Source of the DNA: Acinetobacter sp.
Lineage (GTDB): Bacteria; Pseudomonadota; Gammaproteobacteria; Pseudomonadales; Moraxellaceae
Length of the DNA stretch: 64,000 nt
Direction of reading: 5' to 3'
Assembly (NCBI GenBank): GCA_031277915.1
Contig: JAITLL010000034.1
Span: forward strand, 112,428 to 176,427
Position numbers and translations under genes: made by a program. Shown piece after piece: positions 1-64,000 of the stretch. The stretch's first letter is position 1; every line of letters begins with the position of its first letter. A model generated the notes under the pieces. That model made no database searches. It saw only the letters and a program-made list of their open reading frames with translations, and was not told the origin of the DNA.

Positions 1-557
1 TAATTGATTTATTACCTGAATTACAACTAGAAGCGGCAGTAGCAAGTTCTCAAGCAACAGCAGACCGTCTTAAAAAACTAGGCATCGAAGTTGTAGACAT
101 GAACCATGTAGGTAGCCTTGATGCCTATGTTGATGGTGCAGATGAAATTGACCGTCATATGCATATGATTAAAGGCGGTGGTGCAGCTTTAACTCGTGAA
201 AAAATTGTAGCCTCAATTGCGAGAAAATTTGTATGTATCGTTGATGATTCGAAATGGGTTGATCAACTTGGACGTGATTTCCCGTTACCAGTCGAAGTTA
301 TTCCAATGGCGCGCTCTGCTGTAGCTCGTAAATTGGTCAGTTTAGGTGGAGATCCGGTTTACCGTGAAGGTGTGCTAACAGATAACGGTAATGTTATTTT
401 GGATGTATTTAATTTAAATATCTTAAACGCAATTGATTTGGAAAAAACGATCAATAATATCCCGGGTGTTGTGACTAACGGTATTTTTGCATTAAACCCT
501 GCAACCATTGCAATTGTTGCGACAAATAATGGTATTGAAGAGCGTACTGCACAGTAA
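1..557 (+). CDS. rpiA: Ribose-5-phosphate isomerase A, 5'-truncated by window edge
   Basis: Interconverts ribose-5-phosphate and ribulose-5-phosphate in the cytosolic pentose phosphate pathway. The frame is open from the first bases (codons begin at base 3), so the true start lies upstream of the window and about 184 residues are visible. The DGADEID motif and the following [11 protein letters not shown] motif are the substrate-binding and catalytic signatures of RpiA. The stop codon TAA shares its last base with the ATG of the next gene (TAATG), which suggests translational coupling. Confidence 0.96.
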
Positions 558-1237
558 TGTCTGTGGAAATGCCAGAAATTAAAATTGTTCGTCACGTAAG
601 GGCAAGAAAATTGCGCTTACGTGTTGAGCCTGCGTCTATACGACTGACTGTGCCGTTATTTTGCAGTAAGAAGCAAATTCAGCAGTTTTTAGCGCAGTCG
701 GAACAATGGTTAATCGAGACGTGGGATAAGCAAAATCAAGCTCAATCTGCCTCGTTTGAAATTCCTTCGGAAATTTATTTTTTTAACCAAGAACAACCAT
801 TTCAAATTGTTGTACAAAAGCAACATCGTATTTTTCAGTTTGATTGGGAAAATCATCGTTTATTGATTAAAGACCAACAAGCTTACCAAGCTTTACAAAA
901 TGCCGTGATTGCTTATGCCAAGCAAGAGTTACCACTTCTTTTATCAGAACTGAGTCAAAAAACACGGCTGAGTTATGCAGAGTGCGCAATTCGACGTCCT
1001 AAAACACGTTGGGGCAGCTGTAGTAGTCAGCATAATATTATGTTGCATGCAGGATTAGTGCTTATGCCTGTTCAAATTACGCGGTATGTATGTATTCATG
1101 AGCTAGCACACACCAAACACTTCGATCATAGTCCTGCATTTTGGGCCGAAGTTGCTAAGTTCGACCCTAACTATATACAGCATCGCAGACAACTAAAGGG
1201 TAATCCATTGCCTGCGTGGTGGTATGTCACAGTTTAA
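557..1237 (+). CDS. YgjP-like zinc metallopeptidase-domain protein (DUF45 / M48-like)
   Basis: 226 residues with HELAH at about residues 180-184, a gluzincin-type HExxH zinc site, after the RPKTRWGSCSS motif typical of the YgjP/DUF45 family. The distal H-SPAFW segment supplies the usual family C-terminal motif. The substrate is unknown; relatives are described only as putative cytosolic metalloproteases. No signal peptide or membrane segment is seen. The start overlaps the rpiA stop by one base, so the two genes are probably co-transcribed. The 3' end overlaps the convergent lipoprotein gene by four bases. Confidence 0.85.
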   Translation: MSVEMPEIKIVRHVRARKLRLRVEPASIRLTVPLFCSKKQIQQFLAQSEQWLIETWDKQNQAQSASFEIPSEIYFFNQEQPFQIVVQKQHRIFQFDWENHRLLIKDQQAYQALQNAVIAYAKQELPLLLSELSQKTRLSYAECAIRRPKTRWGSCSSQHNIMLHAGLVLMPVQITRYVCIHELAHTKHFDHSPAFWAEVAKFDPNYIQHRRQLKGNPLPAWWYVTV

Positions 1238-2754
1238 CTAAAGCTACATTCTAATTGAGTTGTTTGTAATACGTCGGGTGCTTTGCGGCTATCGAGACCA
1301 GCTTGGGCACTCACTATTTTATTTGCCTTAATGTGTAACTGTATAAAGTTATATTGCTGTGTTGAATTGTTCGGTTCAGATGAACTGGAATTAAGCAAGT
1401 AACTATAACTTGCAGCGTCAGTCTGCAATAAGTTATCGGTACTATCTGCACTTAAAGCAGAACGATAAATTTGAGAACCTTGAATTAATTCAATTTGACC
1501 ATTGGCACGGAAATTAAGTTGGCAGCCTGATGCGCTGTTTTCATAGTGGCCGACTAAATAATCTGTAGCAGGGAGTTTAGGGTCAGAAATATTAATACTA
1601 GTTAAACCTTGTTTACATGGATAAGCAGAACCATTACAAGTCGCCGTAATACCACTAAAACCGACAGCACGTCGATAATCACCAGCACCATCTATGCGGA
1701 AAAAATCAGTTGTATTGCCAGAAGGTACAACGCCGGAATAGAGTTTCTTTTGTAAAAGAGCATATCCTGTTTGATCTAAACTAGATTGGCTTTGTGAATC
1801 TGCTAATTGCAATGTGGCAACTTTTAAATTAGTCGCAAAATAATCGCGAGTTACTTTTTGATTGGCTGCCATATCTAACAGGGTGTTTTTTGATGGGTCA
1901 ATATTATCGGGTGATGGAATAAAAATAGGTGTCATGGTCGTATTGTCACCGATAAGCTTTTTACCGTCTAAATATCCATCTTTTAAATCAGTCGCAAGGC
2001 TATTTGTGAGTTCTTGATATGCATTGGTACTGCCATGAATCGTATTCCAATATTGTAAATAGCCAAGGCTAAGATAGCTATCAACATAGGTAGTTGGTTG
2101 CTTGGTGGAGTACTGTAATAAATTTAGAACAGTCAGAGGGCTGGCAGGACTCAAACTTGGGATGGCAGCATCTTTAAAAGCGCTAATAAGAGCCGTATAA
2201 ACATCTTGAGAAGCCAAATCAACATGTGATTGTTCAATACGAGTCGGATCTATAGTTTCTTGAGGAAGTTGTCCTGATCTGATGACAGCACGTTGGTAAA
2301 TTGCTTCAGAACTTGGACTAATGAACTGAGTTTTATTGCTGATTGAACTTGGAGTAATAAAAGCGTGATAGACCCCAGAAATATTCTGGTATGTAGACTT
2401 AATTGGATCAAATACCTGAGATGAGCTTTGCGTTATGACTTCAATGCGATAAAGGCGATTCAATTTAGTACTTGGAAGTTTAATATTATAACTCGTTAAG
2501 CTGGCAACTTGAGTATCAATCAAAATACTATTGTCAGTGTTATCATATACCTTGAGTTGAACATTGCGCAGTTCGACAGGGGTTTTCAATATAAAATCGG
2601 TCATGACTTCGGGAGTGGGCGTAGTCGGTGTTGGAGTGCTAGATGAGCCTCCACTGCTACTGCCACCTCCACATCCAACGAGCACTGCGCTTAAAATTAA
2701 AGTACTCAGGCCGAGGTACGTGCACAACTTTATTTTTCTTGATTGATCAAGCAT
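1234..2754 (-). CDS. Large putative lipoprotein, function unknown
   Basis: 506 residues. The N-terminus has a charged start, a hydrophobic stretch and a lipobox ending LVGC with the acylated cysteine at about residue 28. A Gly/Ser-rich and then Pro/Thr-rich linker (to about residue 48) follows, as in surface-displayed lipoproteins. The remaining roughly 450 residues contain no motif I recognise. Scattered Cys residues near the C-terminus (CNGSAYPC, SGCQL, LECS) could form disulfides in the periplasm or outside the cell. It is a single gene, convergent with the YgjP-like gene. Confidence 0.8.
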   Translation of the reverse strand: MLDQSRKIKLCTYLGLSTLILSAVLVGCGGGSSSGGSSSTPTPTTPTPEVMTDFILKTPVELRNVQLKVYDNTDNSILIDTQVASLTSYNIKLPSTKLNRLYRIEVITQSSSQVFDPIKSTYQNISGVYHAFITPSSISNKTQFISPSSEAIYQRAVIRSGQLPQETIDPTRIEQSHVDLASQDVYTALISAFKDAAIPSLSPASPLTVLNLLQYSTKQPTTYVDSYLSLGYLQYWNTIHGSTNAYQELTNSLATDLKDGYLDGKKLIGDNTTMTPIFIPSPDNIDPSKNTLLDMAANQKVTRDYFATNLKVATLQLADSQSQSSLDQTGYALLQKKLYSGVVPSGNTTDFFRIDGAGDYRRAVGFSGITATCNGSAYPCKQGLTSINISDPKLPATDYLVGHYENSASGCQLNFRANGQIELIQGSQIYRSALSADSTDNLLQTDAASYSYLLNSSSSEPNNSTQQYNFIQLHIKANKIVSAQAGLDSRKAPDVLQTTQLECSFS

Positions 2755-2942
2755 CCTAGCTCTCCAAAAATGAATCTGGTCGTTATTTACTGATATTTGT
2801 TTGGTTCTGACAGACCAGCAAGCGCTATGTAATTAACGCTAAAAATAAAAAAATTAAAATTACCAAGCATGAAATGGTTTTGTAAGCTTGGACATCCTGT
2901 CATACTACCGCAAGTATAGATTCAAAATTTGAGGTAATGCAC
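2755..2942. promoter_or_regulatory. Divergent intergenic region, lipoprotein gene / argC
   Basis: About 190 AT-rich bases hold the outward promoters of the lipoprotein gene (-) and argC (+). I see no clear palindromic operator. GAGG at 2931-2934 is the ribosome binding site that decides the argC start: it is eight bases from the GTG at 2943 but only two from the ATG at 2937. Confidence 0.5.
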
Positions 2943-3992
2943 GTGATTTCTGTCGGAATTGTTGGTGGAACTGGTTATACAGGCGTTGAACTATTACGTA
3001 TTTTATTACGACACCCAAAAGCGCAGGTTCGAGTTCTGACTTCACGTACAGAAGCAGGTAAACCAGTTGCTGATATGTTCCCAAATTTACGTGGGCATAC
3101 AGATCTTCAATTTTCAGATTTAAATATCGATGCACTAAAAGAGTGTGATGTTGTATTTTTTGCGACCCCACACGGTGTTGCTATGCAGCATGCTAAGGAT
3201 TTGATCGCGGCAGGAACAAAAGTTATTGATTTAGCGGCAGACTTTCGTTTACAGAATCTTGAACAGTTTGAAAAATGGTATGGCATGGAACATGCGTGCC
3301 CAGATGTATTAAAAGATTCTGTTTATGGTTTAACTGAACTAAACCGTGAAAAAATTAAACAGGCTCAAGTCATTGGTAACCCAGGTTGTTATCCAACTAC
3401 GGTTCAATTAGGTTTGGCTCCGCTTTTAAAATCAGCACAAGCACTTATTGAAACAAAAAATATTATTATTGATGCAAAATCAGGTGTTTCAGGTGCAGGC
3501 CGTAAAGCAAGTTTGGGCATGATTTATAGTGAAAACGCAGATAACTTTAAAGCTTATGGCATTGCAGGTCATCGTCATCATCCAGAAATTGTAGAAGCAC
3601 TAGAAAATATTTCAGGGCAAAAAGATGGGTTCGACGGTCTTTTATTTGTTCCCCATCTAGTTCCGATGATTCGCGGTATGCTAAGTACAATTTATGTAGA
3701 CTTAACTGAAGCGGGTAAACAAACGGATTTACAAGCATTGTATGAAAGCTTCTATGCAAATGAAAAATTTGTAGATGTTATGCCTGCAAATAGTTCACCT
3801 GAAACACGTAGTGTGCGTGGAGCAAATGAATTACGTATTGCTTTGTATAAACCACAACCAAATAAACTCATTATTTTGGCGGCTCAAGATAACCTTGTGA
3901 AAGGTGCATCTGGTCAAGCTGTACAAAATATGAACCTTATGTTTGGCTTTAATGAAGACGAAGGCTTACAAGGGATTGGTTTATTACCATAA
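2943..3992 (+). CDS. argC: N-acetyl-gamma-glutamyl-phosphate reductase
   Basis: Third step of arginine biosynthesis: NADPH-dependent reduction of N-acetylglutamyl-phosphate to the semialdehyde, in the cytosol. The N-terminal [15 protein letters not shown] is the Rossmann NADP loop, GNPGCYPT carries the catalytic cysteine (about residue 149), and HRHHPEI and [11 protein letters not shown] are family signatures. I choose GTG at 2943 (349 residues, the usual family length) over the in-frame ATG at 2937, because GAGG at 2931 is correctly spaced only for the GTG. It is monocistronic, with a strong hairpin downstream. Confidence 0.96.
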
Positions 3993-4010
3993 AAAACTCT
4001 TTTGTGCTTC

Positions 4011-4042
4011 ACACACATTTAAATTTCGATTTAAATGTGTGT
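4011..4042 (+). terminator. 14-bp perfect hairpin with UUCG loop after argC
   Basis: Arms 4011-4024 and 4029-4042 are perfectly complementary around a TTCG tetraloop. There is no clear T-run, so it may act as an mRNA 3' end stabiliser or a weak terminator. The ATG at 4035 lies inside the right arm, which argues against that ATG as the start of the next gene. Confidence 0.6.
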
Positions 4043-4067
4043 CTTGACTCTGATCTTAAACACTGAG

Positions 4068-4826
4068 ATGACGATGCAAAACTCGGAACAGACGACTTCA
4101 GCAGAAAGTTCGTTGCAAAAGAAAAAATTTTTAAACACCAACAGACCTTTGTTTATTGGTGCAGCTATTTTAATGAGTGGTTGTTTTGCGCTCGGCTATA
4201 CAATTGGACACCGTCAAGGTTTAACTGTTGTAGGTTATGATGCAGATGCAGAGCAATTGGTTGAGGTAGTGCAAAAACAAAAAACAGCATTAGATGCAGT
4301 TAACAAAAGTCTGAATGCTGCTGTACAAGAGCGTGATGTTGCCGTTACAAATGCAAATGACTTGTTTACAGCACTTAATCAAGCCAATGCTGATAAGACT
4401 CAACAAGAAGGTATGAGTAATATCTACCGCGATATTTTAAGGCAGCGTGGTGGTTTAAGCTTAACGATCCAGAATTTAGCAATTAAGCCGTTACCAGAAA
4501 ACGCTTATGAATATCAGCTTGATCTGGTGCAAGTCAGTCCAAGCAAGCACCATGCTTCTGGTTCAGTCGAGATCAGACTGATTAAAGATACAGAAGTTTT
4601 GGTTGTGCCACTTGAAGATAAAAACTTTAACTTCAGCGATTTTGAGCGTTTAACTGGCCGTTGGACGATGCCTAAGGGTTTTACACCTCAATTTATTGAA
4701 GTGCGTTTAACAGGTGGTTCTGATACACCAGTGATTAAGCGTTTTAGTTGGCAGCGTGGTAAACCTGTCGAAACACCTTCTGCTTTTGTTGCAGAAATTC
4801 CCCAAGCTGAAGCAAATTCACAATAG
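4068..4826 (+). CDS. Single-pass membrane protein with coiled coil, function unknown
   Basis: About 252 residues. A basic N-terminal segment is followed by one transmembrane helix (roughly residues 25-45, ending GYTIGHRQG). A predicted coiled coil (LVEVVQKQKTALDAV through about residue 110) then leads to a beta-rich C-terminal domain with a WTMPKGF-type segment. The topology suggests a periplasmic domain. It resembles uncharacterised gammaproteobacterial proteins seen near clpS. Starts at 4068 or 4074 are both possible; the upstream ATG at 4035 falls in a hairpin. It ends ten bases before clpS and may be in the same transcript. Confidence 0.72.
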   Translation: MTMQNSEQTTSAESSLQKKKFLNTNRPLFIGAAILMSGCFALGYTIGHRQGLTVVGYDADAEQLVEVVQKQKTALDAVNKSLNAAVQERDVAVTNANDLFTALNQANADKTQQEGMSNIYRDILRQRGGLSLTIQNLAIKPLPENAYEYQLDLVQVSPSKHHASGSVEIRLIKDTEVLVVPLEDKNFNFSDFERLTGRWTMPKGFTPQFIEVRLTGGSDTPVIKRFSWQRGKPVETPSAFVAEIPQAEANSQ

Positions 4827-4835
4827 TAACATTAT

Positions 4836-5249
4836 ATGCGAACAAATAAGCGTCAAACAAATTTAAAAGATATTAAGGCTTCTTTTCAGCAGTCTGGCTA
4901 TGTCGATTGGCACTTCAATCCACGCTTAAGTGATTCGCAAAACGAAGATCATGATGGAGAGGTTGTTGTTCAAACAGCACCTCCTGAACTCAAGCGCCCC
5001 CCATTATATGCAGTTGTATTATTGAACGACGATTACACGCCAATGGACTTTGTAATTGAAATTTTACAACAATACTTTGCAATGAATCTTGACCAAGCAA
5101 CTCAAGTAATGCTAACAGTACACTATGAAGGTAAAGGTACTGCCGGAGTATATCCAAGAGACATCGCGGAAACCAAGGCAAACCTTGTTAATAATTACGC
5201 TCGATCGCAAGGTCATCCATTACTTTGCCAGATTGAGCCTAAAGCATAA
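4836..5249 (+). CDS. clpS: ATP-dependent Clp protease adaptor ClpS
   Basis: Adaptor that hands N-end-rule substrates to ClpA. The 137-residue protein has a disordered N-terminal extension, then the ClpS core with [15 protein letters not shown] (N-degron pocket), [20 protein letters not shown] and a closing [11 protein letters not shown]. The N-terminal extension (about 45 residues before the core) is longer than in enterobacterial ClpS. It lies ten bases upstream of clpA, the normal operon pairing. Confidence 0.96.
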
Positions 5250-5258
5250 GGGGGTCAC

Positions 5259-7535
5259 ATGCTCAGTCGTCAATTAGAAGTATCATTACGTTTGGCTGTT
5301 AGCATGGCTCGTCAAAAGAGACATGAGTTTCTTACAGTTGAACACTTACTATTAGCCTTACTCGATAACGATTCGGCCGTAAATGCATTAAAGGCATGCG
5401 GGGCTGATATTGTTTCTTTACGTAAAGAATTAGAAGAATATGTAGAACAGCATACTCCTAAGCTTGGCGAAAATAGCGAGCAAGCTCCACATCCAACAGA
5501 AAGTTTCGACCGTATTTTGCAACGTGCGATTTTCCACGTGCAATCAAGTGGTGGTGACCGTACTGTTGAAGGTGCGGACGTTTTGGTCGCAATGTACTCA
5601 GAGCGTGATTCTTTTGCTGTTTACTTGCTTAAACGTCATCAAATCAACCGATTGACTTTGACTCAATATTTGTCTCATGGGACACGTAAAGAAGAAGTTC
5701 AGGTTGAAGAAGAAGTTGAAGACATTGAAGGTGAAAGCAACTCAGGCAATGCTGGGCCATTGGAACTTTATACGCTCAATTTAAATGTTGAAGCGCAAAA
5801 AGGAAAAACTGACCCACTCATTGGTCGTGAAAAAGAAATTGAGCGTACAGCACAAATTCTTTGTCGCCGTCGCAAAAATAACCCCTTACTAGTGGGCGAT
5901 CCGGGAGTAGGTAAAACCTCAATTGCAGAAGGTCTTGCATGGCTCATTGTCAATGGTAAAGCGCCAAAACCACTGAGCAATGCAGAAATTTATAGTCTCG
6001 ATATTGGTGCATTGGTCGCTGGCACGAAATATCGTGGTGACTTTGAAAAACGCTTAAAACAGTTGTTAAATGCTTTGAAGAAAAATCCAAATGCGATTTT
6101 ATTCATTGATGAAATCCATATGATCATTGGTGCAGGTTCAAGTATGGGCAGCACAATGGATGCATCGAATCTCATTAAACCCGCATTGGCAAATGGTACT
6201 TTACGTTGCATCGGTTCGACGACTTTCCAAGAATATCGTCAGGTATTTGAAAAGGATCATGCATTATCTCGCCGTTTCCAGAAAATTGACGTAAATGAAC
6301 CGAGCATTTCTGAGACTATTGATATTTTACGTGGCTTGAAAACTAAATTTGAAGATTTTCACCACGTACAATATGACGATAAAGCTTTGGTTTCTGCGGT
6401 TGAACTTTCTGCAAAATTTATTAATGACCGTTTTTTGCCAGATAAAGCAATTGATGTGATTGATGAAGCAGGTGCACAGCGCCGTTTAAAAGCAGAAAGT
6501 GAAGATAGTTTAATTACTGTAGAAAACATTGAAGACATCGTTTCTAAAATTGCGCGTATTCCGCCTAAGACAGTGTCTAAAGATGATAAATCAGTGCTTG
6601 AAAATCTTGAGCGTGATCTAAAACGTGTTGTATTTGGTCAAGATGAGGCAATCACTGCATTAGCTTCTGCAATCAAGTTATCACGTGCTGGTTTGAAATC
6701 GCCAGATAAGCCTGTCGGTAGCTTCGTGTTTGCTGGCCCAACAGGTGTAGGTAAAACTGAAGTTACAAAGCAATTAGCAAAAATATTAGGTGTTGAGCTG
6801 GTTCGTTTCGATATGTCTGAGTATATGGAACGTCATGCGGTTTCTCGCTTAATTGGTGCTCCTCCGGGCTATGTAGGTTATGACCAGGGTGGTTTGTTAA
6901 CAGACGCGATCCATAAAAATCCGCATTGTGTTTTATTGTTGGATGAAATTGAGAAAGCACATCCTGATGTGTTTAATCTCTTATTACAAATCATGGACCA
7001 TGGTGCATTGACTGACAATAATGGCCGTAAGTCAGACTTTAGAAATGTCATTATTGTACTGACTACGAACATTGGTGCAGAAAGTATTTCACGTGCAAGT
7101 ATTGGATTTACTGAGCAAGACCATAGTTCAGACAACCAAGAAGCAATGAAACGGGCATTTTCTCCAGAGTTTCGTAACCGCCTAGATAGTGTTATTCAGT
7201 TCAAGGCTTTACCAACCACAGTAATTGAATCTGTAGTTGATAAATTCTTAACAGAATTGCAAGCTCAACTAGATGACAAACAAGTAGTACTTGATGTTGA
7301 TCAAAGTGCACGTGATTGGTTAGCAACGAATGGTTATGACCGTTTAATGGGCGCACGTCCAATGCAACGTCTCATTCAAGAACACTTGAAGAAACCATTG
7401 GCTGAAATGATTCTGTTTGGTGAACTTGCAGATCATGGCGGTAATGTGGCGGTATCAGTGAAACAAGAAGATGGTAAAGCGGTTGGCTTAAAACTTGAAG
7501 TTTTTGAAGATCACCATACGGCAGAACCAGCTTAA
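5259..7535 (+). CDS. clpA: ATP-dependent Clp protease ATP-binding subunit ClpA
   Basis: Hexameric AAA+ unfoldase that feeds proteins into ClpP. The 758 residues contain a Clp N-domain repeat (about 1-145), an acidic linker ([10 protein letters not shown]), a first AAA module with Walker A GDPGVGKT near residue 214 and Walker B LFIDEIH, and a second AAA module with GPTGVGKT near residue 493 and [13 protein letters not shown]. There is no ClpB-type middle coiled coil, which identifies ClpA. A GGGGG-type ribosome binding site region (AAGGGGGT) precedes the ATG at 5259. Paired with clpS. Confidence 0.97.
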
Positions 7536-7538
7536 TCT

Positions 7539-7901
7539 ATGTTAGTTGATAGTCTTTCTATAACCCGAATACTCAGCGTTTTCGGGTTATTTATTATTAC
7601 TGCAATCGCTGAAATTTTGGGTTGCTACTTTCCTTATCTTATTTTAAAAGAAGGAAAGTCGGCATGGTTATGGTTACCTACAGTGCTGAGTTTGGCGGTG
7701 TTTGTGTGGTTGCTCACCTTACATCCTGCGGCTTCTGGGCGAATTTATGCCGCCTATGGTGGTATTTATATTTTTACTGCACTGATGTGGCTTCGTTTTG
7801 TCGATCAGGTCGCTTTAACACGCTGGGATCTTTTAGGAGGGGTAATTGTACTTTGCGGAGCAAGTTTGATTATTTTGCAGCCTCAGGGACTAATTCGTTA
7901 A
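7539..7901 (+). CDS. YnfA/UPF0060-family small membrane protein
   Basis: 120 residues with four hydrophobic helices. [10 protein letters not shown] near the N-terminus, [17 protein letters not shown] in the middle and [18 protein letters not shown] at the end are signatures of the YnfA/UPF0060 family, related to small multidrug resistance transporters. The substrate is unknown. The ATG is only three bases after the clpA stop and has no obvious Shine-Dalgarno sequence, so translation probably depends on ribosomes finishing clpA. Confidence 0.9.
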
Positions 7902-7960
7902 CCATGAAAGTAGATAGTTAAATTTTAAATGTAAAATAAGAAATTTTTCTCAAAAACTAC

Positions 7961-7989
7961 TTGTCAAACTCATCAACAATGCGTATTTT
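7961..7989 (+). promoter_or_regulatory. Sigma70-type promoter of the aroG leader
   Basis: TTGTCA at 7961-7966 and TATTTT at 7984-7989 are separated by exactly 17 bases. This places the transcription start near 7996, about 30 bases before the first leader ATG. Assigned by eye. Confidence 0.55.
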
Positions 7990-8025
7990 AGAGTTAAGGA
8001 ACATTTTTTAATATTTGAGATAAAG

Positions 8026-8082
8026 ATGTTAAATCAATCTGTGAATTCTAACGCTTACTTTTATTTCTGGCAATTTAGTTAG
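8026..8082 (+). CDS. Aromatic leader peptide 1 (attenuator)
   Basis: An 18-codon ORF reading MLNQSVNSNAYFYFWQFS, with Tyr-Phe-Tyr-Phe-Trp and a further Phe near its end (codons 8056-8076). Short ORFs rich in the end-product amino acid, placed just before a terminator and a biosynthetic gene, are the hallmark of ribosome-mediated attenuation. The downstream gene is the first enzyme of aromatic amino acid synthesis. No strong ribosome binding site is present (GAGATAAAG precedes the ATG). Direct reading of codons; the function is inferred. Confidence 0.85.
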   Translation: MLNQSVNSNAYFYFWQFS

Positions 8083-8084
8083 TT

Positions 8085-8158
8085 GCCTGAGCGTATTCGG
8101 GCACGAAAGTTGCCCATCACAGTTAATACCTGATCGGCAACCCCGATCAGGTTTTTTT
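8085..8158 (+). terminator. Attenuator: competing hairpins and intrinsic terminator
   Basis: The terminator has arms CCTGATCGG (8129-8137) and CCGATCAGG (8143-8151) followed by seven T (8152-8158). Alternative pairings: 8085-8090 with 8097-8102; GGGCA 8099-8103 with TGCCC 8111-8115; and GTTGCC 8109-8114 with GGCAAC 8136-8141, which would break the terminator. A ribosome stalled on the aromatic codons would allow the first and third pairings (read-through). One finishing at the stop would favour the second, and then termination. Confidence 0.8.
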
Positions 8159-8191
8159 ATGCTTTATCTTTTTCAAATCGAGGAACTCAAA

Positions 8192-8284
8192 ATGAACAAT
8201 ATGACTTATTCATACTTTAGCAACTTTTATTGGTTTTACTTTTGCCTACCTTTGCCAACGAATAGATCCAAAACGCTCAAATAA
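8192..8284 (+). CDS. Aromatic leader peptide 2, between attenuator and aroG
   Basis: A 30-codon ORF that begins MNNMT and continues with YSYFSNFYWFYF, nine aromatic residues in twelve (codons 8207-8242). It has a good ribosome binding site, CGAGGA, at 8179-8184. It lies after the terminator, so it is transcribed only on read-through. No T-run follows it, so any control here is more likely at translation of aroG, whose ATG is 41 bases further on. This is direct reading; the role is inferred. Confidence 0.75.
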   Translation: MNNMTYSYFSNFYWFYFCLPLPTNRSKTLK

Positions 8285-8317
8285 ATGATCGGACTGATTC
8301 GGTTTCAGTCCAAAGGA
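8249..8317 (+). promoter_or_regulatory. Possible translational switch at the aroG ribosome binding site
   Basis: CCTTTG at 8249-8254, inside leader 2, is complementary to CAAAGG at 8311-8316, which overlaps the aroG Shine-Dalgarno AAAGGA. A competing hairpin GGACTGA 8291-8297 with TCAGTCC 8305-8311 lies just before it. A ribosome stalled on the aromatic run (8207-8242) would cover CCTTTG and free the site. Base pairing is seen; the mechanism is inferred. Confidence 0.45.
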
Positions 8318-8325
8318 AAAGACCA

Positions 8326-9381
8326 ATGAATGCTTTAAATACTTTACTAACTCAAAGTAATACAAAAGAAACACCAGTTAGTTTGCCTCTCCAGTTAAAA
8401 GCCAAATATCCGCTTGTGCAGACCTTCGCACGCCAAGTTGCAGAACACCGCCAAATTATTCAAAATATTCTTGCTGGTAAAGATCAGCGTTTAATGGTTA
8501 TTACAGGACCATGTTCAATTCATGATCCAGTTGCGGTTCTTGAATACGCAGAAAAATTACAAAAACTACAAGAAAAAGTAAAAGACCAAATTTTTATAGT
8601 GATGCGTACTTATATTGAAAAGCCTCGTACAACTGTGGGGTGGAAGGGCTTTATGTATGACCCAAATCTAGATGGTTCATCTAACCTACAATTAGGTTTA
8701 GAAAAATCACGTGAGCTTTATTTGCAAATTATTGAAAAAGGCTTGCCGATTGCCAGTGAAATTTTAAGTCCAATGGCAACCGGTTATTTCGATGATTTAT
8801 TGGCTTGGGGTGCAATAGGTGCTCGTACAAGTGAGTCTCAGATTCACCGTGAAATTTCAAGTCATATGCCATACAGCATTGGTTTCAAGAATGGTACAGA
8901 TGGTTCAATTCAGATTGCATTAGATGCGATTCAGTCAGCACAAAATGAGCATCAATTTTTAGGCATGAACCAACAAGGCTTGCCTTCAGTGATTCAGAGT
9001 GCTGGAAATCCATTGCCACATTTGATTTTGCGTGGAGCAAATCATGGCCCTAACTATGATTTAGCTTCAATTCAGGCAATACGTGAAAAATACAAACAAA
9101 ATCTTCCTGCATTAGTCATTGACTGTAGTCATGGTAACAGTGGTAAAGATCCTTTACGTCAGCCAGAGGTTTTGCAGAAAATCGTTGCTGAGCGTTTAAA
9201 AACTCAGGTAAAGGGTGTCATGATTGAAAGTCATTTGGTTGATGGTAGCCAAAAGATTTCTTGTGATATGACTTATGGACAGTCAGTAACTGATGGTTGT
9301 TTAGGGTGGGACAAAACTGAACAACTTTTGTTAGGTGTTGCTGAGCAATTAAAAGCGAGTGAATTAGCACATTCTGCTTAA
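8326..9381 (+). CDS. aroG: 3-deoxy-7-phosphoheptulonate (DAHP) synthase, class I
   Basis: Condenses phosphoenolpyruvate and erythrose-4-phosphate, the committed step of the shikimate pathway. The 351 residues match class I-alpha enzymes: ITGPCSIHDP near residue 60, YIEKPRTTVGWKGF, ARTSESQIHRE and DCSHGNSGKDP. Family members are feedback-inhibited by Phe, Tyr or Trp; which isozyme this is cannot be told by eye. AAAGGA at 8312-8317 is spaced eight bases from the ATG. Expression is probably governed by the two aromatic leader peptides upstream. Confidence 0.95.
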   Translation: MNALNTLLTQSNTKETPVSLPLQLKAKYPLVQTFARQVAEHRQIIQNILAGKDQRLMVITGPCSIHDPVAVLEYAEKLQKLQEKVKDQIFIVMRTYIEKPRTTVGWKGFMYDPNLDGSSNLQLGLEKSRELYLQIIEKGLPIASEILSPMATGYFDDLLAWGAIGARTSESQIHREISSHMPYSIGFKNGTDGSIQIALDAIQSAQNEHQFLGMNQQGLPSVIQSAGNPLPHLILRGANHGPNYDLASIQAIREKYKQNLPALVIDCSHGNSGKDPLRQPEVLQKIVAERLKTQVKGVMIESHLVDGSQKISCDMTYGQSVTDGCLGWDKTEQLLLGVAEQLKASELAHSA

Positions 9382-9394
9382 TGATTTAGCATTT

Positions 9395-9429
9395 AAAAAG
9401 GATCTGTTCTGTTTTAGCAGATCCTTTTT
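9395..9429. terminator. Bidirectional terminator between aroG and hydrolase gene
   Basis: AAAAAGGATCTG (9395-9406) and CAGATCCTTTTT (9418-9429) form a 12-bp stem that has a T-run on either strand. It serves two convergent genes. Confidence 0.85.
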
Positions 9430-9430
9430 A

Positions 9431-10348
9431 TTAAGAAGCTTGTTTAAGTTCGGACAAGAAGGTAGTAATTTCATGACCGAATTTTTTTGGTTCTGTTAAT
9501 AAGGGGGTATGGCCTGAATGTTCAAAATAAATTGCTTTTGCATGTTCAACGCTGTGTGCAATAAGTGTTTGCCCAGTTTCTGGATAAAGTGTCGAGTTAC
9601 GACCAATAAAGAAGGTTGTTGGGCATTGTAATTGTTGAATGGCTTCACGATAATCTTCATTGTGATAAAGATAATTTTCGACATACCAAAATAAATAATC
9701 TAGACGTTGAATTGGTAATAAATATTTTTGTAGAAAAGGTTGTTTGAGCGCTGTTTTAAAAACTAATGGGCTAAATGGATTGCTACTTTGTAACTCAATA
9801 AAATCTACCCAAAGACGAACTAGTTCTTGTCGATCTGGAAGTGCTAATTCATAAAGATATTTAGCATTTTTGTGCTTTGATAATAATTGATAGATATCAT
9901 TTAATAATTGTTTGAACTGGGGGTGCAGAGGGCCGAAGAGACCATATTCCCATGTTGAATCGACAGATATTTTTGGTGTTTGGTCGATATGTAAGTAGGC
10001 TTTTAACTGCTGAGCCAGATGAGCATGCTTCATACCATGCATGGCTGTCGTGGCACCCATTGAATAACCCATCAAGATGAAGTTATCGAGTTTTAATTGT
10101 TCTATTAAATGGGCGACATCTTGCCAGTGGCTAGAAATTGCATCTTGTTCAGGGATTGCACAGTTCTTTGAACCCCCAAAACCACGCCAGTCAGGAATAA
10201 TAAACTCATATTCTTTACGGTTTGCATAAATAAAAGGGAGCCATTGCCAGCTTTGCATGCCAAGACCAGATAAAACCAAAACTGGTTCACCACGACCAAC
10301 ACGGCGTACAAATAAGTTTTCCTGATCGAGCATGGTGTAATAAGGCAT
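9431..10348 (-). CDS. Alpha/beta hydrolase, substrate unknown
   Basis: 305 residues of the alpha/beta hydrolase fold: oxyanion segment LVLSGLGMQSWQW near residue 30, nucleophile elbow GYSMGA near residue 95, and catalytic His in HSGHTPLL close to the C-terminus. It is translated from an ATG whose ribosome site TGGAGAAT lies within the last codons of the padR-like gene, so the two are an operon. The pairing with a PadR regulator suggests a role inducible by an aromatic or other small molecule, but the substrate cannot be read from the sequence. Confidence 0.85.
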   Translation of the reverse strand: MPYYTMLDQENLFVRRVGRGEPVLVLSGLGMQSWQWLPFIYANRKEYEFIIPDWRGFGGSKNCAIPEQDAISSHWQDVAHLIEQLKLDNFILMGYSMGATTAMHGMKHAHLAQQLKAYLHIDQTPKISVDSTWEYGLFGPLHPQFKQLLNDIYQLLSKHKNAKYLYELALPDRQELVRLWVDFIELQSSNPFSPLVFKTALKQPFLQKYLLPIQRLDYLFWYVENYLYHNEDYREAIQQLQCPTTFFIGRNSTLYPETGQTLIAHSVEHAKAIYFEHSGHTPLLTEPKKFGHEITTFLSELKQAS

Positions 10349-10350
10349 GG

Positions 10351-10911
10351 TTATTCTCCAGATACGTTATCTTGAGTAAAAAAATTTAATTGAGGGATGA
10401 CCTGCTCTGACCATTTGATCCACTCGGTTTCCATAGTAATACCGAGTTCTAATATCATTTTGTGAATATATAACACTCGGTTATCTAAACCATCGCTGTC
10501 TTTAAAATCTTTATCATAGATACTTTGGTAAAGCTTGAGCTTTTCTTGGTGTAAACCAAGATGTCTTAACAGTTCAGGTAATATCTGATTATTGCCTAAT
10601 TGTGCTTCGGCACGCAATCTAACCATTAAGTCATCTCTAAGCTGCGCGGGTTCACTCTGCTGGGTCATCCATGAAGCAAGCTCTATACGTCCAAGCTGTT
10701 CGACCTGATAAGTTTTCTTTCGACCACTATCCATCTCATTTTCTAAAGTAGAAACCCAGCCTTTTTTAAGCATGTTATTGAGTTCACGATAAATTTGCTG
10801 ATGTGTGGCATTCCAGAAAAAACCGATTGAACGATCAAACCGGCGGGCAAGTTCGAACCCTGTACTTGGTCGTTCAAGCAAACTGGTTAATAAAACATGA
10901 GGAAGTGACAT
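10351..10911 (-). CDS. PadR-family transcriptional regulator
   Basis: 186 residues from the ATG at 10911. The N-terminal winged helix contains LTSLLERPSTGFELARRFDRSIGFFWNATHQQIYRELNNMLKKGW split over typical PadR helices, with the STG-FELA and HQQIYREL signatures. The C-terminal PadR-C domain is helical. An in-frame upstream start at 10965 would put the N-terminus inside the palindromic operator and is disfavoured. PadR proteins repress by binding ATGT-n8-ACAT-like palindromes, and two such palindromes sit in the divergent promoter. First gene of a two-gene operon with the hydrolase. Confidence 0.88.
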   Translation of the reverse strand: MSLPHVLLTSLLERPSTGFELARRFDRSIGFFWNATHQQIYRELNNMLKKGWVSTLENEMDSGRKKTYQVEQLGRIELASWMTQQSEPAQLRDDLMVRLRAEAQLGNNQILPELLRHLGLHQEKLKLYQSIYDKDFKDSDGLDNRVLYIHKMILELGITMETEWIKWSEQVIPQLNFFTQDNVSGE

Positions 10912-10956
10912 AGCAATCCGGTTTGTAAGCAAAAGTAAAGTGTGACTGATGAGATT

Positions 10957-13071
<2,115 letters not shown>

Positions 13072-13078
13072 ATTTTGT

Positions 13079-13107
13079 GGGGGCATTTCTTTATAAGGAA
13101 ATGCCCC
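13079..13107 (+). terminator. Hairpin after fadH
   Basis: GGGGCATTTC (13080-13089) pairs with GAAATGCCCC (13098-13107). No strong T-run follows, so it may be a partial terminator before the next gene. Confidence 0.55.
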
Positions 13108-13142
13108 TAACTTCATTGGTTTAATTATGGGATAAAACAACA

Positions 13143-13550
13143 ATGACACTTCAAACAACAAAACAGTCTCTAGAAAAATGGCATCACATGATTCAGGCAG
13201 GTAACTTGTCCGATCTAAATGATTTACTGGCAGATGAGGTGGTTTTTCGTTCACCAGTTGCCTATAAACCTTACGAAGGAAAGCAGGTCGTTTTCTTCAT
13301 TCTTACTAATGTTATTCAGGTGTTCGAAAACTTTATATATCATCGTGAGTTTTATACAGAAGATGGCGAGAATGTAGTGCTTGAGTTCAGTGCCAATGTC
13401 AGCGGCAAGTCATTAAAAGGTATTGATATGATTCGTTTTAATGAACAAGGTAAAATTATTGATTTTGAAGTTATGATTCGTCCAATGAGTGGTTTAGCTG
13501 CATTGGCTGAGCAGATGGGTGCAAGAATTACTCAATTCAAACCGCAATAA
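13143..13550 (+). CDS. SnoaL/NTF2-like fold protein
   Basis: 135 residues with the layout of the NTF2/SnoaL superfamily: two N-terminal helices (SLEKWHHMIQAGNLSDLNDL), LADEVVFRSPV, and a curved sheet ending in KIIDFEVMIRPMSGLAALAEQMGARI. Members are small enzymes or binding proteins. The MIRPMSGL-type end is common among Acinetobacter and Pseudomonas copies of unknown role. It is followed by two hydrolase genes in the same direction, possibly one operon. Confidence 0.75.
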   Translation: MTLQTTKQSLEKWHHMIQAGNLSDLNDLLADEVVFRSPVAYKPYEGKQVVFFILTNVIQVFENFIYHREFYTEDGENVVLEFSANVSGKSLKGIDMIRFNEQGKIIDFEVMIRPMSGLAALAEQMGARITQFKPQ

Positions 13551-13588
13551 TTTTATTAAATAGCCTAAGTAAGATAGAGATTAATAGA

Positions 13589-14305
13589 ATGTGGTTAAAA
13601 CTTTCAACTTTAGTATTGTTGCCTGTACTTTTTGTGCAGGGAACAAAGCTTCGTAAGAATACACCACGCTTACTAGAAGCCAGTGGTGAAAGAGAAGGCC
13701 TAATTGGCAATGGAAGACCTTTGTCACTACTTATTTTAGGAGACTCTGCTGCAGCGGGTGTTGGCGTTGAAACACAACAAGACGCTTTATCTGGCGCAAT
13801 TATTTCTGAGTTACAAGATCAATATTTGATAAGTTGGAAGCTTCATGCAAAAACAGGTGATACGACGAAGCAGGTTTTTCAAGCTTTACAGCATTTAGAG
13901 CAGCAAAATTATGATGTTGTTATTACGTCTATTGGTGTAAATGATGTCATAAAGCTAACATCGGCTAAATCATGGATCAAACAGCAGAAGCAATTATTTG
14001 AATATATACAAGCACGTTTCCAGCCAAAGTTGATTATAGTCTCTGGTGTACCTCCCATGCAGCATTTTCCAACTTTACCTAACCCATTGGCTTGGTTGTT
14101 TGGGCAATATGCAAAGCAGATGAATGAACAATTACAACAGTGGTTAGAACCACAAAGTCAGTTTGAGTTTCTTCAATACGATATTGAAACTTTTCAAGCC
14201 ATGAATTTACCAATGGCAAGTGATGGTTTTCATCCAAGTAAGGAAGTTTACGCAGTTTGGGGACGGCAGGTTGCAGTCATAGCGCGGCAATCATTTAACT
14301 CATAA
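13589..14305 (+). CDS. SGNH/GDSL-family esterase or lipase
   Basis: 238 residues. A hydrophobic N-terminus (residues 3-18) could be a signal or anchor. The SGNH blocks are visible: LILGDSAAAGVGV (catalytic Ser near residue 51), SIGVNDV (block III Asn), and SDGFHPS near the C-terminus (catalytic Asp and His). This is a TesA-like multifunctional esterase fold; the substrate is not predictable. It stands between an NTF2-like and an alpha/beta hydrolase gene, with 13 bases to the next ribosome site. Confidence 0.85.
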   Translation: MWLKLSTLVLLPVLFVQGTKLRKNTPRLLEASGEREGLIGNGRPLSLLILGDSAAAGVGVETQQDALSGAIISELQDQYLISWKLHAKTGDTTKQVFQALQHLEQQNYDVVITSIGVNDVIKLTSAKSWIKQQKQLFEYIQARFQPKLIIVSGVPPMQHFPTLPNPLAWLFGQYAKQMNEQLQQWLEPQSQFEFLQYDIETFQAMNLPMASDGFHPSKEVYAVWGRQVAVIARQSFNS

Positions 14306-14324
14306 TCTTAGGTAGGCATTGGAT

Positions 14325-15419
14325 ATGGGCATATCTGTTTTTAATAGAATTAAAGATCTCGGTTCAGAACTTATTGATTTAGCATTAGGTGCTGAACATC
14401 CAAAAATTTATTATGATCCAGAAGGGAAAATAAAAGATATTTTAGATAAGCTCCCTCAACTCAAACAGAAATATCGCCCTACGCCATGGTTAATGAATAA
14501 TCATGTTCATTTGCTTTACTTTGATATTATTAGAAAAAAAACAATAAAACTTGAATATGATCGAATTGATCAACTGACTATGTGTGACGGTGGTGTAACG
14601 GCAATTGCTTGGTATGGCTACAATTTACCTGCTGATACGCCAACAATTGTAATCATGCATACAATTACAGGTACGCCTGAAAGTATGCGTGAGTTGGTAC
14701 GTGATTTACATCAATATACGGGCTGGCGAATTGCGCTTTGCCTTCGCCGTGGTCATGCGGGTTTACCAATGCCTGTGCCACAAATTTCTCTTTTTGGGTC
14801 TACGAGGGATTTAAAAGAACAGCTTAACCATATTCAAAGTTTATTTCCAGCTTCAGATTTATATGCAGTAGGTTCCTCAGCTGGTACGGGCTTACTCGTT
14901 CGCTATTTGGGAGAGCAAGGGGAGGATACGCCTTTTAAAGCTGCTTTTGCGATGTGCCCAGGTTACAATACTGAAATCGGCTTTAAAAATGTTCATCCTT
15001 TTTACAGTAAAATGATGACAAAAAAGCTCTTCAAGTATTTTATTTATCCATATCAAGATACATGGAGTAAAATTGCATCTTTAGAAAAAGTTTTATCGAC
15101 AACCAATTTAGAGGAATTTGAAAAAGAATATTTTGAAATGGCTGGTTATCAAGATTATGAAACTTACTGTAAATCTATTAACCCAATTTACGTATTTGAG
15201 AATATAAAAACGCCATTGATGATTCTTAATGCAGAAGACGATCCTGTGTGTTTAATTAAGAACTTGGAACCTTATAAAGCACCTATTCAGCAAATGAGTA
15301 ATATTGCTGTGGTGACGACAAAAAAAGGAAGTCATTGTGCATTTTATGAGGGATGGCGTAGCACATCATGGGCAGCACGCCTCATGTCTGATTATTTTTT
15401 GATTGAACGTAATAAATAG
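14325..15419 (+). CDS. YheT/ABHD-type alpha/beta hydrolase
   Basis: 364 residues from the ATG at 14325, eight bases after AGGTAGG (14310-14316). The features are IVIMHTITGTPESMRELV (oxyanion region), RRGHAG, nucleophile elbow GSSAGTG near residue 186, acid in AEDDPV, and catalytic His in KKGSHCAFYEGW. This order and length match the YheT/ABHD1-3 lipid esterase group. The substrate is unknown. Last gene of a likely three-gene unit ending at a strong terminator. Confidence 0.82.
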   Translation: MGISVFNRIKDLGSELIDLALGAEHPKIYYDPEGKIKDILDKLPQLKQKYRPTPWLMNNHVHLLYFDIIRKKTIKLEYDRIDQLTMCDGGVTAIAWYGYNLPADTPTIVIMHTITGTPESMRELVRDLHQYTGWRIALCLRRGHAGLPMPVPQISLFGSTRDLKEQLNHIQSLFPASDLYAVGSSAGTGLLVRYLGEQGEDTPFKAAFAMCPGYNTEIGFKNVHPFYSKMMTKKLFKYFIYPYQDTWSKIASLEKVLSTTNLEEFEKEYFEMAGYQDYETYCKSINPIYVFENIKTPLMILNAEDDPVCLIKNLEPYKAPIQQMSNIAVVTTKKGSHCAFYEGWRSTSWAARLMSDYFLIERNK

Positions 15420-15431
15420 ATAAACATTTTA

Positions 15432-15458
15432 AATAAAGCCCAAACTTTGGGCTTTATT
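15432..15458. terminator. Bidirectional terminator
   Basis: AATAAAGCCCAAA (15432-15444) and TTTGGGCTTTATT (15446-15458) are complementary and flanked by A/T runs between two convergent genes. Confidence 0.85.
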
Positions 15459-15467
15459 ATTTATCTT

Positions 15468-16313
15468 TTAAGATAAAAGAAGTGAACTATCATTTATTCT
15501 AAGTTTTATTTTGGTGGTGGCAACCAAAGCTTTTTCATCTGTGTGATTGGGATGGAAATCAAAACGATAATATTCAAGAAATTTAGGAATCAAAATTTTA
15601 TATTGTTTGCTGGCAAAGCTAAAAAAATTGCGCCAAGATTTGAAATTGGTCAGTTGTTTATCACGTTTCATCAGAACGACTTGGTAAATCGTTGAAAAGG
15701 CTGTAATGAGAATTAAGCTAAAGGTAAAAACTGAAATGCGTGGAATATAAGCATTTAATCCATTGCCATATAGATATTGATATAAGTCGAATGCAACAGC
15801 TTTATGCTCGGTTTCTTCTATACTGTGCCATAACCATAAGTTACGAATAGTTGTATCAGTCATAAGTTCATTTACTGATTGCATCATGCTTACCACCAGA
15901 ACCGCTGTATAGTGCTCCAGTCCAACGGTTACCAGTAAATTCCATTTTTTACTAAAGACTTTTTCGATACCTTTTAAGATAATTCCTGTGGCTTTCTCTA
16001 GTGATTCAGGATCTAAACCATGTTGCTGGGCGCTGACATGAAAAGCATGGTGTTCTTTTGAATGCATTGCTTCTTGGCCAATAAATGCACCTATCTCTGT
16101 ATCTAAAATTTTATTCTCTTTGGCTTTAGTACGTAAAGCACGGACAGATCTAACAAAATAAGATTCTCCTTCAGGAAATAAAGTAGAAAGACCAGTGAAG
16201 TAATGAGTTAGTGAAGGCTCATCATTGCACCAATAGCGTGGAATATCATTAAAATTGTAGTCCATACGGCGGACAGGAAAAGAGGCAGGTACACGGTTTA
16301 AAGCTGTTTTCAT
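15468..16313 (-). CDS. Putative metal-dependent hydrolase (PF10118 / COG3687 type)
   Basis: 281 residues from the ATG at 16313, with GGAG seven bases upstream; the in-frame TTG at 16325 is part of that ribosome site. EAMHSKEHHAFH near residue 85 and HSIEETEHKAVAFD near residue 165 supply paired Glu/His residues that look like a di-metal helical bundle. A hydrophobic stretch (FTFSLILITAFSTIYQVV) suggests membrane association. The family is annotated as predicted metal-dependent hydrolase; the true reaction is unknown. Confidence 0.78.
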   Translation of the reverse strand: MKTALNRVPASFPVRRMDYNFNDIPRYWCNDEPSLTHYFTGLSTLFPEGESYFVRSVRALRTKAKENKILDTEIGAFIGQEAMHSKEHHAFHVSAQQHGLDPESLEKATGIILKGIEKVFSKKWNLLVTVGLEHYTAVLVVSMMQSVNELMTDTTIRNLWLWHSIEETEHKAVAFDLYQYLYGNGLNAYIPRISVFTFSLILITAFSTIYQVVLMKRDKQLTNFKSWRNFFSFASKQYKILIPKFLEYYRFDFHPNHTDEKALVATTKIKLRINDSSLLLS

Positions 16314-16493
16314 TTTTGGCTCCAATATTTTTTAATTAAGTTCCAAAAAAGAACTTGTTGGTAGAAATTATAAGTAGACAAGAGCAGAGTCAATAATTTT
16401 TGAACGGTTTAAAAGAGATTGTCCTAAAATGATAAACAAGAGAACTTTAAAGACAAAAATAAGAAAATTAAATTTATTTGAACAAAGAATATT
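16314..16493. other. AT-rich intergenic region
   Basis: No ORF or strong repeat seen. It must contain the promoter of the minus-strand gene ending at 15468. Confidence 0.4.
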
Positions 16494-16530
16494 TAAAAAA
16501 ATGCCCAAATTAAAAGATTAATTTGGGCAT
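16494..16530 (-). terminator. Intrinsic terminator of the lipoprotein gene
   Basis: On the minus strand, an ATGCCCAAATTAA / TTAATTTGGGCAT stem is followed by a run of T (the A-run at 16495-16501 on the plus strand). Confidence 0.8.
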
Positions 16531-16544
16531 TACTAAACATAAGC

Positions 16545-17051
16545 TTAGTTTTTAAGTGCTGGTGTCGCAGCAGCAATAGCAGCAGCAACAGCATCATCTT
16601 CTGTATTTGCAGGTGCCTTAGCTGGTTTTGACTGAGCTTTTTCCTGTTTAGGTTCAGCCTTTTTTTCTGGTTTTGGTTCGGCTTTAGGTTCAGATTTTTT
16701 TTCTGGCTTAGGTTCTACTTTAGGTGTCTCAGATGTAGGTTGTTCAGCAACTTGTGTCTGTGAAGATTCACTAGAGTGTGCAGGACGAGTTTCACGGCGG
16801 ATTTCAGTTGTAGTATTGGCTGTTTCTTCACGTTGAACTTCAACTTGTTGTTGCGCTTGCTCTTGAGCTTCTTGGTGAGTATCAACACTCTCTAAAGATT
16901 CAAATTTTGCAGGTTTCGCTGATTGAGGTTCTGAAACAGCAGTTTCAACCTTGTCTTGCTCTTCTTCTTTCGGTGTCTCTTTTTTAACGCATGCGGTTAA
17001 CAATAGTCCAGCCGCAATTGCAGCACAGATTAAAAGTTTTTTATTTGCCAT
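16545..17051 (-). CDS. Small Lys/Glu/Pro-rich lipoprotein
   Basis: 168 residues from the ATG at 17051. A signal peptide ends in lipobox LLTAC (Cys about residue 21). The mature part is low-complexity: Glu/Gln-rich helices, then PKPEKKSEPKAEPKPEKK-like repeats reminiscent of TonB or PopZ-like spacers, and an Ala-rich C-terminus (DDAVAAAIAAATPAL). It looks like a periplasm-spanning spacer rather than an enzyme. Stand-alone gene opposite pyrG; function unknown. Confidence 0.75.
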   Translation of the reverse strand: MANKKLLICAAIAAGLLLTACVKKETPKEEEQDKVETAVSEPQSAKPAKFESLESVDTHQEAQEQAQQQVEVQREETANTTTEIRRETRPAHSSESSQTQVAEQPTSETPKVEPKPEKKSEPKAEPKPEKKAEPKQEKAQSKPAKAPANTEDDAVAAAIAAATPALKN

Positions 17052-17208
17052 TGCCCAAAACAACATTTAATTGAGGAGTTGTCATTATAACAGTAAATAG
17101 CAATGAAAAAATCATGTCAGATTGAGCTAATTTTTTATTAAAAATGCTGTTAGAATAACCAGTTGTTTATTGTTCTTTGAATTGATGCGGTTTGACTTTG
17201 CTTTATAG

Positions 17209-18912
<1,704 letters not shown>

Positions 18913-18941
18913 TGCGATTTAAATAAACTGGGAAAGTTTAA

Positions 18942-21134
<2,193 letters not shown>

Positions 21135-21193
21135 TTTTTTGAATAATGCTTTATTTATTTAAGTATTAATTCCAAATTAATATTTAAAATTTG

Positions 21194-21227
21194 AGTGCTA
21201 TTTCTGTTTTTGGAAATAGCACTTTTT
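21194..21227 (+). terminator. Intrinsic terminator of eno
   Basis: AGTGCTATTTC (21194-21204) pairs perfectly with GAAATAGCACT (21213-21223), followed by a T-run. Confidence 0.9.
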
Positions 21228-21290
21228 ATTTATCCTAAGCATCGGTTTTTTAAAGACTCAGCCCAGCTGCGGTGATGATAAAGTATTAAT

Positions 21291-21413
21291 TTAAAGTGTT
21301 TTTGTTTTGCAATAAGCTTCTGGAAATAAAGGTAGACCCCATTTCACATCTTTATCTTCGTAGATGTTGTATGGTTTAAAAATAAAAAATTTATAGAGAC
21401 TAATAAGTTTCAT
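21291..21413 (-). CDS. Candidate 40-residue small protein
   Basis: A minus-strand ORF in the eno-TSUP gap starts with ATG at 21413 and stops at 21291. It begins MKLISLYKFFIFKPYNIYED and continues with DVKWGLPLFPEAYC before a short Lys/Thr tail. The composition (Trp, Pro, Cys, Tyr; little repetition) looks like real protein rather than AT-rich noise. No good ribosome binding site is seen, and it could instead be a decayed gene end. I do not recognise a family. Confidence 0.42.
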   Translation of the reverse strand: MKLISLYKFFIFKPYNIYEDKDVKWGLPLFPEAYCKTKTL

Positions 21414-21546
21414 TCATTTGATTGTATGAATGATAAATTTTCTTTGAATAAAAATTTTAAGTACTAAAAAACAGAAGAGAGCTATAGTACGATTTTAAAA
21501 CCTAGATTATTGTAGTCACTTAATAATTATTATTTTGGTTTTACAT

Positions 21547-22275
21547 ATGATCTATGTGGCGCTTGCAGTTATTGGAGTCCTATCTGGGTTGATTAGCGGA
21601 GTGGTGGGAACTGGGTCATCTATTATTTTGTTACCTATTCTTTCCTATATTTTTGGGGCGAAGTTTGCAGTACCTATTATGGCGATTGCTGCAATCATGG
21701 GAAATATTTCACGTGTAGTGATGTGGCGTAAAGAACTTAACATTAAAGCATTTCTTTTATTTATAAGTTTGGGTGTACCCGCAACGATACTGGGAGCGAA
21801 TACGTTATGGGTCATGTCACCGATATTGTCCAATTTATGTATAGGTTTATTTTTTTTCTGTTTAATACCGATGAGACATTATGCCAAACGCCATAGTTTT
21901 AAATTCAACTCATGGCAAATGGTGATCGCAGGCGCAGTGCTTGGCTATATTACAGGTGTTGTTTTCTCTACAGGTCCATTATTACTCCCAGTTTTTAATG
22001 GTTTTGGTTTAACTAAGGGAGCTCTCTTAGCGACAGAGGCGGCTGCTTCATTTGGTATTTACGTAACGAAAAGCTTAACTTTTGGGGCACTAGGTGTTTT
22101 ACAACAAAATATTTTAATTGCGGGAGTTGCGGTTGGCTTTTCTCTAATTATTGGCAATTATATTGGTAAAACATTTGTAATAAAGATGTCGGAGAAAACT
22201 TTTAATTTATTGTTAGATTGTATGTTGGTGGTTGCGGGTTTCTCTATGATATTTGCAGTTTTTACTCATTCTTAA
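21547..22275 (+). CDS. TauE/SafE (TSUP)-family membrane permease
   Basis: 242 residues from the ATG at 21547; the in-frame TTG at 21535 is less likely. Seven to eight hydrophobic helices, with the repeated family loops near GLISGVVGTGSSIILLP and GYITGVVFSTGPLLLPV, mark the TSUP family, which exports sulfite, sulfoacetate or related anions. The substrate is unknown. It is isolated between eno and ftsB, where many relatives have no such gene, so it may be a local insertion. Confidence 0.85.
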   Translation: MIYVALAVIGVLSGLISGVVGTGSSIILLPILSYIFGAKFAVPIMAIAAIMGNISRVVMWRKELNIKAFLLFISLGVPATILGANTLWVMSPILSNLCIGLFFFCLIPMRHYAKRHSFKFNSWQMVIAGAVLGYITGVVFSTGPLLLPVFNGFGLTKGALLATEAAASFGIYVTKSLTFGALGVLQQNILIAGVAVGFSLIIGNYIGKTFVIKMSEKTFNLLLDCMLVVAGFSMIFAVFTHS

Positions 22276-22411
22276 GAGGAACTTTTATATGCATAGATTG
22301 ATTTATAAGCAGTTGTGTTTATAAACATTATTTTGCTTTCCAATTGGGTTTAATTTTGACAAAATGAAACATGTCACAATGGTCAATTTAAAGTAATATG
22401 ACCATTCATAG

Positions 22412-22440
22412 TTTTGCAGGAATTTTGCAGGAATTTTGCA
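22412..22440. repeat. 11-bp tandem repeat upstream of ftsB
   Basis: TTTTGCAGGAA occurs at 22412-22422 and 22423-22433, then a partial copy at 22434-22440. About one helical turn per unit, in the ftsB promoter region. Confidence 0.7.
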
Positions 22441-22508
22441 TGCCGCTTGTAAATTGTCATACAATACAAAAACTTAATAAAAGTTTTTAAATTAAAGCTC
22501 TTAATGCT

Positions 22509-22898
22509 ATGTTAGAAGTATTTCGATCCACTTCAAGCAAACTCATATTGCTACTGGTTATTGTTTTAGTAGCTATATTGCAATATCAGTTCTGGTTAGG
22601 TGAGGGCGGTTATTTGCCTCATCAAGCGCTTATGCAGCAGATCCAACAACAAGCCGAAGTAAATGATGAGCTTAAAGAGCGAAACCGTATTTTGGCAGCT
22701 GAAGTTTTTGACCTGAAAAATGGTACAGAAGCGATAGAAGAACATGCTCGTCTCGATCTTGGTTTAGTTAAACCTCATGAAACATTTGTTCAAATGAGTA
22801 CAATTAGTACCAATTATAAGCCTATTTATATTGACCCTAACGCTAAAGTAGATTTGGAAACCAATGAGACACCTCCATCACCAGACATCCCAGACTAA
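22509..22898 (+). CDS. ftsB: Cell division protein FtsB
   Basis: Bitopic septum protein that bridges FtsL and FtsQ. 129 residues: a short cytoplasmic start, one membrane helix (about 12-29, LILLLVIVLVAILQYQFW), a periplasmic coiled coil (QQIQQQAEVNDELKERNRIL), then IEEHARLDLGLVKPHETF, the conserved FtsB motif. A C-terminal tail of some 35 residues (NPNAKVDLET-like, Pro-rich end) goes beyond the enterobacterial length. Its last 35 bases overlap ispD. Confidence 0.95.
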   Translation: MLEVFRSTSSKLILLLVIVLVAILQYQFWLGEGGYLPHQALMQQIQQQAEVNDELKERNRILAAEVFDLKNGTEAIEEHARLDLGLVKPHETFVQMSTISTNYKPIYIDPNAKVDLETNETPPSPDIPD

Positions 22899-23580
22899 AT
22901 TATGGGCGGTTGTCCCTGCAGCTGGTTCGGGAAGTCGGTTTTCCAAAACTGAATTAAAGCAATATCAATATATTCAAGATGCTACTGTTTTAGAGCATAC
23001 GATTAGACGTTTAAGTCAACTCCCACTAAGTGGCTATGTCTTAGCAATTGGTGCACAAGATACCTTTGCTTCGACTTTATCTTTTCAGGATAAAAATAAG
23101 GCGCATTTTTGTAATGGTGGTGCTGAACGTGTGCACTCGGTATTAAACGCTTTAAATTATCTATTACAAATAGCGGATGAAGATGACTGGGTATTAGTAC
23201 ATGATGCTGCAAGGCCTTGTGTGACCTTTGAATGTCTTAACATTCTTGTTAAAAGTGCAATTGAAACAAACCAAAGTGCTATTTTGGCAATTCCTGTACG
23301 CGATACGTTAAAGCAAGTAAATAAAGAGCAGCAAATTGACAAAACTGTGAGTCGAGAGAGTTTGTGGCAGGCTCAGACCCCTCAAATTGCTAAAATAGGA
23401 ATACTTAAAAAGGCGATAGAAACAGCTTTAAAAAATAATTTGATTATTACTGATGAGGCGAGCGCACTTGAATCTATGGGGGAAAGTGTACAGGTGGTCA
23501 TGGGGCGTTCTGATAATATAAAAATTACTTATCCCGACGATTTAGAACTTGCTCGTTTGATTTTACAATCACAGGCCTAA
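22864..23580 (+). CDS. ispD: 2-C-methyl-D-erythritol 4-phosphate cytidylyltransferase
   Basis: Third step of the MEP isoprenoid pathway: transfers CMP to methylerythritol phosphate. 238 residues with AVVPAAGSGSRF (CTP loop), VLVHDAARPCV, VRDTLKQV and TDEASALESMG. The ATG at 22864 lies inside ftsB, an overlap of 35 bases, indicating coupled translation. An ftsB-ispD pair is the usual arrangement. No clear terminator follows. Confidence 0.96.
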   Translation: MRHLHHQTSQTKLWAVVPAAGSGSRFSKTELKQYQYIQDATVLEHTIRRLSQLPLSGYVLAIGAQDTFASTLSFQDKNKAHFCNGGAERVHSVLNALNYLLQIADEDDWVLVHDAARPCVTFECLNILVKSAIETNQSAILAIPVRDTLKQVNKEQQIDKTVSRESLWQAQTPQIAKIGILKKAIETALKNNLIITDEASALESMGESVQVVMGRSDNIKITYPDDLELARLILQSQA

Positions 23581-23924
23581 GATATTATATAGATTAGGAA
23601 TATTTTATTTTTTAAATAGCCTAAGCGCATATCCTATTACTATATACCTATCAAAAATAATTAGTATTTTTTACAACTTTTGAACTTGTAATGTTAATTG
23701 AGTAATTTAATTAGATAATGTTCGATAATCGAACAAAAAAATCTTAAATCGAACAAAACTATAGATAGCTTACTAGATCAAAATACGAAAATTATCAAGA
23801 ATGTTTAAAAGGGAAATCTAAGGGAAACACTCGGGATTGAGTGAAATATTTATCTAACTTCTTACCCCCGTGTGTCTAATTCTCTTACCTATCTCTTCTT
23901 CAATGAGCACAATGGAGTTGTCAC
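23581..23924. promoter_or_regulatory. Long regulatory region upstream of pcaI
   Basis: 344 bases without a gene. It contains the triple-repeat operator described separately, a long AT-rich promoter zone (about 23755-23810), and a leader ending in AATGGAG (ribosome site) seven bases before the pcaI ATG. The rest shows nothing further that I can assign. Confidence 0.6.
23720..23757. promoter_or_regulatory. PcaU/PcaR-type triple-repeat operator
   Basis: GTTCGATAATCGAAC (23720-23734) is a perfect palindrome. Its right half ATCGAACAAA (23728-23737) recurs as an exact direct repeat at 23748-23757, ten bases further on. A palindrome plus one direct repeat spaced by one helical turn is the arrangement described for PcaU, the protocatechuate-responsive IclR-family activator of Acinetobacter. 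Confidence 0.8.
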
Positions 23925-24596
23925 ATGATTGACAAAAGTAAGTCCTCACTAAGCGAGGTACTATCGCAGATTAAAGATGGTGCAACCATTCTGATTGGTG
24001 GTTTTGGTACCGCAGGACAACCCGCTGAACTCATTGACGGACTGATTGAACTCGGTATTAAAGATTTAACCATTGTCAGCAACAATGCCGGTAATGGCGA
24101 CTATGGTCTGGCGAAATTGTTGAAAGCCGGTTCGGTTAAAAAAGTGATTTGTTCTTTCCCACGTCAGTCAGACTCTTATGTGTTTGATGAACTGTACCGT
24201 GCCGGAAAGGTCGAGCTTGAAGTCGTCCCACAAGGTAATCTGGCGTGTCGTATTCAGGCAGCAGGTATGGGTTTAGGCGCTGTGTTTACCCCAACTGGCT
24301 TTGGAACACTTTTAGCTGAAGGTAAAGAAACCCGTCACATTGATGGTAAAGATTACGTACTCGAATATCCGATCAAGGCTGACTTTGCCTTGATTAAAGC
24401 TTACAAGGGCGACCGTTGGGGCAATCTGGTTTACCGTAAATCTGCACGTAACTTTGGCCCAATTATGGCCATGGCTGCTGATGTCACCATTGTTCAGGTT
24501 TCTGAGGTGGTTGAGTTAGGTGGACTAGATCCAGAGCACATCATCACCCCAGGTATCTTTGTACAGCACGTTGTACAAGTACAGCCCGCACAGTAA
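23925..24596 (+). CDS. pcaI: 3-oxoadipate CoA-transferase subunit A
   Basis: With subunit B, transfers CoA from succinyl-CoA to beta-ketoadipate. 223 residues of the CoA-transferase family I alpha subunit: LIGGFGTAGQPAELIDGL near residue 20, SNNAGNGDYGL, and GFGTLLAEGKETR. Acinetobacter carries pca and cat versions of these genes that are nearly alike. I use pca because of the PcaU-type operator upstream, but catI cannot be excluded. The codon use is richer in G/C than in the flanking core genes. First gene of a four-gene operon. Confidence 0.88.
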   Translation: MIDKSKSSLSEVLSQIKDGATILIGGFGTAGQPAELIDGLIELGIKDLTIVSNNAGNGDYGLAKLLKAGSVKKVICSFPRQSDSYVFDELYRAGKVELEVVPQGNLACRIQAAGMGLGAVFTPTGFGTLLAEGKETRHIDGKDYVLEYPIKADFALIKAYKGDRWGNLVYRKSARNFGPIMAMAADVTIVQVSEVVELGGLDPEHIITPGIFVQHVVQVQPAQ

Positions 24597-24614
24597 GCAA
24601 TAAGGAGAAATAAC

Positions 24615-25268
24615 ATGAGCTACCAGAAACTCAGCCGTGACCAGATTGCAAAACGTGTGGCACAGGATATTCCCGATGGCGCGTATGTGAACCTAGGTAT
24701 TGGCTTACCAACCAAGATCGCAAGCTATTTACCTAACGATAAAGATATTTTCCTTCATTCTGAAAATGGCCTGTTGGCATTTGGCCCACCACCAGCGGTA
24801 GGTGAAGAAGACCCTGAACTGATCAATGCAGGTAAAGAGTTTGTGACCATGCTTGAAGGTGGCAGCTTTTTTCACCATGGCGATTCATTTGCGATGATGC
24901 GTGGTGGTCACCTTGATATTGCAGTGCTTGGAGCCTTTCAAGTTGCAGCGAATGGTGACTTGGCGAACTGGCATACGGGTGCACCAGATGCGATTCCTGC
25001 GGTGGGTGGTGCGATGGATTTAGCTGTAGGTGCTAAAAAAGTATTTATCACCACAGACCATGTGACTAAACAAGGCGAGCCGAAGATTGTAGCTGAGTTG
25101 AGTTATCCGGTAACTGGAAAAAACTGTGTAGATCGTATTTACACCGACCTTTGTGTAATTGATGTGACCAAAGATGGTTTAAAGGTGCTTGAGAAAGTGG
25201 AAGGTCTTAGCTTTGATGAGTTACAGGCTTTAACTGGTGCAACTTTGATTGATGCGACTCAAGGATAA
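24615..25268 (+). CDS. pcaJ: 3-oxoadipate CoA-transferase subunit B
   Basis: 217 residues of the beta subunit. FLHSENGLLAFGP contains the catalytic glutamate that forms the CoA thioester. VNLGIGLPTKIASY, GGHLDIAVLGAFQV and GAKKVFITTDH are family signatures. It begins 18 bases after pcaI, with ribosome site AAGGAG. Normally pcaF follows at once, but here a 247-base spacer with a hairpin-rich repeat lies between. catJ is the alternative name. Confidence 0.88.
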   Translation: MSYQKLSRDQIAKRVAQDIPDGAYVNLGIGLPTKIASYLPNDKDIFLHSENGLLAFGPPPAVGEEDPELINAGKEFVTMLEGGSFFHHGDSFAMMRGGHLDIAVLGAFQVAANGDLANWHTGAPDAIPAVGGAMDLAVGAKKVFITTDHVTKQGEPKIVAELSYPVTGKNCVDRIYTDLCVIDVTKDGLKVLEKVEGLSFDELQALTGATLIDATQG

Positions 25269-25365
25269 GGTTTATACAGCCGTGATGTTATTCGTTGATA
25301 TGAAAATTTATAAAGCATCTCAACGGAGTCTTATCTGTTTAAGCCAGATGCCACCAGCTAATTCA

Positions 25366-25456
25366 GGTCACTTTTTTAAAAAAGTAACCAAAAACCTTTG
25401 TTGCTCAGACACAACATCCCTGTTGTGCTGAGCAACGAGGCGACATCCATGTCGCC
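25366..25456. repeat. Three-hairpin extragenic repeat element between pcaJ and pcaF
   Basis: Hairpin 1: 25366-25377 with 25378-25389 (T6/A6 core, one mismatch). Hairpin 2: 25401-25416 with 25421-25435 (15 bp, one bulged A). Hairpin 3: GGCGACAT 25439-25446 with ATGTCGCC 25449-25456, perfect. The GTAACCAAAAACC and GACATCCATGTC pieces recall dispersed REP/BIME-like elements of gammaproteobacteria. The rest of the 25269-25515 gap contains only the pcaF ribosome site (AAAGGA near 25498). Confidence 0.72.
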
Positions 25457-25515
25457 ACCGCGAAATACTTACGGAGAATGGCTAAAAAGGCCTGAAGTAA
25501 AGGACAAAAGTTAGA

Positions 25516-26730
25516 ATGAAAAACGCTTATATCATCGATGCCATCCGTACCCCATTTGGCCGTTATGCCGGTGGCCTTGCTCCTGTCCGTGCCGATGACC
25601 TTGGTGCTGTGCCGATTAAAGCGCTTATGCAGCGTAACCCGAATGTAGATTGGGAACAGGTCGATGATGTGATCTATGGCTGCGCTAACCAAGCTGGTGA
25701 AGATAACCGTAACGTCGGCCGTATGTCAGCACTACTTGCAGGTTTACCGTATCAGGTTCCAGCAACGACCATTAACCGTTTGTGTGGTTCATCACTCGAT
25801 GCCATTGCCATTGCTGCCCGTGCCATTAAAGCAGGTGAAGCAAATTTAGTGATTGCCGGTGGTGTCGAAAGCATGAGCCGCGCACCTTATGTGATGGGTA
25901 AATCAGATAGTGCTTTTGGCCGTAGCCAGAAGATTGAAGATACCACCATGGGCTGGCGTTTCATTAACCCTAAACTTAAAGAATTGTATGGTGTAGACAC
26001 CATGCCCCAGACTGCCGAAAACGTGGCTGAACAGTTTAACGTGAATCGTGCAGATCAGAACCAGTTTGCCTTGGTAAGCCAACAACGCACCGCAAGCGCG
26101 CAAGCCAAAGGCTTTTTTTCTAAAGAAATCGTGGCAGTTGAAATCCCTCAGCGTAAGGGGGATGCTGTGGTGATTGATACCGACGAACATCCTCGTGCAT
26201 CAACCACGCTTGAAGCTTTAAGCAAACTTAAACCTGTTGTCAAAGCAGATGGTTCTGTCACCGCAGGTAATGCTTCAGGTATTAATGATGGTGCAGCAGC
26301 ACTGCTGATTGCTTCTGATGATGCAGTTCGGGCCTATAACCTCAAACCGCGTGCCAAGATCATTGCTTCAACAGCAGTAGGTGTAGAACCGCGCATTATG
26401 GGTTTTGCTCCGGCACCAGCCATTAAGAAACTACTTAAACAAGCCAACCTGACTTTAGATCAGATGGATGTGATTGAGCTCAATGAAGCCTTTGCTGCAC
26501 AGGCTTTGGCAGTGACCCGTGATTTAGGCTTGCCAGATGATTCTGACAAGGTGAATCCAAACGGCGGTGCCATTGCTTTGGGCCATCCACTTGGTGCATC
26601 AGGTGCACGCCTCGTAACCACAGCCTTAAACCAGCTTGAGCAAACGGGTGGTCGTTATGCCTTGTGTTCAATGTGTATTGGTGTGGGCCAAGGCATCGCT
26701 TTGATTATTGAACGTGTTGAAGCACTTTAA
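25516..26730 (+). CDS. pcaF: 3-oxoadipyl-CoA thiolase
   Basis: Cleaves beta-ketoadipyl-CoA with CoA to succinyl-CoA and acetyl-CoA, the last step of the pathway. 404 residues, the thiolase I layout: nucleophile Cys90 in [28 protein letters not shown] (His), and [10 protein letters not shown] (second catalytic Cys near the C-terminus). Third-position G/C is visibly enriched: 35 of 60 bases are G/C at 25561-25620. Separated from pcaJ by the repeat element; followed ten bases later by pcaD. catF is the alternative name. Confidence 0.93.
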
Positions 26731-26740
26731 GGAGAAACAA

Positions 26741-27520
26741 ATGCCATCTTTTCAATCTGCCGATGCACAAATTAACTATCAAACCTTTGGCGAACCATCT
26801 TCCCCTGCTCTGGTGTTTTCCAATTCTTTGGGCACCAACTATGGGATGTGGCAAAAACAGTTTAATGAATTAAAAAATCAATTTTTTGTGATCTGCTATG
26901 ACACACGTGGTCACGGTTCATCATCCACGCCTAACGGCCCATACACTGTAGAGCAATTAGGTGAAGATGTTGTCCGTTTACTGGATCATTTGAATATTAG
27001 CAAAGCTGCTTTTTGTGGTATTTCTATGGGTGGTTTAACTGGTCAATGGCTGGCAATTCACTACCCTGACCGTTTTAGTCATGTGGTTGTGGCAAATACT
27101 GCTGCTAAAATTGGACAAGAACAAGCATGGCTTGACCGTGCAAAATTAGTACGTGAGCAAGGTTTACAACCAATCGCAGCTACAGCAGCTTCGCGATGGT
27201 TTACAGATCCCTTTATCCAAAGTCATCCTTCAATTGTCAACAACCTGTGTAACGACTTAAGTGCTGGCAGCGCAATGGGTTATGCCAATTGTTGTGAGGC
27301 TTTGGCTAAAGCGGATGTCCGTGAGCAGTTAAAAGACATTAAAATTTCTGTATTGGTGATTGCTGGAACTCAAGACCCAGTCACTACAGTTGCAGATGGT
27401 GAATTTATGCAGCAACGCATTCCACAATCAAAACTTGCAGAAATAGATGCCTCTCATATTTCCAATGTAGAACAGCCAGAAGCTTTTAATAAAATCCTAA
27501 AGGATTTTTTATTAGGTTAA
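26741..27520 (+). CDS. pcaD: 3-oxoadipate enol-lactonase
   Basis: Hydrolyses beta-ketoadipate enol-lactone. 260 residues of the alpha/beta hydrolase fold: LVFSNSLGTNYGMW, RGHGSSSTPNGPY, nucleophile elbow GISMGGLTGQW near residue 96, acid in AGTQDPVT, His in IDASHISNVEQPE. Start chosen at 26741 because AAGGAG lies just upstream; a longer in-frame start would overlap pcaF. Codon use returns to the AT-rich norm. Last gene of the operon, before a terminator. catD is the alternative name. Confidence 0.9.
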   Translation: MPSFQSADAQINYQTFGEPSSPALVFSNSLGTNYGMWQKQFNELKNQFFVICYDTRGHGSSSTPNGPYTVEQLGEDVVRLLDHLNISKAAFCGISMGGLTGQWLAIHYPDRFSHVVVANTAAKIGQEQAWLDRAKLVREQGLQPIAATAASRWFTDPFIQSHPSIVNNLCNDLSAGSAMGYANCCEALAKADVREQLKDIKISVLVIAGTQDPVTTVADGEFMQQRIPQSKLAEIDASHISNVEQPEAFNKILKDFLLG

Positions 27521-27536
27521 GTCAATGCTTCAAAAG

Positions 27537-27562
27537 AAATGGCCTATAAAGGCCATTTTTTA
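27537..27562. terminator. Terminator after pcaD
   Basis: AAATGGCC (27537-27544) pairs with GGCCATTT (27551-27558), then T. Works for the operon and possibly for the convergent aldehyde dehydrogenase gene. Confidence 0.8.
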
Positions 27563-27584
27563 TATCTGGATTTAGACTTTAAAG

Positions 27585-29072
27585 TTAATACCGAATCATG
27601 ACCGATTTTAATTCGGTGTAATCTTCAATAAATGCATCCGAAAACTCTCTACCAATTCCTGAAGCTTTTACTCCGCCAAATGGAACTGAAGGATCTAAGA
27701 ACGTATGCATATTGACCCACAAAGTCCCTGCTTCAATTTTAGGAATTAAACGTAAAGCTTTAGATAAGTCATTTGTCCAGATACTTGCGGTTAAACCAAA
27801 GCGCGACTGATTCATCAGTTGAACGAGTTCTTCATCAGTTTCGAATGGCATTACCCCGACCACTGGACCAAAAGTTTCCTCTGAAAATAAAGGATCATCC
27901 GTATTTTTAAAGGAAATTAAAGTTGGCTGTACAAAATATCCTGATCGATCTAGAGCCTCACCCCCTGCAATAATCTGGTTATTGGTTTTTGCCATATCTA
28001 AATAATGTTTCACTTTATTAAAATGTGGCTGATTAGAGAGTGGACCAAACATACTTCCTTCATCCATAGCCGATCCAATTTTAAACTGCGAAAGTGCTTT
28101 AGAGAGTTTCTCGACAAGTTCATCATGTTTTGTACGGTGTACAAAAAAACGCTCTGGCGATGCGCAAACCTGACCTTGATGCACAAAAGTTGCTTGCAAC
28201 AAAGTTGGTAAAATCTCATCAATATTTGCATCGGCCAAAACGGCTATGGCATTTTTACCACCCAACTCTAGACTAACTCGGGTTAAATCACTGCTCATCG
28301 CGAGTTTACCAATGGCAATACCTGTTGGTACTGAACCTGTAAATGAGACTTTCTTAACGAGCGGTGACTCAATTAAATATTGTCCCGTCTCTCCCTTACC
28401 TGTCACCACATTAATTACACCAGCCGGAATACCTGCCTCGATGGCAAGTTCGGCTAAACGTAATAAAGATAAGCTGGCAAACTCACTTGGTTTAAGCACA
28501 ATGGTACAGCCAGTTGTTAAAGCTGAACCAATTTTCCAAACGCCAATCATCAGTGAAAAATTCCAAGGCACAATCCCTGCAACCACACCAATCGGTTGTC
28601 TTAAAGTAAAGGCCGTATATTTCTCACCTTGCATAGAAGGAATAGAGGGCTGCATAGTTTGACCATTAATTTTGGTTGCCCAACCAGCAAAATATCTCAA
28701 GAAAATAACAGATTGTGCGACTTCAAGGTGTCTTGAAATATTGATAAGTTTTCCAGTAGACAACGACTCGAGCTGTGCAAGTTCTTCACCATATTGCTCA
28801 ATTAAATCTGCTAACTTGTTCAGTTTAACGCCACGTTCATACGGCGTCGTTTCAGCCCAAGCATTTTGAAAAGCATGTTCAGCACTTTTCACCGCATTTT
28901 CGACATCATGTTGACTACCAATACTAATTTGAGCAACAACTTGTTCAGTCGATGGATTTACAATATCCACTTTATCTAAAAGCTCGGCAGCAACTAACTT
29001 TCCATCAATAAAATGTCCATGTTGACGTGCCATAAATTGCTGTACGCTTTCTAAAACCTGAACTTCACTCAT
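27585..29072 (-). CDS. feaB: NAD-dependent aldehyde dehydrogenase, phenylacetaldehyde type
   Basis: Oxidises an aldehyde to its acid. 495 residues of the ALDH superfamily: GIVPWNFSLMIGVWKIGSAL, KPSEFASLSLLRLAELA, FTGSVPTGIAIG, catalytic Glu in LELGGKNAIAVL and catalytic Cys in HQGQVCASPERFFV, which resembles FeaB/PadA phenylacetaldehyde dehydrogenases. In the same region as an amine oxidase and a FeaR-like activator, so arylacetaldehydes are the likely substrates. The C-terminal motif VPFGGVKASGIGREF is intact. The exact substrate is inferred from context. Confidence 0.8.
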   Translation of the reverse strand: MSEVQVLESVQQFMARQHGHFIDGKLVAAELLDKVDIVNPSTEQVVAQISIGSQHDVENAVKSAEHAFQNAWAETTPYERGVKLNKLADLIEQYGEELAQLESLSTGKLINISRHLEVAQSVIFLRYFAGWATKINGQTMQPSIPSMQGEKYTAFTLRQPIGVVAGIVPWNFSLMIGVWKIGSALTTGCTIVLKPSEFASLSLLRLAELAIEAGIPAGVINVVTGKGETGQYLIESPLVKKVSFTGSVPTGIAIGKLAMSSDLTRVSLELGGKNAIAVLADANIDEILPTLLQATFVHQGQVCASPERFFVHRTKHDELVEKLSKALSQFKIGSAMDEGSMFGPLSNQPHFNKVKHYLDMAKTNNQIIAGGEALDRSGYFVQPTLISFKNTDDPLFSEETFGPVVGVMPFETDEELVQLMNQSRFGLTASIWTNDLSKALRLIPKIEAGTLWVNMHTFLDPSVPFGGVKASGIGREFSDAFIEDYTELKSVMIRY

Positions 29073-29116
29073 TTTCTTTTCCTCTTTTAATTTCTAAAAT
29101 TTTGTCATGACAGCAA

Positions 29117-30721
29117 CTAAGCGACTTGATTCAAAATAAAGTCTGCACCGCGTTCACCAATCATGATGGCAATTGCGTTGGTATTACCGCTTGGAACTTG
29201 TGGGCAAATAGAACAAACGACACGTAAATTTTTAAAACCATGTACTTTAAGGGTCTGATCTGTGACCGAATCTTGCGGGGCATTGCCCATTTTGCAGCTA
29301 CCCGCGGGGTGATAGACCGTTTTAATGTTTTGGCGCATCCATCGATCAATCGCTTCAATATCATCAGGATCGATATTTGCAGGCTCAACGACTTCTTTGA
29401 CAATCGCTTTCAATGCTGGTTGTTGTAATAGGCGAAGTCCGGCCTGTACCGCACGGATATTTGCGTCAATATCTTCTTGATGACCTAAATAATTAGGGTC
29501 AATGACAGGCAAATCTTTTGGATCTTTACTGCTTAAACGTAAAGTCCCACGTGCTTTTGGCTGTACATGTCCGACTTTAATGGTAAGGCCATGTGCCTGA
29601 GCAACTGCTTTTTCACCTGGGGTATTATCGAAATTATCCAGCACTGGTAAAAAATGAAATTGGACATCAGGTCGACCATTGTTATTGGTATCGATAAAAC
29701 CACCACCTTCTAGAATATTGGTGGTTAGCAATCCTGAACGTGTAAAACACCACTGTAAAAAATGTCGTACAGCGGTTAAACCTTGGTCTTCACCGAGCAG
29801 ACTATTATTGGTTGTTACTGTTGCATTGACCGACATATGCAAATGGTCGTGAAAATTTTCACCTACAGGTAAGTTGCGAATGCATTCTATTCCGAGTTCA
29901 TCTAAATGCTGTTTTGGACCAATTCCCGAAAGTAATAAAACCTTAGGACTGCCAATAGCACCAGCGCTCAGAATGACTTCTTTTTGAGCCTGTACAGTAA
30001 TTGGTGATTTTCCGCCAACACTATAAGTAACCCCGGTCACCTGATCACCTTGAGTTTCAATTTTATGCACCAAGGCATCAGTAATAACCGTAAGGCCTGG
30101 GTGGTTTTCGACTGACTTTAAATAAGTTTTTGAAGTACTCGCCCGAGAACCGTTTTGAGTAGTAGTTTGATAAAACCCTACGCCTGCCTGATCCCAACCA
30201 TTAATGTCATTGACGTAATTCATCCCCATTTGTTGACCTGATTTAATACAAGCAAGCGTTAAAGGATGGCGATAGCGGTTTTCACTGACAGGTAAAATGC
30301 CATCTTGTCCATGATATTCATCAGCAAGACTTTCATTTTTTTCTGCTTTCTTAAAAAAAGGCAGTACATCCTGATAAGACCACTGATTGCATCCCCATTC
30401 CGAGGCCCATAAATCATAATCCTGTCGTTGACCTCGGCAATAGATCATGCCATTAACCGAGCTTCCACCTCCCAACACTTTTCCTTGTGCAAGGATCATT
30501 TCACGATGATTACAATATTTCTGCGGAACAGTCATGTATTGCCATGATTTTTGCTGGAATACTTTAACTACCGTCGCAGGTATAGTATGAAACATACTGC
30601 TATCTCGGCTTCCTGCCTCTAGAACAAGAACACGCCCTGCCTTGGCCTCTAATAGTCTTGCTGCGACCACACAGCCTGCTGAGCCAGCACCAATCACGAT
30701 ATAGTCATATTGTTGATTCAT
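29117..30721 (-). CDS. GMC-family FAD-dependent alcohol/choline-type dehydrogenase
   Basis: 534 residues. An N-terminal FAD fold YIVIGAGSAGCVVAARLLE, GMC signature 1 around GKVLGGGSSVNGMIYCRGQ, signature 2 around GAIGSPKVLLLSGIGP, and catalytic His in KTVYHPAGSCKMG. Related to AlkJ, BetA and polyethylene glycol dehydrogenases. The location between an aldehyde dehydrogenase and a porin suggests it turns an alcohol into the aldehyde that the neighbour oxidises. The substrate cannot be read directly. Same direction as tynA and probably the same regulon. Confidence 0.85.
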   Translation of the reverse strand: MNQQYDYIVIGAGSAGCVVAARLLEAKAGRVLVLEAGSRDSSMFHTIPATVVKVFQQKSWQYMTVPQKYCNHREMILAQGKVLGGGSSVNGMIYCRGQRQDYDLWASEWGCNQWSYQDVLPFFKKAEKNESLADEYHGQDGILPVSENRYRHPLTLACIKSGQQMGMNYVNDINGWDQAGVGFYQTTTQNGSRASTSKTYLKSVENHPGLTVITDALVHKIETQGDQVTGVTYSVGGKSPITVQAQKEVILSAGAIGSPKVLLLSGIGPKQHLDELGIECIRNLPVGENFHDHLHMSVNATVTTNNSLLGEDQGLTAVRHFLQWCFTRSGLLTTNILEGGGFIDTNNNGRPDVQFHFLPVLDNFDNTPGEKAVAQAHGLTIKVGHVQPKARGTLRLSSKDPKDLPVIDPNYLGHQEDIDANIRAVQAGLRLLQQPALKAIVKEVVEPANIDPDDIEAIDRWMRQNIKTVYHPAGSCKMGNAPQDSVTDQTLKVHGFKNLRVVCSICPQVPSGNTNAIAIMIGERGADFILNQVA

Positions 30722-30787
30722 CTGATTTCATCCTAATTTTATTTCTATGAATGTACCGCCAATAAACACGGTCTCCTTCGCTCTGAT

Positions 30788-32065
30788 TTAATAGATGTAT
30801 TGCAGAATCAACTGCGCATACACATTGGTCTTATCATCGTAATTTTGAGTACCACCGCTATGGATATCCTGTTTTGGTTTATAGAGTCCCACTAAAGGAA
30901 TAACGTTGAATTTTTTATTCACTGACCAGACTGAAAAGACATCCAGCTCATGTCCATCCACATTGGTTAAAGACTTATTTACTGTTTTGAACTTATAGGC
31001 CAAAGCACCCAACATAAAATTTTCTTTCAAGTTCATCATGTAAGAAACTTGATGAATATCTGCATTTTTATTGAATGGACCAGCATAGTTTCCAGCAACT
31101 TCGCCCTGAAACCATGTACCAAACCCGACTGTATTTCCATAAAACATCGGGTCGTATTGGTCTGAAAAGTGGCTAAAACGGTAGCCTAATGAGGGGGTAT
31201 ATTTTGAAGATAAAAAGTTATAGTTCAGAGCTAAGTAGCCAGCATTTTCTTGGCCATCTTTTTTATCTTGTACAACAAACTCAGTTTTAACTTGTAGTTC
31301 TGGCAAAGGTTGATAATTCAAGCGTAAAGCATAATTCTTAAGATCTTCGCGCCCTGAAACCTGTTCAGTATCTTCAAGGTCTAATACATTTAAGTAAGTG
31401 AAACCAATGCCTTTATCTTTAAGCTGATACATCAGATCAGTCACAAAGAGTTCTGGAGAAAATTGTGCTTTATTGTCTGACTTTAAATAAGCCAACTTTA
31501 GCGTTGTATTCTCTTGCGGTTTATATTGAAACAAACTGGTAAAATCAAAGCTACGACGTGCTGCCAAGTAATATGCGCCGCCACGATTGAGTGTGCCGTC
31601 TGCAGGCGCTTTACCAAGGTTTAATGCATCACCCGCAATGAAAAAGCCATCACCAATCATGATATTTTGTCGACCAATACTTAAATCATAAGTCGTCAAC
31701 TCATCTTTATTAGTGCCGTCTTTAAAACCAATGATCCATTCATTCACATCTGTTTTACGTTCTTTGCCATTACTATTTTGGCCTGCGTCACCATCGCCAA
31801 ATGTTGCCGAGCTAATACCGCTCAAACTTGCATAGAGCTGATTGTTTTTGAAGGTATATTGCCCTTTAGCGCCATATTTAAGATGGCCTTCTTGCCAATT
31901 GATTCTTTCATCATCTAAGTTTTCGCCGTTATAGCTTTTACCGCTACTAAAAGCCCCAAAAGTTGCTTCAAAAGTCGGTTTAATTTCAAGCTCGCCAGCA
32001 TGCACAGTTGAAAAAAATGAGACAAAGAGAGTCCCTCTCATGACTTGAGAAAGTAGAGTTTTCAT
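30788..32065 (-). CDS. Outer-membrane beta-barrel protein (substrate channel)
   Basis: 425 residues with a short signal peptide ending near VHAGELEIKP. The rest alternates polar and hydrophobic residues in many strands, with frequent aromatic girdles (YAPSLGYRF-like, LILQYIY end with a C-terminal aromatic residue). It resembles the alginate-export/porin-like barrels found next to catabolic genes. It probably admits the amine or alcohol substrate. It lies between the GMC dehydrogenase and tynA, after a pair of hairpins. Confidence 0.75.
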   Translation of the reverse strand: MKTLLSQVMRGTLFVSFFSTVHAGELEIKPTFEATFGAFSSGKSYNGENLDDERINWQEGHLKYGAKGQYTFKNNQLYASLSGISSATFGDGDAGQNSNGKERKTDVNEWIIGFKDGTNKDELTTYDLSIGRQNIMIGDGFFIAGDALNLGKAPADGTLNRGGAYYLAARRSFDFTSLFQYKPQENTTLKLAYLKSDNKAQFSPELFVTDLMYQLKDKGIGFTYLNVLDLEDTEQVSGREDLKNYALRLNYQPLPELQVKTEFVVQDKKDGQENAGYLALNYNFLSSKYTPSLGYRFSHFSDQYDPMFYGNTVGFGTWFQGEVAGNYAGPFNKNADIHQVSYMMNLKENFMLGALAYKFKTVNKSLTNVDGHELDVFSVWSVNKKFNVIPLVGLYKPKQDIHSGGTQNYDDKTNVYAQLILQYIY

Positions 32066-32087
32066 ACAAAATTCCTTTTTTGTGAAT

Positions 32088-32136
32088 GGTCTACCAGACC
32101 CTAAGAATGGGTAATGAATAAGTTACCCATTCTTAG
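32088..32136 (-). repeat. Paired hairpins between tynA and the barrel gene
   Basis: CTAAGAATGGGTAA (32101-32114) pairs perfectly with TTACCCATTCTTAG (32123-32136). GGTCTACCAGACC (32088-32100) is a second small hairpin. Neither has a T-run on the minus strand, so an mRNA processing or stability role is more likely than full termination. Confidence 0.65.
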
Positions 32137-32149
32137 TTAATGTGCATTT

Positions 32150-34474
32150 TTAGTGATGGTCATGCTGCGGGTTTTGCTCTTCTTCACCCAAGTTTAAAGT
32201 TGGAGTGTTATCAAAGAAGTTCCAAGGTTTGATGAGTGTATAAACCCATTCTGTCGGCATAATTGGCCACTCTTCAGCACGTGCCACATGGGTTGTACCT
32301 GTTGTCATCCACACCACAAGGTCTTTATTTTCAATATTTTCGTTGTTGCCAATGAACTGCCCTAAGCCTGTATCATGAGTCGAACGGTTTGAATATTTCC
32401 CTTCAGGGTAGCGTTCGTCTGGATGGTACTGAGTCACCCAAATTTGCTTATCCATAAAGTTCAAACGTTTAAATAACCATTCATCTTTAGAAAAATTGGC
32501 ACCCTTCGCCACTGGGTGTGTTCCACCAGCAAACGGAATAATTTGGTAAGAAACAGGATTCCCTAGTTTATTTTCCTTGTTAAAGTTAGTGAGTAAACGA
32601 ATGGTAGACGGATCAAATTTTTCAGCTGCATTTTGCTCATTCGTAATGACTTTACTATCGATTTGCATTGAGCTTGTACGAACACCACCTTTGTCATTGG
32701 CTTTCACTACAGGGTCCATATGCATAAAGCTGTTGTTTTCCCCATCTACATCCATATCTAAACGGAAGTTATAGATATGTTGATGGGTTGTCCCCACAAT
32801 ATTATGGTCAATTAAAGTTCCATATTTGGTGTCTTCTTTTGCGGTACTGTCATGCATGGTGCGTGATTTCACGCCTTTAACAGCTTCAATACCCGTTGCA
32901 CCCGCATTAATCCCAATTACACCATTTTGGGCAAATACCCAGTCAAACATGTAATCATAGTTACCCACTGTACTAATCCAGCGCACAACAAGTTCACGAC
33001 GGGCTTCACTCGCATCTTGGTTACCAAAAATTTCGTGATGTTTATATTCAGGTCCAGCATATCGCTCAAAAATGGCAATCGCATTTGGAATGACTTGTGG
33101 CTGGCCTTTGTAGTCTGCAATCACAGCATCAAGTAAAACCGCATTTTCAGGCGCATCTGTTCCAGGAAGAATAGATGAGGTAAGTGTTCCCATACCATAT
33201 TCGCCAGAATCTAAATAAGATTTGAAATACCAACCAATGTCAGGGTCACCGTATGGAACCACCATTCCACCCAAGTTGCCTTCATACATGACTTTACGCT
33301 TAACGCCTTTATCTTTATAGGTCACCGTTGAAAGCTGTAAGCCAACACGAGAATCTAACGCCACATGCAAACACCAGTTGCCCCAATGTATGGTTTGACC
33401 TGTAATGCTAAAGTTTTTGCCCTCAGGTTCAGTAATATTAAGTGGTTTTAGCTTACTTGCTACTGGCTTATTCGACATATAAGGTCGATTTGCCATTGGC
33501 ACGGGAATAATCGCACCTTCTTCAATCTTAATAATTTTTTCTTTATCTAAATCGACAACAGCCACCAAATTTTCAATAGGATGCGCCCAGTAGTTACCAT
33601 CTCCGACATCAAGATAAGCGACAACTTTTAATATATTAAGTTGCTTATCTAGTCCATCTTTACCGCCAAAATATCCAACAGTTAGCGGTGTAGCAATCAC
33701 TTTCTTCACATCGGTAATGCCGCGTTTGCGTAATGCATCTTGATATTCTTTGCTTGTTTCAATTACACGCTGTACGGCTTCAAAATTATCGAGCAACACC
33801 ATTCCATGAGTGTCTTTAAGTACATTCCATTTTGTGACTTTTTGAGTGTTAAGGTTAACTTCACCTTCAATCGCTTGGTTGCCTTTTAATAAAATGAAAG
33901 ATGCTATGCGGTCTTCTTTAAATTCTTTGTGATTGATAAAGTAATCCCAAACTTTTGCTTTTTCCGGTTCCTTTAGTTTTAACTCTGCAAAACGCATATT
34001 TTTATAGGCATATTTCGAGCTGTTAATGACTTCATATGTCTTTTTGATTTCGTCAGAATTTAAACTATTGAGCGGATGGAACGTATTTTCAATTTTAAAA
34101 GTTTGATCTAAACCAGACTGAAATACTTCATTAAAAAAATCTTTCCCAATAACTGGCTTACCATCTTTGATTAATAAAGGCACACTGAGCTTGAAAGGTT
34201 TACCATTCACCAAAACCTGATTTGAATTTGGCTTAGCTCGAACTATCATAGAGCCTTTGGTAATCATATAAGTGTTGGTAAAATCGTCTTTGACAACTTT
34301 AGCGCCTTGCTCACTCATGTTTTGATAAAGAGACACCATTTCGGCATGTCCACCATGAGCATAAGCTTGAGTATTTAATCCCCAAAAGCTCGCAGCTATG
34401 GATAAGTTAAGCGCCAAAATTTTTTGTATATCATTCAATAATTGTTGTTTACGCATGGGTTTCATCCTTTTCAT
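32150..34474 (-). CDS. tynA: Periplasmic copper (primary) amine oxidase
   Basis: Oxidises primary amines such as phenylethylamine or tyramine to aldehyde, ammonia and peroxide. 774 residues, near E. coli TynA length. A signal peptide ends around TQAYAHGGH; an N-terminal copper amine oxidase D1 domain is followed by N2/N3 domains. The catalytic domain contains VGNYDYMFDWVF, whose Tyr after Asn is the topaquinone precursor. Copper ligands are HQHIYNFRLD and the later His in TGTTHVARAEEWP. The C-terminus is His-rich. Upstream lies the AraC-type gene. Confidence 0.94.
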   Translation of the reverse strand: MKRMKPMRKQQLLNDIQKILALNLSIAASFWGLNTQAYAHGGHAEMVSLYQNMSEQGAKVVKDDFTNTYMITKGSMIVRAKPNSNQVLVNGKPFKLSVPLLIKDGKPVIGKDFFNEVFQSGLDQTFKIENTFHPLNSLNSDEIKKTYEVINSSKYAYKNMRFAELKLKEPEKAKVWDYFINHKEFKEDRIASFILLKGNQAIEGEVNLNTQKVTKWNVLKDTHGMVLLDNFEAVQRVIETSKEYQDALRKRGITDVKKVIATPLTVGYFGGKDGLDKQLNILKVVAYLDVGDGNYWAHPIENLVAVVDLDKEKIIKIEEGAIIPVPMANRPYMSNKPVASKLKPLNITEPEGKNFSITGQTIHWGNWCLHVALDSRVGLQLSTVTYKDKGVKRKVMYEGNLGGMVVPYGDPDIGWYFKSYLDSGEYGMGTLTSSILPGTDAPENAVLLDAVIADYKGQPQVIPNAIAIFERYAGPEYKHHEIFGNQDASEARRELVVRWISTVGNYDYMFDWVFAQNGVIGINAGATGIEAVKGVKSRTMHDSTAKEDTKYGTLIDHNIVGTTHQHIYNFRLDMDVDGENNSFMHMDPVVKANDKGGVRTSSMQIDSKVITNEQNAAEKFDPSTIRLLTNFNKENKLGNPVSYQIIPFAGGTHPVAKGANFSKDEWLFKRLNFMDKQIWVTQYHPDERYPEGKYSNRSTHDTGLGQFIGNNENIENKDLVVWMTTGTTHVARAEEWPIMPTEWVYTLIKPWNFFDNTPTLNLGEEEQNPQHDHH

Positions 34475-34674
34475 CTATCCCTGAACTATCTGTATCAGAT
34501 AGTTAAAATGCACTTTCCTATGTGTTAAATTTATTAGATCAACTTAATAGTCCTAAGCTTATTAAGCTCATCTAACCTGTTCTAATTAATTTAATTTCAA
34601 CACACTTGCATGGGGCTAGCTTGTTCAAGAATGACGTCGAACTTGTCTAAAAATGACATTGAGAGATGAAAGTT

Positions 34675-35589
34675 TTAAACCGACATACCCTCTCTAAATT
34701 CTTTAGGAGAAATGCCATAAGCCTTTTTAAAGATTTTTGAAAAATGAGCACCATCCCAAAAACCCCACTTCAAGGCAATTTGGGTAATAGAGCTTTGTTT
34801 ATTTCTTTTATCGAGTAAATCTGCTTTGACTTTTTCTAAGCGTTTAAGCTGTATATATTTGTTAATAGATAGATTTTCTTGAAGAAATAGACGATAGAGA
34901 TGTCGTAGTGAGACCCCAATATGTTCTGCAATTAACTTAGGTGTTAAATCTGGTTTTGCTAAATTTTCTATAATATAGCGCTCAGCTTTTTCCATCAGGT
35001 TATTTGAACTGTTTATGTTTTTATAATTAATTGTGGGTTTGATTAAGGCAATCAGTGCATCTTCAAAAGCATTACCATCTTCGGTTGCGTACCAAAGTTT
35101 AATATTTTCAGCTGACATGTTTTTCAAAATATTTTTAAGTAAAAAACCGCTCATATTTTGCGTAATGAGCTTTCCAAAATATTCGGTACTAATATTTTCT
35201 TTAAGTAATTTTTCACGCGACAAGTGTACTGAAATCTGGCTCACTAAGCCTTGCGGATACATCGAAATGGTTTCGACTGGATCTACCAGCACAATATCGC
35301 CTTCATTCAAGCTTAAGGTTTCATTTTTATACTCAAGCAGCATTTTTCCCGAATACTGCAAAATCAAAAAACAAAAACGATTATTCACTCGATCGATTTC
35401 ATCAGCTTTTCGGACAATTTTATTTGCATTGTTTTTGATAAAAGCAATTTCGGTATCGCCCAATAAAAAACATTGGACCTCACCAATGAATAAATTACGG
35501 GTACCGTCAAAATCCGTTTCAAAATTGCCGCACACATTTTTAATATGGTGCGTCCATGTGAGTAATGCATCGCTTACATATTGGTTCAT
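34675..35589 (-). CDS. feaR: AraC/XylS-family activator, FeaR-like
   Basis: 304 residues, matching FeaR (about 300). The N-terminal half is the AraC-type ligand-binding domain (EIDRVNNRFCFLILQYSG, LNEGDIVLVDPVETISMY). The C-terminal half has two helix-turn-helix motifs (LTPKLIAEHIGVSLRHLYRLF and ITQIALKWGFWDGAHFSKIFKKAYG). FeaR activates tynA and feaB in response to aromatic amines or aldehydes. It is encoded just upstream of tynA on the same strand, with a 200-base gap that holds the tynA promoter. Confidence 0.85.
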   Translation of the reverse strand: MNQYVSDALLTWTHHIKNVCGNFETDFDGTRNLFIGEVQCFLLGDTEIAFIKNNANKIVRKADEIDRVNNRFCFLILQYSGKMLLEYKNETLSLNEGDIVLVDPVETISMYPQGLVSQISVHLSREKLLKENISTEYFGKLITQNMSGFLLKNILKNMSAENIKLWYATEDGNAFEDALIALIKPTINYKNINSSNNLMEKAERYIIENLAKPDLTPKLIAEHIGVSLRHLYRLFLQENLSINKYIQLKRLEKVKADLLDKRNKQSSITQIALKWGFWDGAHFSKIFKKAYGISPKEFREGMSV

Positions 35590-35747
35590 CCCTTACCTCT
35601 CTATACATGTGCCACTACTCAAGATTTTCTTTTGCCGTGGTTCACAGTCTTGGCTTATTTACAATTTTGTTTTATTGATAAACAAATTGTGTGCCAAAAA
35701 TTCCTTGTCCATGGAATTCTTTTGATGATAGTCAGCTAGATGTAAAG

Positions 35748-35778
35748 AAGCTGATAAATCAATTCAATTTATCAGCTT
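35748..35778 (-). terminator. Hairpin at the 3' end of the iac operon
   Basis: AAGCTGATAAAT (35748-35759) pairs with ATTTATCAGCTT (35767-35778), just after the iacG stop codon on the minus strand. The T-run is weak. Confidence 0.65.
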
Positions 35779-35786
35779 AATGGAGC

Positions 35787-36788
<1,002 letters not shown>

Positions 36789-37742
36789 TTAGATATCTAA
36801 AACTAGTCTCGGTGTTTTAGAGCGTGAACAGCACACCAATATTTGTTCATTGCTGGCTTTTTCTTCATCAGTAAAATAAACATCTCGATGATCAGGTTCG
36901 CCTTCAATCACATCGCACATGCAAGTTCCGCATACGCCTTGCTCGCAAGACATTTCAATGTCGATGCCTTCTTTAGCCAAAGCCTGCAAAATGGTTTCGC
37001 CAGCCTCTACCATAATGATTTTTCCGCTACGCTCAGCCACCACCTCAAATGAACCTCCAGATGTGTCTGCTTCGACTTGGAAATATTCTTTGTGGATTTG
37101 CTGCTCAGGAAAATCGTGAGTCGTGGCAAGGTTAATCACCCAGTCCATGAAACCGACTGGGCCACACGTGTAAATATGGCTTTCAGAGTCAATATTTTTA
37201 ATGGCAGATTCAAAAAATGCTCTGTGGTTTGCACCTTCGGATTTAAAATGGAAGCTTGTATATTGTGCTAATTCACCATTTTTAATTTCATCAACAAAAG
37301 CGCAGTTTTCAGGGCTAGCACCACAGTAATGAAGCTCAAAGGATGCACCTTCGTGTGCAAGTTGATATGCCATCGTGATTAACGGCGTAATCCCGATTCC
37401 ACCGCCAATCAATACACTGTGTTTGGCTTTTAAAAGTGGAAACAAATTTTTTGGTTCACTGACCTGAATTTGCATGCCATCTTTAATTTCATCAAAAGCC
37501 GAGACTGAGCCACCACGTGATTCAGGGTCACGTAAAATTCCAAGGCGAAACTTACCTTCATCATTTGGATTTTGGCAAAGTGAATATTGGCGTACCATAC
37601 CATTTGGTAAGTGCACATCAATATGCGCACCCGCTTCAACTTTTGGCAATGTTGCAGAAGTTGCAGACTCAAACTCCATGACTGCAATATTTCCACCTTC
37701 CACATGGCGATTTTTAACGACAACATCATAAAGTGTAGTCAT
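36789..37742 (-). CDS. iacF: Rieske dioxygenase reductase component (IacF)
   Basis: Passes electrons from NAD(P)H to the IacC/IacD oxygenase. 317 residues of the phthalate dioxygenase reductase type: an FMN-binding barrel (RQYSLCQNP), a nucleotide domain (LIGGGIGITPLI, HIYTCGPVGFMDWVI) and a C-terminal plant-type 2Fe-2S ferredoxin with CEQGVCGTCMCDVIEGEPDHRD-like Cys spacing and a final distal Cys (LVCCSRS). Next in the operon after the SDR iacE. Confidence 0.9.
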   Translation of the reverse strand: MTTLYDVVVKNRHVEGGNIAVMEFESATSATLPKVEAGAHIDVHLPNGMVRQYSLCQNPNDEGKFRLGILRDPESRGGSVSAFDEIKDGMQIQVSEPKNLFPLLKAKHSVLIGGGIGITPLITMAYQLAHEGASFELHYCGASPENCAFVDEIKNGELAQYTSFHFKSEGANHRAFFESAIKNIDSESHIYTCGPVGFMDWVINLATTHDFPEQQIHKEYFQVEADTSGGSFEVVAERSGKIIMVEAGETILQALAKEGIDIEMSCEQGVCGTCMCDVIEGEPDHRDVYFTDEEKASNEQILVCCSRSKTPRLVLDI

Positions 37743-37776
37743 GATTTAACTCCCTTTTCATGGTTAAGCGATTGGC

Positions 37777-38514
37777 TTAACGCATGAATAAACCACCATT
37801 AATATCCCATGTTGCACCAGTCACAAACCCCGCATTTGGACTCGCAAGCAACCCACAAGTTTCAGCAATAAAATGCATACTTCCTAAGGCTTTAACTGGA
37901 ATATTCTGGATGAACTGTTCCATTTTTTCGTCTGACACCACGCTATGAACAATCGGTGATTCCATTGGGCCCGGTGCAACCGCATTGACCGTTACCCCTT
38001 TTGCCGCAAACTCTTTGGCAAAAATTTTGGTTAACGTCACAATGGCACCTTTGGTTGCCGCATAGTGTGCACCCGTTGCAGTACCGCCATTTTGTCCCGC
38101 TAAAGACGCCATATTAATGATGCGTCCATAGCCTTTTTTAGCCATATATTGACCAATAATTTGACAAGCTTGAAAGGTGCCACGTTGGTTGACTTGGGTT
38201 ACCCAATCAAAATCGGCTGCGGTAATTTCTAATACTGGCGTTGCTTTGGTGACAGTGGCATTGTTAATCAACACATCAAGTTTAGAAAATTTCTCTTCAA
38301 TCCATTGCACGGCAGCATGAAAATCTGCTTCGACAGAAATATCTAATTTCAAGGGAAACATATTTTGTGCATATTGACTTTGCGCCTTGGCGTTTTCGGC
38401 TTTTTCAAGCGTACTTGCTGACAAAATCACTTGATGGCCTTGGCTCGCAAAATATTCAGCAATGACATTACCGAGTCCAGAAGCAGCACCTGTCACTAAA
38501 ACAACCTGTTTCAT
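37777..38514 (-). CDS. iacE: Short-chain dehydrogenase/reductase (IacE)
   Basis: 245 residues of the classical SDR family: VTGAASGLGNVIAEYF (cofactor loop), NNATVTKATP, NMASLAGQNGG (catalytic Ser) and YAATKGAIVTLTK (Tyr and Lys). In indole-acetate breakdown it is thought to oxidise a ring-hydroxylated intermediate. Its codirection and ten-base spacing to iacD support one transcript. Confidence 0.87.
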   Translation of the reverse strand: MKQVVLVTGAASGLGNVIAEYFASQGHQVILSASTLEKAENAKAQSQYAQNMFPLKLDISVEADFHAAVQWIEEKFSKLDVLINNATVTKATPVLEITAADFDWVTQVNQRGTFQACQIIGQYMAKKGYGRIINMASLAGQNGGTATGAHYAATKGAIVTLTKIFAKEFAAKGVTVNAVAPGPMESPIVHSVVSDEKMEQFIQNIPVKALGSMHFIAETCGLLASPNAGFVTGATWDINGGLFMR

Positions 38515-38524
38515 GTTACTGCTC

Positions 38525-39010
38525 CTAAAGAATGTAGCTAATACCGGCTAAGGTATCGGTTGAGTTAACCAAGTTAATGATTTTACGGTTAATCTTAAAA
38601 CCTGTAGTCGCATCTCGAGTCAAATGGTAAGTAATATCTGCGGTGTAATGCTTGAGGTTTTCTTTACGAAACTCACGTAAGTTTTGAGCACAGCGTAAAA
38701 CGATTTGATTATCTTGGTCTTGAATAACACGTACACGAGAAACACTACGCACGGTATTGGCTTTAGGCGCTGTAGAAATTGCTTCACCATTTTCAAGACG
38801 CTCCACACGTAAAGTACGCATATGGTTATCGTCATAGGCATAATTTAAGTTGTTTTCGTAGTCAGTGAGATTTGGGTCAATTGGAATGATATAGACACCT
38901 TTTTCATTCCATAAATTAAGCCATTCACGGTATTCACTGTGGTCTAACATATCTGCTTCAGCCCAGATGAAAGCAGTGACTTCATTTAATAATTGCAGAT
39001 TCATATTCAT
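38525..39010 (-). CDS. iacD: Aromatic-ring dioxygenase beta subunit (IacD)
   Basis: 161 residues of the ring-hydroxylating dioxygenase small subunit, an NTF2-like fold with WLNLWNEKGVYIIPID, HMRTLRVERLENGEA, RTVRSVSRVRV and FKINRKIINLVN typical of such subunits. It pairs with IacC to hydroxylate the oxidised indole-acetate ring. It starts ten bases after iacC. Confidence 0.87.
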   Translation of the reverse strand: MNMNLQLLNEVTAFIWAEADMLDHSEYREWLNLWNEKGVYIIPIDPNLTDYENNLNYAYDDNHMRTLRVERLENGEAISTAPKANTVRSVSRVRVIQDQDNQIVLRCAQNLREFRKENLKHYTADITYHLTRDATTGFKINRKIINLVNSTDTLAGISYIL

Positions 39011-39020
39011 TGCTCTCTCC

Positions 39021-40298
39021 TTAAGCCTTCATCATCTTTTTCCACTGCTGATATGCTGCACGCATACCTGTTTCAGCACTGACATCACTTTTTAAGCCAT
39101 CTTCAGTTTGCACTTCGCCCGGTAAACCACGGTTCAACATGATCCATAAATCATTACCTGCATTGGCGCCGTGTTGTACGCGCTCCCAAGCTTCTGAGTC
39201 ATCTGGAGTACCAAAACCAAATGGACCTTGGAAATGTTCATGCAAACGTAAGCGATATTGGTTGGCAATTTGCGGACCACCATCCATCGTAATCACCGAG
39301 TGATGAATTTCTGTTTCAGCCACTGAAATTGGCTGTAAAACACGGAAGAACGCCATTGAACATGCAATATTCGGGAATAAATTTAAGTTAAAGCCAGAAC
39401 CACCGACTGCACGAACAATACGGCGCACTTCTAATTCTTCATGACCTTCATCACGCAAAGCTTGAGCCAAGTCTTCAAAACGTTCTTGAATTGGACGTTC
39501 CATGAGCTCTTCGTCTAAATCGATCAGATCAGGAATCATGACCATTACACTGTGACCATTACCTAAATCTTCAACAAAGCCCGGCTGGTTTTCGAAGTTA
39601 AAGAGTTCTTCGGTTTTTTCATCGACAGAGCTTAAGAATGACTTGTGTACCAACGGAAAGTGATATGCATCGGTTGTATTTTCAAGCTGGATTTTCCAGT
39701 TACCTGGGAAGCGGAAACGGTGTTCACCTAACACTTTAATTGGATAACCTGCACCTTGTTTCATAAACAGGTCAATCCATTTTTTTGCTGGCCCAAGGAA
39801 CTCTTCAAGCGGTTGAATGTCTTCTTTAAATGAAGCGAAGATCATGCCGTTATATTCTTCTACACGTAGACTCACCAGTGGTAATTCAGACTTATCTAAA
39901 CAATCACCGTAGCTTTCTGGAGATGGTACACCACGTAAACTACCATCAAGTGCATAACTCCAACCGTGGTACGGACATACAAAACTATTGGTTTTTCCTT
40001 TTTTATGTTCGCATACGGTTGCGGCACGGTGACGGCAACGGTTTAAAAGTACATGGACTTTCTTTTTACGGTCACGCACCGCAACAACTGGTTGTTTACC
40101 AATGTTAATGGTTTTATAGCTTCCGCCTTCTGGAATTTCGCTGGCATGTGCAACCCACACCCAAGTGCTATAAAAGATTTTTTCCATTTCTTCATCAAAA
40201 ATGCGTTCATCTTTATAAAGAGAAGTATGGGCACGGTCACTTTGAACCAAAGTATCGTAATCAGTGCCAATGTTATGCGTCGGGATAATACTGTTCAT
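39021..40298 (-). CDS. iacC: Rieske non-heme iron oxygenase alpha subunit (IacC)
   Basis: 425 residues from the ATG at 40298, with AAGGA eight bases upstream; a longer in-frame start at 40331 has no spacing for its site and overlaps iacI. The Rieske cluster ligands are CRH and, further on, CPYHGW. The mononuclear iron site is ENTTDAYHFPLVH (Asp and two His). Large subunit of the terminal oxygenase in indole-3-acetate breakdown. Confidence 0.9.
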   Translation of the reverse strand: MNSIIPTHNIGTDYDTLVQSDRAHTSLYKDERIFDEEMEKIFYSTWVWVAHASEIPEGGSYKTINIGKQPVVAVRDRKKKVHVLLNRCRHRAATVCEHKKGKTNSFVCPYHGWSYALDGSLRGVPSPESYGDCLDKSELPLVSLRVEEYNGMIFASFKEDIQPLEEFLGPAKKWIDLFMKQGAGYPIKVLGEHRFRFPGNWKIQLENTTDAYHFPLVHKSFLSSVDEKTEELFNFENQPGFVEDLGNGHSVMVMIPDLIDLDEELMERPIQERFEDLAQALRDEGHEELEVRRIVRAVGGSGFNLNLFPNIACSMAFFRVLQPISVAETEIHHSVITMDGGPQIANQYRLRLHEHFQGPFGFGTPDDSEAWERVQHGANAGNDLWIMLNRGLPGEVQTEDGLKSDVSAETGMRAAYQQWKKMMKA

Positions 40299-40327
40299 AT
40301 CAATAGTCCTTTTAAATATGTCCTGGG

Positions 40328-40855
40328 TCATTCCTGGGAAGGTACTGGCAATTCGGCTTCACTGTGCCAATGCGATACGGGACGACTGAAAATATTCTGT
40401 GTTTGGAAATGTTTAATTTTCCATGTTCCATCTGCTTGCTTTTGAAACTTCACATTGAGCTTTGCTGTATTCAGATGACTACGGCCATCTTTAAACGTTG
40501 AAGTTTGCAACATAAGCCATGAAGCATTTGCATCATTTTGATTTACATAAATTTGTTCTGAATTTACAAAGTGTGCATTCATAACAAAGTGAGATTCTTT
40601 TTGGGTATAACTTTTAAACATGTCGTAAATCGACTGCCAAGAATCATAACGGCCAAAGGATTTGGCATATTTCTCGCCAACACCTTCCCAAATACAGTCT
40701 TGATCAAAAAGATTCATCAGCTCATCAAGGTCTGTATTTGCATTGAGCTCGTCGCAGATTTCCATATAACGGTTCAGACAATTACGAATGGCGTTGTGCG
40801 CTTCTAACTGTTCTAGTCGCTCTAAGATTTCTGCAAAATTCACTTTGTCATTCAT
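40328..40855 (-). CDS. iacI: SnoaL-like protein (IacI)
   Basis: About 175 residues of the SnoaL/NTF2 fold (ERLEQLEAHNAIRNCLNRYMEI, EDCIWEGVG-like, GTWKIKHFQTQNIF). In the iac operon it is IacI, a partner of unknown exact reaction. I give the start as 40855 because AAGG is then spaced well; an ATG two codons earlier (40861) is also possible. Immediately follows iacB, whose stop lies just before its start region. Confidence 0.82.
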   Translation of the reverse strand: MNDKVNFAEILERLEQLEAHNAIRNCLNRYMEICDELNANTDLDELMNLFDQDCIWEGVGEKYAKSFGRYDSWQSIYDMFKSYTQKESHFVMNAHFVNSEQIYVNQNDANASWLMLQTSTFKDGRSHLNTAKLNVKFQKQADGTWKIKHFQTQNIFSRPVSHWHSEAELPVPSQE

Positions 40856-40865
40856 TGCCATCGCC

Positions 40866-41225
40866 TTAACGTTGGATAATCAATTCGCGTCCAACACGAG
40901 CTTCAACTTTGCAATATTTCCAAAGCTTGTATGGACCTTCACCTACCACTGTCGTTCTAAACAAATTACAAGCTGCGTGTACTGTTTCAATATCTGGAAC
41001 ATCTGCAAGCAAGTAGGTAGTCCAAGGCCAACCTGCACTTGGGCCAACCATGCTTTGGTCATCATCAAGATTTCCAAAAACATGTACGCCGGGTAAGTCA
41101 TGAATGCCATTCCACATTTCACCAAACGCTGCCCAAACTGCTTTCGCTTCAGCAGGTTCTGCATCAAAAAAGTTTTGGTTAATACCCATACAGAACAAAA
41201 CGCGTAATGATTTTTTAGCTTCCAT
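40866..41225 (-). CDS. iacB: Small iac-operon protein (IacB)
   Basis: 119 residues, about 13 kDa, in the position of iacB. It begins after AAAGGA and reads SLRVLFCMGINQNFFDAEPA near the N-terminus, with GVHVFGNLDDDQSM and WPWTTYLLADV in the middle, resembling a dimeric alpha-beta barrel fold. IacB is required for or helps indole-acetate use in related strains, but its chemistry is not settled. Confidence 0.82.
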   Translation of the reverse strand: MEAKKSLRVLFCMGINQNFFDAEPAEAKAVWAAFGEMWNGIHDLPGVHVFGNLDDDQSMVGPSAGWPWTTYLLADVPDIETVHAACNLFRTTVVGEGPYKLWKYCKVEARVGRELIIQR

Positions 41226-41250
41226 CTCAATATCCTTTTAAAAATTAAAC

Positions 41251-42420
41251 TTATAAATAACCTGGGGTGGGTTTTAACCCGAAACTGATTGAGCCTGCAT
41301 TTTGTAAAGTCGCATCGCCCATAAAGGCATGCTGAGTGACCACGTTGGTGTCATTCACAAAACGGCTAAATGGATTGTTGGTATAAATTGCTGTCATGCC
41401 CGCGAGCATTTGCATTTTTCGGGTGACTTTGGCGCAAACTCGCGCTGCATGGGTACATGCCAGACGCATATCGCTAATTTGTTCAACTGTTGCTTCACGA
41501 CCAGCAATAATTTCATTCCAAACAATGTCCATGGTTTGATAAAACCAAGACTTTGCAGCCTGAAATTCTGCATCTGCTTGAGCAAACTCATATTGAGTCA
41601 CTGGGCGGTTTGCAATTTCTGACCCACCTGTAATCGATGCTTTACCCGGGGCTAATTTTTCAAATTCTTCTAATGCGGCAGCTGCAACACCAATCCCCAC
41701 CACAGTTAATACTTGAGTCGCTAAAGACAGAGACGGATATTTAAAAAATAGCTCACTTAGTTTTGACGGTTCACCACGGACAAAAGTCCATTTCTTTTCA
41801 ACCAATACATCTTCAACGACTAAATCATGGCTTCCTGTACCTTTTAGGCCAACGGTGTCCCAAGTCATTTCAATTTTGGCTTTTTTGGCAGGCATCACTG
41901 CCATACGCGGTAAGCCTTGCATTTCGTTGTTTTTAAGCGGTGAAATTCCCACGCCGACAATGTCAGCTCCCATACAGCCACTTGAGAATTTCCAACGTCC
42001 ACGAACCACTACACCTTCATCAGTAATTTCAGCTGGTTGCGGTGGAAAAATACCTCCAGCAAACACCACATCTGGTCCGTTTTGATACAATTCTTTAAGC
42101 GTTTCTTCTGGCAAACTTCCCAAATACGCAGGGCTCATACCGAAACTTGCTACCCAACCGACTGAACCATCCGCTTTAGATAGGGTTTCGATCAACTCAC
42201 AAAACTGTCGTGGTGAACATTCGTCACCGCCAAAACGTTTCGGAACCAATGCACGGTAAACACCGATTTGCTTAAGCTTTTCGATAACGTCTTGGCTCAC
42301 ATAAGCCTGATTATCAAATTCACCTGTACAGGCACGCTCACGAATTTCTTGGCACAAAGCATCTAAGTCAACTGCTTTGTCTTGAGAAGCAAACTCCATT
42401 TTAGACAACTTATTCATCAT
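41251..42420 (-). CDS. iacA: Acyl-CoA dehydrogenase-like indole-acetate monooxygenase (IacA)
   Basis: 389 residues of the acyl-CoA dehydrogenase/flavin-dependent hydroxylase group: ALVPKRFGGDECSPRQFCELIETLSKADGSV (N-terminal domain split across helices), GRWKFSSGCMGAD, and a C-terminal helical bundle. Rather than oxidising acyl-CoA, this subgroup uses reduced flavin and oxygen to hydroxylate. IacA is the first step on indole-3-acetate, fed by IacG. Second gene of the operon. Confidence 0.88.
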   Translation of the reverse strand: MMNKLSKMEFASQDKAVDLDALCQEIRERACTGEFDNQAYVSQDVIEKLKQIGVYRALVPKRFGGDECSPRQFCELIETLSKADGSVGWVASFGMSPAYLGSLPEETLKELYQNGPDVVFAGGIFPPQPAEITDEGVVVRGRWKFSSGCMGADIVGVGISPLKNNEMQGLPRMAVMPAKKAKIEMTWDTVGLKGTGSHDLVVEDVLVEKKWTFVRGEPSKLSELFFKYPSLSLATQVLTVVGIGVAAAALEEFEKLAPGKASITGGSEIANRPVTQYEFAQADAEFQAAKSWFYQTMDIVWNEIIAGREATVEQISDMRLACTHAARVCAKVTRKMQMLAGMTAIYTNNPFSRFVNDTNVVTQHAFMGDATLQNAGSISFGLKPTPGYL

Positions 42421-42435
42421 CTAACTCCTTGTAAT

Positions 42436-43545
42436 TTATTGCATTGCATCAATACAAAATTTAGCAATAGCGCATAATTGCTCATCTTTTTGATGCTTCG
42501 ATACGATCTGTAATCCCACAGGTAAACCATCACTGGTTTCAAGTGGCACTGAAATAACTGGATGACCTGATAAATTAAATGGTCGAACTAAACCTGTAAG
42601 ATTCAAAAAAGCGACTGTATTTTCAGCTTCAGAAACTTTCGGTGGAATTTGTGGAAGTGTTGGTAAAACCAATGCATCATATTTTTCTAATAAGGCATCG
42701 AGTTCTTGGGTGAGCTGCGCTTTCACAACTTCTGCTTGTTGTACTTGCTCTAAAGTTGTTGCGGCAGCTTTTAATAAACGACCATTTACATCAGAACCAA
42801 TTAAGCCCGTTTGAGTTAACTCACCAAAAGCTTGCCAATTTTCATAATTAATAATCTGCATGCCTGCATCATAAGCCGCTTCAAAATGCTCAACTTTTTC
42901 TAAAGTGGTCTGTAAATTGGCTTTTTGAAGTGATTGATGGATACAGTTCCAAATAACGTCATCTGCTTTTACATCCAGAACCGCAAGTTTTGGTGCACTA
43001 TTAAATTCAGTAGGTTTGAAAGTTGGATCAATAATTTGCATCGCCTTTTCAATCATCTCGACTGAATTTGCAAAAGGACCAACGCAATCTAAAGAACTTG
43101 ACGGCGGATATACGCCTTTTCTGCTGACACGGCCAAAAGTCGGTTTTAAACCAAAAACTCCGCAGCATGTAGCGGGCATACGGATAGAACCACCCGTGTC
43201 TGTACCTAAAGTAAAGTCAGCTTGTTTTGCTGCAACTGCCGCAGCCGAACCACTCGAAGAACCGCCTGGAATAAGTTCAGGATATTTTGGATTAATAGGT
43301 GTACCAAAAGCATGGTTAATGCCTGTAATACCAAAAGCCAATTCATGCAAATTTGTTTTGGCAATAATTTCACAGTCAGCTTTTAAAATATTTTTAACCA
43401 CCTCAGCATCATCTTGAGCAGGTTCAACATTTAGTAAAGCTCGACTACCAGCAATGGTTTTTAGACCTTGAATATCAATTGTGTCCTTGACCATCACCTT
43501 GAGCTTGCCACTTCCTTTGTGCACGCTTTGGCTAACAATATTCAT
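42436..43545 (-). CDS. iacH: Amidase-signature protein (IacH)
   Basis: 369 residues with the amidase signature: KDTIDIQG (first Lys), a Gly/Ser-rich stretch GGSSSGSAAAVAA (cis-Ser) and TDTGGSIRMPATCCG (nucleophile Ser). First gene of iacHABICDEFG on the minus strand; its promoter faces iacR across a 92-base gap. It may hydrolyse an amide intermediate or conjugate of indole-acetate; the exact substrate is uncertain. Confidence 0.88.
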   Translation of the reverse strand: MNIVSQSVHKGSGKLKVMVKDTIDIQGLKTIAGSRALLNVEPAQDDAEVVKNILKADCEIIAKTNLHELAFGITGINHAFGTPINPKYPELIPGGSSSGSAAAVAAKQADFTLGTDTGGSIRMPATCCGVFGLKPTFGRVSRKGVYPPSSSLDCVGPFANSVEMIEKAMQIIDPTFKPTEFNSAPKLAVLDVKADDVIWNCIHQSLQKANLQTTLEKVEHFEAAYDAGMQIINYENWQAFGELTQTGLIGSDVNGRLLKAAATTLEQVQQAEVVKAQLTQELDALLEKYDALVLPTLPQIPPKVSEAENTVAFLNLTGLVRPFNLSGHPVISVPLETSDGLPVGLQIVSKHQKDEQLCAIAKFCIDAMQ

Positions 43546-43637
43546 TCACTTTTCCATGTATTTTTATTCATTAATCAAAATATCGGAAAATTTAATGGAA
43601 TTGTCAAGTATTTTTTATAATTTGTTCTCAAGGAAAT

Positions 43638-44162
43638 ATGCAAAATTTTATTTATAATAGGATTACCCTTTTTTCACTAAGTTATTGCTTAGCTATGCTT
43701 GATCATTTAGAACAATTTCTTCCTAATAAAGAACCGTCGAGTATTCAAAACTTCCCTTTTTTTTGGATTTCCCAAGTCAATGGAAAATATTCACAACTCA
43801 TTGAAAAATCAATAAAAAAACTAGGTATTGATAATACTCGCCGTAAAATCATTTTAAGTACCAATGCCTTGGGTGAAGCTAGTATCACCGATATCGCTAA
43901 TCTTTCCACCTTAAAATTAACGACAGCAACCAAAGCTGTATATCGATTGGTAGAAGATGGAATTGTTGAGGTCTACTCTTCTACTACCGATGAACGAATT
44001 TCGATGGTGAAATTAACCGCCAAAGGTGTTGAGCTGGTTGAACAGATTAATCAGATTAGTGTGGTGACTTTGGCAGGTATCCTGAATGCTTTTTCAGAAG
44101 ATGAGCTTCATAATCTAAATCACCAATTAAAGAAATTATTTGATCTTATGCCTTCAAGCTAA
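43638..44162 (+). CDS. iacR: MarR-family repressor of the iac operon (IacR)
   Basis: 155-174 residues. The winged helix is visible (ILSTNALGEASITDIANLS, LTTATKAVYRLVEDGIVEVY, DERISMVKLTAKG). Divergent from iacH, as in known iac clusters where IacR senses indole-acetate. Two starts compete: 43638 with AAGGA only three bases upstream, and 43695 (MLDHLEQF) with no clear site but better agreement with usual MarR length. Ends before a hairpin at 44182-44215. Confidence 0.85.
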   Translation: MQNFIYNRITLFSLSYCLAMLDHLEQFLPNKEPSSIQNFPFFWISQVNGKYSQLIEKSIKKLGIDNTRRKIILSTNALGEASITDIANLSTLKLTTATKAVYRLVEDGIVEVYSSTTDERISMVKLTAKGVELVEQINQISVVTLAGILNAFSEDELHNLNHQLKKLFDLMPSS

Positions 44163-44572
44163 CTTCATCTAAATTTTAGAAAGTAACTAGAATGTTTAAA
44201 CACTTTCTAGTTACTATAAAAATTAATAAAATTTATCAATAACTTAAAATAAAAAAATTTATTCATTACATCAAATCACCTTACATTCTAAATTTTTTAT
44301 TTGTTTTAAATACCTATTAAGTATCCAAACATACTCAACAAGTAATGGAATTTTACATATAAAAAGAAAATAATATTTCCATCATATTGCGAATTAAAAC
44401 CTCTTCTTCAATTACTTTTGTCTTTATATATGGATTGTATATAAGGCCATTCTCTAATCAAAAGGCTATTTATTACTCAAGGTATTGGGGGGAAACCAAA
44501 TTATCTTAGACGAATAATAAAAAGCTGAGATTCAACTTCTCTAAAAGAGTTTTATACATAAGGATTAAGTGT
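44163..44572. other. AT-rich intergenic region, iacR to MFS gene
   Basis: 410 bases. It holds an 11-bp inverted repeat (44182-44192 with 44205-44215), probably the iacR terminator although the T-run is poor, and the ribosome site AAGGA near 44560 for the transporter. Nothing else coding or repeated is evident. Confidence 0.5.
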
Positions 44573-45922
44573 ATGAACCAAATTGATCTTACTGTTGAAA
44601 GGACACAAAAGAAAAGCAATGCATATGCATGGTACGTGGTCGTACTGTGTATGTTGGCATATATATTTTCATTCATTGACCGCCAAATACTGGCACTGAT
44701 GATTGAACCCATCAAAGCGGATCTTCATCTTTCAGACACACAATTTAGTCTGTTACATGGACTTGCCTTCTCACTTTTCTATGCTGTGATGGGGCTACCA
44801 CTCGCCTATATTGCCGATCGTTTTTCACGACCAAAACTAATTTCGATTGGTATTATTATCTGGAGTCTCGCAACAGCCACTTGTGGTTTAAGTAAAAACT
44901 TTATTCAACTGTTTCTAAGCCGCATGGCTGTTGGTGTCGGTGAGGCAGCCTTGTCTCCTGCTGCATATTCGATGTTCAGCGATATGTTCAGTAAAGATAA
45001 ATTAGGTCGTGCTGTAGGCATCTATTCGGTTGGTGCTTTCTTAGGTGGAGGTATTGCCTTTTTAGTAGGTGGCTATGTCATTAACTTGCTTAAAGGTGTA
45101 ACACTCATTGAAGTTCCTTTATTAGGCGCACTTAAAGCATGGCAAATTGCTTTTTTTGTAGTAGGTTTACCGGGCATTATTATTGGTCTGCTATTTATTC
45201 TGACCGTTAAAGACCCTGCACGTAAAGGTCAACAGCTCAACCAAAATGGACAAGTTGACCAAGTTAAATTCTCACAATGTCTTCAGTTTATTAAAAAACA
45301 TTCGAAAACATTTGCCTGTCATTATTTAGGTTTTACTTTTTATGCAATGGCGCTCTACAGCCTAACTAGCTGGACACCTGCATTTTATATTCGAAAGTTT
45401 CAACTCGCGCCAACTGAAACAGGTTATATGCTCGGCACGATTCTGTTAATTGCAAACACATTAGGCGTGTTTTGTGCAGGTTGGTTAAACGATTGGTTTA
45501 TTAAAAAAGGGCGTCAAGATGCACCGATGATTACGGGTGTGATTGGTATTGTTGGCCTGATTATTCCAATTTCATTTTTTACCCAAACAGATCAGCTTTG
45601 GCTTTCAGTCAGCTTACTGATTCCTGCAATGTTCTTCGCATCTTTTCCTCTTGTTATTTCAGCAACTGCTTTGCAAATGTTAGCCCCAAACCAATTTCGA
45701 GCACGACTTTCTGCCCTCTTTCTTTTGGTCAGTAACTTAATTGGACTCGGTATTGGTACAACATTGGTGGCCATTATCACAGATAAAGTTTTTGGTAGTC
45801 CGTTAATGGTAGGTTCTTCTTTATCTATTGTGGGTGGTCTGTCGTGTGTACTAGCACTAATTCTGCTTTTTAAAGGCTGCAAATTCTTTAGTGAAAGTAT
45901 GAAGCTTGAAAAATTAAATTAA
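44573..45922 (+). CDS. Major facilitator superfamily transporter
   Basis: 449 residues with about 12 membrane helices. The loop 2-3 motif GLPLAYIADRFSRPK matches the MFS DRxxRR-type signature, and helix 1 has FIDRQILALMIEPIK, typical of the aromatic-acid/sugar-phosphate-like spinster group. Placed right after iacR and before an OprD-type porin, so it probably imports indole-acetate or a related acid. The substrate is inferred only from context. Confidence 0.85.
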   Translation: MNQIDLTVERTQKKSNAYAWYVVVLCMLAYIFSFIDRQILALMIEPIKADLHLSDTQFSLLHGLAFSLFYAVMGLPLAYIADRFSRPKLISIGIIIWSLATATCGLSKNFIQLFLSRMAVGVGEAALSPAAYSMFSDMFSKDKLGRAVGIYSVGAFLGGGIAFLVGGYVINLLKGVTLIEVPLLGALKAWQIAFFVVGLPGIIIGLLFILTVKDPARKGQQLNQNGQVDQVKFSQCLQFIKKHSKTFACHYLGFTFYAMALYSLTSWTPAFYIRKFQLAPTETGYMLGTILLIANTLGVFCAGWLNDWFIKKGRQDAPMITGVIGIVGLIIPISFFTQTDQLWLSVSLLIPAMFFASFPLVISATALQMLAPNQFRARLSALFLLVSNLIGLGIGTTLVAIITDKVFGSPLMVGSSLSIVGGLSCVLALILLFKGCKFFSESMKLEKLN

Positions 45923-45945
45923 TAGATCTCACAAATTGCAAAAAA

Positions 45946-45975
45946 GTACTCTCTAACTAAACGCTTAGAGAGTAC
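45946..45975 (+). terminator. Hairpin between transporter and porin genes
   Basis: GTACTCTCTAA (45946-45956) pairs with TTAGAGAGTAC (45965-45975). No T-run, so perhaps a partial terminator or stability element. Confidence 0.5.
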
Positions 45976-46031
45976 CGAAATATTCAAAATTACGTAGTGC
46001 CGAGGACTGGCATACATCTTGGAAATGGATT

Positions 46032-47288
46032 ATGGAATTATTTCACCGCTTTAAACCACATACTTTAGCCGTTGCCACTTTATTACTTATGTGCAGCAGC
46101 TCATGGGCCGCAAATCCAAATCAGCCAACTGAAGATGAATGGAAGTTCACTTTAAAAAATGCTTATATCAACCGCGATTTTGATAACGATGCCTTAAAAG
46201 ATACTGGCAGTTGGTCTCAGGCAGCGTCATTATTTTATAAGTCGAAAATGCATGACACCCCACTGCAAATTGCAGACAAGCCAATCACGATTGGGGCCGA
46301 TGCTTCTGTTCAATACGCCGTGCGCTTAAGTTCAGATAAACATGTCGCCGACACAGTTTTACCTTTTAATAAAGAAACGCAATCTCAAGCATCTGACTAT
46401 CTAAAATACGGTGCCACTTTAAAATTAGGTTATGACAAAACACTTTTAAGTGTCGGTGAACTCTGGCTAGATTTACCCGTAACGGCTGTTGATGCCAGCC
46501 GTCAGTTACTCACATCGTATTGGGGAACCAACTTAAAGTCTCAACTTTCAGATCAGCTCTATGCAGAAATTGGTCGGGTTGAAAAAGTATCTCCACGAAA
46601 TGAAGAAGACTTTAAAAAGTTTTCTTTCACAGCAAATGGAGTTACTAAAGAATCTGATGGCCTTAACTATATTGACTTGCGCTATCAATTTACGCCGTCA
46701 CTCAAGGGCGAATATTATTTTGGCAATTTGGAAGATCTGTATAACAAGCATTATGTTGGGCTTGAACATATTTGGAAACAGCCAACTTTCGCTCTTACCT
46801 CTAAGTTTAAGTACTTTAATGCAAAGGATGACGGCAATACTTTTGATATTGATGCGCAGAACATTGGATTACTTGAAACAGTTAAAGTGAAAAACCATAC
46901 CTTTGGTTTGGGTTATCAACAAATTATGGGTGAGTCAGCTTATCCACTACCGGATGGTTTCTTACCGGAAACATACTTTATTAACTGGAATGCCACAGGA
47001 TTCTTTAAAAAACATGAAAAGTCTTACCATGTGATGTATGGCTATGACTTTAAAGATTATGTGCCGGGCTTAAATGCGATGGTGAAATATGTGTATGGCG
47101 ATGCTTTTAAAGCAGCCAATGGTGAGAAAAACCATGAAACCGAGTCGAATGTAATTTTAAACTATGCGTTTCAGCAACCCTACTTAAAAGGCGTTGCCCT
47201 GCAATATATTCGTATTGATTACAACGTTAAGCACGGTAATGATTTTGGTGAAGACCGTTTATTCGTCAATTACACCAAAAAATTCTAA
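46032..47288 (+). CDS. OprD-family outer-membrane porin
   Basis: 418 residues. A signal peptide ends near SSSWAANPN. The N-terminal segment LKNAYINRDFDND and the barrel strands match the OprD/OccK porin family, which take up aromatic acids in pseudomonads. It ends in Phe, the usual outer-membrane insertion signal. Follows the MFS gene and probably works with it as an uptake pair. Confidence 0.85.
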   Translation: MELFHRFKPHTLAVATLLLMCSSSWAANPNQPTEDEWKFTLKNAYINRDFDNDALKDTGSWSQAASLFYKSKMHDTPLQIADKPITIGADASVQYAVRLSSDKHVADTVLPFNKETQSQASDYLKYGATLKLGYDKTLLSVGELWLDLPVTAVDASRQLLTSYWGTNLKSQLSDQLYAEIGRVEKVSPRNEEDFKKFSFTANGVTKESDGLNYIDLRYQFTPSLKGEYYFGNLEDLYNKHYVGLEHIWKQPTFALTSKFKYFNAKDDGNTFDIDAQNIGLLETVKVKNHTFGLGYQQIMGESAYPLPDGFLPETYFINWNATGFFKKHEKSYHVMYGYDFKDYVPGLNAMVKYVYGDAFKAANGEKNHETESNVILNYAFQQPYLKGVALQYIRIDYNVKHGNDFGEDRLFVNYTKKF

Positions 47289-47295
47289 ATAAAAA

Positions 47296-47328
47296 TGCCC
47301 CCCTAAAATTTAGGGGGTATTTTTTTAC
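47296..47328 (+). terminator. Terminator after the OprD-type gene
   Basis: A CCCCCTAAA / TTTAGGGGG inverted repeat (47299-47307 with 47309-47317) followed by a run of T. Confidence 0.85.
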
Positions 47329-48068
47329 CCTAATTTATTGACCAATCTTAAAGGCAAAACTTTCATGGCAATACTCATGGGTAACCATGGCCACTGCGGT
47401 ACATAAGCTTTTACAGGTTGTTTTTCGATAGCTTTTACCAAAGCTTTACATCCTGTTTTGGCATCTACTTCAAAGGGTAAATGTTTAGCACCTTCATTCA
47501 TTTCGGTACGGATGTAACCTGGGAAAATGGTTGAGACTTTAATTGGGGTATCTAATAATTCAGCACGAATGCCTTCAGCCAAGTGAGCGACCGCAGCTTT
47601 ACTCGCCGCATAGGTCGATAAATGTTTTGGTAATCCACGCATAGCACTCATGGATGACATCACCACCAAATGACCTGCGTTTTGCTCTCTAAAAATTTCA
47701 GTTGCTGCCTCACACTGTGCTAAAGCAGAAATAAAGTTCGTTTCAGCGGTTGCTTTATTAATTTCAAAATTACCTTTACCAATACGGCGACCATTTCCGA
47801 CTCCAGCATTTACAATAATTCGGTCTAAATAGCCAAATTCTTGTTTAAAGGCACGAAATACTTCAAAAACCTGATCATAATTGGTGACATCCAGACTTTT
47901 TGCAATTACTTTTATACCGTACTCATTCTCAAGTTCAGTTTTTAAAGTTTCTAATCTGTCTAAACGGCGTGCACAAATTGCTAAGTTATAACCTTTGGCT
48001 GCAAATTCATGCGCCATACCTGCGCCCAATCCAGAACTTGCACCTGTAATCAAAATTGTCTTTGCCAT
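47325..48068 (-). CDS. SDR-family oxidoreductase
   Basis: 247 residues of the classical SDR family: ITGASSGLGAGMAHEFAAKG, NAGVGNGRRIG, MSSMSAMRG and YAASKAAVAHL (catalytic Tyr/Lys), with a Trp/Pro-rich C-terminal extension (AYVPQWPWLPM) seen in membrane-associated members. Last gene of a four-gene run with a histidine phosphatase, an APH-like kinase and an acyl-CoA dehydrogenase. Perhaps oxidises or reduces a hydroxyacyl intermediate. Confidence 0.82.
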   Translation of the reverse strand: MAKTILITGASSGLGAGMAHEFAAKGYNLAICARRLDRLETLKTELENEYGIKVIAKSLDVTNYDQVFEVFRAFKQEFGYLDRIIVNAGVGNGRRIGKGNFEINKATAETNFISALAQCEAATEIFREQNAGHLVVMSSMSAMRGLPKHLSTYAASKAAVAHLAEGIRAELLDTPIKVSTIFPGYIRTEMNEGAKHLPFEVDAKTGCKALVKAIEKQPVKAYVPQWPWLPMSIAMKVLPLRLVNKLG

Positions 48069-48083
48069 GCTTTTATCCTTATT

Positions 48084-48782
48084 TTAAATCCATGTCAGTA
48101 AATTTGGACGCTCAGCTTTTATAAAATGATGTTCATTTAAACTTAAAACCTGAGCTTCATTTCCAACCAAACGCAAAGTCGTGAGGCTTGTATTAGCAAT
48201 TGCCCAATTCAACGCAAAAGTTCGATTGGGGCTAAGTTCAAGCAATTTTCCAATTGCTACAGAAATCACACCACCAGAAGTAAAAACAACTGCATAGCGA
48301 GGCTTGGTTTTTGCTAACTCATCACAAAGTTGCTGCAACGCCGTTTCGACTCTTTCTTTAAAGTGTGGCCAAGACTCATCATACTCATGATGAAAATCGC
48401 CATCTGTCCATCGTCCTATTGCACCTTCAAATATTTTGGCAAGATAAGCACGTGGGTTCTGTTCTTGTGCTACATCAGCTTTTAACAGTTCAGGCTGTTC
48501 AAATCGTGGTTCATAACGTGCAAAAACCTGTTGATGGTTAAACTCATTCCATAAATTATTATGATGAATTATCGCATCTGGAAAGCATTCATTTAGTGCG
48601 AGCTTTGCAGTTTGCTCATGACGCTGCATGGTTCCTGCAACCACATAAGGTTGTTCTTTCAATATTTGCTTAAAATAATGGCCTAATAAAGTCGCTTGAG
48701 CTTCACCATTTTCAGACAGCTCATCATAGTTACTTTTACCAAATGATGCCTGTCCATGTCTTACCAGATAAATTGTGGTCAT
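48084..48782 (-). CDS. Histidine phosphatase-family protein
   Basis: 232 residues with the RHG motif YLVRHGQASFG at the N-terminus (phospho-accepting His) and ETALQQLCDEL / VVFTSGGVIS in the second half. Overlaps the upstream kinase gene by four bases (ATGA), so the two are tightly coupled. The pairing of a phosphatase with an APH-type kinase suggests both act on one phosphorylated intermediate. Confidence 0.85.
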   Translation of the reverse strand: MTTIYLVRHGQASFGKSNYDELSENGEAQATLLGHYFKQILKEQPYVVAGTMQRHEQTAKLALNECFPDAIIHHNNLWNEFNHQQVFARYEPRFEQPELLKADVAQEQNPRAYLAKIFEGAIGRWTDGDFHHEYDESWPHFKERVETALQQLCDELAKTKPRYAVVFTSGGVISVAIGKLLELSPNRTFALNWAIANTSLTTLRLVGNEAQVLSLNEHHFIKAERPNLLTWI

Positions 48783-49900
48783 CTTCTTAAAATACCCTGT
48801 ATTTTCTGTAGAGATTGCTGAGCAAATTCAGATTCTTGCAATTTTTGCTGTGCGATAAGTTTTAAAGCTCGGATATGCAGCGCATGAATCACGATCCAGA
48901 AATCTTTAAAAGCAGGGTTTCGGGTTTGTTTATGGTAATAACGGTAATAGATTTGCTGGGCAATCACTGCCAAACGGAATACACCAAACACTTCATAAAA
49001 AGCCCAGTTTGCAGTTTGCAGACCTGTTTTTTGCAAATAATAGTCAACGACTTCTTTACGAGAAAACATTCCCTTTAAGTGAGTAGGCTGACGGCGTGTT
49101 GATTTAAAAATCATGTTATCCGTAGGCTCAACCCAATAAGCTAAAGCACTACCCAAATCCATTAGTGGATCACCCAAGGTCGCCATTTCCCAATCCAGCA
49201 CGCCAATCACTTCTGTTGGATGCTCTGGATCTAAAATCACATTATCAAAACGCCAATCATTGTGAATAATACAAGTGGTGGAGTCTTGAGGGATATTATC
49301 ATTTAGCCATTTTCGGACATATTTAAATGAAGGAACATTGATTGTGCGGACTTTTTCATAGCGCTTATCCCAACCTTCAACTTGTCTACGGCAATATCCT
49401 GTTCCTTTGCCTAGTTCAGCTAAAGGCGTGTTCTCATAGGGAACTTGATGTAGCTCAATCAACTTATCAATCACATTCACACAAAGTTGATGAACATCTT
49501 CTTCATTAAAGCCAAGCTCAGGCGGCAATTTTGCACGAGGAATAATGCCTTCAATGCGTTCCATGACATAAAAATCACAGCCAATGACCGACTCATCCTG
49601 ACAAAGTGCCACCATTTTAGGAAGCACGGGATAATAAGGCGCCAGATTTTTTTGCACCATATATTCACGGGCCATATCATGCGCCGATTTCGCTTTTGTT
49701 CCTTTTGGGGGACGTCGTAAAATTAAATCGGTATTTTCATATTTTAAACGATAAGTCCAATTCGACGCCCCACCTGTATATTGAGTAACGACTGCTGGGC
49801 CAATCAACTCAACACCTTGGTTTTTTAACCAGTTTTCAACTGCCCCAATATTAAGTTCTTCACCTTCACGTACTTCACCGCCTATATCAATTACCGACAT
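48779..49900 (-). CDS. APH-like phosphotransferase (ACAD10/11 kinase type)
   Basis: About 373 residues from the ATG at 49900, seven bases after AAGGA; a GTG two codons earlier is possible. The kinase signatures are YTGGASNWTYRL (nucleotide loop), IIHNDWRFDNVIL (Brenner motif) and VLDWEMATLGDPLMDLG (metal-binding DFG equivalent). These match bacterial homologues of the ACAD10/11 kinase domain, which phosphorylate 4-hydroxyacyl-CoA. An acyl-CoA dehydrogenase gene precedes it. Confidence 0.82.
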   Translation of the reverse strand: MSVIDIGGEVREGEELNIGAVENWLKNQGVELIGPAVVTQYTGGASNWTYRLKYENTDLILRRPPKGTKAKSAHDMAREYMVQKNLAPYYPVLPKMVALCQDESVIGCDFYVMERIEGIIPRAKLPPELGFNEEDVHQLCVNVIDKLIELHQVPYENTPLAELGKGTGYCRRQVEGWDKRYEKVRTINVPSFKYVRKWLNDNIPQDSTTCIIHNDWRFDNVILDPEHPTEVIGVLDWEMATLGDPLMDLGSALAYWVEPTDNMIFKSTRRQPTHLKGMFSRKEVVDYYLQKTGLQTANWAFYEVFGVFRLAVIAQQIYYRYYHKQTRNPAFKDFWIVIHALHIRALKLIAQQKLQESEFAQQSLQKIQGILRR

Positions 49901-49917
49901 CTTCACTTCCTTTAAAC

Positions 49918-51162
49918 TTATACTTTCTTATGACGACTGAAATAACCACGTTTGGCCAACTCTAATTTGGCAATCATGCCTTTATGTACTTCATCCGGAC
50001 CATCGGCTAAACGTAAACTGCGTGCTTGAGCAAAGAAACCTGTTAATGGTGTATCTCTTGAAACACCCGCACCGCCATGTAGCTGAATCGCCATATCGAC
50101 TACTTTTTCTAAAACACTCGGAGCGACCACTTTAATTGCAGATATTTCTGTTAAAGCAGCCATATTTCCTAAAGTATCCATTTTATAAGCAGCATACAAG
50201 GTTAAAAGTCTGGCTTGATCTATAGCTACTCGCGCATCGGCTACACGCTCAAGGTTTCCACCAAGTTTTAAAATTTCTTTTCCAAACGCCGTTCTAGACA
50301 TGCCTCTATCAATCATAAGTTCTAGAGCTTTTTCAGCAGCCCCAATGCAACGCATACAATGGTGAATACGCCCAGGCCCTAAACGACCTTGTGCAATTTC
50401 AAAACCTTGCCCCGCTCCACCAATAAAGCTATTAAGAGGTACTCGAACATCATTAAAATGAACTTCACCATGTCCATGTGGTGCATCGTAGTCACCAAAC
50501 ACAGGTAACATCCGTTGAATTTCGACACCCGCCGTATCAATCGGTACTAAAACCATAGAATGTTGATGATGGCGGTCTTTAGTTTCATCTGGAGTATGTG
50601 CCATAAAAATAATGACTTTAGCATTTGGGTCACCTAAGCCAGACGACCACCATTTTTTGCCATTTAAAACAATTTCATTACCGTCTATGAGTGCAGTCGC
50701 TTGCATATTGGTTGCATCACTTGAAGCAACCTCGGGTTCAGTCATGCAAAAAACAGAGCGAATTTTTCCGTCTAATAAAGGCTCTAACCATTGTTGTTTT
50801 TGCTGCTCACTGCCATAGCGCCATAACAATTCCATATTTCCTGTATCTGGTGCATTACAGTTAAAAACAGTAGGTGCCAATAAACTACGACCAGTTAATT
50901 CGGCTATGTGTGCATATTCTTGAACAGTTAACCCTGCACCGAGCTTGTCATCTGGTAAAAACATATTCCAAAGACCAGCTTGTTTAGCTTTAGATTTCAG
51001 AGTTTCTAAAAGCTCGGGCCACTGCCACTTTTTCCAGTTTCCATCTGGATTTAACTCGTGAACTTCTTCCCAAAATTTTGCTTCGACAGGTTCTATTTCT
51101 TCTTGAATAAATTTTCTTGTTCGTTCAGCAAAATCCTGAGCTTTATTTGAGAGTTCAAACAT
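49918..51162 (-). CDS. Acyl-CoA dehydrogenase (ACAD11-like)
   Basis: 414 residues: helical N-terminal domain, then CMTEPEVASSDATNMQ (flavin and substrate loop), and a C-terminal domain with QLHGGAGVSRDTPL and RSLRLADGPDEVHKGMIAKLEL. The length and the last motif fit the ACAD10/11 group. Probable first gene of the operon, divergent from a LysR gene. With the kinase it could remove phosphate and form an enoyl-CoA, as shown for ACAD10/11 and for levulinate catabolism in Pseudomonas. Confidence 0.86.
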   Translation of the reverse strand: MFELSNKAQDFAERTRKFIQEEIEPVEAKFWEEVHELNPDGNWKKWQWPELLETLKSKAKQAGLWNMFLPDDKLGAGLTVQEYAHIAELTGRSLLAPTVFNCNAPDTGNMELLWRYGSEQQKQQWLEPLLDGKIRSVFCMTEPEVASSDATNMQATALIDGNEIVLNGKKWWSSGLGDPNAKVIIFMAHTPDETKDRHHQHSMVLVPIDTAGVEIQRMLPVFGDYDAPHGHGEVHFNDVRVPLNSFIGGAGQGFEIAQGRLGPGRIHHCMRCIGAAEKALELMIDRGMSRTAFGKEILKLGGNLERVADARVAIDQARLLTLYAAYKMDTLGNMAALTEISAIKVVAPSVLEKVVDMAIQLHGGAGVSRDTPLTGFFAQARSLRLADGPDEVHKGMIAKLELAKRGYFSRHKKV

Positions 51163-51250
51163 TCTTTTTCCTTTACATCATTATCTGGTCTTTACATCAA
51201 CATAACTTGAAACTTAATATGAATGAAATGATTTTATTAAATAACACCTC

Positions 51251-52171
51251 ATGAATAATATTCATAACCTACATGGCCTAGACTTAAGTTTTTTTCACCG
51301 GATTGATATCAACTTATATCCGCTATTTATCGCAATTTATGAGCAAAAAAGTATTTCAAATGCAGCAAGTAGCCTCAATATTACTCAATCGGCAGCGAGT
51401 CATGCTTTACAACGATTACGTCAGCAACTTGAAGATGATGTATTTATACGTGTAGGCAACAAAATGTCTGCCACTCCTTTTGCAGAACAAATTTACCCGA
51501 CTGTTAAGCAAGCACTTTTAACGATTCAAAATATTAGCCAGCAAAAACATGTCTTTGATCCAACCAGTTTAAAAAGCTTAAAAATTGCCGTTCATGATGA
51601 GATTGAACCGATTATTCTTCCAAGGCTTGCTCAACATTTTCAAAATCTTAATTTAGATTTGCAGTTTGTGAGTATGAAGCTAGATCGAAAACATATTATG
51701 GCGGACTTGGCGACGCAGCAGCTCGATTTCGTGATTGACCTAGAACAATACTTATCTCCCAAAATTACTTTTGACCATTTGGTAACAGATGAGTTCATCA
51801 TTTGCAGTCAACTTAAAGAGGTCGATTTATCTAACTATATTAATGGACGACACATTGGTGTTTCATCACGCCGTACAGGCGCTTTGCTTGAAGATATTTA
51901 TTTAAACCAACATCAAAAAATTTCAAGAAATGTATTTATGCGCTGTCAAAACTACTCTACGGCGTTACAAGTTCTGGCAGCTCAAGCCAACGCAATATTG
52001 ACCATGCCACGTATGATTTTGCAGCATTTATCTTATAGTCCTGAAATTTGCTTACATTCTCTGCCTTTTGAGATAACCAATATTAAAATGGGTATGTTTT
52101 GGCACGAAGATTTAAGGGATAATTTAAGACATCAATTTTTGCGACATGAAATTATTAAACTTTTTCAGTAA
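51251..52171 (+). CDS. LysR-family transcriptional regulator
   Basis: 306 residues. The N-terminal helix-turn-helix is LYPLFIAIYEQKSISNAA followed by TQSAASHALQRLRQQL, then the usual linker helix and an effector-binding domain. It is divergent from the acyl-CoA dehydrogenase operon with an 88-base gap, the standard LysR geometry, so that operon is the likely target. The inducer is unknown. Confidence 0.87.
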   Translation: MNNIHNLHGLDLSFFHRIDINLYPLFIAIYEQKSISNAASSLNITQSAASHALQRLRQQLEDDVFIRVGNKMSATPFAEQIYPTVKQALLTIQNISQQKHVFDPTSLKSLKIAVHDEIEPIILPRLAQHFQNLNLDLQFVSMKLDRKHIMADLATQQLDFVIDLEQYLSPKITFDHLVTDEFIICSQLKEVDLSNYINGRHIGVSSRRTGALLEDIYLNQHQKISRNVFMRCQNYSTALQVLAAQANAILTMPRMILQHLSYSPEICLHSLPFEITNIKMGMFWHEDLRDNLRHQFLRHEIIKLFQ

Positions 52172-52213
52172 AGCAAATTGATCTACTAAGCTTCTATCGT
52201 ACAAGGACCAGTA

Positions 52214-53026
52214 ATGAGTAAAGATGAACGGATAATCCAGAATCAGGACAACAAAAAAACGATTCGTCATGAAGATTACATTGCTGGCATTGGTAAAGGC
52301 ATGGCTATTTTAGATAGCTTTAGCAGTAATCAACATCGTTTAAATATTTCTATGGCTGCCGAAAAAACCGGACTTACCCGAGCGGCTGCAAGACGCCATT
52401 TACTAACTTTAGAATATTTAGGTTATCTTGAGTCTGATGGCCACTATTATTATTTAACTCCGAAAGTTCTTAAATTTTCAGGAGCTTATTTAGGTGCAGC
52501 TCAGCTTCCAAAAGTTTCTCAGCCTTTATTAAATCTATTAACCAACCAAACCTCGCTGATTTATTCGGTGATGGTACTTGATGGTTATGAAGCCATTACG
52601 ATTGCACGTAGTGCTGCCCACCAACAAACTGACCGTGTAAACCCATATGGTTTGCACTTAGGTAACCGCCTGCCTGCTCATGCGACCTCGGCAGGTAAAA
52701 TTTTACTGGCACATTTAAGCCAACAAGAACAACTCGACTGGCTTCAAAAATATCCTCTTCAACGTTTAACTAAATATACGCATGTCGAAAATGATAAATT
52801 TTTAGAGTTACTTAATGAAATTAGAGAACAAGATTGGTGTTATTCACGTGAAGAACACGAATTAGGAGTTCACGCGCTCGCCGTACCTATTTATGGACAA
52901 GACTTTAAAGTCGTTGCAGCCTTGAATATTGTCTCTCCTACCATGAGAACAACTGAAGAGTATTTAATTCAACACATTTTGCCTTTATTGCAAGAGACTT
53001 CGCGAGATTTGAGACAAGTTCTTTAA
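52214..53026 (+). CDS. IclR-family regulator, PcaR/PcaU/PobR type
   Basis: 270 residues. The N-terminal winged helix contains ISMAAEKTGLTRAAARRHLL and LEYLGYLESDG; the LTRAAARR-LLTLxxLGY block is the signature of the PcaR/PcaU/PobR subgroup. The C-terminal IclR effector domain follows (LPAHATSAGKILLA, EEHELGVHALAVPIYG). It lies 42 bases after the LysR gene. It could be the protein that binds the triple-repeat operator upstream of pcaI, or regulate the nearby acyl-CoA operon; the sequence does not settle which. Confidence 0.8.
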   Translation: MSKDERIIQNQDNKKTIRHEDYIAGIGKGMAILDSFSSNQHRLNISMAAEKTGLTRAAARRHLLTLEYLGYLESDGHYYYLTPKVLKFSGAYLGAAQLPKVSQPLLNLLTNQTSLIYSVMVLDGYEAITIARSAAHQQTDRVNPYGLHLGNRLPAHATSAGKILLAHLSQQEQLDWLQKYPLQRLTKYTHVENDKFLELLNEIREQDWCYSREEHELGVHALAVPIYGQDFKVVAALNIVSPTMRTTEEYLIQHILPLLQETSRDLRQVL

Positions 53027-53044
53027 ATCTTACTTAGGCTATTT

Positions 53045-53911
53045 CTAAAAGTAATTAAAAGGAATTTTTAAATAACGAATGCCATTCGCTTCAGGTTCCA
53101 GAAAATTTCCACCGTTCATATTAATTTGAATTGAAGGCAGAATTAATTTTGGCATTGCCAAAGTTGCATCTCTTTCTTGGCGCATTTTTATGAATGATTC
53201 TTTAGAGACTTGGCGGTTTAAATGAATATTGCTTTGCTTTTGAGTTTTTATGTCTGTTTGACAGATATATTCATCACGGCCTTCGGGCTTATAATCATGA
53301 CATAAGAACATGCGCATGTTATCAGGCAGTGTATAAAGCTGTTGTACTGAGTCATAGAGTGCAGCTGCACTTCCTTTTGGAAAGTCACACCGAGCTGAAC
53401 CATAATCTGGCATAAATAAAGTATCACCTACAAATACGGCATCACTAATCACATAGCTTAAACAAGCAGGTGTATGCCCTGGTGTAGGAATGTTATAGGC
53501 CTCGATATCCCCTATTTTAAAAGGTTCATAGTCTTCAAATAGATAATCAAAAGGTTGATTTTCGTTCAATTTCTTAAAATCAAAGTTATAAATTGCGGAA
53601 AATGTTTCTTGTACAGTTGAGATTTTTCGACTAATTGCAACTGAACCACCCAACTGTGACTTTAAATATTGAGCTGCGGTCATATGGTCAGCATGTACAT
53701 GAGTTTCTAAAATCCATTGTACTTTGAAGTTTTGCGTCAAGATATAATTGATAATCAGATCAGCATTGGTTGTTTTTGTTGTTGCCGAAGCTGCATCATA
53801 GTCAAGCACGCTATCAATAATAGCGCATTGACGGGTAACCAAATCCGCAACAACATAGCTAAAAGTATTGGTATTTTCATCAAAAAAATCTTTTACTAGA
53901 GGTTGTTGCAT
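53045..53911 (-). CDS. Persulfide-dioxygenase-like MBL-fold protein
   Basis: 288 residues of the metallo-beta-lactamase fold with ETHVHADHMTAAQYL (metal His/Asp), NIPTPGHTPACLSYV and FVGDTLFMPDYGSARCDFP, the ETHE1/Blh subgroup that oxidises glutathione or protein persulfides to sulfite. Encoded with two YeeE/YedE permease halves. In other bacteria this set is run by BigR or SqrR repressors, but no such regulator gene lies beside it here. Confidence 0.86.
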   Translation of the reverse strand: MQQPLVKDFFDENTNTFSYVVADLVTRQCAIIDSVLDYDAASATTKTTNADLIINYILTQNFKVQWILETHVHADHMTAAQYLKSQLGGSVAISRKISTVQETFSAIYNFDFKKLNENQPFDYLFEDYEPFKIGDIEAYNIPTPGHTPACLSYVISDAVFVGDTLFMPDYGSARCDFPKGSAAALYDSVQQLYTLPDNMRMFLCHDYKPEGRDEYICQTDIKTQKQSNIHLNRQVSKESFIKMRQERDATLAMPKLILPSIQINMNGGNFLEPEANGIRYLKIPFNYF

Positions 53912-53915
53912 AGGT

Positions 53916-54329
53916 TTAATTTCCTTTATTTAAAATTTGATAAATAAACATTCCGAATAACATAGCGAATATAAAATAAAGCACTTCAAAATGTCCCAAT
54001 CCGATAAGTGTTAAAGCGGGTGCTGGACATATCCCTGCTATTCCCCAGCCTATACCGAAAATAAAAGCACCAACAATTAACCTTTGGTCAATCTGTGTAT
54101 TCATTGGTAATTGAATTTGCTCATTAAAAAGCGTTTTAGGACTTTTTATAGCCTTTTGAAATGGAATAAATGCCACAGCAATCGCGCCTAACATTACAAA
54201 CATTAAGCTAATATCCCATTGTCCAAAAAGATCTAAAAAACCTAATACCTTTTCTGGATTAGACATACCTGAAATCATTAAACCCAATGAAAATAAACCG
54301 CCAAATATAAAAGCAAAAATGTTTTTCAT
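53916..54329 (-). CDS. YeeE/YedE-family permease half (DUF6691)
   Basis: 137 residues with four membrane helices; IAGICPAPALTLIGLG holds the conserved cysteine used in sulfur transfer by this family. It begins five bases before the next upstream gene ends. Works with the following half as a sulfur-compound importer or exporter (PmpB/YedE-like). Confidence 0.85.
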   Translation of the reverse strand: MKNIFAFIFGGLFSLGLMISGMSNPEKVLGFLDLFGQWDISLMFVMLGAIAVAFIPFQKAIKSPKTLFNEQIQLPMNTQIDQRLIVGAFIFGIGWGIAGICPAPALTLIGLGHFEVLYFIFAMLFGMFIYQILNKGN

Positions 54330-54333
54330 AACC

Positions 54334-54747
54334 CTAACCTAATATGTGACGAATAACATAAACTGTTAACATGCCAGCAAACATAAAAATTGCTGTCGCA
54401 ATCATTGAGCGTTTTGATAACCTGCTCAGACCACAAATGCCATGGCCGCTTGTACAACCCGATCCTAAACGAGTTCCAAAACCAACAAGTACACCCGCCA
54501 AAATAAGAGCGTATGTGTCCGCTTTAATTTCAATTTCAGGCTGGTAAAAATAGCCATATATGAAAGGTGTAATAATTAATCCGGCAATGAACCAGAATGC
54601 AGAGCTTTTAAATGTATCTTTAGAAGGTTTAATGATTTGAGCGATCAACCCACTAATCCCTACAATACGCCCGTTTATATATAAATAACCGACTGTTGCA
54701 ATGCCTAATAGCAAACCACCTAGAAAGGCATAGACAATATTTGACAT
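54334..54747 (-). CDS. YeeE/YedE-family permease half
   Basis: 137 residues from the ATG at 54747 (an in-frame TTG lies at 54759). Four helices; GTRLGSGCTSGHGICGLSRLS provides the cysteines typical of YeeE/YedE and PmpA. First gene of the three-gene sulfur unit. The real substrate, thiosulfate or another sulfane-sulfur compound, is not told by sequence. Confidence 0.86.
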   Translation of the reverse strand: MSNIVYAFLGGLLLGIATVGYLYINGRIVGISGLIAQIIKPSKDTFKSSAFWFIAGLIITPFIYGYFYQPEIEIKADTYALILAGVLVGFGTRLGSGCTSGHGICGLSRLSKRSMIATAIFMFAGMLTVYVIRHILG

Positions 54748-54851
54748 GTGTTTACTCAAACAATATATATTTTAATAATATGTATTATACGCTTATTTTT
54801 TTAGAAATACTTAATATAAAATTCCCAAGTATATAAATTTTCTTAACAAGA

Positions 54852-54877
54852 AAAAGCCCCAAACTCTTGGGGCTTTT
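54852..54877. terminator. Terminator of the 54882 lipoprotein gene
   Basis: AAAAGCCCCAA (54852-54862) and TTGGGGCTTTT (54867-54877) form an 11-bp stem with T-runs on either strand. Confidence 0.85.
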
Positions 54878-54881
54878 ATCA

Positions 54882-55349
54882 TTAAATTAGATCTTTAATG
54901 CCTAATTGTTCAGGTAATTTTTCCATAACTTTATTCAATCTATTATTTGCTGGAGAGATACAACCTGTGTAATGGCTTAATTTTGTTTCAGTGCCATTTG
55001 GTTTAATCCAAGTAATGTAATAGCTAGACATATCTGTTGCAGTTTGCTGACATCCACCAGTTTTCGCTTGCGTGCCTGTTTCAGGTCGGTAAGTTTTGAG
55101 TTCACTTACAAGCTTTTCATAGTCTTTTACATTACCTTGAATTTCTTTAACACCAACAGCTTTAGTATATTGTTTACCTTCAAAACGAATTAACCCCGTA
55201 GGTGTTACTTCTACTGAGTAAATTGGACATGTGCCAAAACATGGACTAGAAGCATAACGAATGGTCTCTTGTTTATTCGGTGCTTGCTGAACAGAAGCAC
55301 AACCCATTAAAGCTAAACCAGATAAAGTTGCAAGAACCAAAAATCTCAT
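54882..55349 (-). CDS. Small lipoprotein (DUF6438-like), function unknown
   Basis: 155 residues from the ATG at 55349, six bases after AGGTGA; a longer in-frame start at 55370 has no site. Signal peptide with lipobox ending LMGC (Cys about residue 16). The mature part has SPCFGTCPIYSVEVTPTG, which resembles the DUF6438 family of envelope proteins. Isolated gene with its own terminator. Confidence 0.8.
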   Translation of the reverse strand: MRFLVLATLSGLALMGCASVQQAPNKQETIRYASSPCFGTCPIYSVEVTPTGLIRFEGKQYTKAVGVKEIQGNVKDYEKLVSELKTYRPETGTQAKTGGCQQTATDMSSYYITWIKPNGTETKLSHYTGCISPANNRLNKVMEKLPEQLGIKDLI

Positions 55350-55488
55350 CGTATCACCTATTATTATCAAGTGACTTTAATCTATCAAATCATAACTGAA
55401 TTGTCATTAAAGACTCATTTTTTATAGTTTTATTTATGAATCCTAAGGCTATTTCCATGAGGTTAAAAAATTAAAATATAAAATGCAT

Positions 55489-55597
55489 AAAAAAAGGCCC
55501 ATCTTTCGATGAGCCTTAAGCCAATTAAAGCTTAAATTCCTGAAATACAAATTATTACTGGGTAGTAATAACCTGCGTTGACCATTCTAGCGTAATG
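55489..55597 (-). ncRNA. Candidate small RNA, about 109 nt
   Basis: On the minus strand a perfect TATAAT box (plus 55604-55609) lies about seven bases before a start near 55597. The body has a perfect 8-bp hairpin (55552-55559 with 55564-55571). It ends in a terminator, stem 55508-55515 with 55496-55503 (one mismatch) plus seven T. It sits downstream of the quiA terminator, so it would be an independent unit. A 17-codon ORF (55532-55585) inside it is not obviously coding. No family recognised. Confidence 0.4.
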
Positions 55598-55934
55598 CAA
55601 TAAATTATATAAATATAATATAAGTATATATTTACGCTTATTTTTCCAACAAAAAAAACCTGATTTTTCTAGTTTAAAATTCAATAATGTTTATTTTTAA
55701 TTAAAATTCACAATCTTAAGTTAAACAAAACTTAACAAACATGAAGTTTTTATTTATAGGTAAAACATTAAAAGAAAATGCTTAATCATTCGGCTATATC
55801 TAGTGTTCAGAGTGAATCAATTATAGAAATATTTTAAGTTTAGCAATAACTTCAAACACTTTTTTACTATTTGGTAAAACTATCTCTATAAAAGTACAGA
55901 ATTCAAACAAACACTCTAATAGAAAAAATATATT

Positions 55935-55971
55935 AAAAAATAAGGACAAAAGGAAATTTATCCTTTTGCCC
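55935..55971 (-). terminator. Intrinsic terminator of the pca-qui operon
   Basis: On the minus strand GGGCAAAAGGA (plus 55961-55971) pairs with TCCTTTTGTCC (plus 55944-55954; one G-U pair), followed by a T-rich run. Confidence 0.85.
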
Positions 55972-55978
55972 TCTTTAA

Positions 55979-58408
55979 TTACTTCTCTAAGCTATATGCG
56001 ATTACATAATCACCATGGTCAGGTGACTGACGTGCTCCTCCCGCAGAAACAACCACATACTGTTTACCTGTTTTAGGTGAAACATAGCTAATTGGCGTTC
56101 CTTGGCTACCAACAGGCATACGTGACTTCCAAAGTTCTTTACCTGTAGAAGAATCAAAAGCACGCAAATAGTAATCTTGAGTTGCAGCGAAGAATACTAA
56201 ACCACCTTGAGTTGCCATTGGCCCACCAATAGTCGGCATTCCAATTGGTGCTTTCAAGCCCATCTTAATACCCATAGGTCCCGTGTCTTCAACCGTACCC
56301 AATGGTACTTGCCATGCAACTTGACGAGTTTTCATGTCAATTGCAGTCATGGTACCAAATGGTGGTTTTTGACATGGGATACTTAAGGCAGACATGAAGC
56401 GGTTTTTATTCACTTTATATGGTGTGCCTTTCATTGGTACCGCGCCCATACCTGTATTTACCTTTTCACCACCACTCACCTGAATTTTAATATCTTCAGG
56501 AGTTTGTTTAATGAGTTGAACCCATAAACCAAGGCGCATATCGTTCACGAACATATAACGATGAGTCGGATCAAAAGCAATGCTACCCCAGTTCATGCCA
56601 CCTAAAGAGCCTGGGAAGCTTAATGAAACATCAGTGCCCGGCGCAGTAAATAGACCTTCGTAACGCATTGACTTAAAGTTAATACGGCACATGAGCTGAT
56701 CAAACGGCGTTGCACCCCACATATCGGACTCAGTTAAAGTCTGGTTACCAATTTGAGGCATTTCAACTGAACGTGGTTGAGTTGCGCTGTATTGCTCACT
56801 CGGAATATTGGCAGGCTTAACTGGCTGTTCAATCACTTTAGTCAGTGGTTTACCAGTTACGCGGTCAAGCACAAAGAATTGACCTGATTTGGTTCCAATG
56901 ACAACAGCTGGTTTCGTCGTACCATCTTTTAATGGGAAATCGACTAGACTCGGTTGCATTGGTAAGTCAAAGTCCCATAAATCGTTATGAACAGTTTGAT
57001 ATACCCACTTTTCTTTACCTGTTGTCGCATCAAGTGCCAAAACAGAAGTATTGTATTTATGATCTAACGGATTACGGTTACCACCCCAAATGTCGACAGA
57101 TGAGCTACCCATAGGTAAGAACACCGTATTCATTTGCGGGTCATATGACATTGCAGCCCAAGAGTTTGCCGAACTACGTTTATAAGTTTCACCCGGTTTA
57201 AGCACATAGTTAGGATCTGGATTACGTGCGTCAAATGCCCAGCGAAGTTTGCCAGTAATGACGTCATAACCACGAACAACACCACCCGGCATATCTGCTG
57301 CTACGTTATCAGCAATACGGCTACCCATTACAATGGTTGTTCCAGCAATAGTCGGTGCAGAAGTCACTTCAAAACGTGGAGCTTTGGTTCCAGCTCCCAG
57401 ACCTTCTAACAGATCAACCGTTCCATTAACACCAAAATCAGCACAGCGCTGACCGTTATCTGCATTGACTGCAATTAAACGACCATCAGGTGTATTGGTA
57501 TATACACGACGTGGGCATGCCGTATTGGTTGCAACTGTAGTTACTGCGTTTGCACCAGCCAAAGTTGGTTGTACAAGTGGTTTGGTCGAATCAAAGTATG
57601 CAACCCCACGGCAACGCTCCCAAGCATCAGCTTTAGAGTTCACTTCAGCTTTCCAGAGTTGTTTACCCGAGTCAGCATCTATCGCAAAAATGTTGTTATG
57701 TGGTGTACATAAAAAAACTTTATTTCCAACTTGTAGCGGGGTCATTTGGTCTTCAGCACCATTACCACTACCCGTTGTAAAATCGCCTGTTCTAAACCAC
57801 CAAGCTTCTTTTAGTTTATGAACGTTATCTCGGTTAATTTGATCGAGAGCAACAAAGCGACTACCACCCGCATCATTTCCATAATTTTCCCAATTCACCT
57901 GTTTTTTTGCAGGGTCAACTGGGACTAAAGGTAGCTTTTGACCTGAACTTGCTACTGTTAGATGCGGCTGGAACATTTGGTAAAGCGCAATCAACATACC
58001 AACAACGACTAAACCACCAATAGCATACGCTGGAGTTGCTGAACCATTTTGAAATTGGTAACGTCGAATTGAAGGTAAGGTAAATAACAACGCAGCAAAG
58101 AGACCAGCAGGAAACATTAATCGCGAGAATAATGGCCAAAACTCCCATCCTGCGTCAACGAGTGACCAAATTACGGTGCCAACAAAAACAGCCGCAAAAA
58201 TCCAGACACCAAGTGCCTTTTTACGAAAAATACTAAATGCAGAAATGGTAATTAACAGTCCTGCAACTAGGAAATACCAAGAACCACCGAGAGATACTAG
58301 CTTGCCACCACCTACGATGTAAAAAACACCAGTAGCCAATAAAACTAGGCCTAATAGAAAACACCATATTTTGAATAAGATATGAAACTTAGAATCTGAC
58401 TCAGACAT
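55979..58408 (-). CDS. quiA: PQQ-dependent quinate/shikimate dehydrogenase
   Basis: 809 residues from the ATG at 58408, after GTAGGA; a longer in-frame start at 58435 lacks a site. The N-terminus has four or five membrane helices (about residues 12-130); the remainder is an eight-bladed PQQ propeller (WENYGNDAGGSRFVALDQIN, LCTPHNNIFAIDADSGKQLWK, and the last blade LVFFAATQDYYLRAFDSSTGKELW split between repeats). It oxidises quinate or shikimate on the periplasmic face, passing electrons to quinone. Last gene of the operon pca..quiBCXA. Confidence 0.93.
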   Translation of the reverse strand: MSESDSKFHILFKIWCFLLGLVLLATGVFYIVGGGKLVSLGGSWYFLVAGLLITISAFSIFRKKALGVWIFAAVFVGTVIWSLVDAGWEFWPLFSRLMFPAGLFAALLFTLPSIRRYQFQNGSATPAYAIGGLVVVGMLIALYQMFQPHLTVASSGQKLPLVPVDPAKKQVNWENYGNDAGGSRFVALDQINRDNVHKLKEAWWFRTGDFTTGSGNGAEDQMTPLQVGNKVFLCTPHNNIFAIDADSGKQLWKAEVNSKADAWERCRGVAYFDSTKPLVQPTLAGANAVTTVATNTACPRRVYTNTPDGRLIAVNADNGQRCADFGVNGTVDLLEGLGAGTKAPRFEVTSAPTIAGTTIVMGSRIADNVAADMPGGVVRGYDVITGKLRWAFDARNPDPNYVLKPGETYKRSSANSWAAMSYDPQMNTVFLPMGSSSVDIWGGNRNPLDHKYNTSVLALDATTGKEKWVYQTVHNDLWDFDLPMQPSLVDFPLKDGTTKPAVVIGTKSGQFFVLDRVTGKPLTKVIEQPVKPANIPSEQYSATQPRSVEMPQIGNQTLTESDMWGATPFDQLMCRINFKSMRYEGLFTAPGTDVSLSFPGSLGGMNWGSIAFDPTHRYMFVNDMRLGLWVQLIKQTPEDIKIQVSGGEKVNTGMGAVPMKGTPYKVNKNRFMSALSIPCQKPPFGTMTAIDMKTRQVAWQVPLGTVEDTGPMGIKMGLKAPIGMPTIGGPMATQGGLVFFAATQDYYLRAFDSSTGKELWKSRMPVGSQGTPISYVSPKTGKQYVVVSAGGARQSPDHGDYVIAYSLEK

Positions 58409-58489
58409 AGATCCTACTCCACATATACTGAACACAATAGTTCAAGCATTTGGGCCAGTTAAACTATGTCTAACCAGCCATCAATATTG

Positions 58490-59809
58490 TTAAAAATTGA
58501 CTTTCACGCTCAAGCCCGCGACCCAAGCATCATCGACTGCTTTTACACCAGCAGGTTGATGGATATATTGAATATTTGGACGCAACATAACGGCCGGAGA
58601 CCATTGATAGGTATAGTTCAACTCAACGTTTAATTCATCGTCTTGGATTGGAATATAGTCAGATGCAATCGCATCATAGCTATAATATCCACGACTTTCG
58701 TTTGTTGCGATTTGCTTATCTTTAGCACGATCATTGACCACATAATTGGCAATACCAAACCCAATCGAATCATTTGGACGGCTGTCAAATGGTCCTTTAT
58801 ACCAAAGTGCCAGTTGTTGCGTACTTTGGACAAAAGTCGTTGCTTTATCATTTACAACGCCGTTCAAACTTACATATAAACCGCGTTTCGGATCTTGGCC
58901 GGCATGGCTAAGTTGTTGTTGTGCATTAATCCAGAAACTTTGTTTTCCATCATGAACCTTACCCGCAGTTTTAATATCATTCGCTTCTGCGGTTGAGTAC
59001 AGCGCACCTACTTTATATTCACCCGGTAAGCCTTTAAAAGCAGCGAGTTTTGGTTTCCATGCGAGCTCAACAGGTATAGTTGCACCCTTCACGTTGTTCA
59101 TATCCAGATTAAAACCATCACTATTTGATGCTGTTTTAATATTGTCAGGATTAACCTCATAAACACCAATACCCAAAGTCCATTCAGGCGTAAATTGATA
59201 TTTAACGTTTGCAGCCCAGACACCAACTGGTGAGTTATACCAAATTGAACCAATTGATTTTCCTAACTGCCCACCACAAAGCAATAAGTTCTGAAACTCA
59301 CATTGAGAACTATTGAAGTCCTCTGACATGCCCATACGGCCAACTTTGGCCTGTACGGTGTTATCAGCGAAGCCTTTTTTGATCCATGCTTGGGATAAGC
59401 GCCAGATTTTACCGCGGCCATAAATCTCTTGAGCATTGCCTAATTGGTTAGAGCGTGGATCTTTAACACGCTCGAGAGTTAGTGCATTTCCGTCACGTTT
59501 AGTCACGACTAGACTGGCTGTTGTATCTTTCCACCCAGCAATCTTTTCTAAATCGAAGTTTGCACCTAAAGAAAGTTGTGCAGCATTTTCAAAAGTATTG
59601 CTGTCGTTGTAGCCACCATCTAAATTTGTAGCAGCTTGGCTCATGATAGAAGCTGTAAATTTATAGCCTTGTTGTTCTAGTTGTTGGCGCTCGCCATTCC
59701 AATTACCAAGTAACCATTGGCGGTCTTGTGACCATGGTTCATTAGCAAGCGTAACTTGGCTACCCATCACAGCAATCGTTAACACACTTAGTCTCATTAT
59801 GTTTGGCAT
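58490..59809 (-). CDS. quiX: OprB-type carbohydrate/quinate porin (QuiX)
   Basis: 439 residues from the ATG at 59809, after AAGGA; a longer in-frame start at 59860 is upstream of that site. Signal peptide (MRLSVLTIAVMGSQVTLA), then an OprB-like barrel with RQWLLGNWNGERQQLEQQGY near the N-terminus and a C-terminal VNF. Lies between quiC and quiA, the position of quiX in Acinetobacter baylyi, and probably lets quinate and shikimate cross the outer membrane. Confidence 0.86.
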   Translation of the reverse strand: MPNIMRLSVLTIAVMGSQVTLANEPWSQDRQWLLGNWNGERQQLEQQGYKFTASIMSQAATNLDGGYNDSNTFENAAQLSLGANFDLEKIAGWKDTTASLVVTKRDGNALTLERVKDPRSNQLGNAQEIYGRGKIWRLSQAWIKKGFADNTVQAKVGRMGMSEDFNSSQCEFQNLLLCGGQLGKSIGSIWYNSPVGVWAANVKYQFTPEWTLGIGVYEVNPDNIKTASNSDGFNLDMNNVKGATIPVELAWKPKLAAFKGLPGEYKVGALYSTAEANDIKTAGKVHDGKQSFWINAQQQLSHAGQDPKRGLYVSLNGVVNDKATTFVQSTQQLALWYKGPFDSRPNDSIGFGIANYVVNDRAKDKQIATNESRGYYSYDAIASDYIPIQDDELNVELNYTYQWSPAVMLRPNIQYIHQPAGVKAVDDAWVAGLSVKVNF

Positions 59810-59866
59810 TTTAAATCCTTTTATCTTTTCTAGAATGCGCCTCTGCTTGAGGCGCTTCATTTGTTA

Positions 59867-61318
59867 TTATTTAATTTGCGTAAAGCCGAGTTCAGAACTT
59901 GCACCAAAGTGATCAGTTACATTTGCTGTAATTGAAGCAACTTTAGCAGTTGGTTTCCAATTCAGTTTTGCATTGCCTTGTGTGTCTGTGGCAACTGTTA
60001 TTGTGCCTAAATATTGCTCTGCTTCTTTTGATGCCACATTTTGGTTTCCAAAAAACTCAACTTGGTAACGTTGGTTTGGTAAACCATTAACCTCTATCGT
60101 GACTAGATCTTTATTTGCAGTTAACTTAGGTGCTTTAATACCCTGATTAGGTTGAGGATTACAGCCTTGTTCATTTGGTTGAGTACATGTTTTTTGTAGT
60201 TTAGATGGCTCAATCACTACACCGCCGCCACGAGAACCGACAAAACCTTCATGCTCAAGTGCAGGTACACCAAATACAATTGCACCTAAACGCTGATTTG
60301 GTACACATGAACCACCTGCCTCACAGCGCTTAATATCTTTACCGTTGTCCCAAATCAGGTTTTTAGTCAATGTCGTTTTTGCATTAGCATCTTTTTCTGA
60401 GCGAATGGCAACACCAATACGGTTACCGTGAACTTTATTACTATCGAGAATGTTGCCATCGCCAGTCATGTTAAGGCCAATCGAGTTATTGGTCATTTCG
60501 TTGTAGGCAATATAGTTACGCTTACCCCAGTTAATCTGTAAGCCATCCGAGTAATTTTCAAACTTATTGCCAACTACAGCATTGTCATTACCCCACAAAA
60601 TTTCAATACCTTGTGATGGTTCTGGGTTAGCCTTAGTTGAGATGAAATGGTTATTTGCAATTAAGTTAAACGCAGCACCACGTGTCAGCTCTAAACCATC
60701 ACCATTGTCTAAGAGGATATTGTCTAAAACCTTATTGTTATTGGTCGTGGTTGCAGTTGGGTTACCTTGTCCATCGTCACCCGTGATCATGACACCAGCA
60801 CCACCATAGTTATTACTAATACGATTATGCTGAATCAGATTATTGCTTGAACGATTAACCAATACACCGATACAGAAACGATGAATATCTAGCCCTTTTA
60901 AAGTCACATTATTTACATCACGCAACACTAAGCCCGGCAAGGTCATGGTACGAACATTGGTCCCGTACTGTCCAGGATTTGCACCAGGACAAGCTTTTTC
61001 ACCTTCACCTTTAATATAATTTGAACCATCGAGCGTAATATATTCACCAGTTTTATCCCACTGGGTACCAATGATTTTTACAGGTGCTTTAATTTCAGGA
61101 AGCGCGCTGTTTAATTTGATTGCATAAGGTGCTTTGCCTACAGCCTGAATCAAAATTTCGCTTGCTTCGCTTGAATTTACATTGGCTTGTTCAATTGCCC
61201 AGCGTAAAGAACCTTTATTGCTATCGTCTTGATAACGGTCAACAACATAAGTTTGTGCCGCGGCCATTCCTGAAACCATCAAACCTAATGCAAGAGTAGT
61301 TAAACGTAATGTATTCAT
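59867..61318 (-). CDS. quiC: 3-dehydroshikimate dehydratase, periplasmic beta-helix type
   Basis: Turns 3-dehydroshikimate into protocatechuate. 483 residues. A signal peptide ends near GMAAAQTYVV. The central region has many parallel beta-helix repeats (NNVTLKGLDIHRF, NNLIQHNRISNNYGG, FNLIANNHFIS, NAVVGNKFENYS, NYIAYNEMTNNS), which is the fold known for Acinetobacter QuiC and differs from the AsbF/QsuB TIM-barrel enzymes. A C-terminal immunoglobulin-like part follows. Adjacent quiB and quiA support the assignment. Confidence 0.88.
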   Translation of the reverse strand: MNTLRLTTLALGLMVSGMAAAQTYVVDRYQDDSNKGSLRWAIEQANVNSSEASEILIQAVGKAPYAIKLNSALPEIKAPVKIIGTQWDKTGEYITLDGSNYIKGEGEKACPGANPGQYGTNVRTMTLPGLVLRDVNNVTLKGLDIHRFCIGVLVNRSSNNLIQHNRISNNYGGAGVMITGDDGQGNPTATTTNNNKVLDNILLDNGDGLELTRGAAFNLIANNHFISTKANPEPSQGIEILWGNDNAVVGNKFENYSDGLQINWGKRNYIAYNEMTNNSIGLNMTGDGNILDSNKVHGNRIGVAIRSEKDANAKTTLTKNLIWDNGKDIKRCEAGGSCVPNQRLGAIVFGVPALEHEGFVGSRGGGVVIEPSKLQKTCTQPNEQGCNPQPNQGIKAPKLTANKDLVTIEVNGLPNQRYQVEFFGNQNVASKEAEQYLGTITVATDTQGNAKLNWKPTAKVASITANVTDHFGASSELGFTQIK

Positions 61319-61337
61319 TTCATCATGTCCTTATGAT

Positions 61338-62171
61338 TTATGGGTTTGTTGGTTGAACGATTTTTAGAATCTGTTTGAGCTTGGTCACATCAATTTGACC
61401 CGGTGCAGATGCTTCACCAATCATGCCAAAACTATAACTTCCACCCATATTGGCAGTCGCAACACGAGAAATCGTACCAAGTTGTCCCATCGACATCGTT
61501 AACAATGGTTTAGTGGTTTGCTGACTTACTTTTAAAGTCGCGTTCATTAAAGTGAAAACGTCTTGTTTAGATTTTGGCATTACGGCAATTTTTAGAATAT
61601 CTGCGCCCATTTGATCTTGTTTTAACAAGCGTTTTTCAATTTCATCTTGGCTTGGTGTTTTTTGGAAGTCATGATTAGACATCACCACCAACACTTTCTT
61701 TTGATGTGCTTTTTGAACAATCTCTGAAACTATTTTTTGATCACGGAACATTTCAACATCTAACCAGTCCATGAACGGATTTTTTAAATAAGCCTGATAT
61801 ACCTTGCCATAATCAGCATCGCTAATTTCAAGCTGGCCGCCTTCGTTTTTGGTACGAATTGTGGCAATCATTGGTTTATTGCCTAAAATCTTTTTCAATT
61901 CATGACCCAAGGCAATCACTTGTTTTGTATCACTCACAAAACTGAGTAAATCGATACGAAACTCTGCCAAATCAGCATCTGCTGTATTTGCAATGACTTG
62001 AGCTTGCGCTAAAGCTTGTTCTTTGGTTTTTGCTGTAATTGGAACAATTGTTTTAACTGCTGTAGTCGCAGGTTGTGTTTGAGTAGCTAAAGCAACAGGT
62101 TCAGCATTTGCCTGTGCTGTAAAAAATGGGAGTGCAAGCAAACTTAAGCTTAATAATGTTTTCATGTTCAT
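61338..62171 (-). CDS. quiB: Periplasmic type I 3-dehydroquinate dehydratase
   Basis: 277 residues from the ATG at 62171, eight bases after AAGGA (62180 is possible). Unlike biosynthetic AroD it carries a signal peptide (LLSLSLLALPFFTAQANA). The type I signatures are AEFRIDLLSF, VMSNHDFQKTP (catalytic His) and ADILKIAVMPKS (Schiff-base Lys). It dehydrates 3-dehydroquinate in the periplasm for QuiC. Confidence 0.93.
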   Translation of the reverse strand: MNMKTLLSLSLLALPFFTAQANAEPVALATQTQPATTAVKTIVPITAKTKEQALAQAQVIANTADADLAEFRIDLLSFVSDTKQVIALGHELKKILGNKPMIATIRTKNEGGQLEISDADYGKVYQAYLKNPFMDWLDVEMFRDQKIVSEIVQKAHQKKVLVVMSNHDFQKTPSQDEIEKRLLKQDQMGADILKIAVMPKSKQDVFTLMNATLKVSQQTTKPLLTMSMGQLGTISRVATANMGGSYSFGMIGEASAPGQIDVTKLKQILKIVQPTNP

Positions 62172-62187
62172 ATCATTCATCCTTAAA

Positions 62188-62225
62188 AAGGCTACATGCA
62201 TCCATGGCCGATCATGTGTAGCCTT
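62188..62225 (-). repeat. Hairpin between pcaG and quiB
   Basis: AAGGCTACA (62188-62196) pairs with TGTAGCCTT (62217-62225), leaving a 20-base loop. No T-run. It separates the cytosolic pca genes from the periplasmic qui genes and may tune their mRNA ratio. Confidence 0.55.
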
Positions 62226-62234
62226 AGGTGCTTC

Positions 62235-62864
62235 TCAAATATCAAAAAATACAGTTTCGTCATCGCCTTGAATACGAATGTCAAAGCGGTAAACAATTTC
62301 ACCATTTTCTTCAAAGCGTTTTGCAATAAGAGTTTGGCGACGCGGTGCCCACTCAATGCTATTTAGAATTGCATCATTGCCATTTGCTTCGGCTTCATCT
62401 TCAAAATAAACACGTGTATGAAGACCTAAGTTAATACCGCGAGCGAAAATCACTAATGCAATATGAGGTGCCTGAGTTGAACCTTTGCGACCTGCTGTAG
62501 CACCCGGCTTAATTGTATTGAAGCTCCAGATACCCGTTTCAAAGTCAGCACCAGTACGGCCCCAACCCTGAAATGCAGGATCAGCTTTTTGCTCACGCGT
62601 ATCTGCCTGACTTGGGTAAATACCATTCGCATCGGCTTGCCAAATCTCGATCAGCACGTCGCGCAGGGGTAAACCTAATCCATCAAATACTTGACCTTCA
62701 AAACGAATACGCTCGCCTTTGGTTTTGTCTTGTACTAACTGGTTATTAAAGTTGTTTTCAAACACTTCAATATTTGCTTGTTGTGGCAATAAGCCAATGT
62801 GGACGTAAGGACCACCTGTTTGAGATGGAGTTTCTTTTAATTCCTGAAAATTCCAGTTATTCAT
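62235..62864 (-). CDS. pcaG: Protocatechuate 3,4-dioxygenase alpha subunit
   Basis: 209 residues of the intradiol dioxygenase alpha chain: TPSQTGGPYVHIGLLP, RIRFEGQVFDGLGLPLRDVLIEIWQAD (split) and AFQGWGRTGADFETGIWSFNT. It lacks the iron-ligand set that the beta chain has, as normal. With PcaH it opens protocatechuate to beta-carboxymuconate. Starts 14 bases after pcaH. Confidence 0.95.
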   Translation of the reverse strand: MNNWNFQELKETPSQTGGPYVHIGLLPQQANIEVFENNFNNQLVQDKTKGERIRFEGQVFDGLGLPLRDVLIEIWQADANGIYPSQADTREQKADPAFQGWGRTGADFETGIWSFNTIKPGATAGRKGSTQAPHIALVIFARGINLGLHTRVYFEDEAEANGNDAILNSIEWAPRRQTLIAKRFEENGEIVYRFDIRIQGDDETVFFDI

Positions 62865-62878
62865 GCTCGTGCTCCCGA

Positions 62879-64000
<1,122 letters not shown>

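Follow-up and report, generated by a model that had tools for sequence, protein, structure and literature searches.

Two aromatic leader peptides in series upstream of aroG in Acinetobacter, with the second a candidate translational attenuator

In the 64,000-nucleotide stretch of Acinetobacter DNA analysed here (the window), clpA and a YnfA-family gene are followed by a leader region of ~424 nt and then by aroG, which encodes a type I 3-deoxy-7-phosphoheptulonate (DAHP) synthase. The aroG product scored above cut-off with the NCBIfam models PRK12755 and aroFGH, and its nearest solved chain is that of the Tyr-sensitive DAHP synthase 6agl. The leader region contains two short aromatic ORFs in series (leader 1 and leader 2), and its features are collected in Table 1. 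The candidate promoter was one of five sites returned by the promoter scan, which is below the mean of 7.7 for shuffled sequence; 100 of the 113 Acinetobacter loci do, however, have the TTGTCA hexamer between −460 and −290.

Table 1. Features of the aroG leader region in window coordinates
Feature	Position	Strand	Description
Candidate promoter	7961..7989	+	TTGTCA-17-TATTTT, 5' of leader 1; promoter scan
Leader 1 ORF	8026..8082	+	MLNQSVNSNAYFYFWQFS
Leader 1 intrinsic terminator	8128..8158	+	10-bp stem and T-run
Leader 2 Shine-Dalgarno	8180..8183	+	GAGG, 8 nt before the leader 2 ATG; direct reading
Leader 2 ORF	8192..8284	+	30 codons, MNNMTYSYFSNFYWFYFCLPLPTNRSKTLK; aromatic run at 8207–8242
Predicted strand covering the aroG start	8219..8244	+	Part of the leader 2 codon run; folding
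Hairpin	8291..8311	+	GGACTGA-TTCGGTT-TCAGTCC, 6 nt past the leader 2 stop, abutting the aroG Shine-Dalgarno
aroG translation start region	8312..8328	+	AAAGGA Shine-Dalgarno plus AUG
aroG	8326..9381	+	Type I DAHP synthase; gene presumed regulated

In leader 1 an intrinsic terminator lies downstream of a regulatory codon run, as is classical for a transcription attenuator. This terminator was detected at all 113 Acinetobacter loci, some of which carry stems altered on both sides. Because the promoter scan identified no promoter-like site on the + strand in the 40 nt between the terminator and leader 2, leader 2 RNA is likely made by read-through of the leader 1 terminator. By eye, UUGCC/GGCAA segments recur within 8070–8152 and could fold into alternative hairpins, in relay, ahead of the terminator; this region looks similar across Acinetobacter. 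A 7-nt match between TGAGCGT of leader 1 and ACGCTCA of the leader 2 tail, also noticed by eye in the window, was dropped as relatives were without it.

A preliminary description of this DNA had reported leader 2 as a second aromatic ORF of 30 codons with a good ribosome site. Our analysis confirmed this ORF, with nine aromatics among the 12 residues YSYFSNFYWFYF, as well as its ribosome site (the GAGG of Table 1). Also in agreement with that description, no T-run follows leader 2 and no terminator-like site was found on the + strand within 8192–8326; the intrinsic terminator after the leader, which is the hallmark of a classical transcription attenuator, is thus not present here. Nine aromatics in 12 occur in two of the 2987 stop-to-stop stretches of 12–80 residues in the window, the other being a spurious aromatic run antisense to a Lys/Glu-rich coding repeat (16545–17066), and in none of 73,247 stretches from 20 mononucleotide shuffles. 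The protein encoded by this repeat on the − strand is Lys/Glu/Pro-rich, of low complexity and lipoprotein-like by eye.

The Acinetobacter set comprised 73 named loci, 39 further loci and the window, with 108 distinct upstream regions among the 113. Defined as an aromatic-rich ORF of 20–49 codons with its stop 18–75 nt upstream of aroG, leader 2 was present at 111/113 loci (98 distinct segments) and is represented by 75 distinct peptides, 68 of which contain W. At one of the two exceptions (L088) the aromatic ORF ends nearer aroG, and at the other (L090) no ORF was convincing. The leader 2 frame of one draft genome (L072) is disrupted yet passed this rule; the disruption could be a sequencing error. 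In divergent Acinetobacter (L069, L070 and L071, corresponding to A. apis, A. rathckeae and A. baretiae, and L084, L085 and L089) leader 2 is strongly altered yet still aromatic; the hairpin downstream of it differs in L069, L070, L071 and L089 and is absent from L084 and L085. Two records named Acinetobacter phage MD-2021a (CAKLQF020000008.1 and CAKLQH020000043.1) carry, next to aroF, a match to the entire leader region at 97.7% and may be chromosomal contigs filed as phage.

Two Acinetobacter genomes carry only the other DAHP synthase. At this second enzyme of the window genome, reading by eye of those upstream ORFs that have four or more aromatics in 12 residues showed no comparable leader. 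One genome from each of 15 other genera of the same family contains a single DAHP synthase at 46–51% identity, and inspection by eye under the same ORF criterion identified no comparable leader at these genes.

A class-wide search yielded one further genome (L135) with a close enzyme (54%) and two aromatic leaders upstream of it. In the family to which L135 belongs, 117 of 148 genomes match the DAHP synthase at E ≤ 1e-100. Both leaders were present at 71 of the 73 loci read in this second family, by a rule (motifs YWFS and WR[FY]) that was composed after the first 33 of the 73 had been viewed. The layout is that of Acinetobacter and the peptides are different, with leader 1 of the type ...YFFYGYWFSQRRA and leader 2 of the type ...YYRYYRNSDWRFS...RTPR. 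According to a crude rule, a G+C run followed by at least four T lies between the leaders at 69 of the 71 loci. Loci L166 and L167 are without both leaders, and their enzymes are at 49–50%.

The Rfam family RF00627 (Pseudomonas sRNA P15) matches all seven second-family loci tested (L151:252-372, L148, L168, L172, L174, L191 and L154). Because of these matches, we place the second family, presumptively, in or near Pseudomonas. The matches lie on the terminator side of the leader 1 attenuator region, spanning the end of leader 1 and the terminator, and leave leader 2 outside; the catalogued P15 therefore appears to be an attenuated aro leader. In the window, RF00627 gave no match at gathering score and none in the list up to E 5. 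Among nine loci of further families (L212, L214–L221), leader 1 was recognised by eye in eight and a leader-2-like ORF in four (L212, L217, L219, L220); P15 matches three of the eight tested (L214, L217, L219).

A translational attenuator demands a short leader ORF under selection, to which the locus counts and the pN/pS values of Acinetobacter both point. For the leader 2 core (59 distinct windows; 89 of the 98 segments had passed a motif filter and supplied them), pN/pS was 0.39 in frame versus 1.27 and 0.88 out of frame; for whole leaders of 30 and 34 codons it was 0.68 and 0.55 versus 0.94–1.20. Over the last seven codons (8264–8284) pN/pS was 1.00, consistent with likeness at the nucleotide level only and no amino-acid constraint. 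The nucleotides of this tail often read AGAYCC and then NNG CTC AAA TAA, and no partner strand for the tail was found. In the second family, 38 core windows gave 0.83 in frame versus 0.88 and 0.61 out of frame, which is not frame-specific. TnaC-like arrest at leader 2 is unsupported because leaders of different lengths place W at different distances from the stop. By eye, leader 2 is more variable than leader 1, and together with the disrupted frame of L072 this could suggest a decaying, functionless duplicate of leader 1; retention at nearly every locus of two families and the frame-specific constraint in Acinetobacter contradict such decay, which we regard as extremely improbable.

The preliminary description had further proposed that CCTTTG within leader 2 pairs with CAAAGG at the aroG ribosome site and that stalling would uncover this site. 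Both motifs are positioned as described (8249–8254 and 8311–8316). As a general switch, the pairing is not supported: it is found in three of the 98 leaders, and its predicted probability in the window is 0.02–0.04. The window fold pairs 8219–8222 with 8331–8334, 8226–8237 with 8319–8330 and 8239–8244 with 8311–8316. The second of these helices has a predicted probability of 0.55–1.0 and leaves the AUG fully paired, and the third, which engages the Shine-Dalgarno, reaches 0.22–0.46; the stronger helix is thus the one on the AUG side. These cover helices were much alike in the 445-nt read-through RNA. Over the 98 segments, the aromatic core engages 7.3 of the 18 nucleotides of the start region and the N-terminal part of leader 2 engages 2.8; in 89 segments one of these two parts is the region's main partner. 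A covariation search, carried out as a column-pair scan, did not list the cover helix, and for other helices it gave nothing above U-rich wobble noise.

For 43 non-redundant leaders of the second family, the longest stretch of leader 2 exactly complementary to the start region averaged 6.19 nt versus 5.48 in recoded (p 4.7e-4) and 5.43 in swapped leaders (p 2.2e-3), whereas the Acinetobacter values were 5.78 versus 5.67 in recoded (p 0.18) and 5.58 in swapped leaders (p 0.03); as the species are related, these p-values and those given below overstate independence. The second-family complement covers a W codon in 26 of the 43 leaders. Its sequence appears to track the start region from clade to clade, with the pairs GACTGGC/GCCAGTC, CTGGCG/CGCCAG, TTTTGC/GCAAAA and CTGTTTTCCT/AGGAAAACAG. 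Based on the predicted pairing, the aromatic codon run itself is a better candidate for the cover strand than CCTTTG, in which case the stall site and the covering strand would be the same nucleotides. Complementarity above that of swapped controls is not predicted if the target of stalling on leader 2 is Rho-dependent termination or mRNA decay and not the aroG start. This alternative could draw on the lack of an intrinsic terminator after leader 2 and on the suggestion of Rho for terminator-less leaders in PMC1262725, and we consider it very unlikely.

The preliminary description mentioned neither the hairpin at 8291–8311 nor the long stretch over which the aromatic codons are complementary to the aroG start region. 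In 84 of the 98 Acinetobacter segments the leader 2 stop is followed by the hairpin at a distance of exactly 6 nt; in 74 segments the stem finishes 2 nt ahead of the AGG core, and the loops span 3–11 nt. The draft genome of the window contains one exact copy of the hairpin pattern. In an alignment of 51 sequences, 90.8% of cells pair, compared with 7.8–43.8% when the pattern is slid along the alignment. Two of the seven pairs have changed on both sides, in 13 cells versus 8.6 when shuffled (35 of 500 shuffles reach 13), and three pairs never vary. In the second family all 67 distinct segments feature a stem of at least five pairs at this place, which starts 6 or 8 nt past the leader 2 stop in 53 (26 and 27, respectively).

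The stem sequence GGACT/AGTCC is almost invariant in Acinetobacter despite a free loop, as might be expected if a regulatory protein or an sRNA acted at the hairpin and the adjoining Shine-Dalgarno, the peptide of leader 2 being incidental. However, the second family shows a quite different, G+C-rich stem at the equivalent place and some Acinetobacter stems are rebuilt (L032, L067, L082, L089), which argues for structure over sequence; we rate such a site as very unlikely, marginally more so than an action on Rho or decay. In a translational switch operated by leader 2, the hairpin could serve as a spacer that stacks on the cover helix, or could prevent ribosomes that have terminated from sliding on to aroG.

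We compared native, recoded and swapped leaders by the cost (kcal/mol) of opening the Shine-Dalgarno plus AUG, a measure adopted after a signal at the AUG had appeared, in 51 non-redundant Acinetobacter leaders. In the free state the native cost was 6.26, versus 5.12 for recoded (35/51, p 3.8e-4) and 4.88 for swapped leaders (34/51, p 1.3e-4). With a ribosome stalled on leader 2, the native, recoded and swapped costs were 4.76, 4.52 (p 0.24) and 4.00 (p 0.03, native higher), and the opening on stalling exceeded that of recoded controls (p 0.013). When 60 nt of coding sequence were added, the free cost was 5.85 versus 4.72 recoded (p 2.7e-4) and 4.83 swapped (p 8e-3), and the opening on stalling was 1.30 versus 0.52 (p 8.9e-3) and 0.90 (p 0.39); under these settings 25 of 51 leaders showed an opening of the start by 1 kcal/mol or more on stalling, and three a closing. 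The AUG was more paired than in controls, stalled state included. The Shine-Dalgarno taken alone was no more paired than in recoded controls, and the whole Acinetobacter segment was slightly less stable than these (−32.5 versus −33.0). With the added coding sequence, swapped leaders close the window's own start as well as its own leader does (6.5 versus 6.2).

In the 43 second-family leaders the free cost was 6.10, versus 6.17 recoded (p 0.68) and 5.76 swapped (p 0.26), and the stalled cost was 4.86, versus 5.12 (p 0.018) and 5.41 (p 4.8e-3). Opening on stalling was 1.24, versus 1.04 recoded (p 0.59) and 0.36 swapped (p 2e-3), with at least 1 kcal/mol of opening in 20 of 43 leaders and closing in two. 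Native leaders thus differ from controls on differing measures in the two families, and by this modelling each family shows co-adaptation.

Ribosomes were also modelled along leader 2 of the window. The opening cost was 10.1 kcal/mol in the free state, 2.4–3.4 with the A site at W−4 to W+5 (a range that holds F-Y-W-F-Y-F), 6.4 at W+6 and 8.2–11.7 beyond. For the whole leader RNA the cost was 4.9 free, 3.9 at Y6, 2.6–3.0 on F9 to L19, 7.3 at P22, 4.6 at R25 (like the free state) and 7.7 at the stop. The switch of the window falls from about 7 to 3.4 and 2 kcal/mol as the RNA lengthens. Averaged across 91 Acinetobacter segments, a ribosome on the core changed the cost by about −2 (median −0.9 at W) and one at the stop by +0.7. 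Opening of the start by a ribosome that sits on the cover strand is mechanical in such models; what is informative is that the predicted strand is the codon run and that the two appear co-adapted.

These modelled ribosomes also bear on translational coupling, by which termination at leader 2 would lead to re-initiation at aroG past the hairpin, as a coupling device and not a starvation sensor. The fixed place of the hairpin in both families means that a terminating ribosome would touch it, and the tail of leader 2 in Acinetobacter is alike in nucleotides without amino-acid constraint. Coupling would, however, lower aroG in starvation and would leave the aromatic run unexplained, and a modelled ribosome at the stop leaves the start more closed than one on the core does, by 1 kcal/mol or more, in 32 of 51 Acinetobacter leaders (the reverse in four). 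We therefore judge coupling unlikely.

Taken together, we conclude that leader 2 is real, conserved and probably functional, and not by way of CCTTTG and CAAAGG. Of the two leaders in series proposed by the preliminary description, a genuine second leader stands and is joined by comparative evidence for a translation switch at aroG; the pairing put forward for that switch is not supported. We consider it probable, with several of the controls mixed, that one DAHP synthase mRNA is governed by two attenuators in series, the first of transcription and the second of translation. Stalling on the Tyr/Phe/Trp codons of leader 1 would favour read-through of the terminator, and leader 2 RNA would arise only once this has happened. 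With charged aromatic tRNAs, ribosomes would traverse leader 2 and its sensing codons would pair with the aroG Shine-Dalgarno and AUG, keeping translation low; when aromatic tRNA is scarce, a ribosome parked on these codons would occupy the cover strand and free the start site. The stalling itself, the direction of control, the size of the response and its cellular effect are what we infer for this system. A broader proposal has, in our estimate, a little more for it than against it: a widespread two-stage, ribosome-operated gate on the aromatic entry enzyme in Acinetobacter and Pseudomonas, in which the sensing codons double as the cover strand and co-evolve with the start, the stem resets the gate, two ribosomes on a single RNA must each register starvation before DAHP synthase is produced, and P15 is a by-product of the first stage.

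Leader 1 resembles the trp and phe attenuators of E. coli, in which a codon run is followed by an intrinsic terminator; leader 2 differs from this type in having no terminator. In the translational attenuation of erm and cat genes, a ribosome stalled in the leader by a drug frees a covered start, and sensing codons and cover strand are separate there, whereas they are predicted to be identical here. In the anti-TRAP system of B. subtilis (rtpA/yczA), the ribosome that completes the leader is modelled to block the Shine-Dalgarno, whereas the aroG codon run is predicted to pair with the start. Anti-TRAP also differs in that its first sensor is a T-box, against a leader peptide in both stages here, and in that it senses Trp to control an anti-repressor, against mixed Tyr/Phe/Trp codons and the first pathway enzyme. 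The two would be alike in sensing uncharged tRNA at transcription and at translation in tandem; for anti-TRAP, PMC11255114 describes, with reference to Chen and Yanofsky 2003 and 2004, control by a T-box and, at the level of translation, by ribosome stalling that depends on tRNA. Salmonella mgtCBR has two short ORFs in one leader region, both anticipated to affect transcription of the coding region (PMC3641672, excerpt); the second leader described here is predicted to act on translation.

A likeness in pairing is offered by the LEU element of actinobacterial leuA (PMC1262725), where a biosynthetic gene has its Shine-Dalgarno paired with a run of regulatory codons upstream, as may also be the case for aroG and its leader 2. 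This element serves leucine and has a pseudoknot, and the likeness is judged on the codon-run pairing alone. Changes to its leucine codons left regulation unaffected, and the authors deem leader-codon attenuation unlikely (PMC1262725). The preliminary description knew of no described example at an aro gene. This claim must be qualified: tandem sensing and pairing of a codon run with a Shine-Dalgarno have been published elsewhere. No report of Acinetobacter aroG leaders is among the matches listed by a search of openly accessible papers that covered Acinetobacter. The available portions of PMC2965389 and PMC11472050 contain no mention of aroG.

If correct, the two-stage arrangement would be a Gram-negative counterpart of the tandem sensor of B. 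subtilis, assembled from a pair of leader peptides and shared by two large genera, and it would explain the catalogued Pseudomonas RNA P15. It would also provide a compact rule, by which sensing codons also cover the start site, with more than 100 natural variants on which to test it. The aroA gene of the Vibrio aroA-tyrA operon is, we presume, likewise a DAHP synthase gene. Putative attenuators precede this operon, as stated in the excerpt available of PMC1173090.
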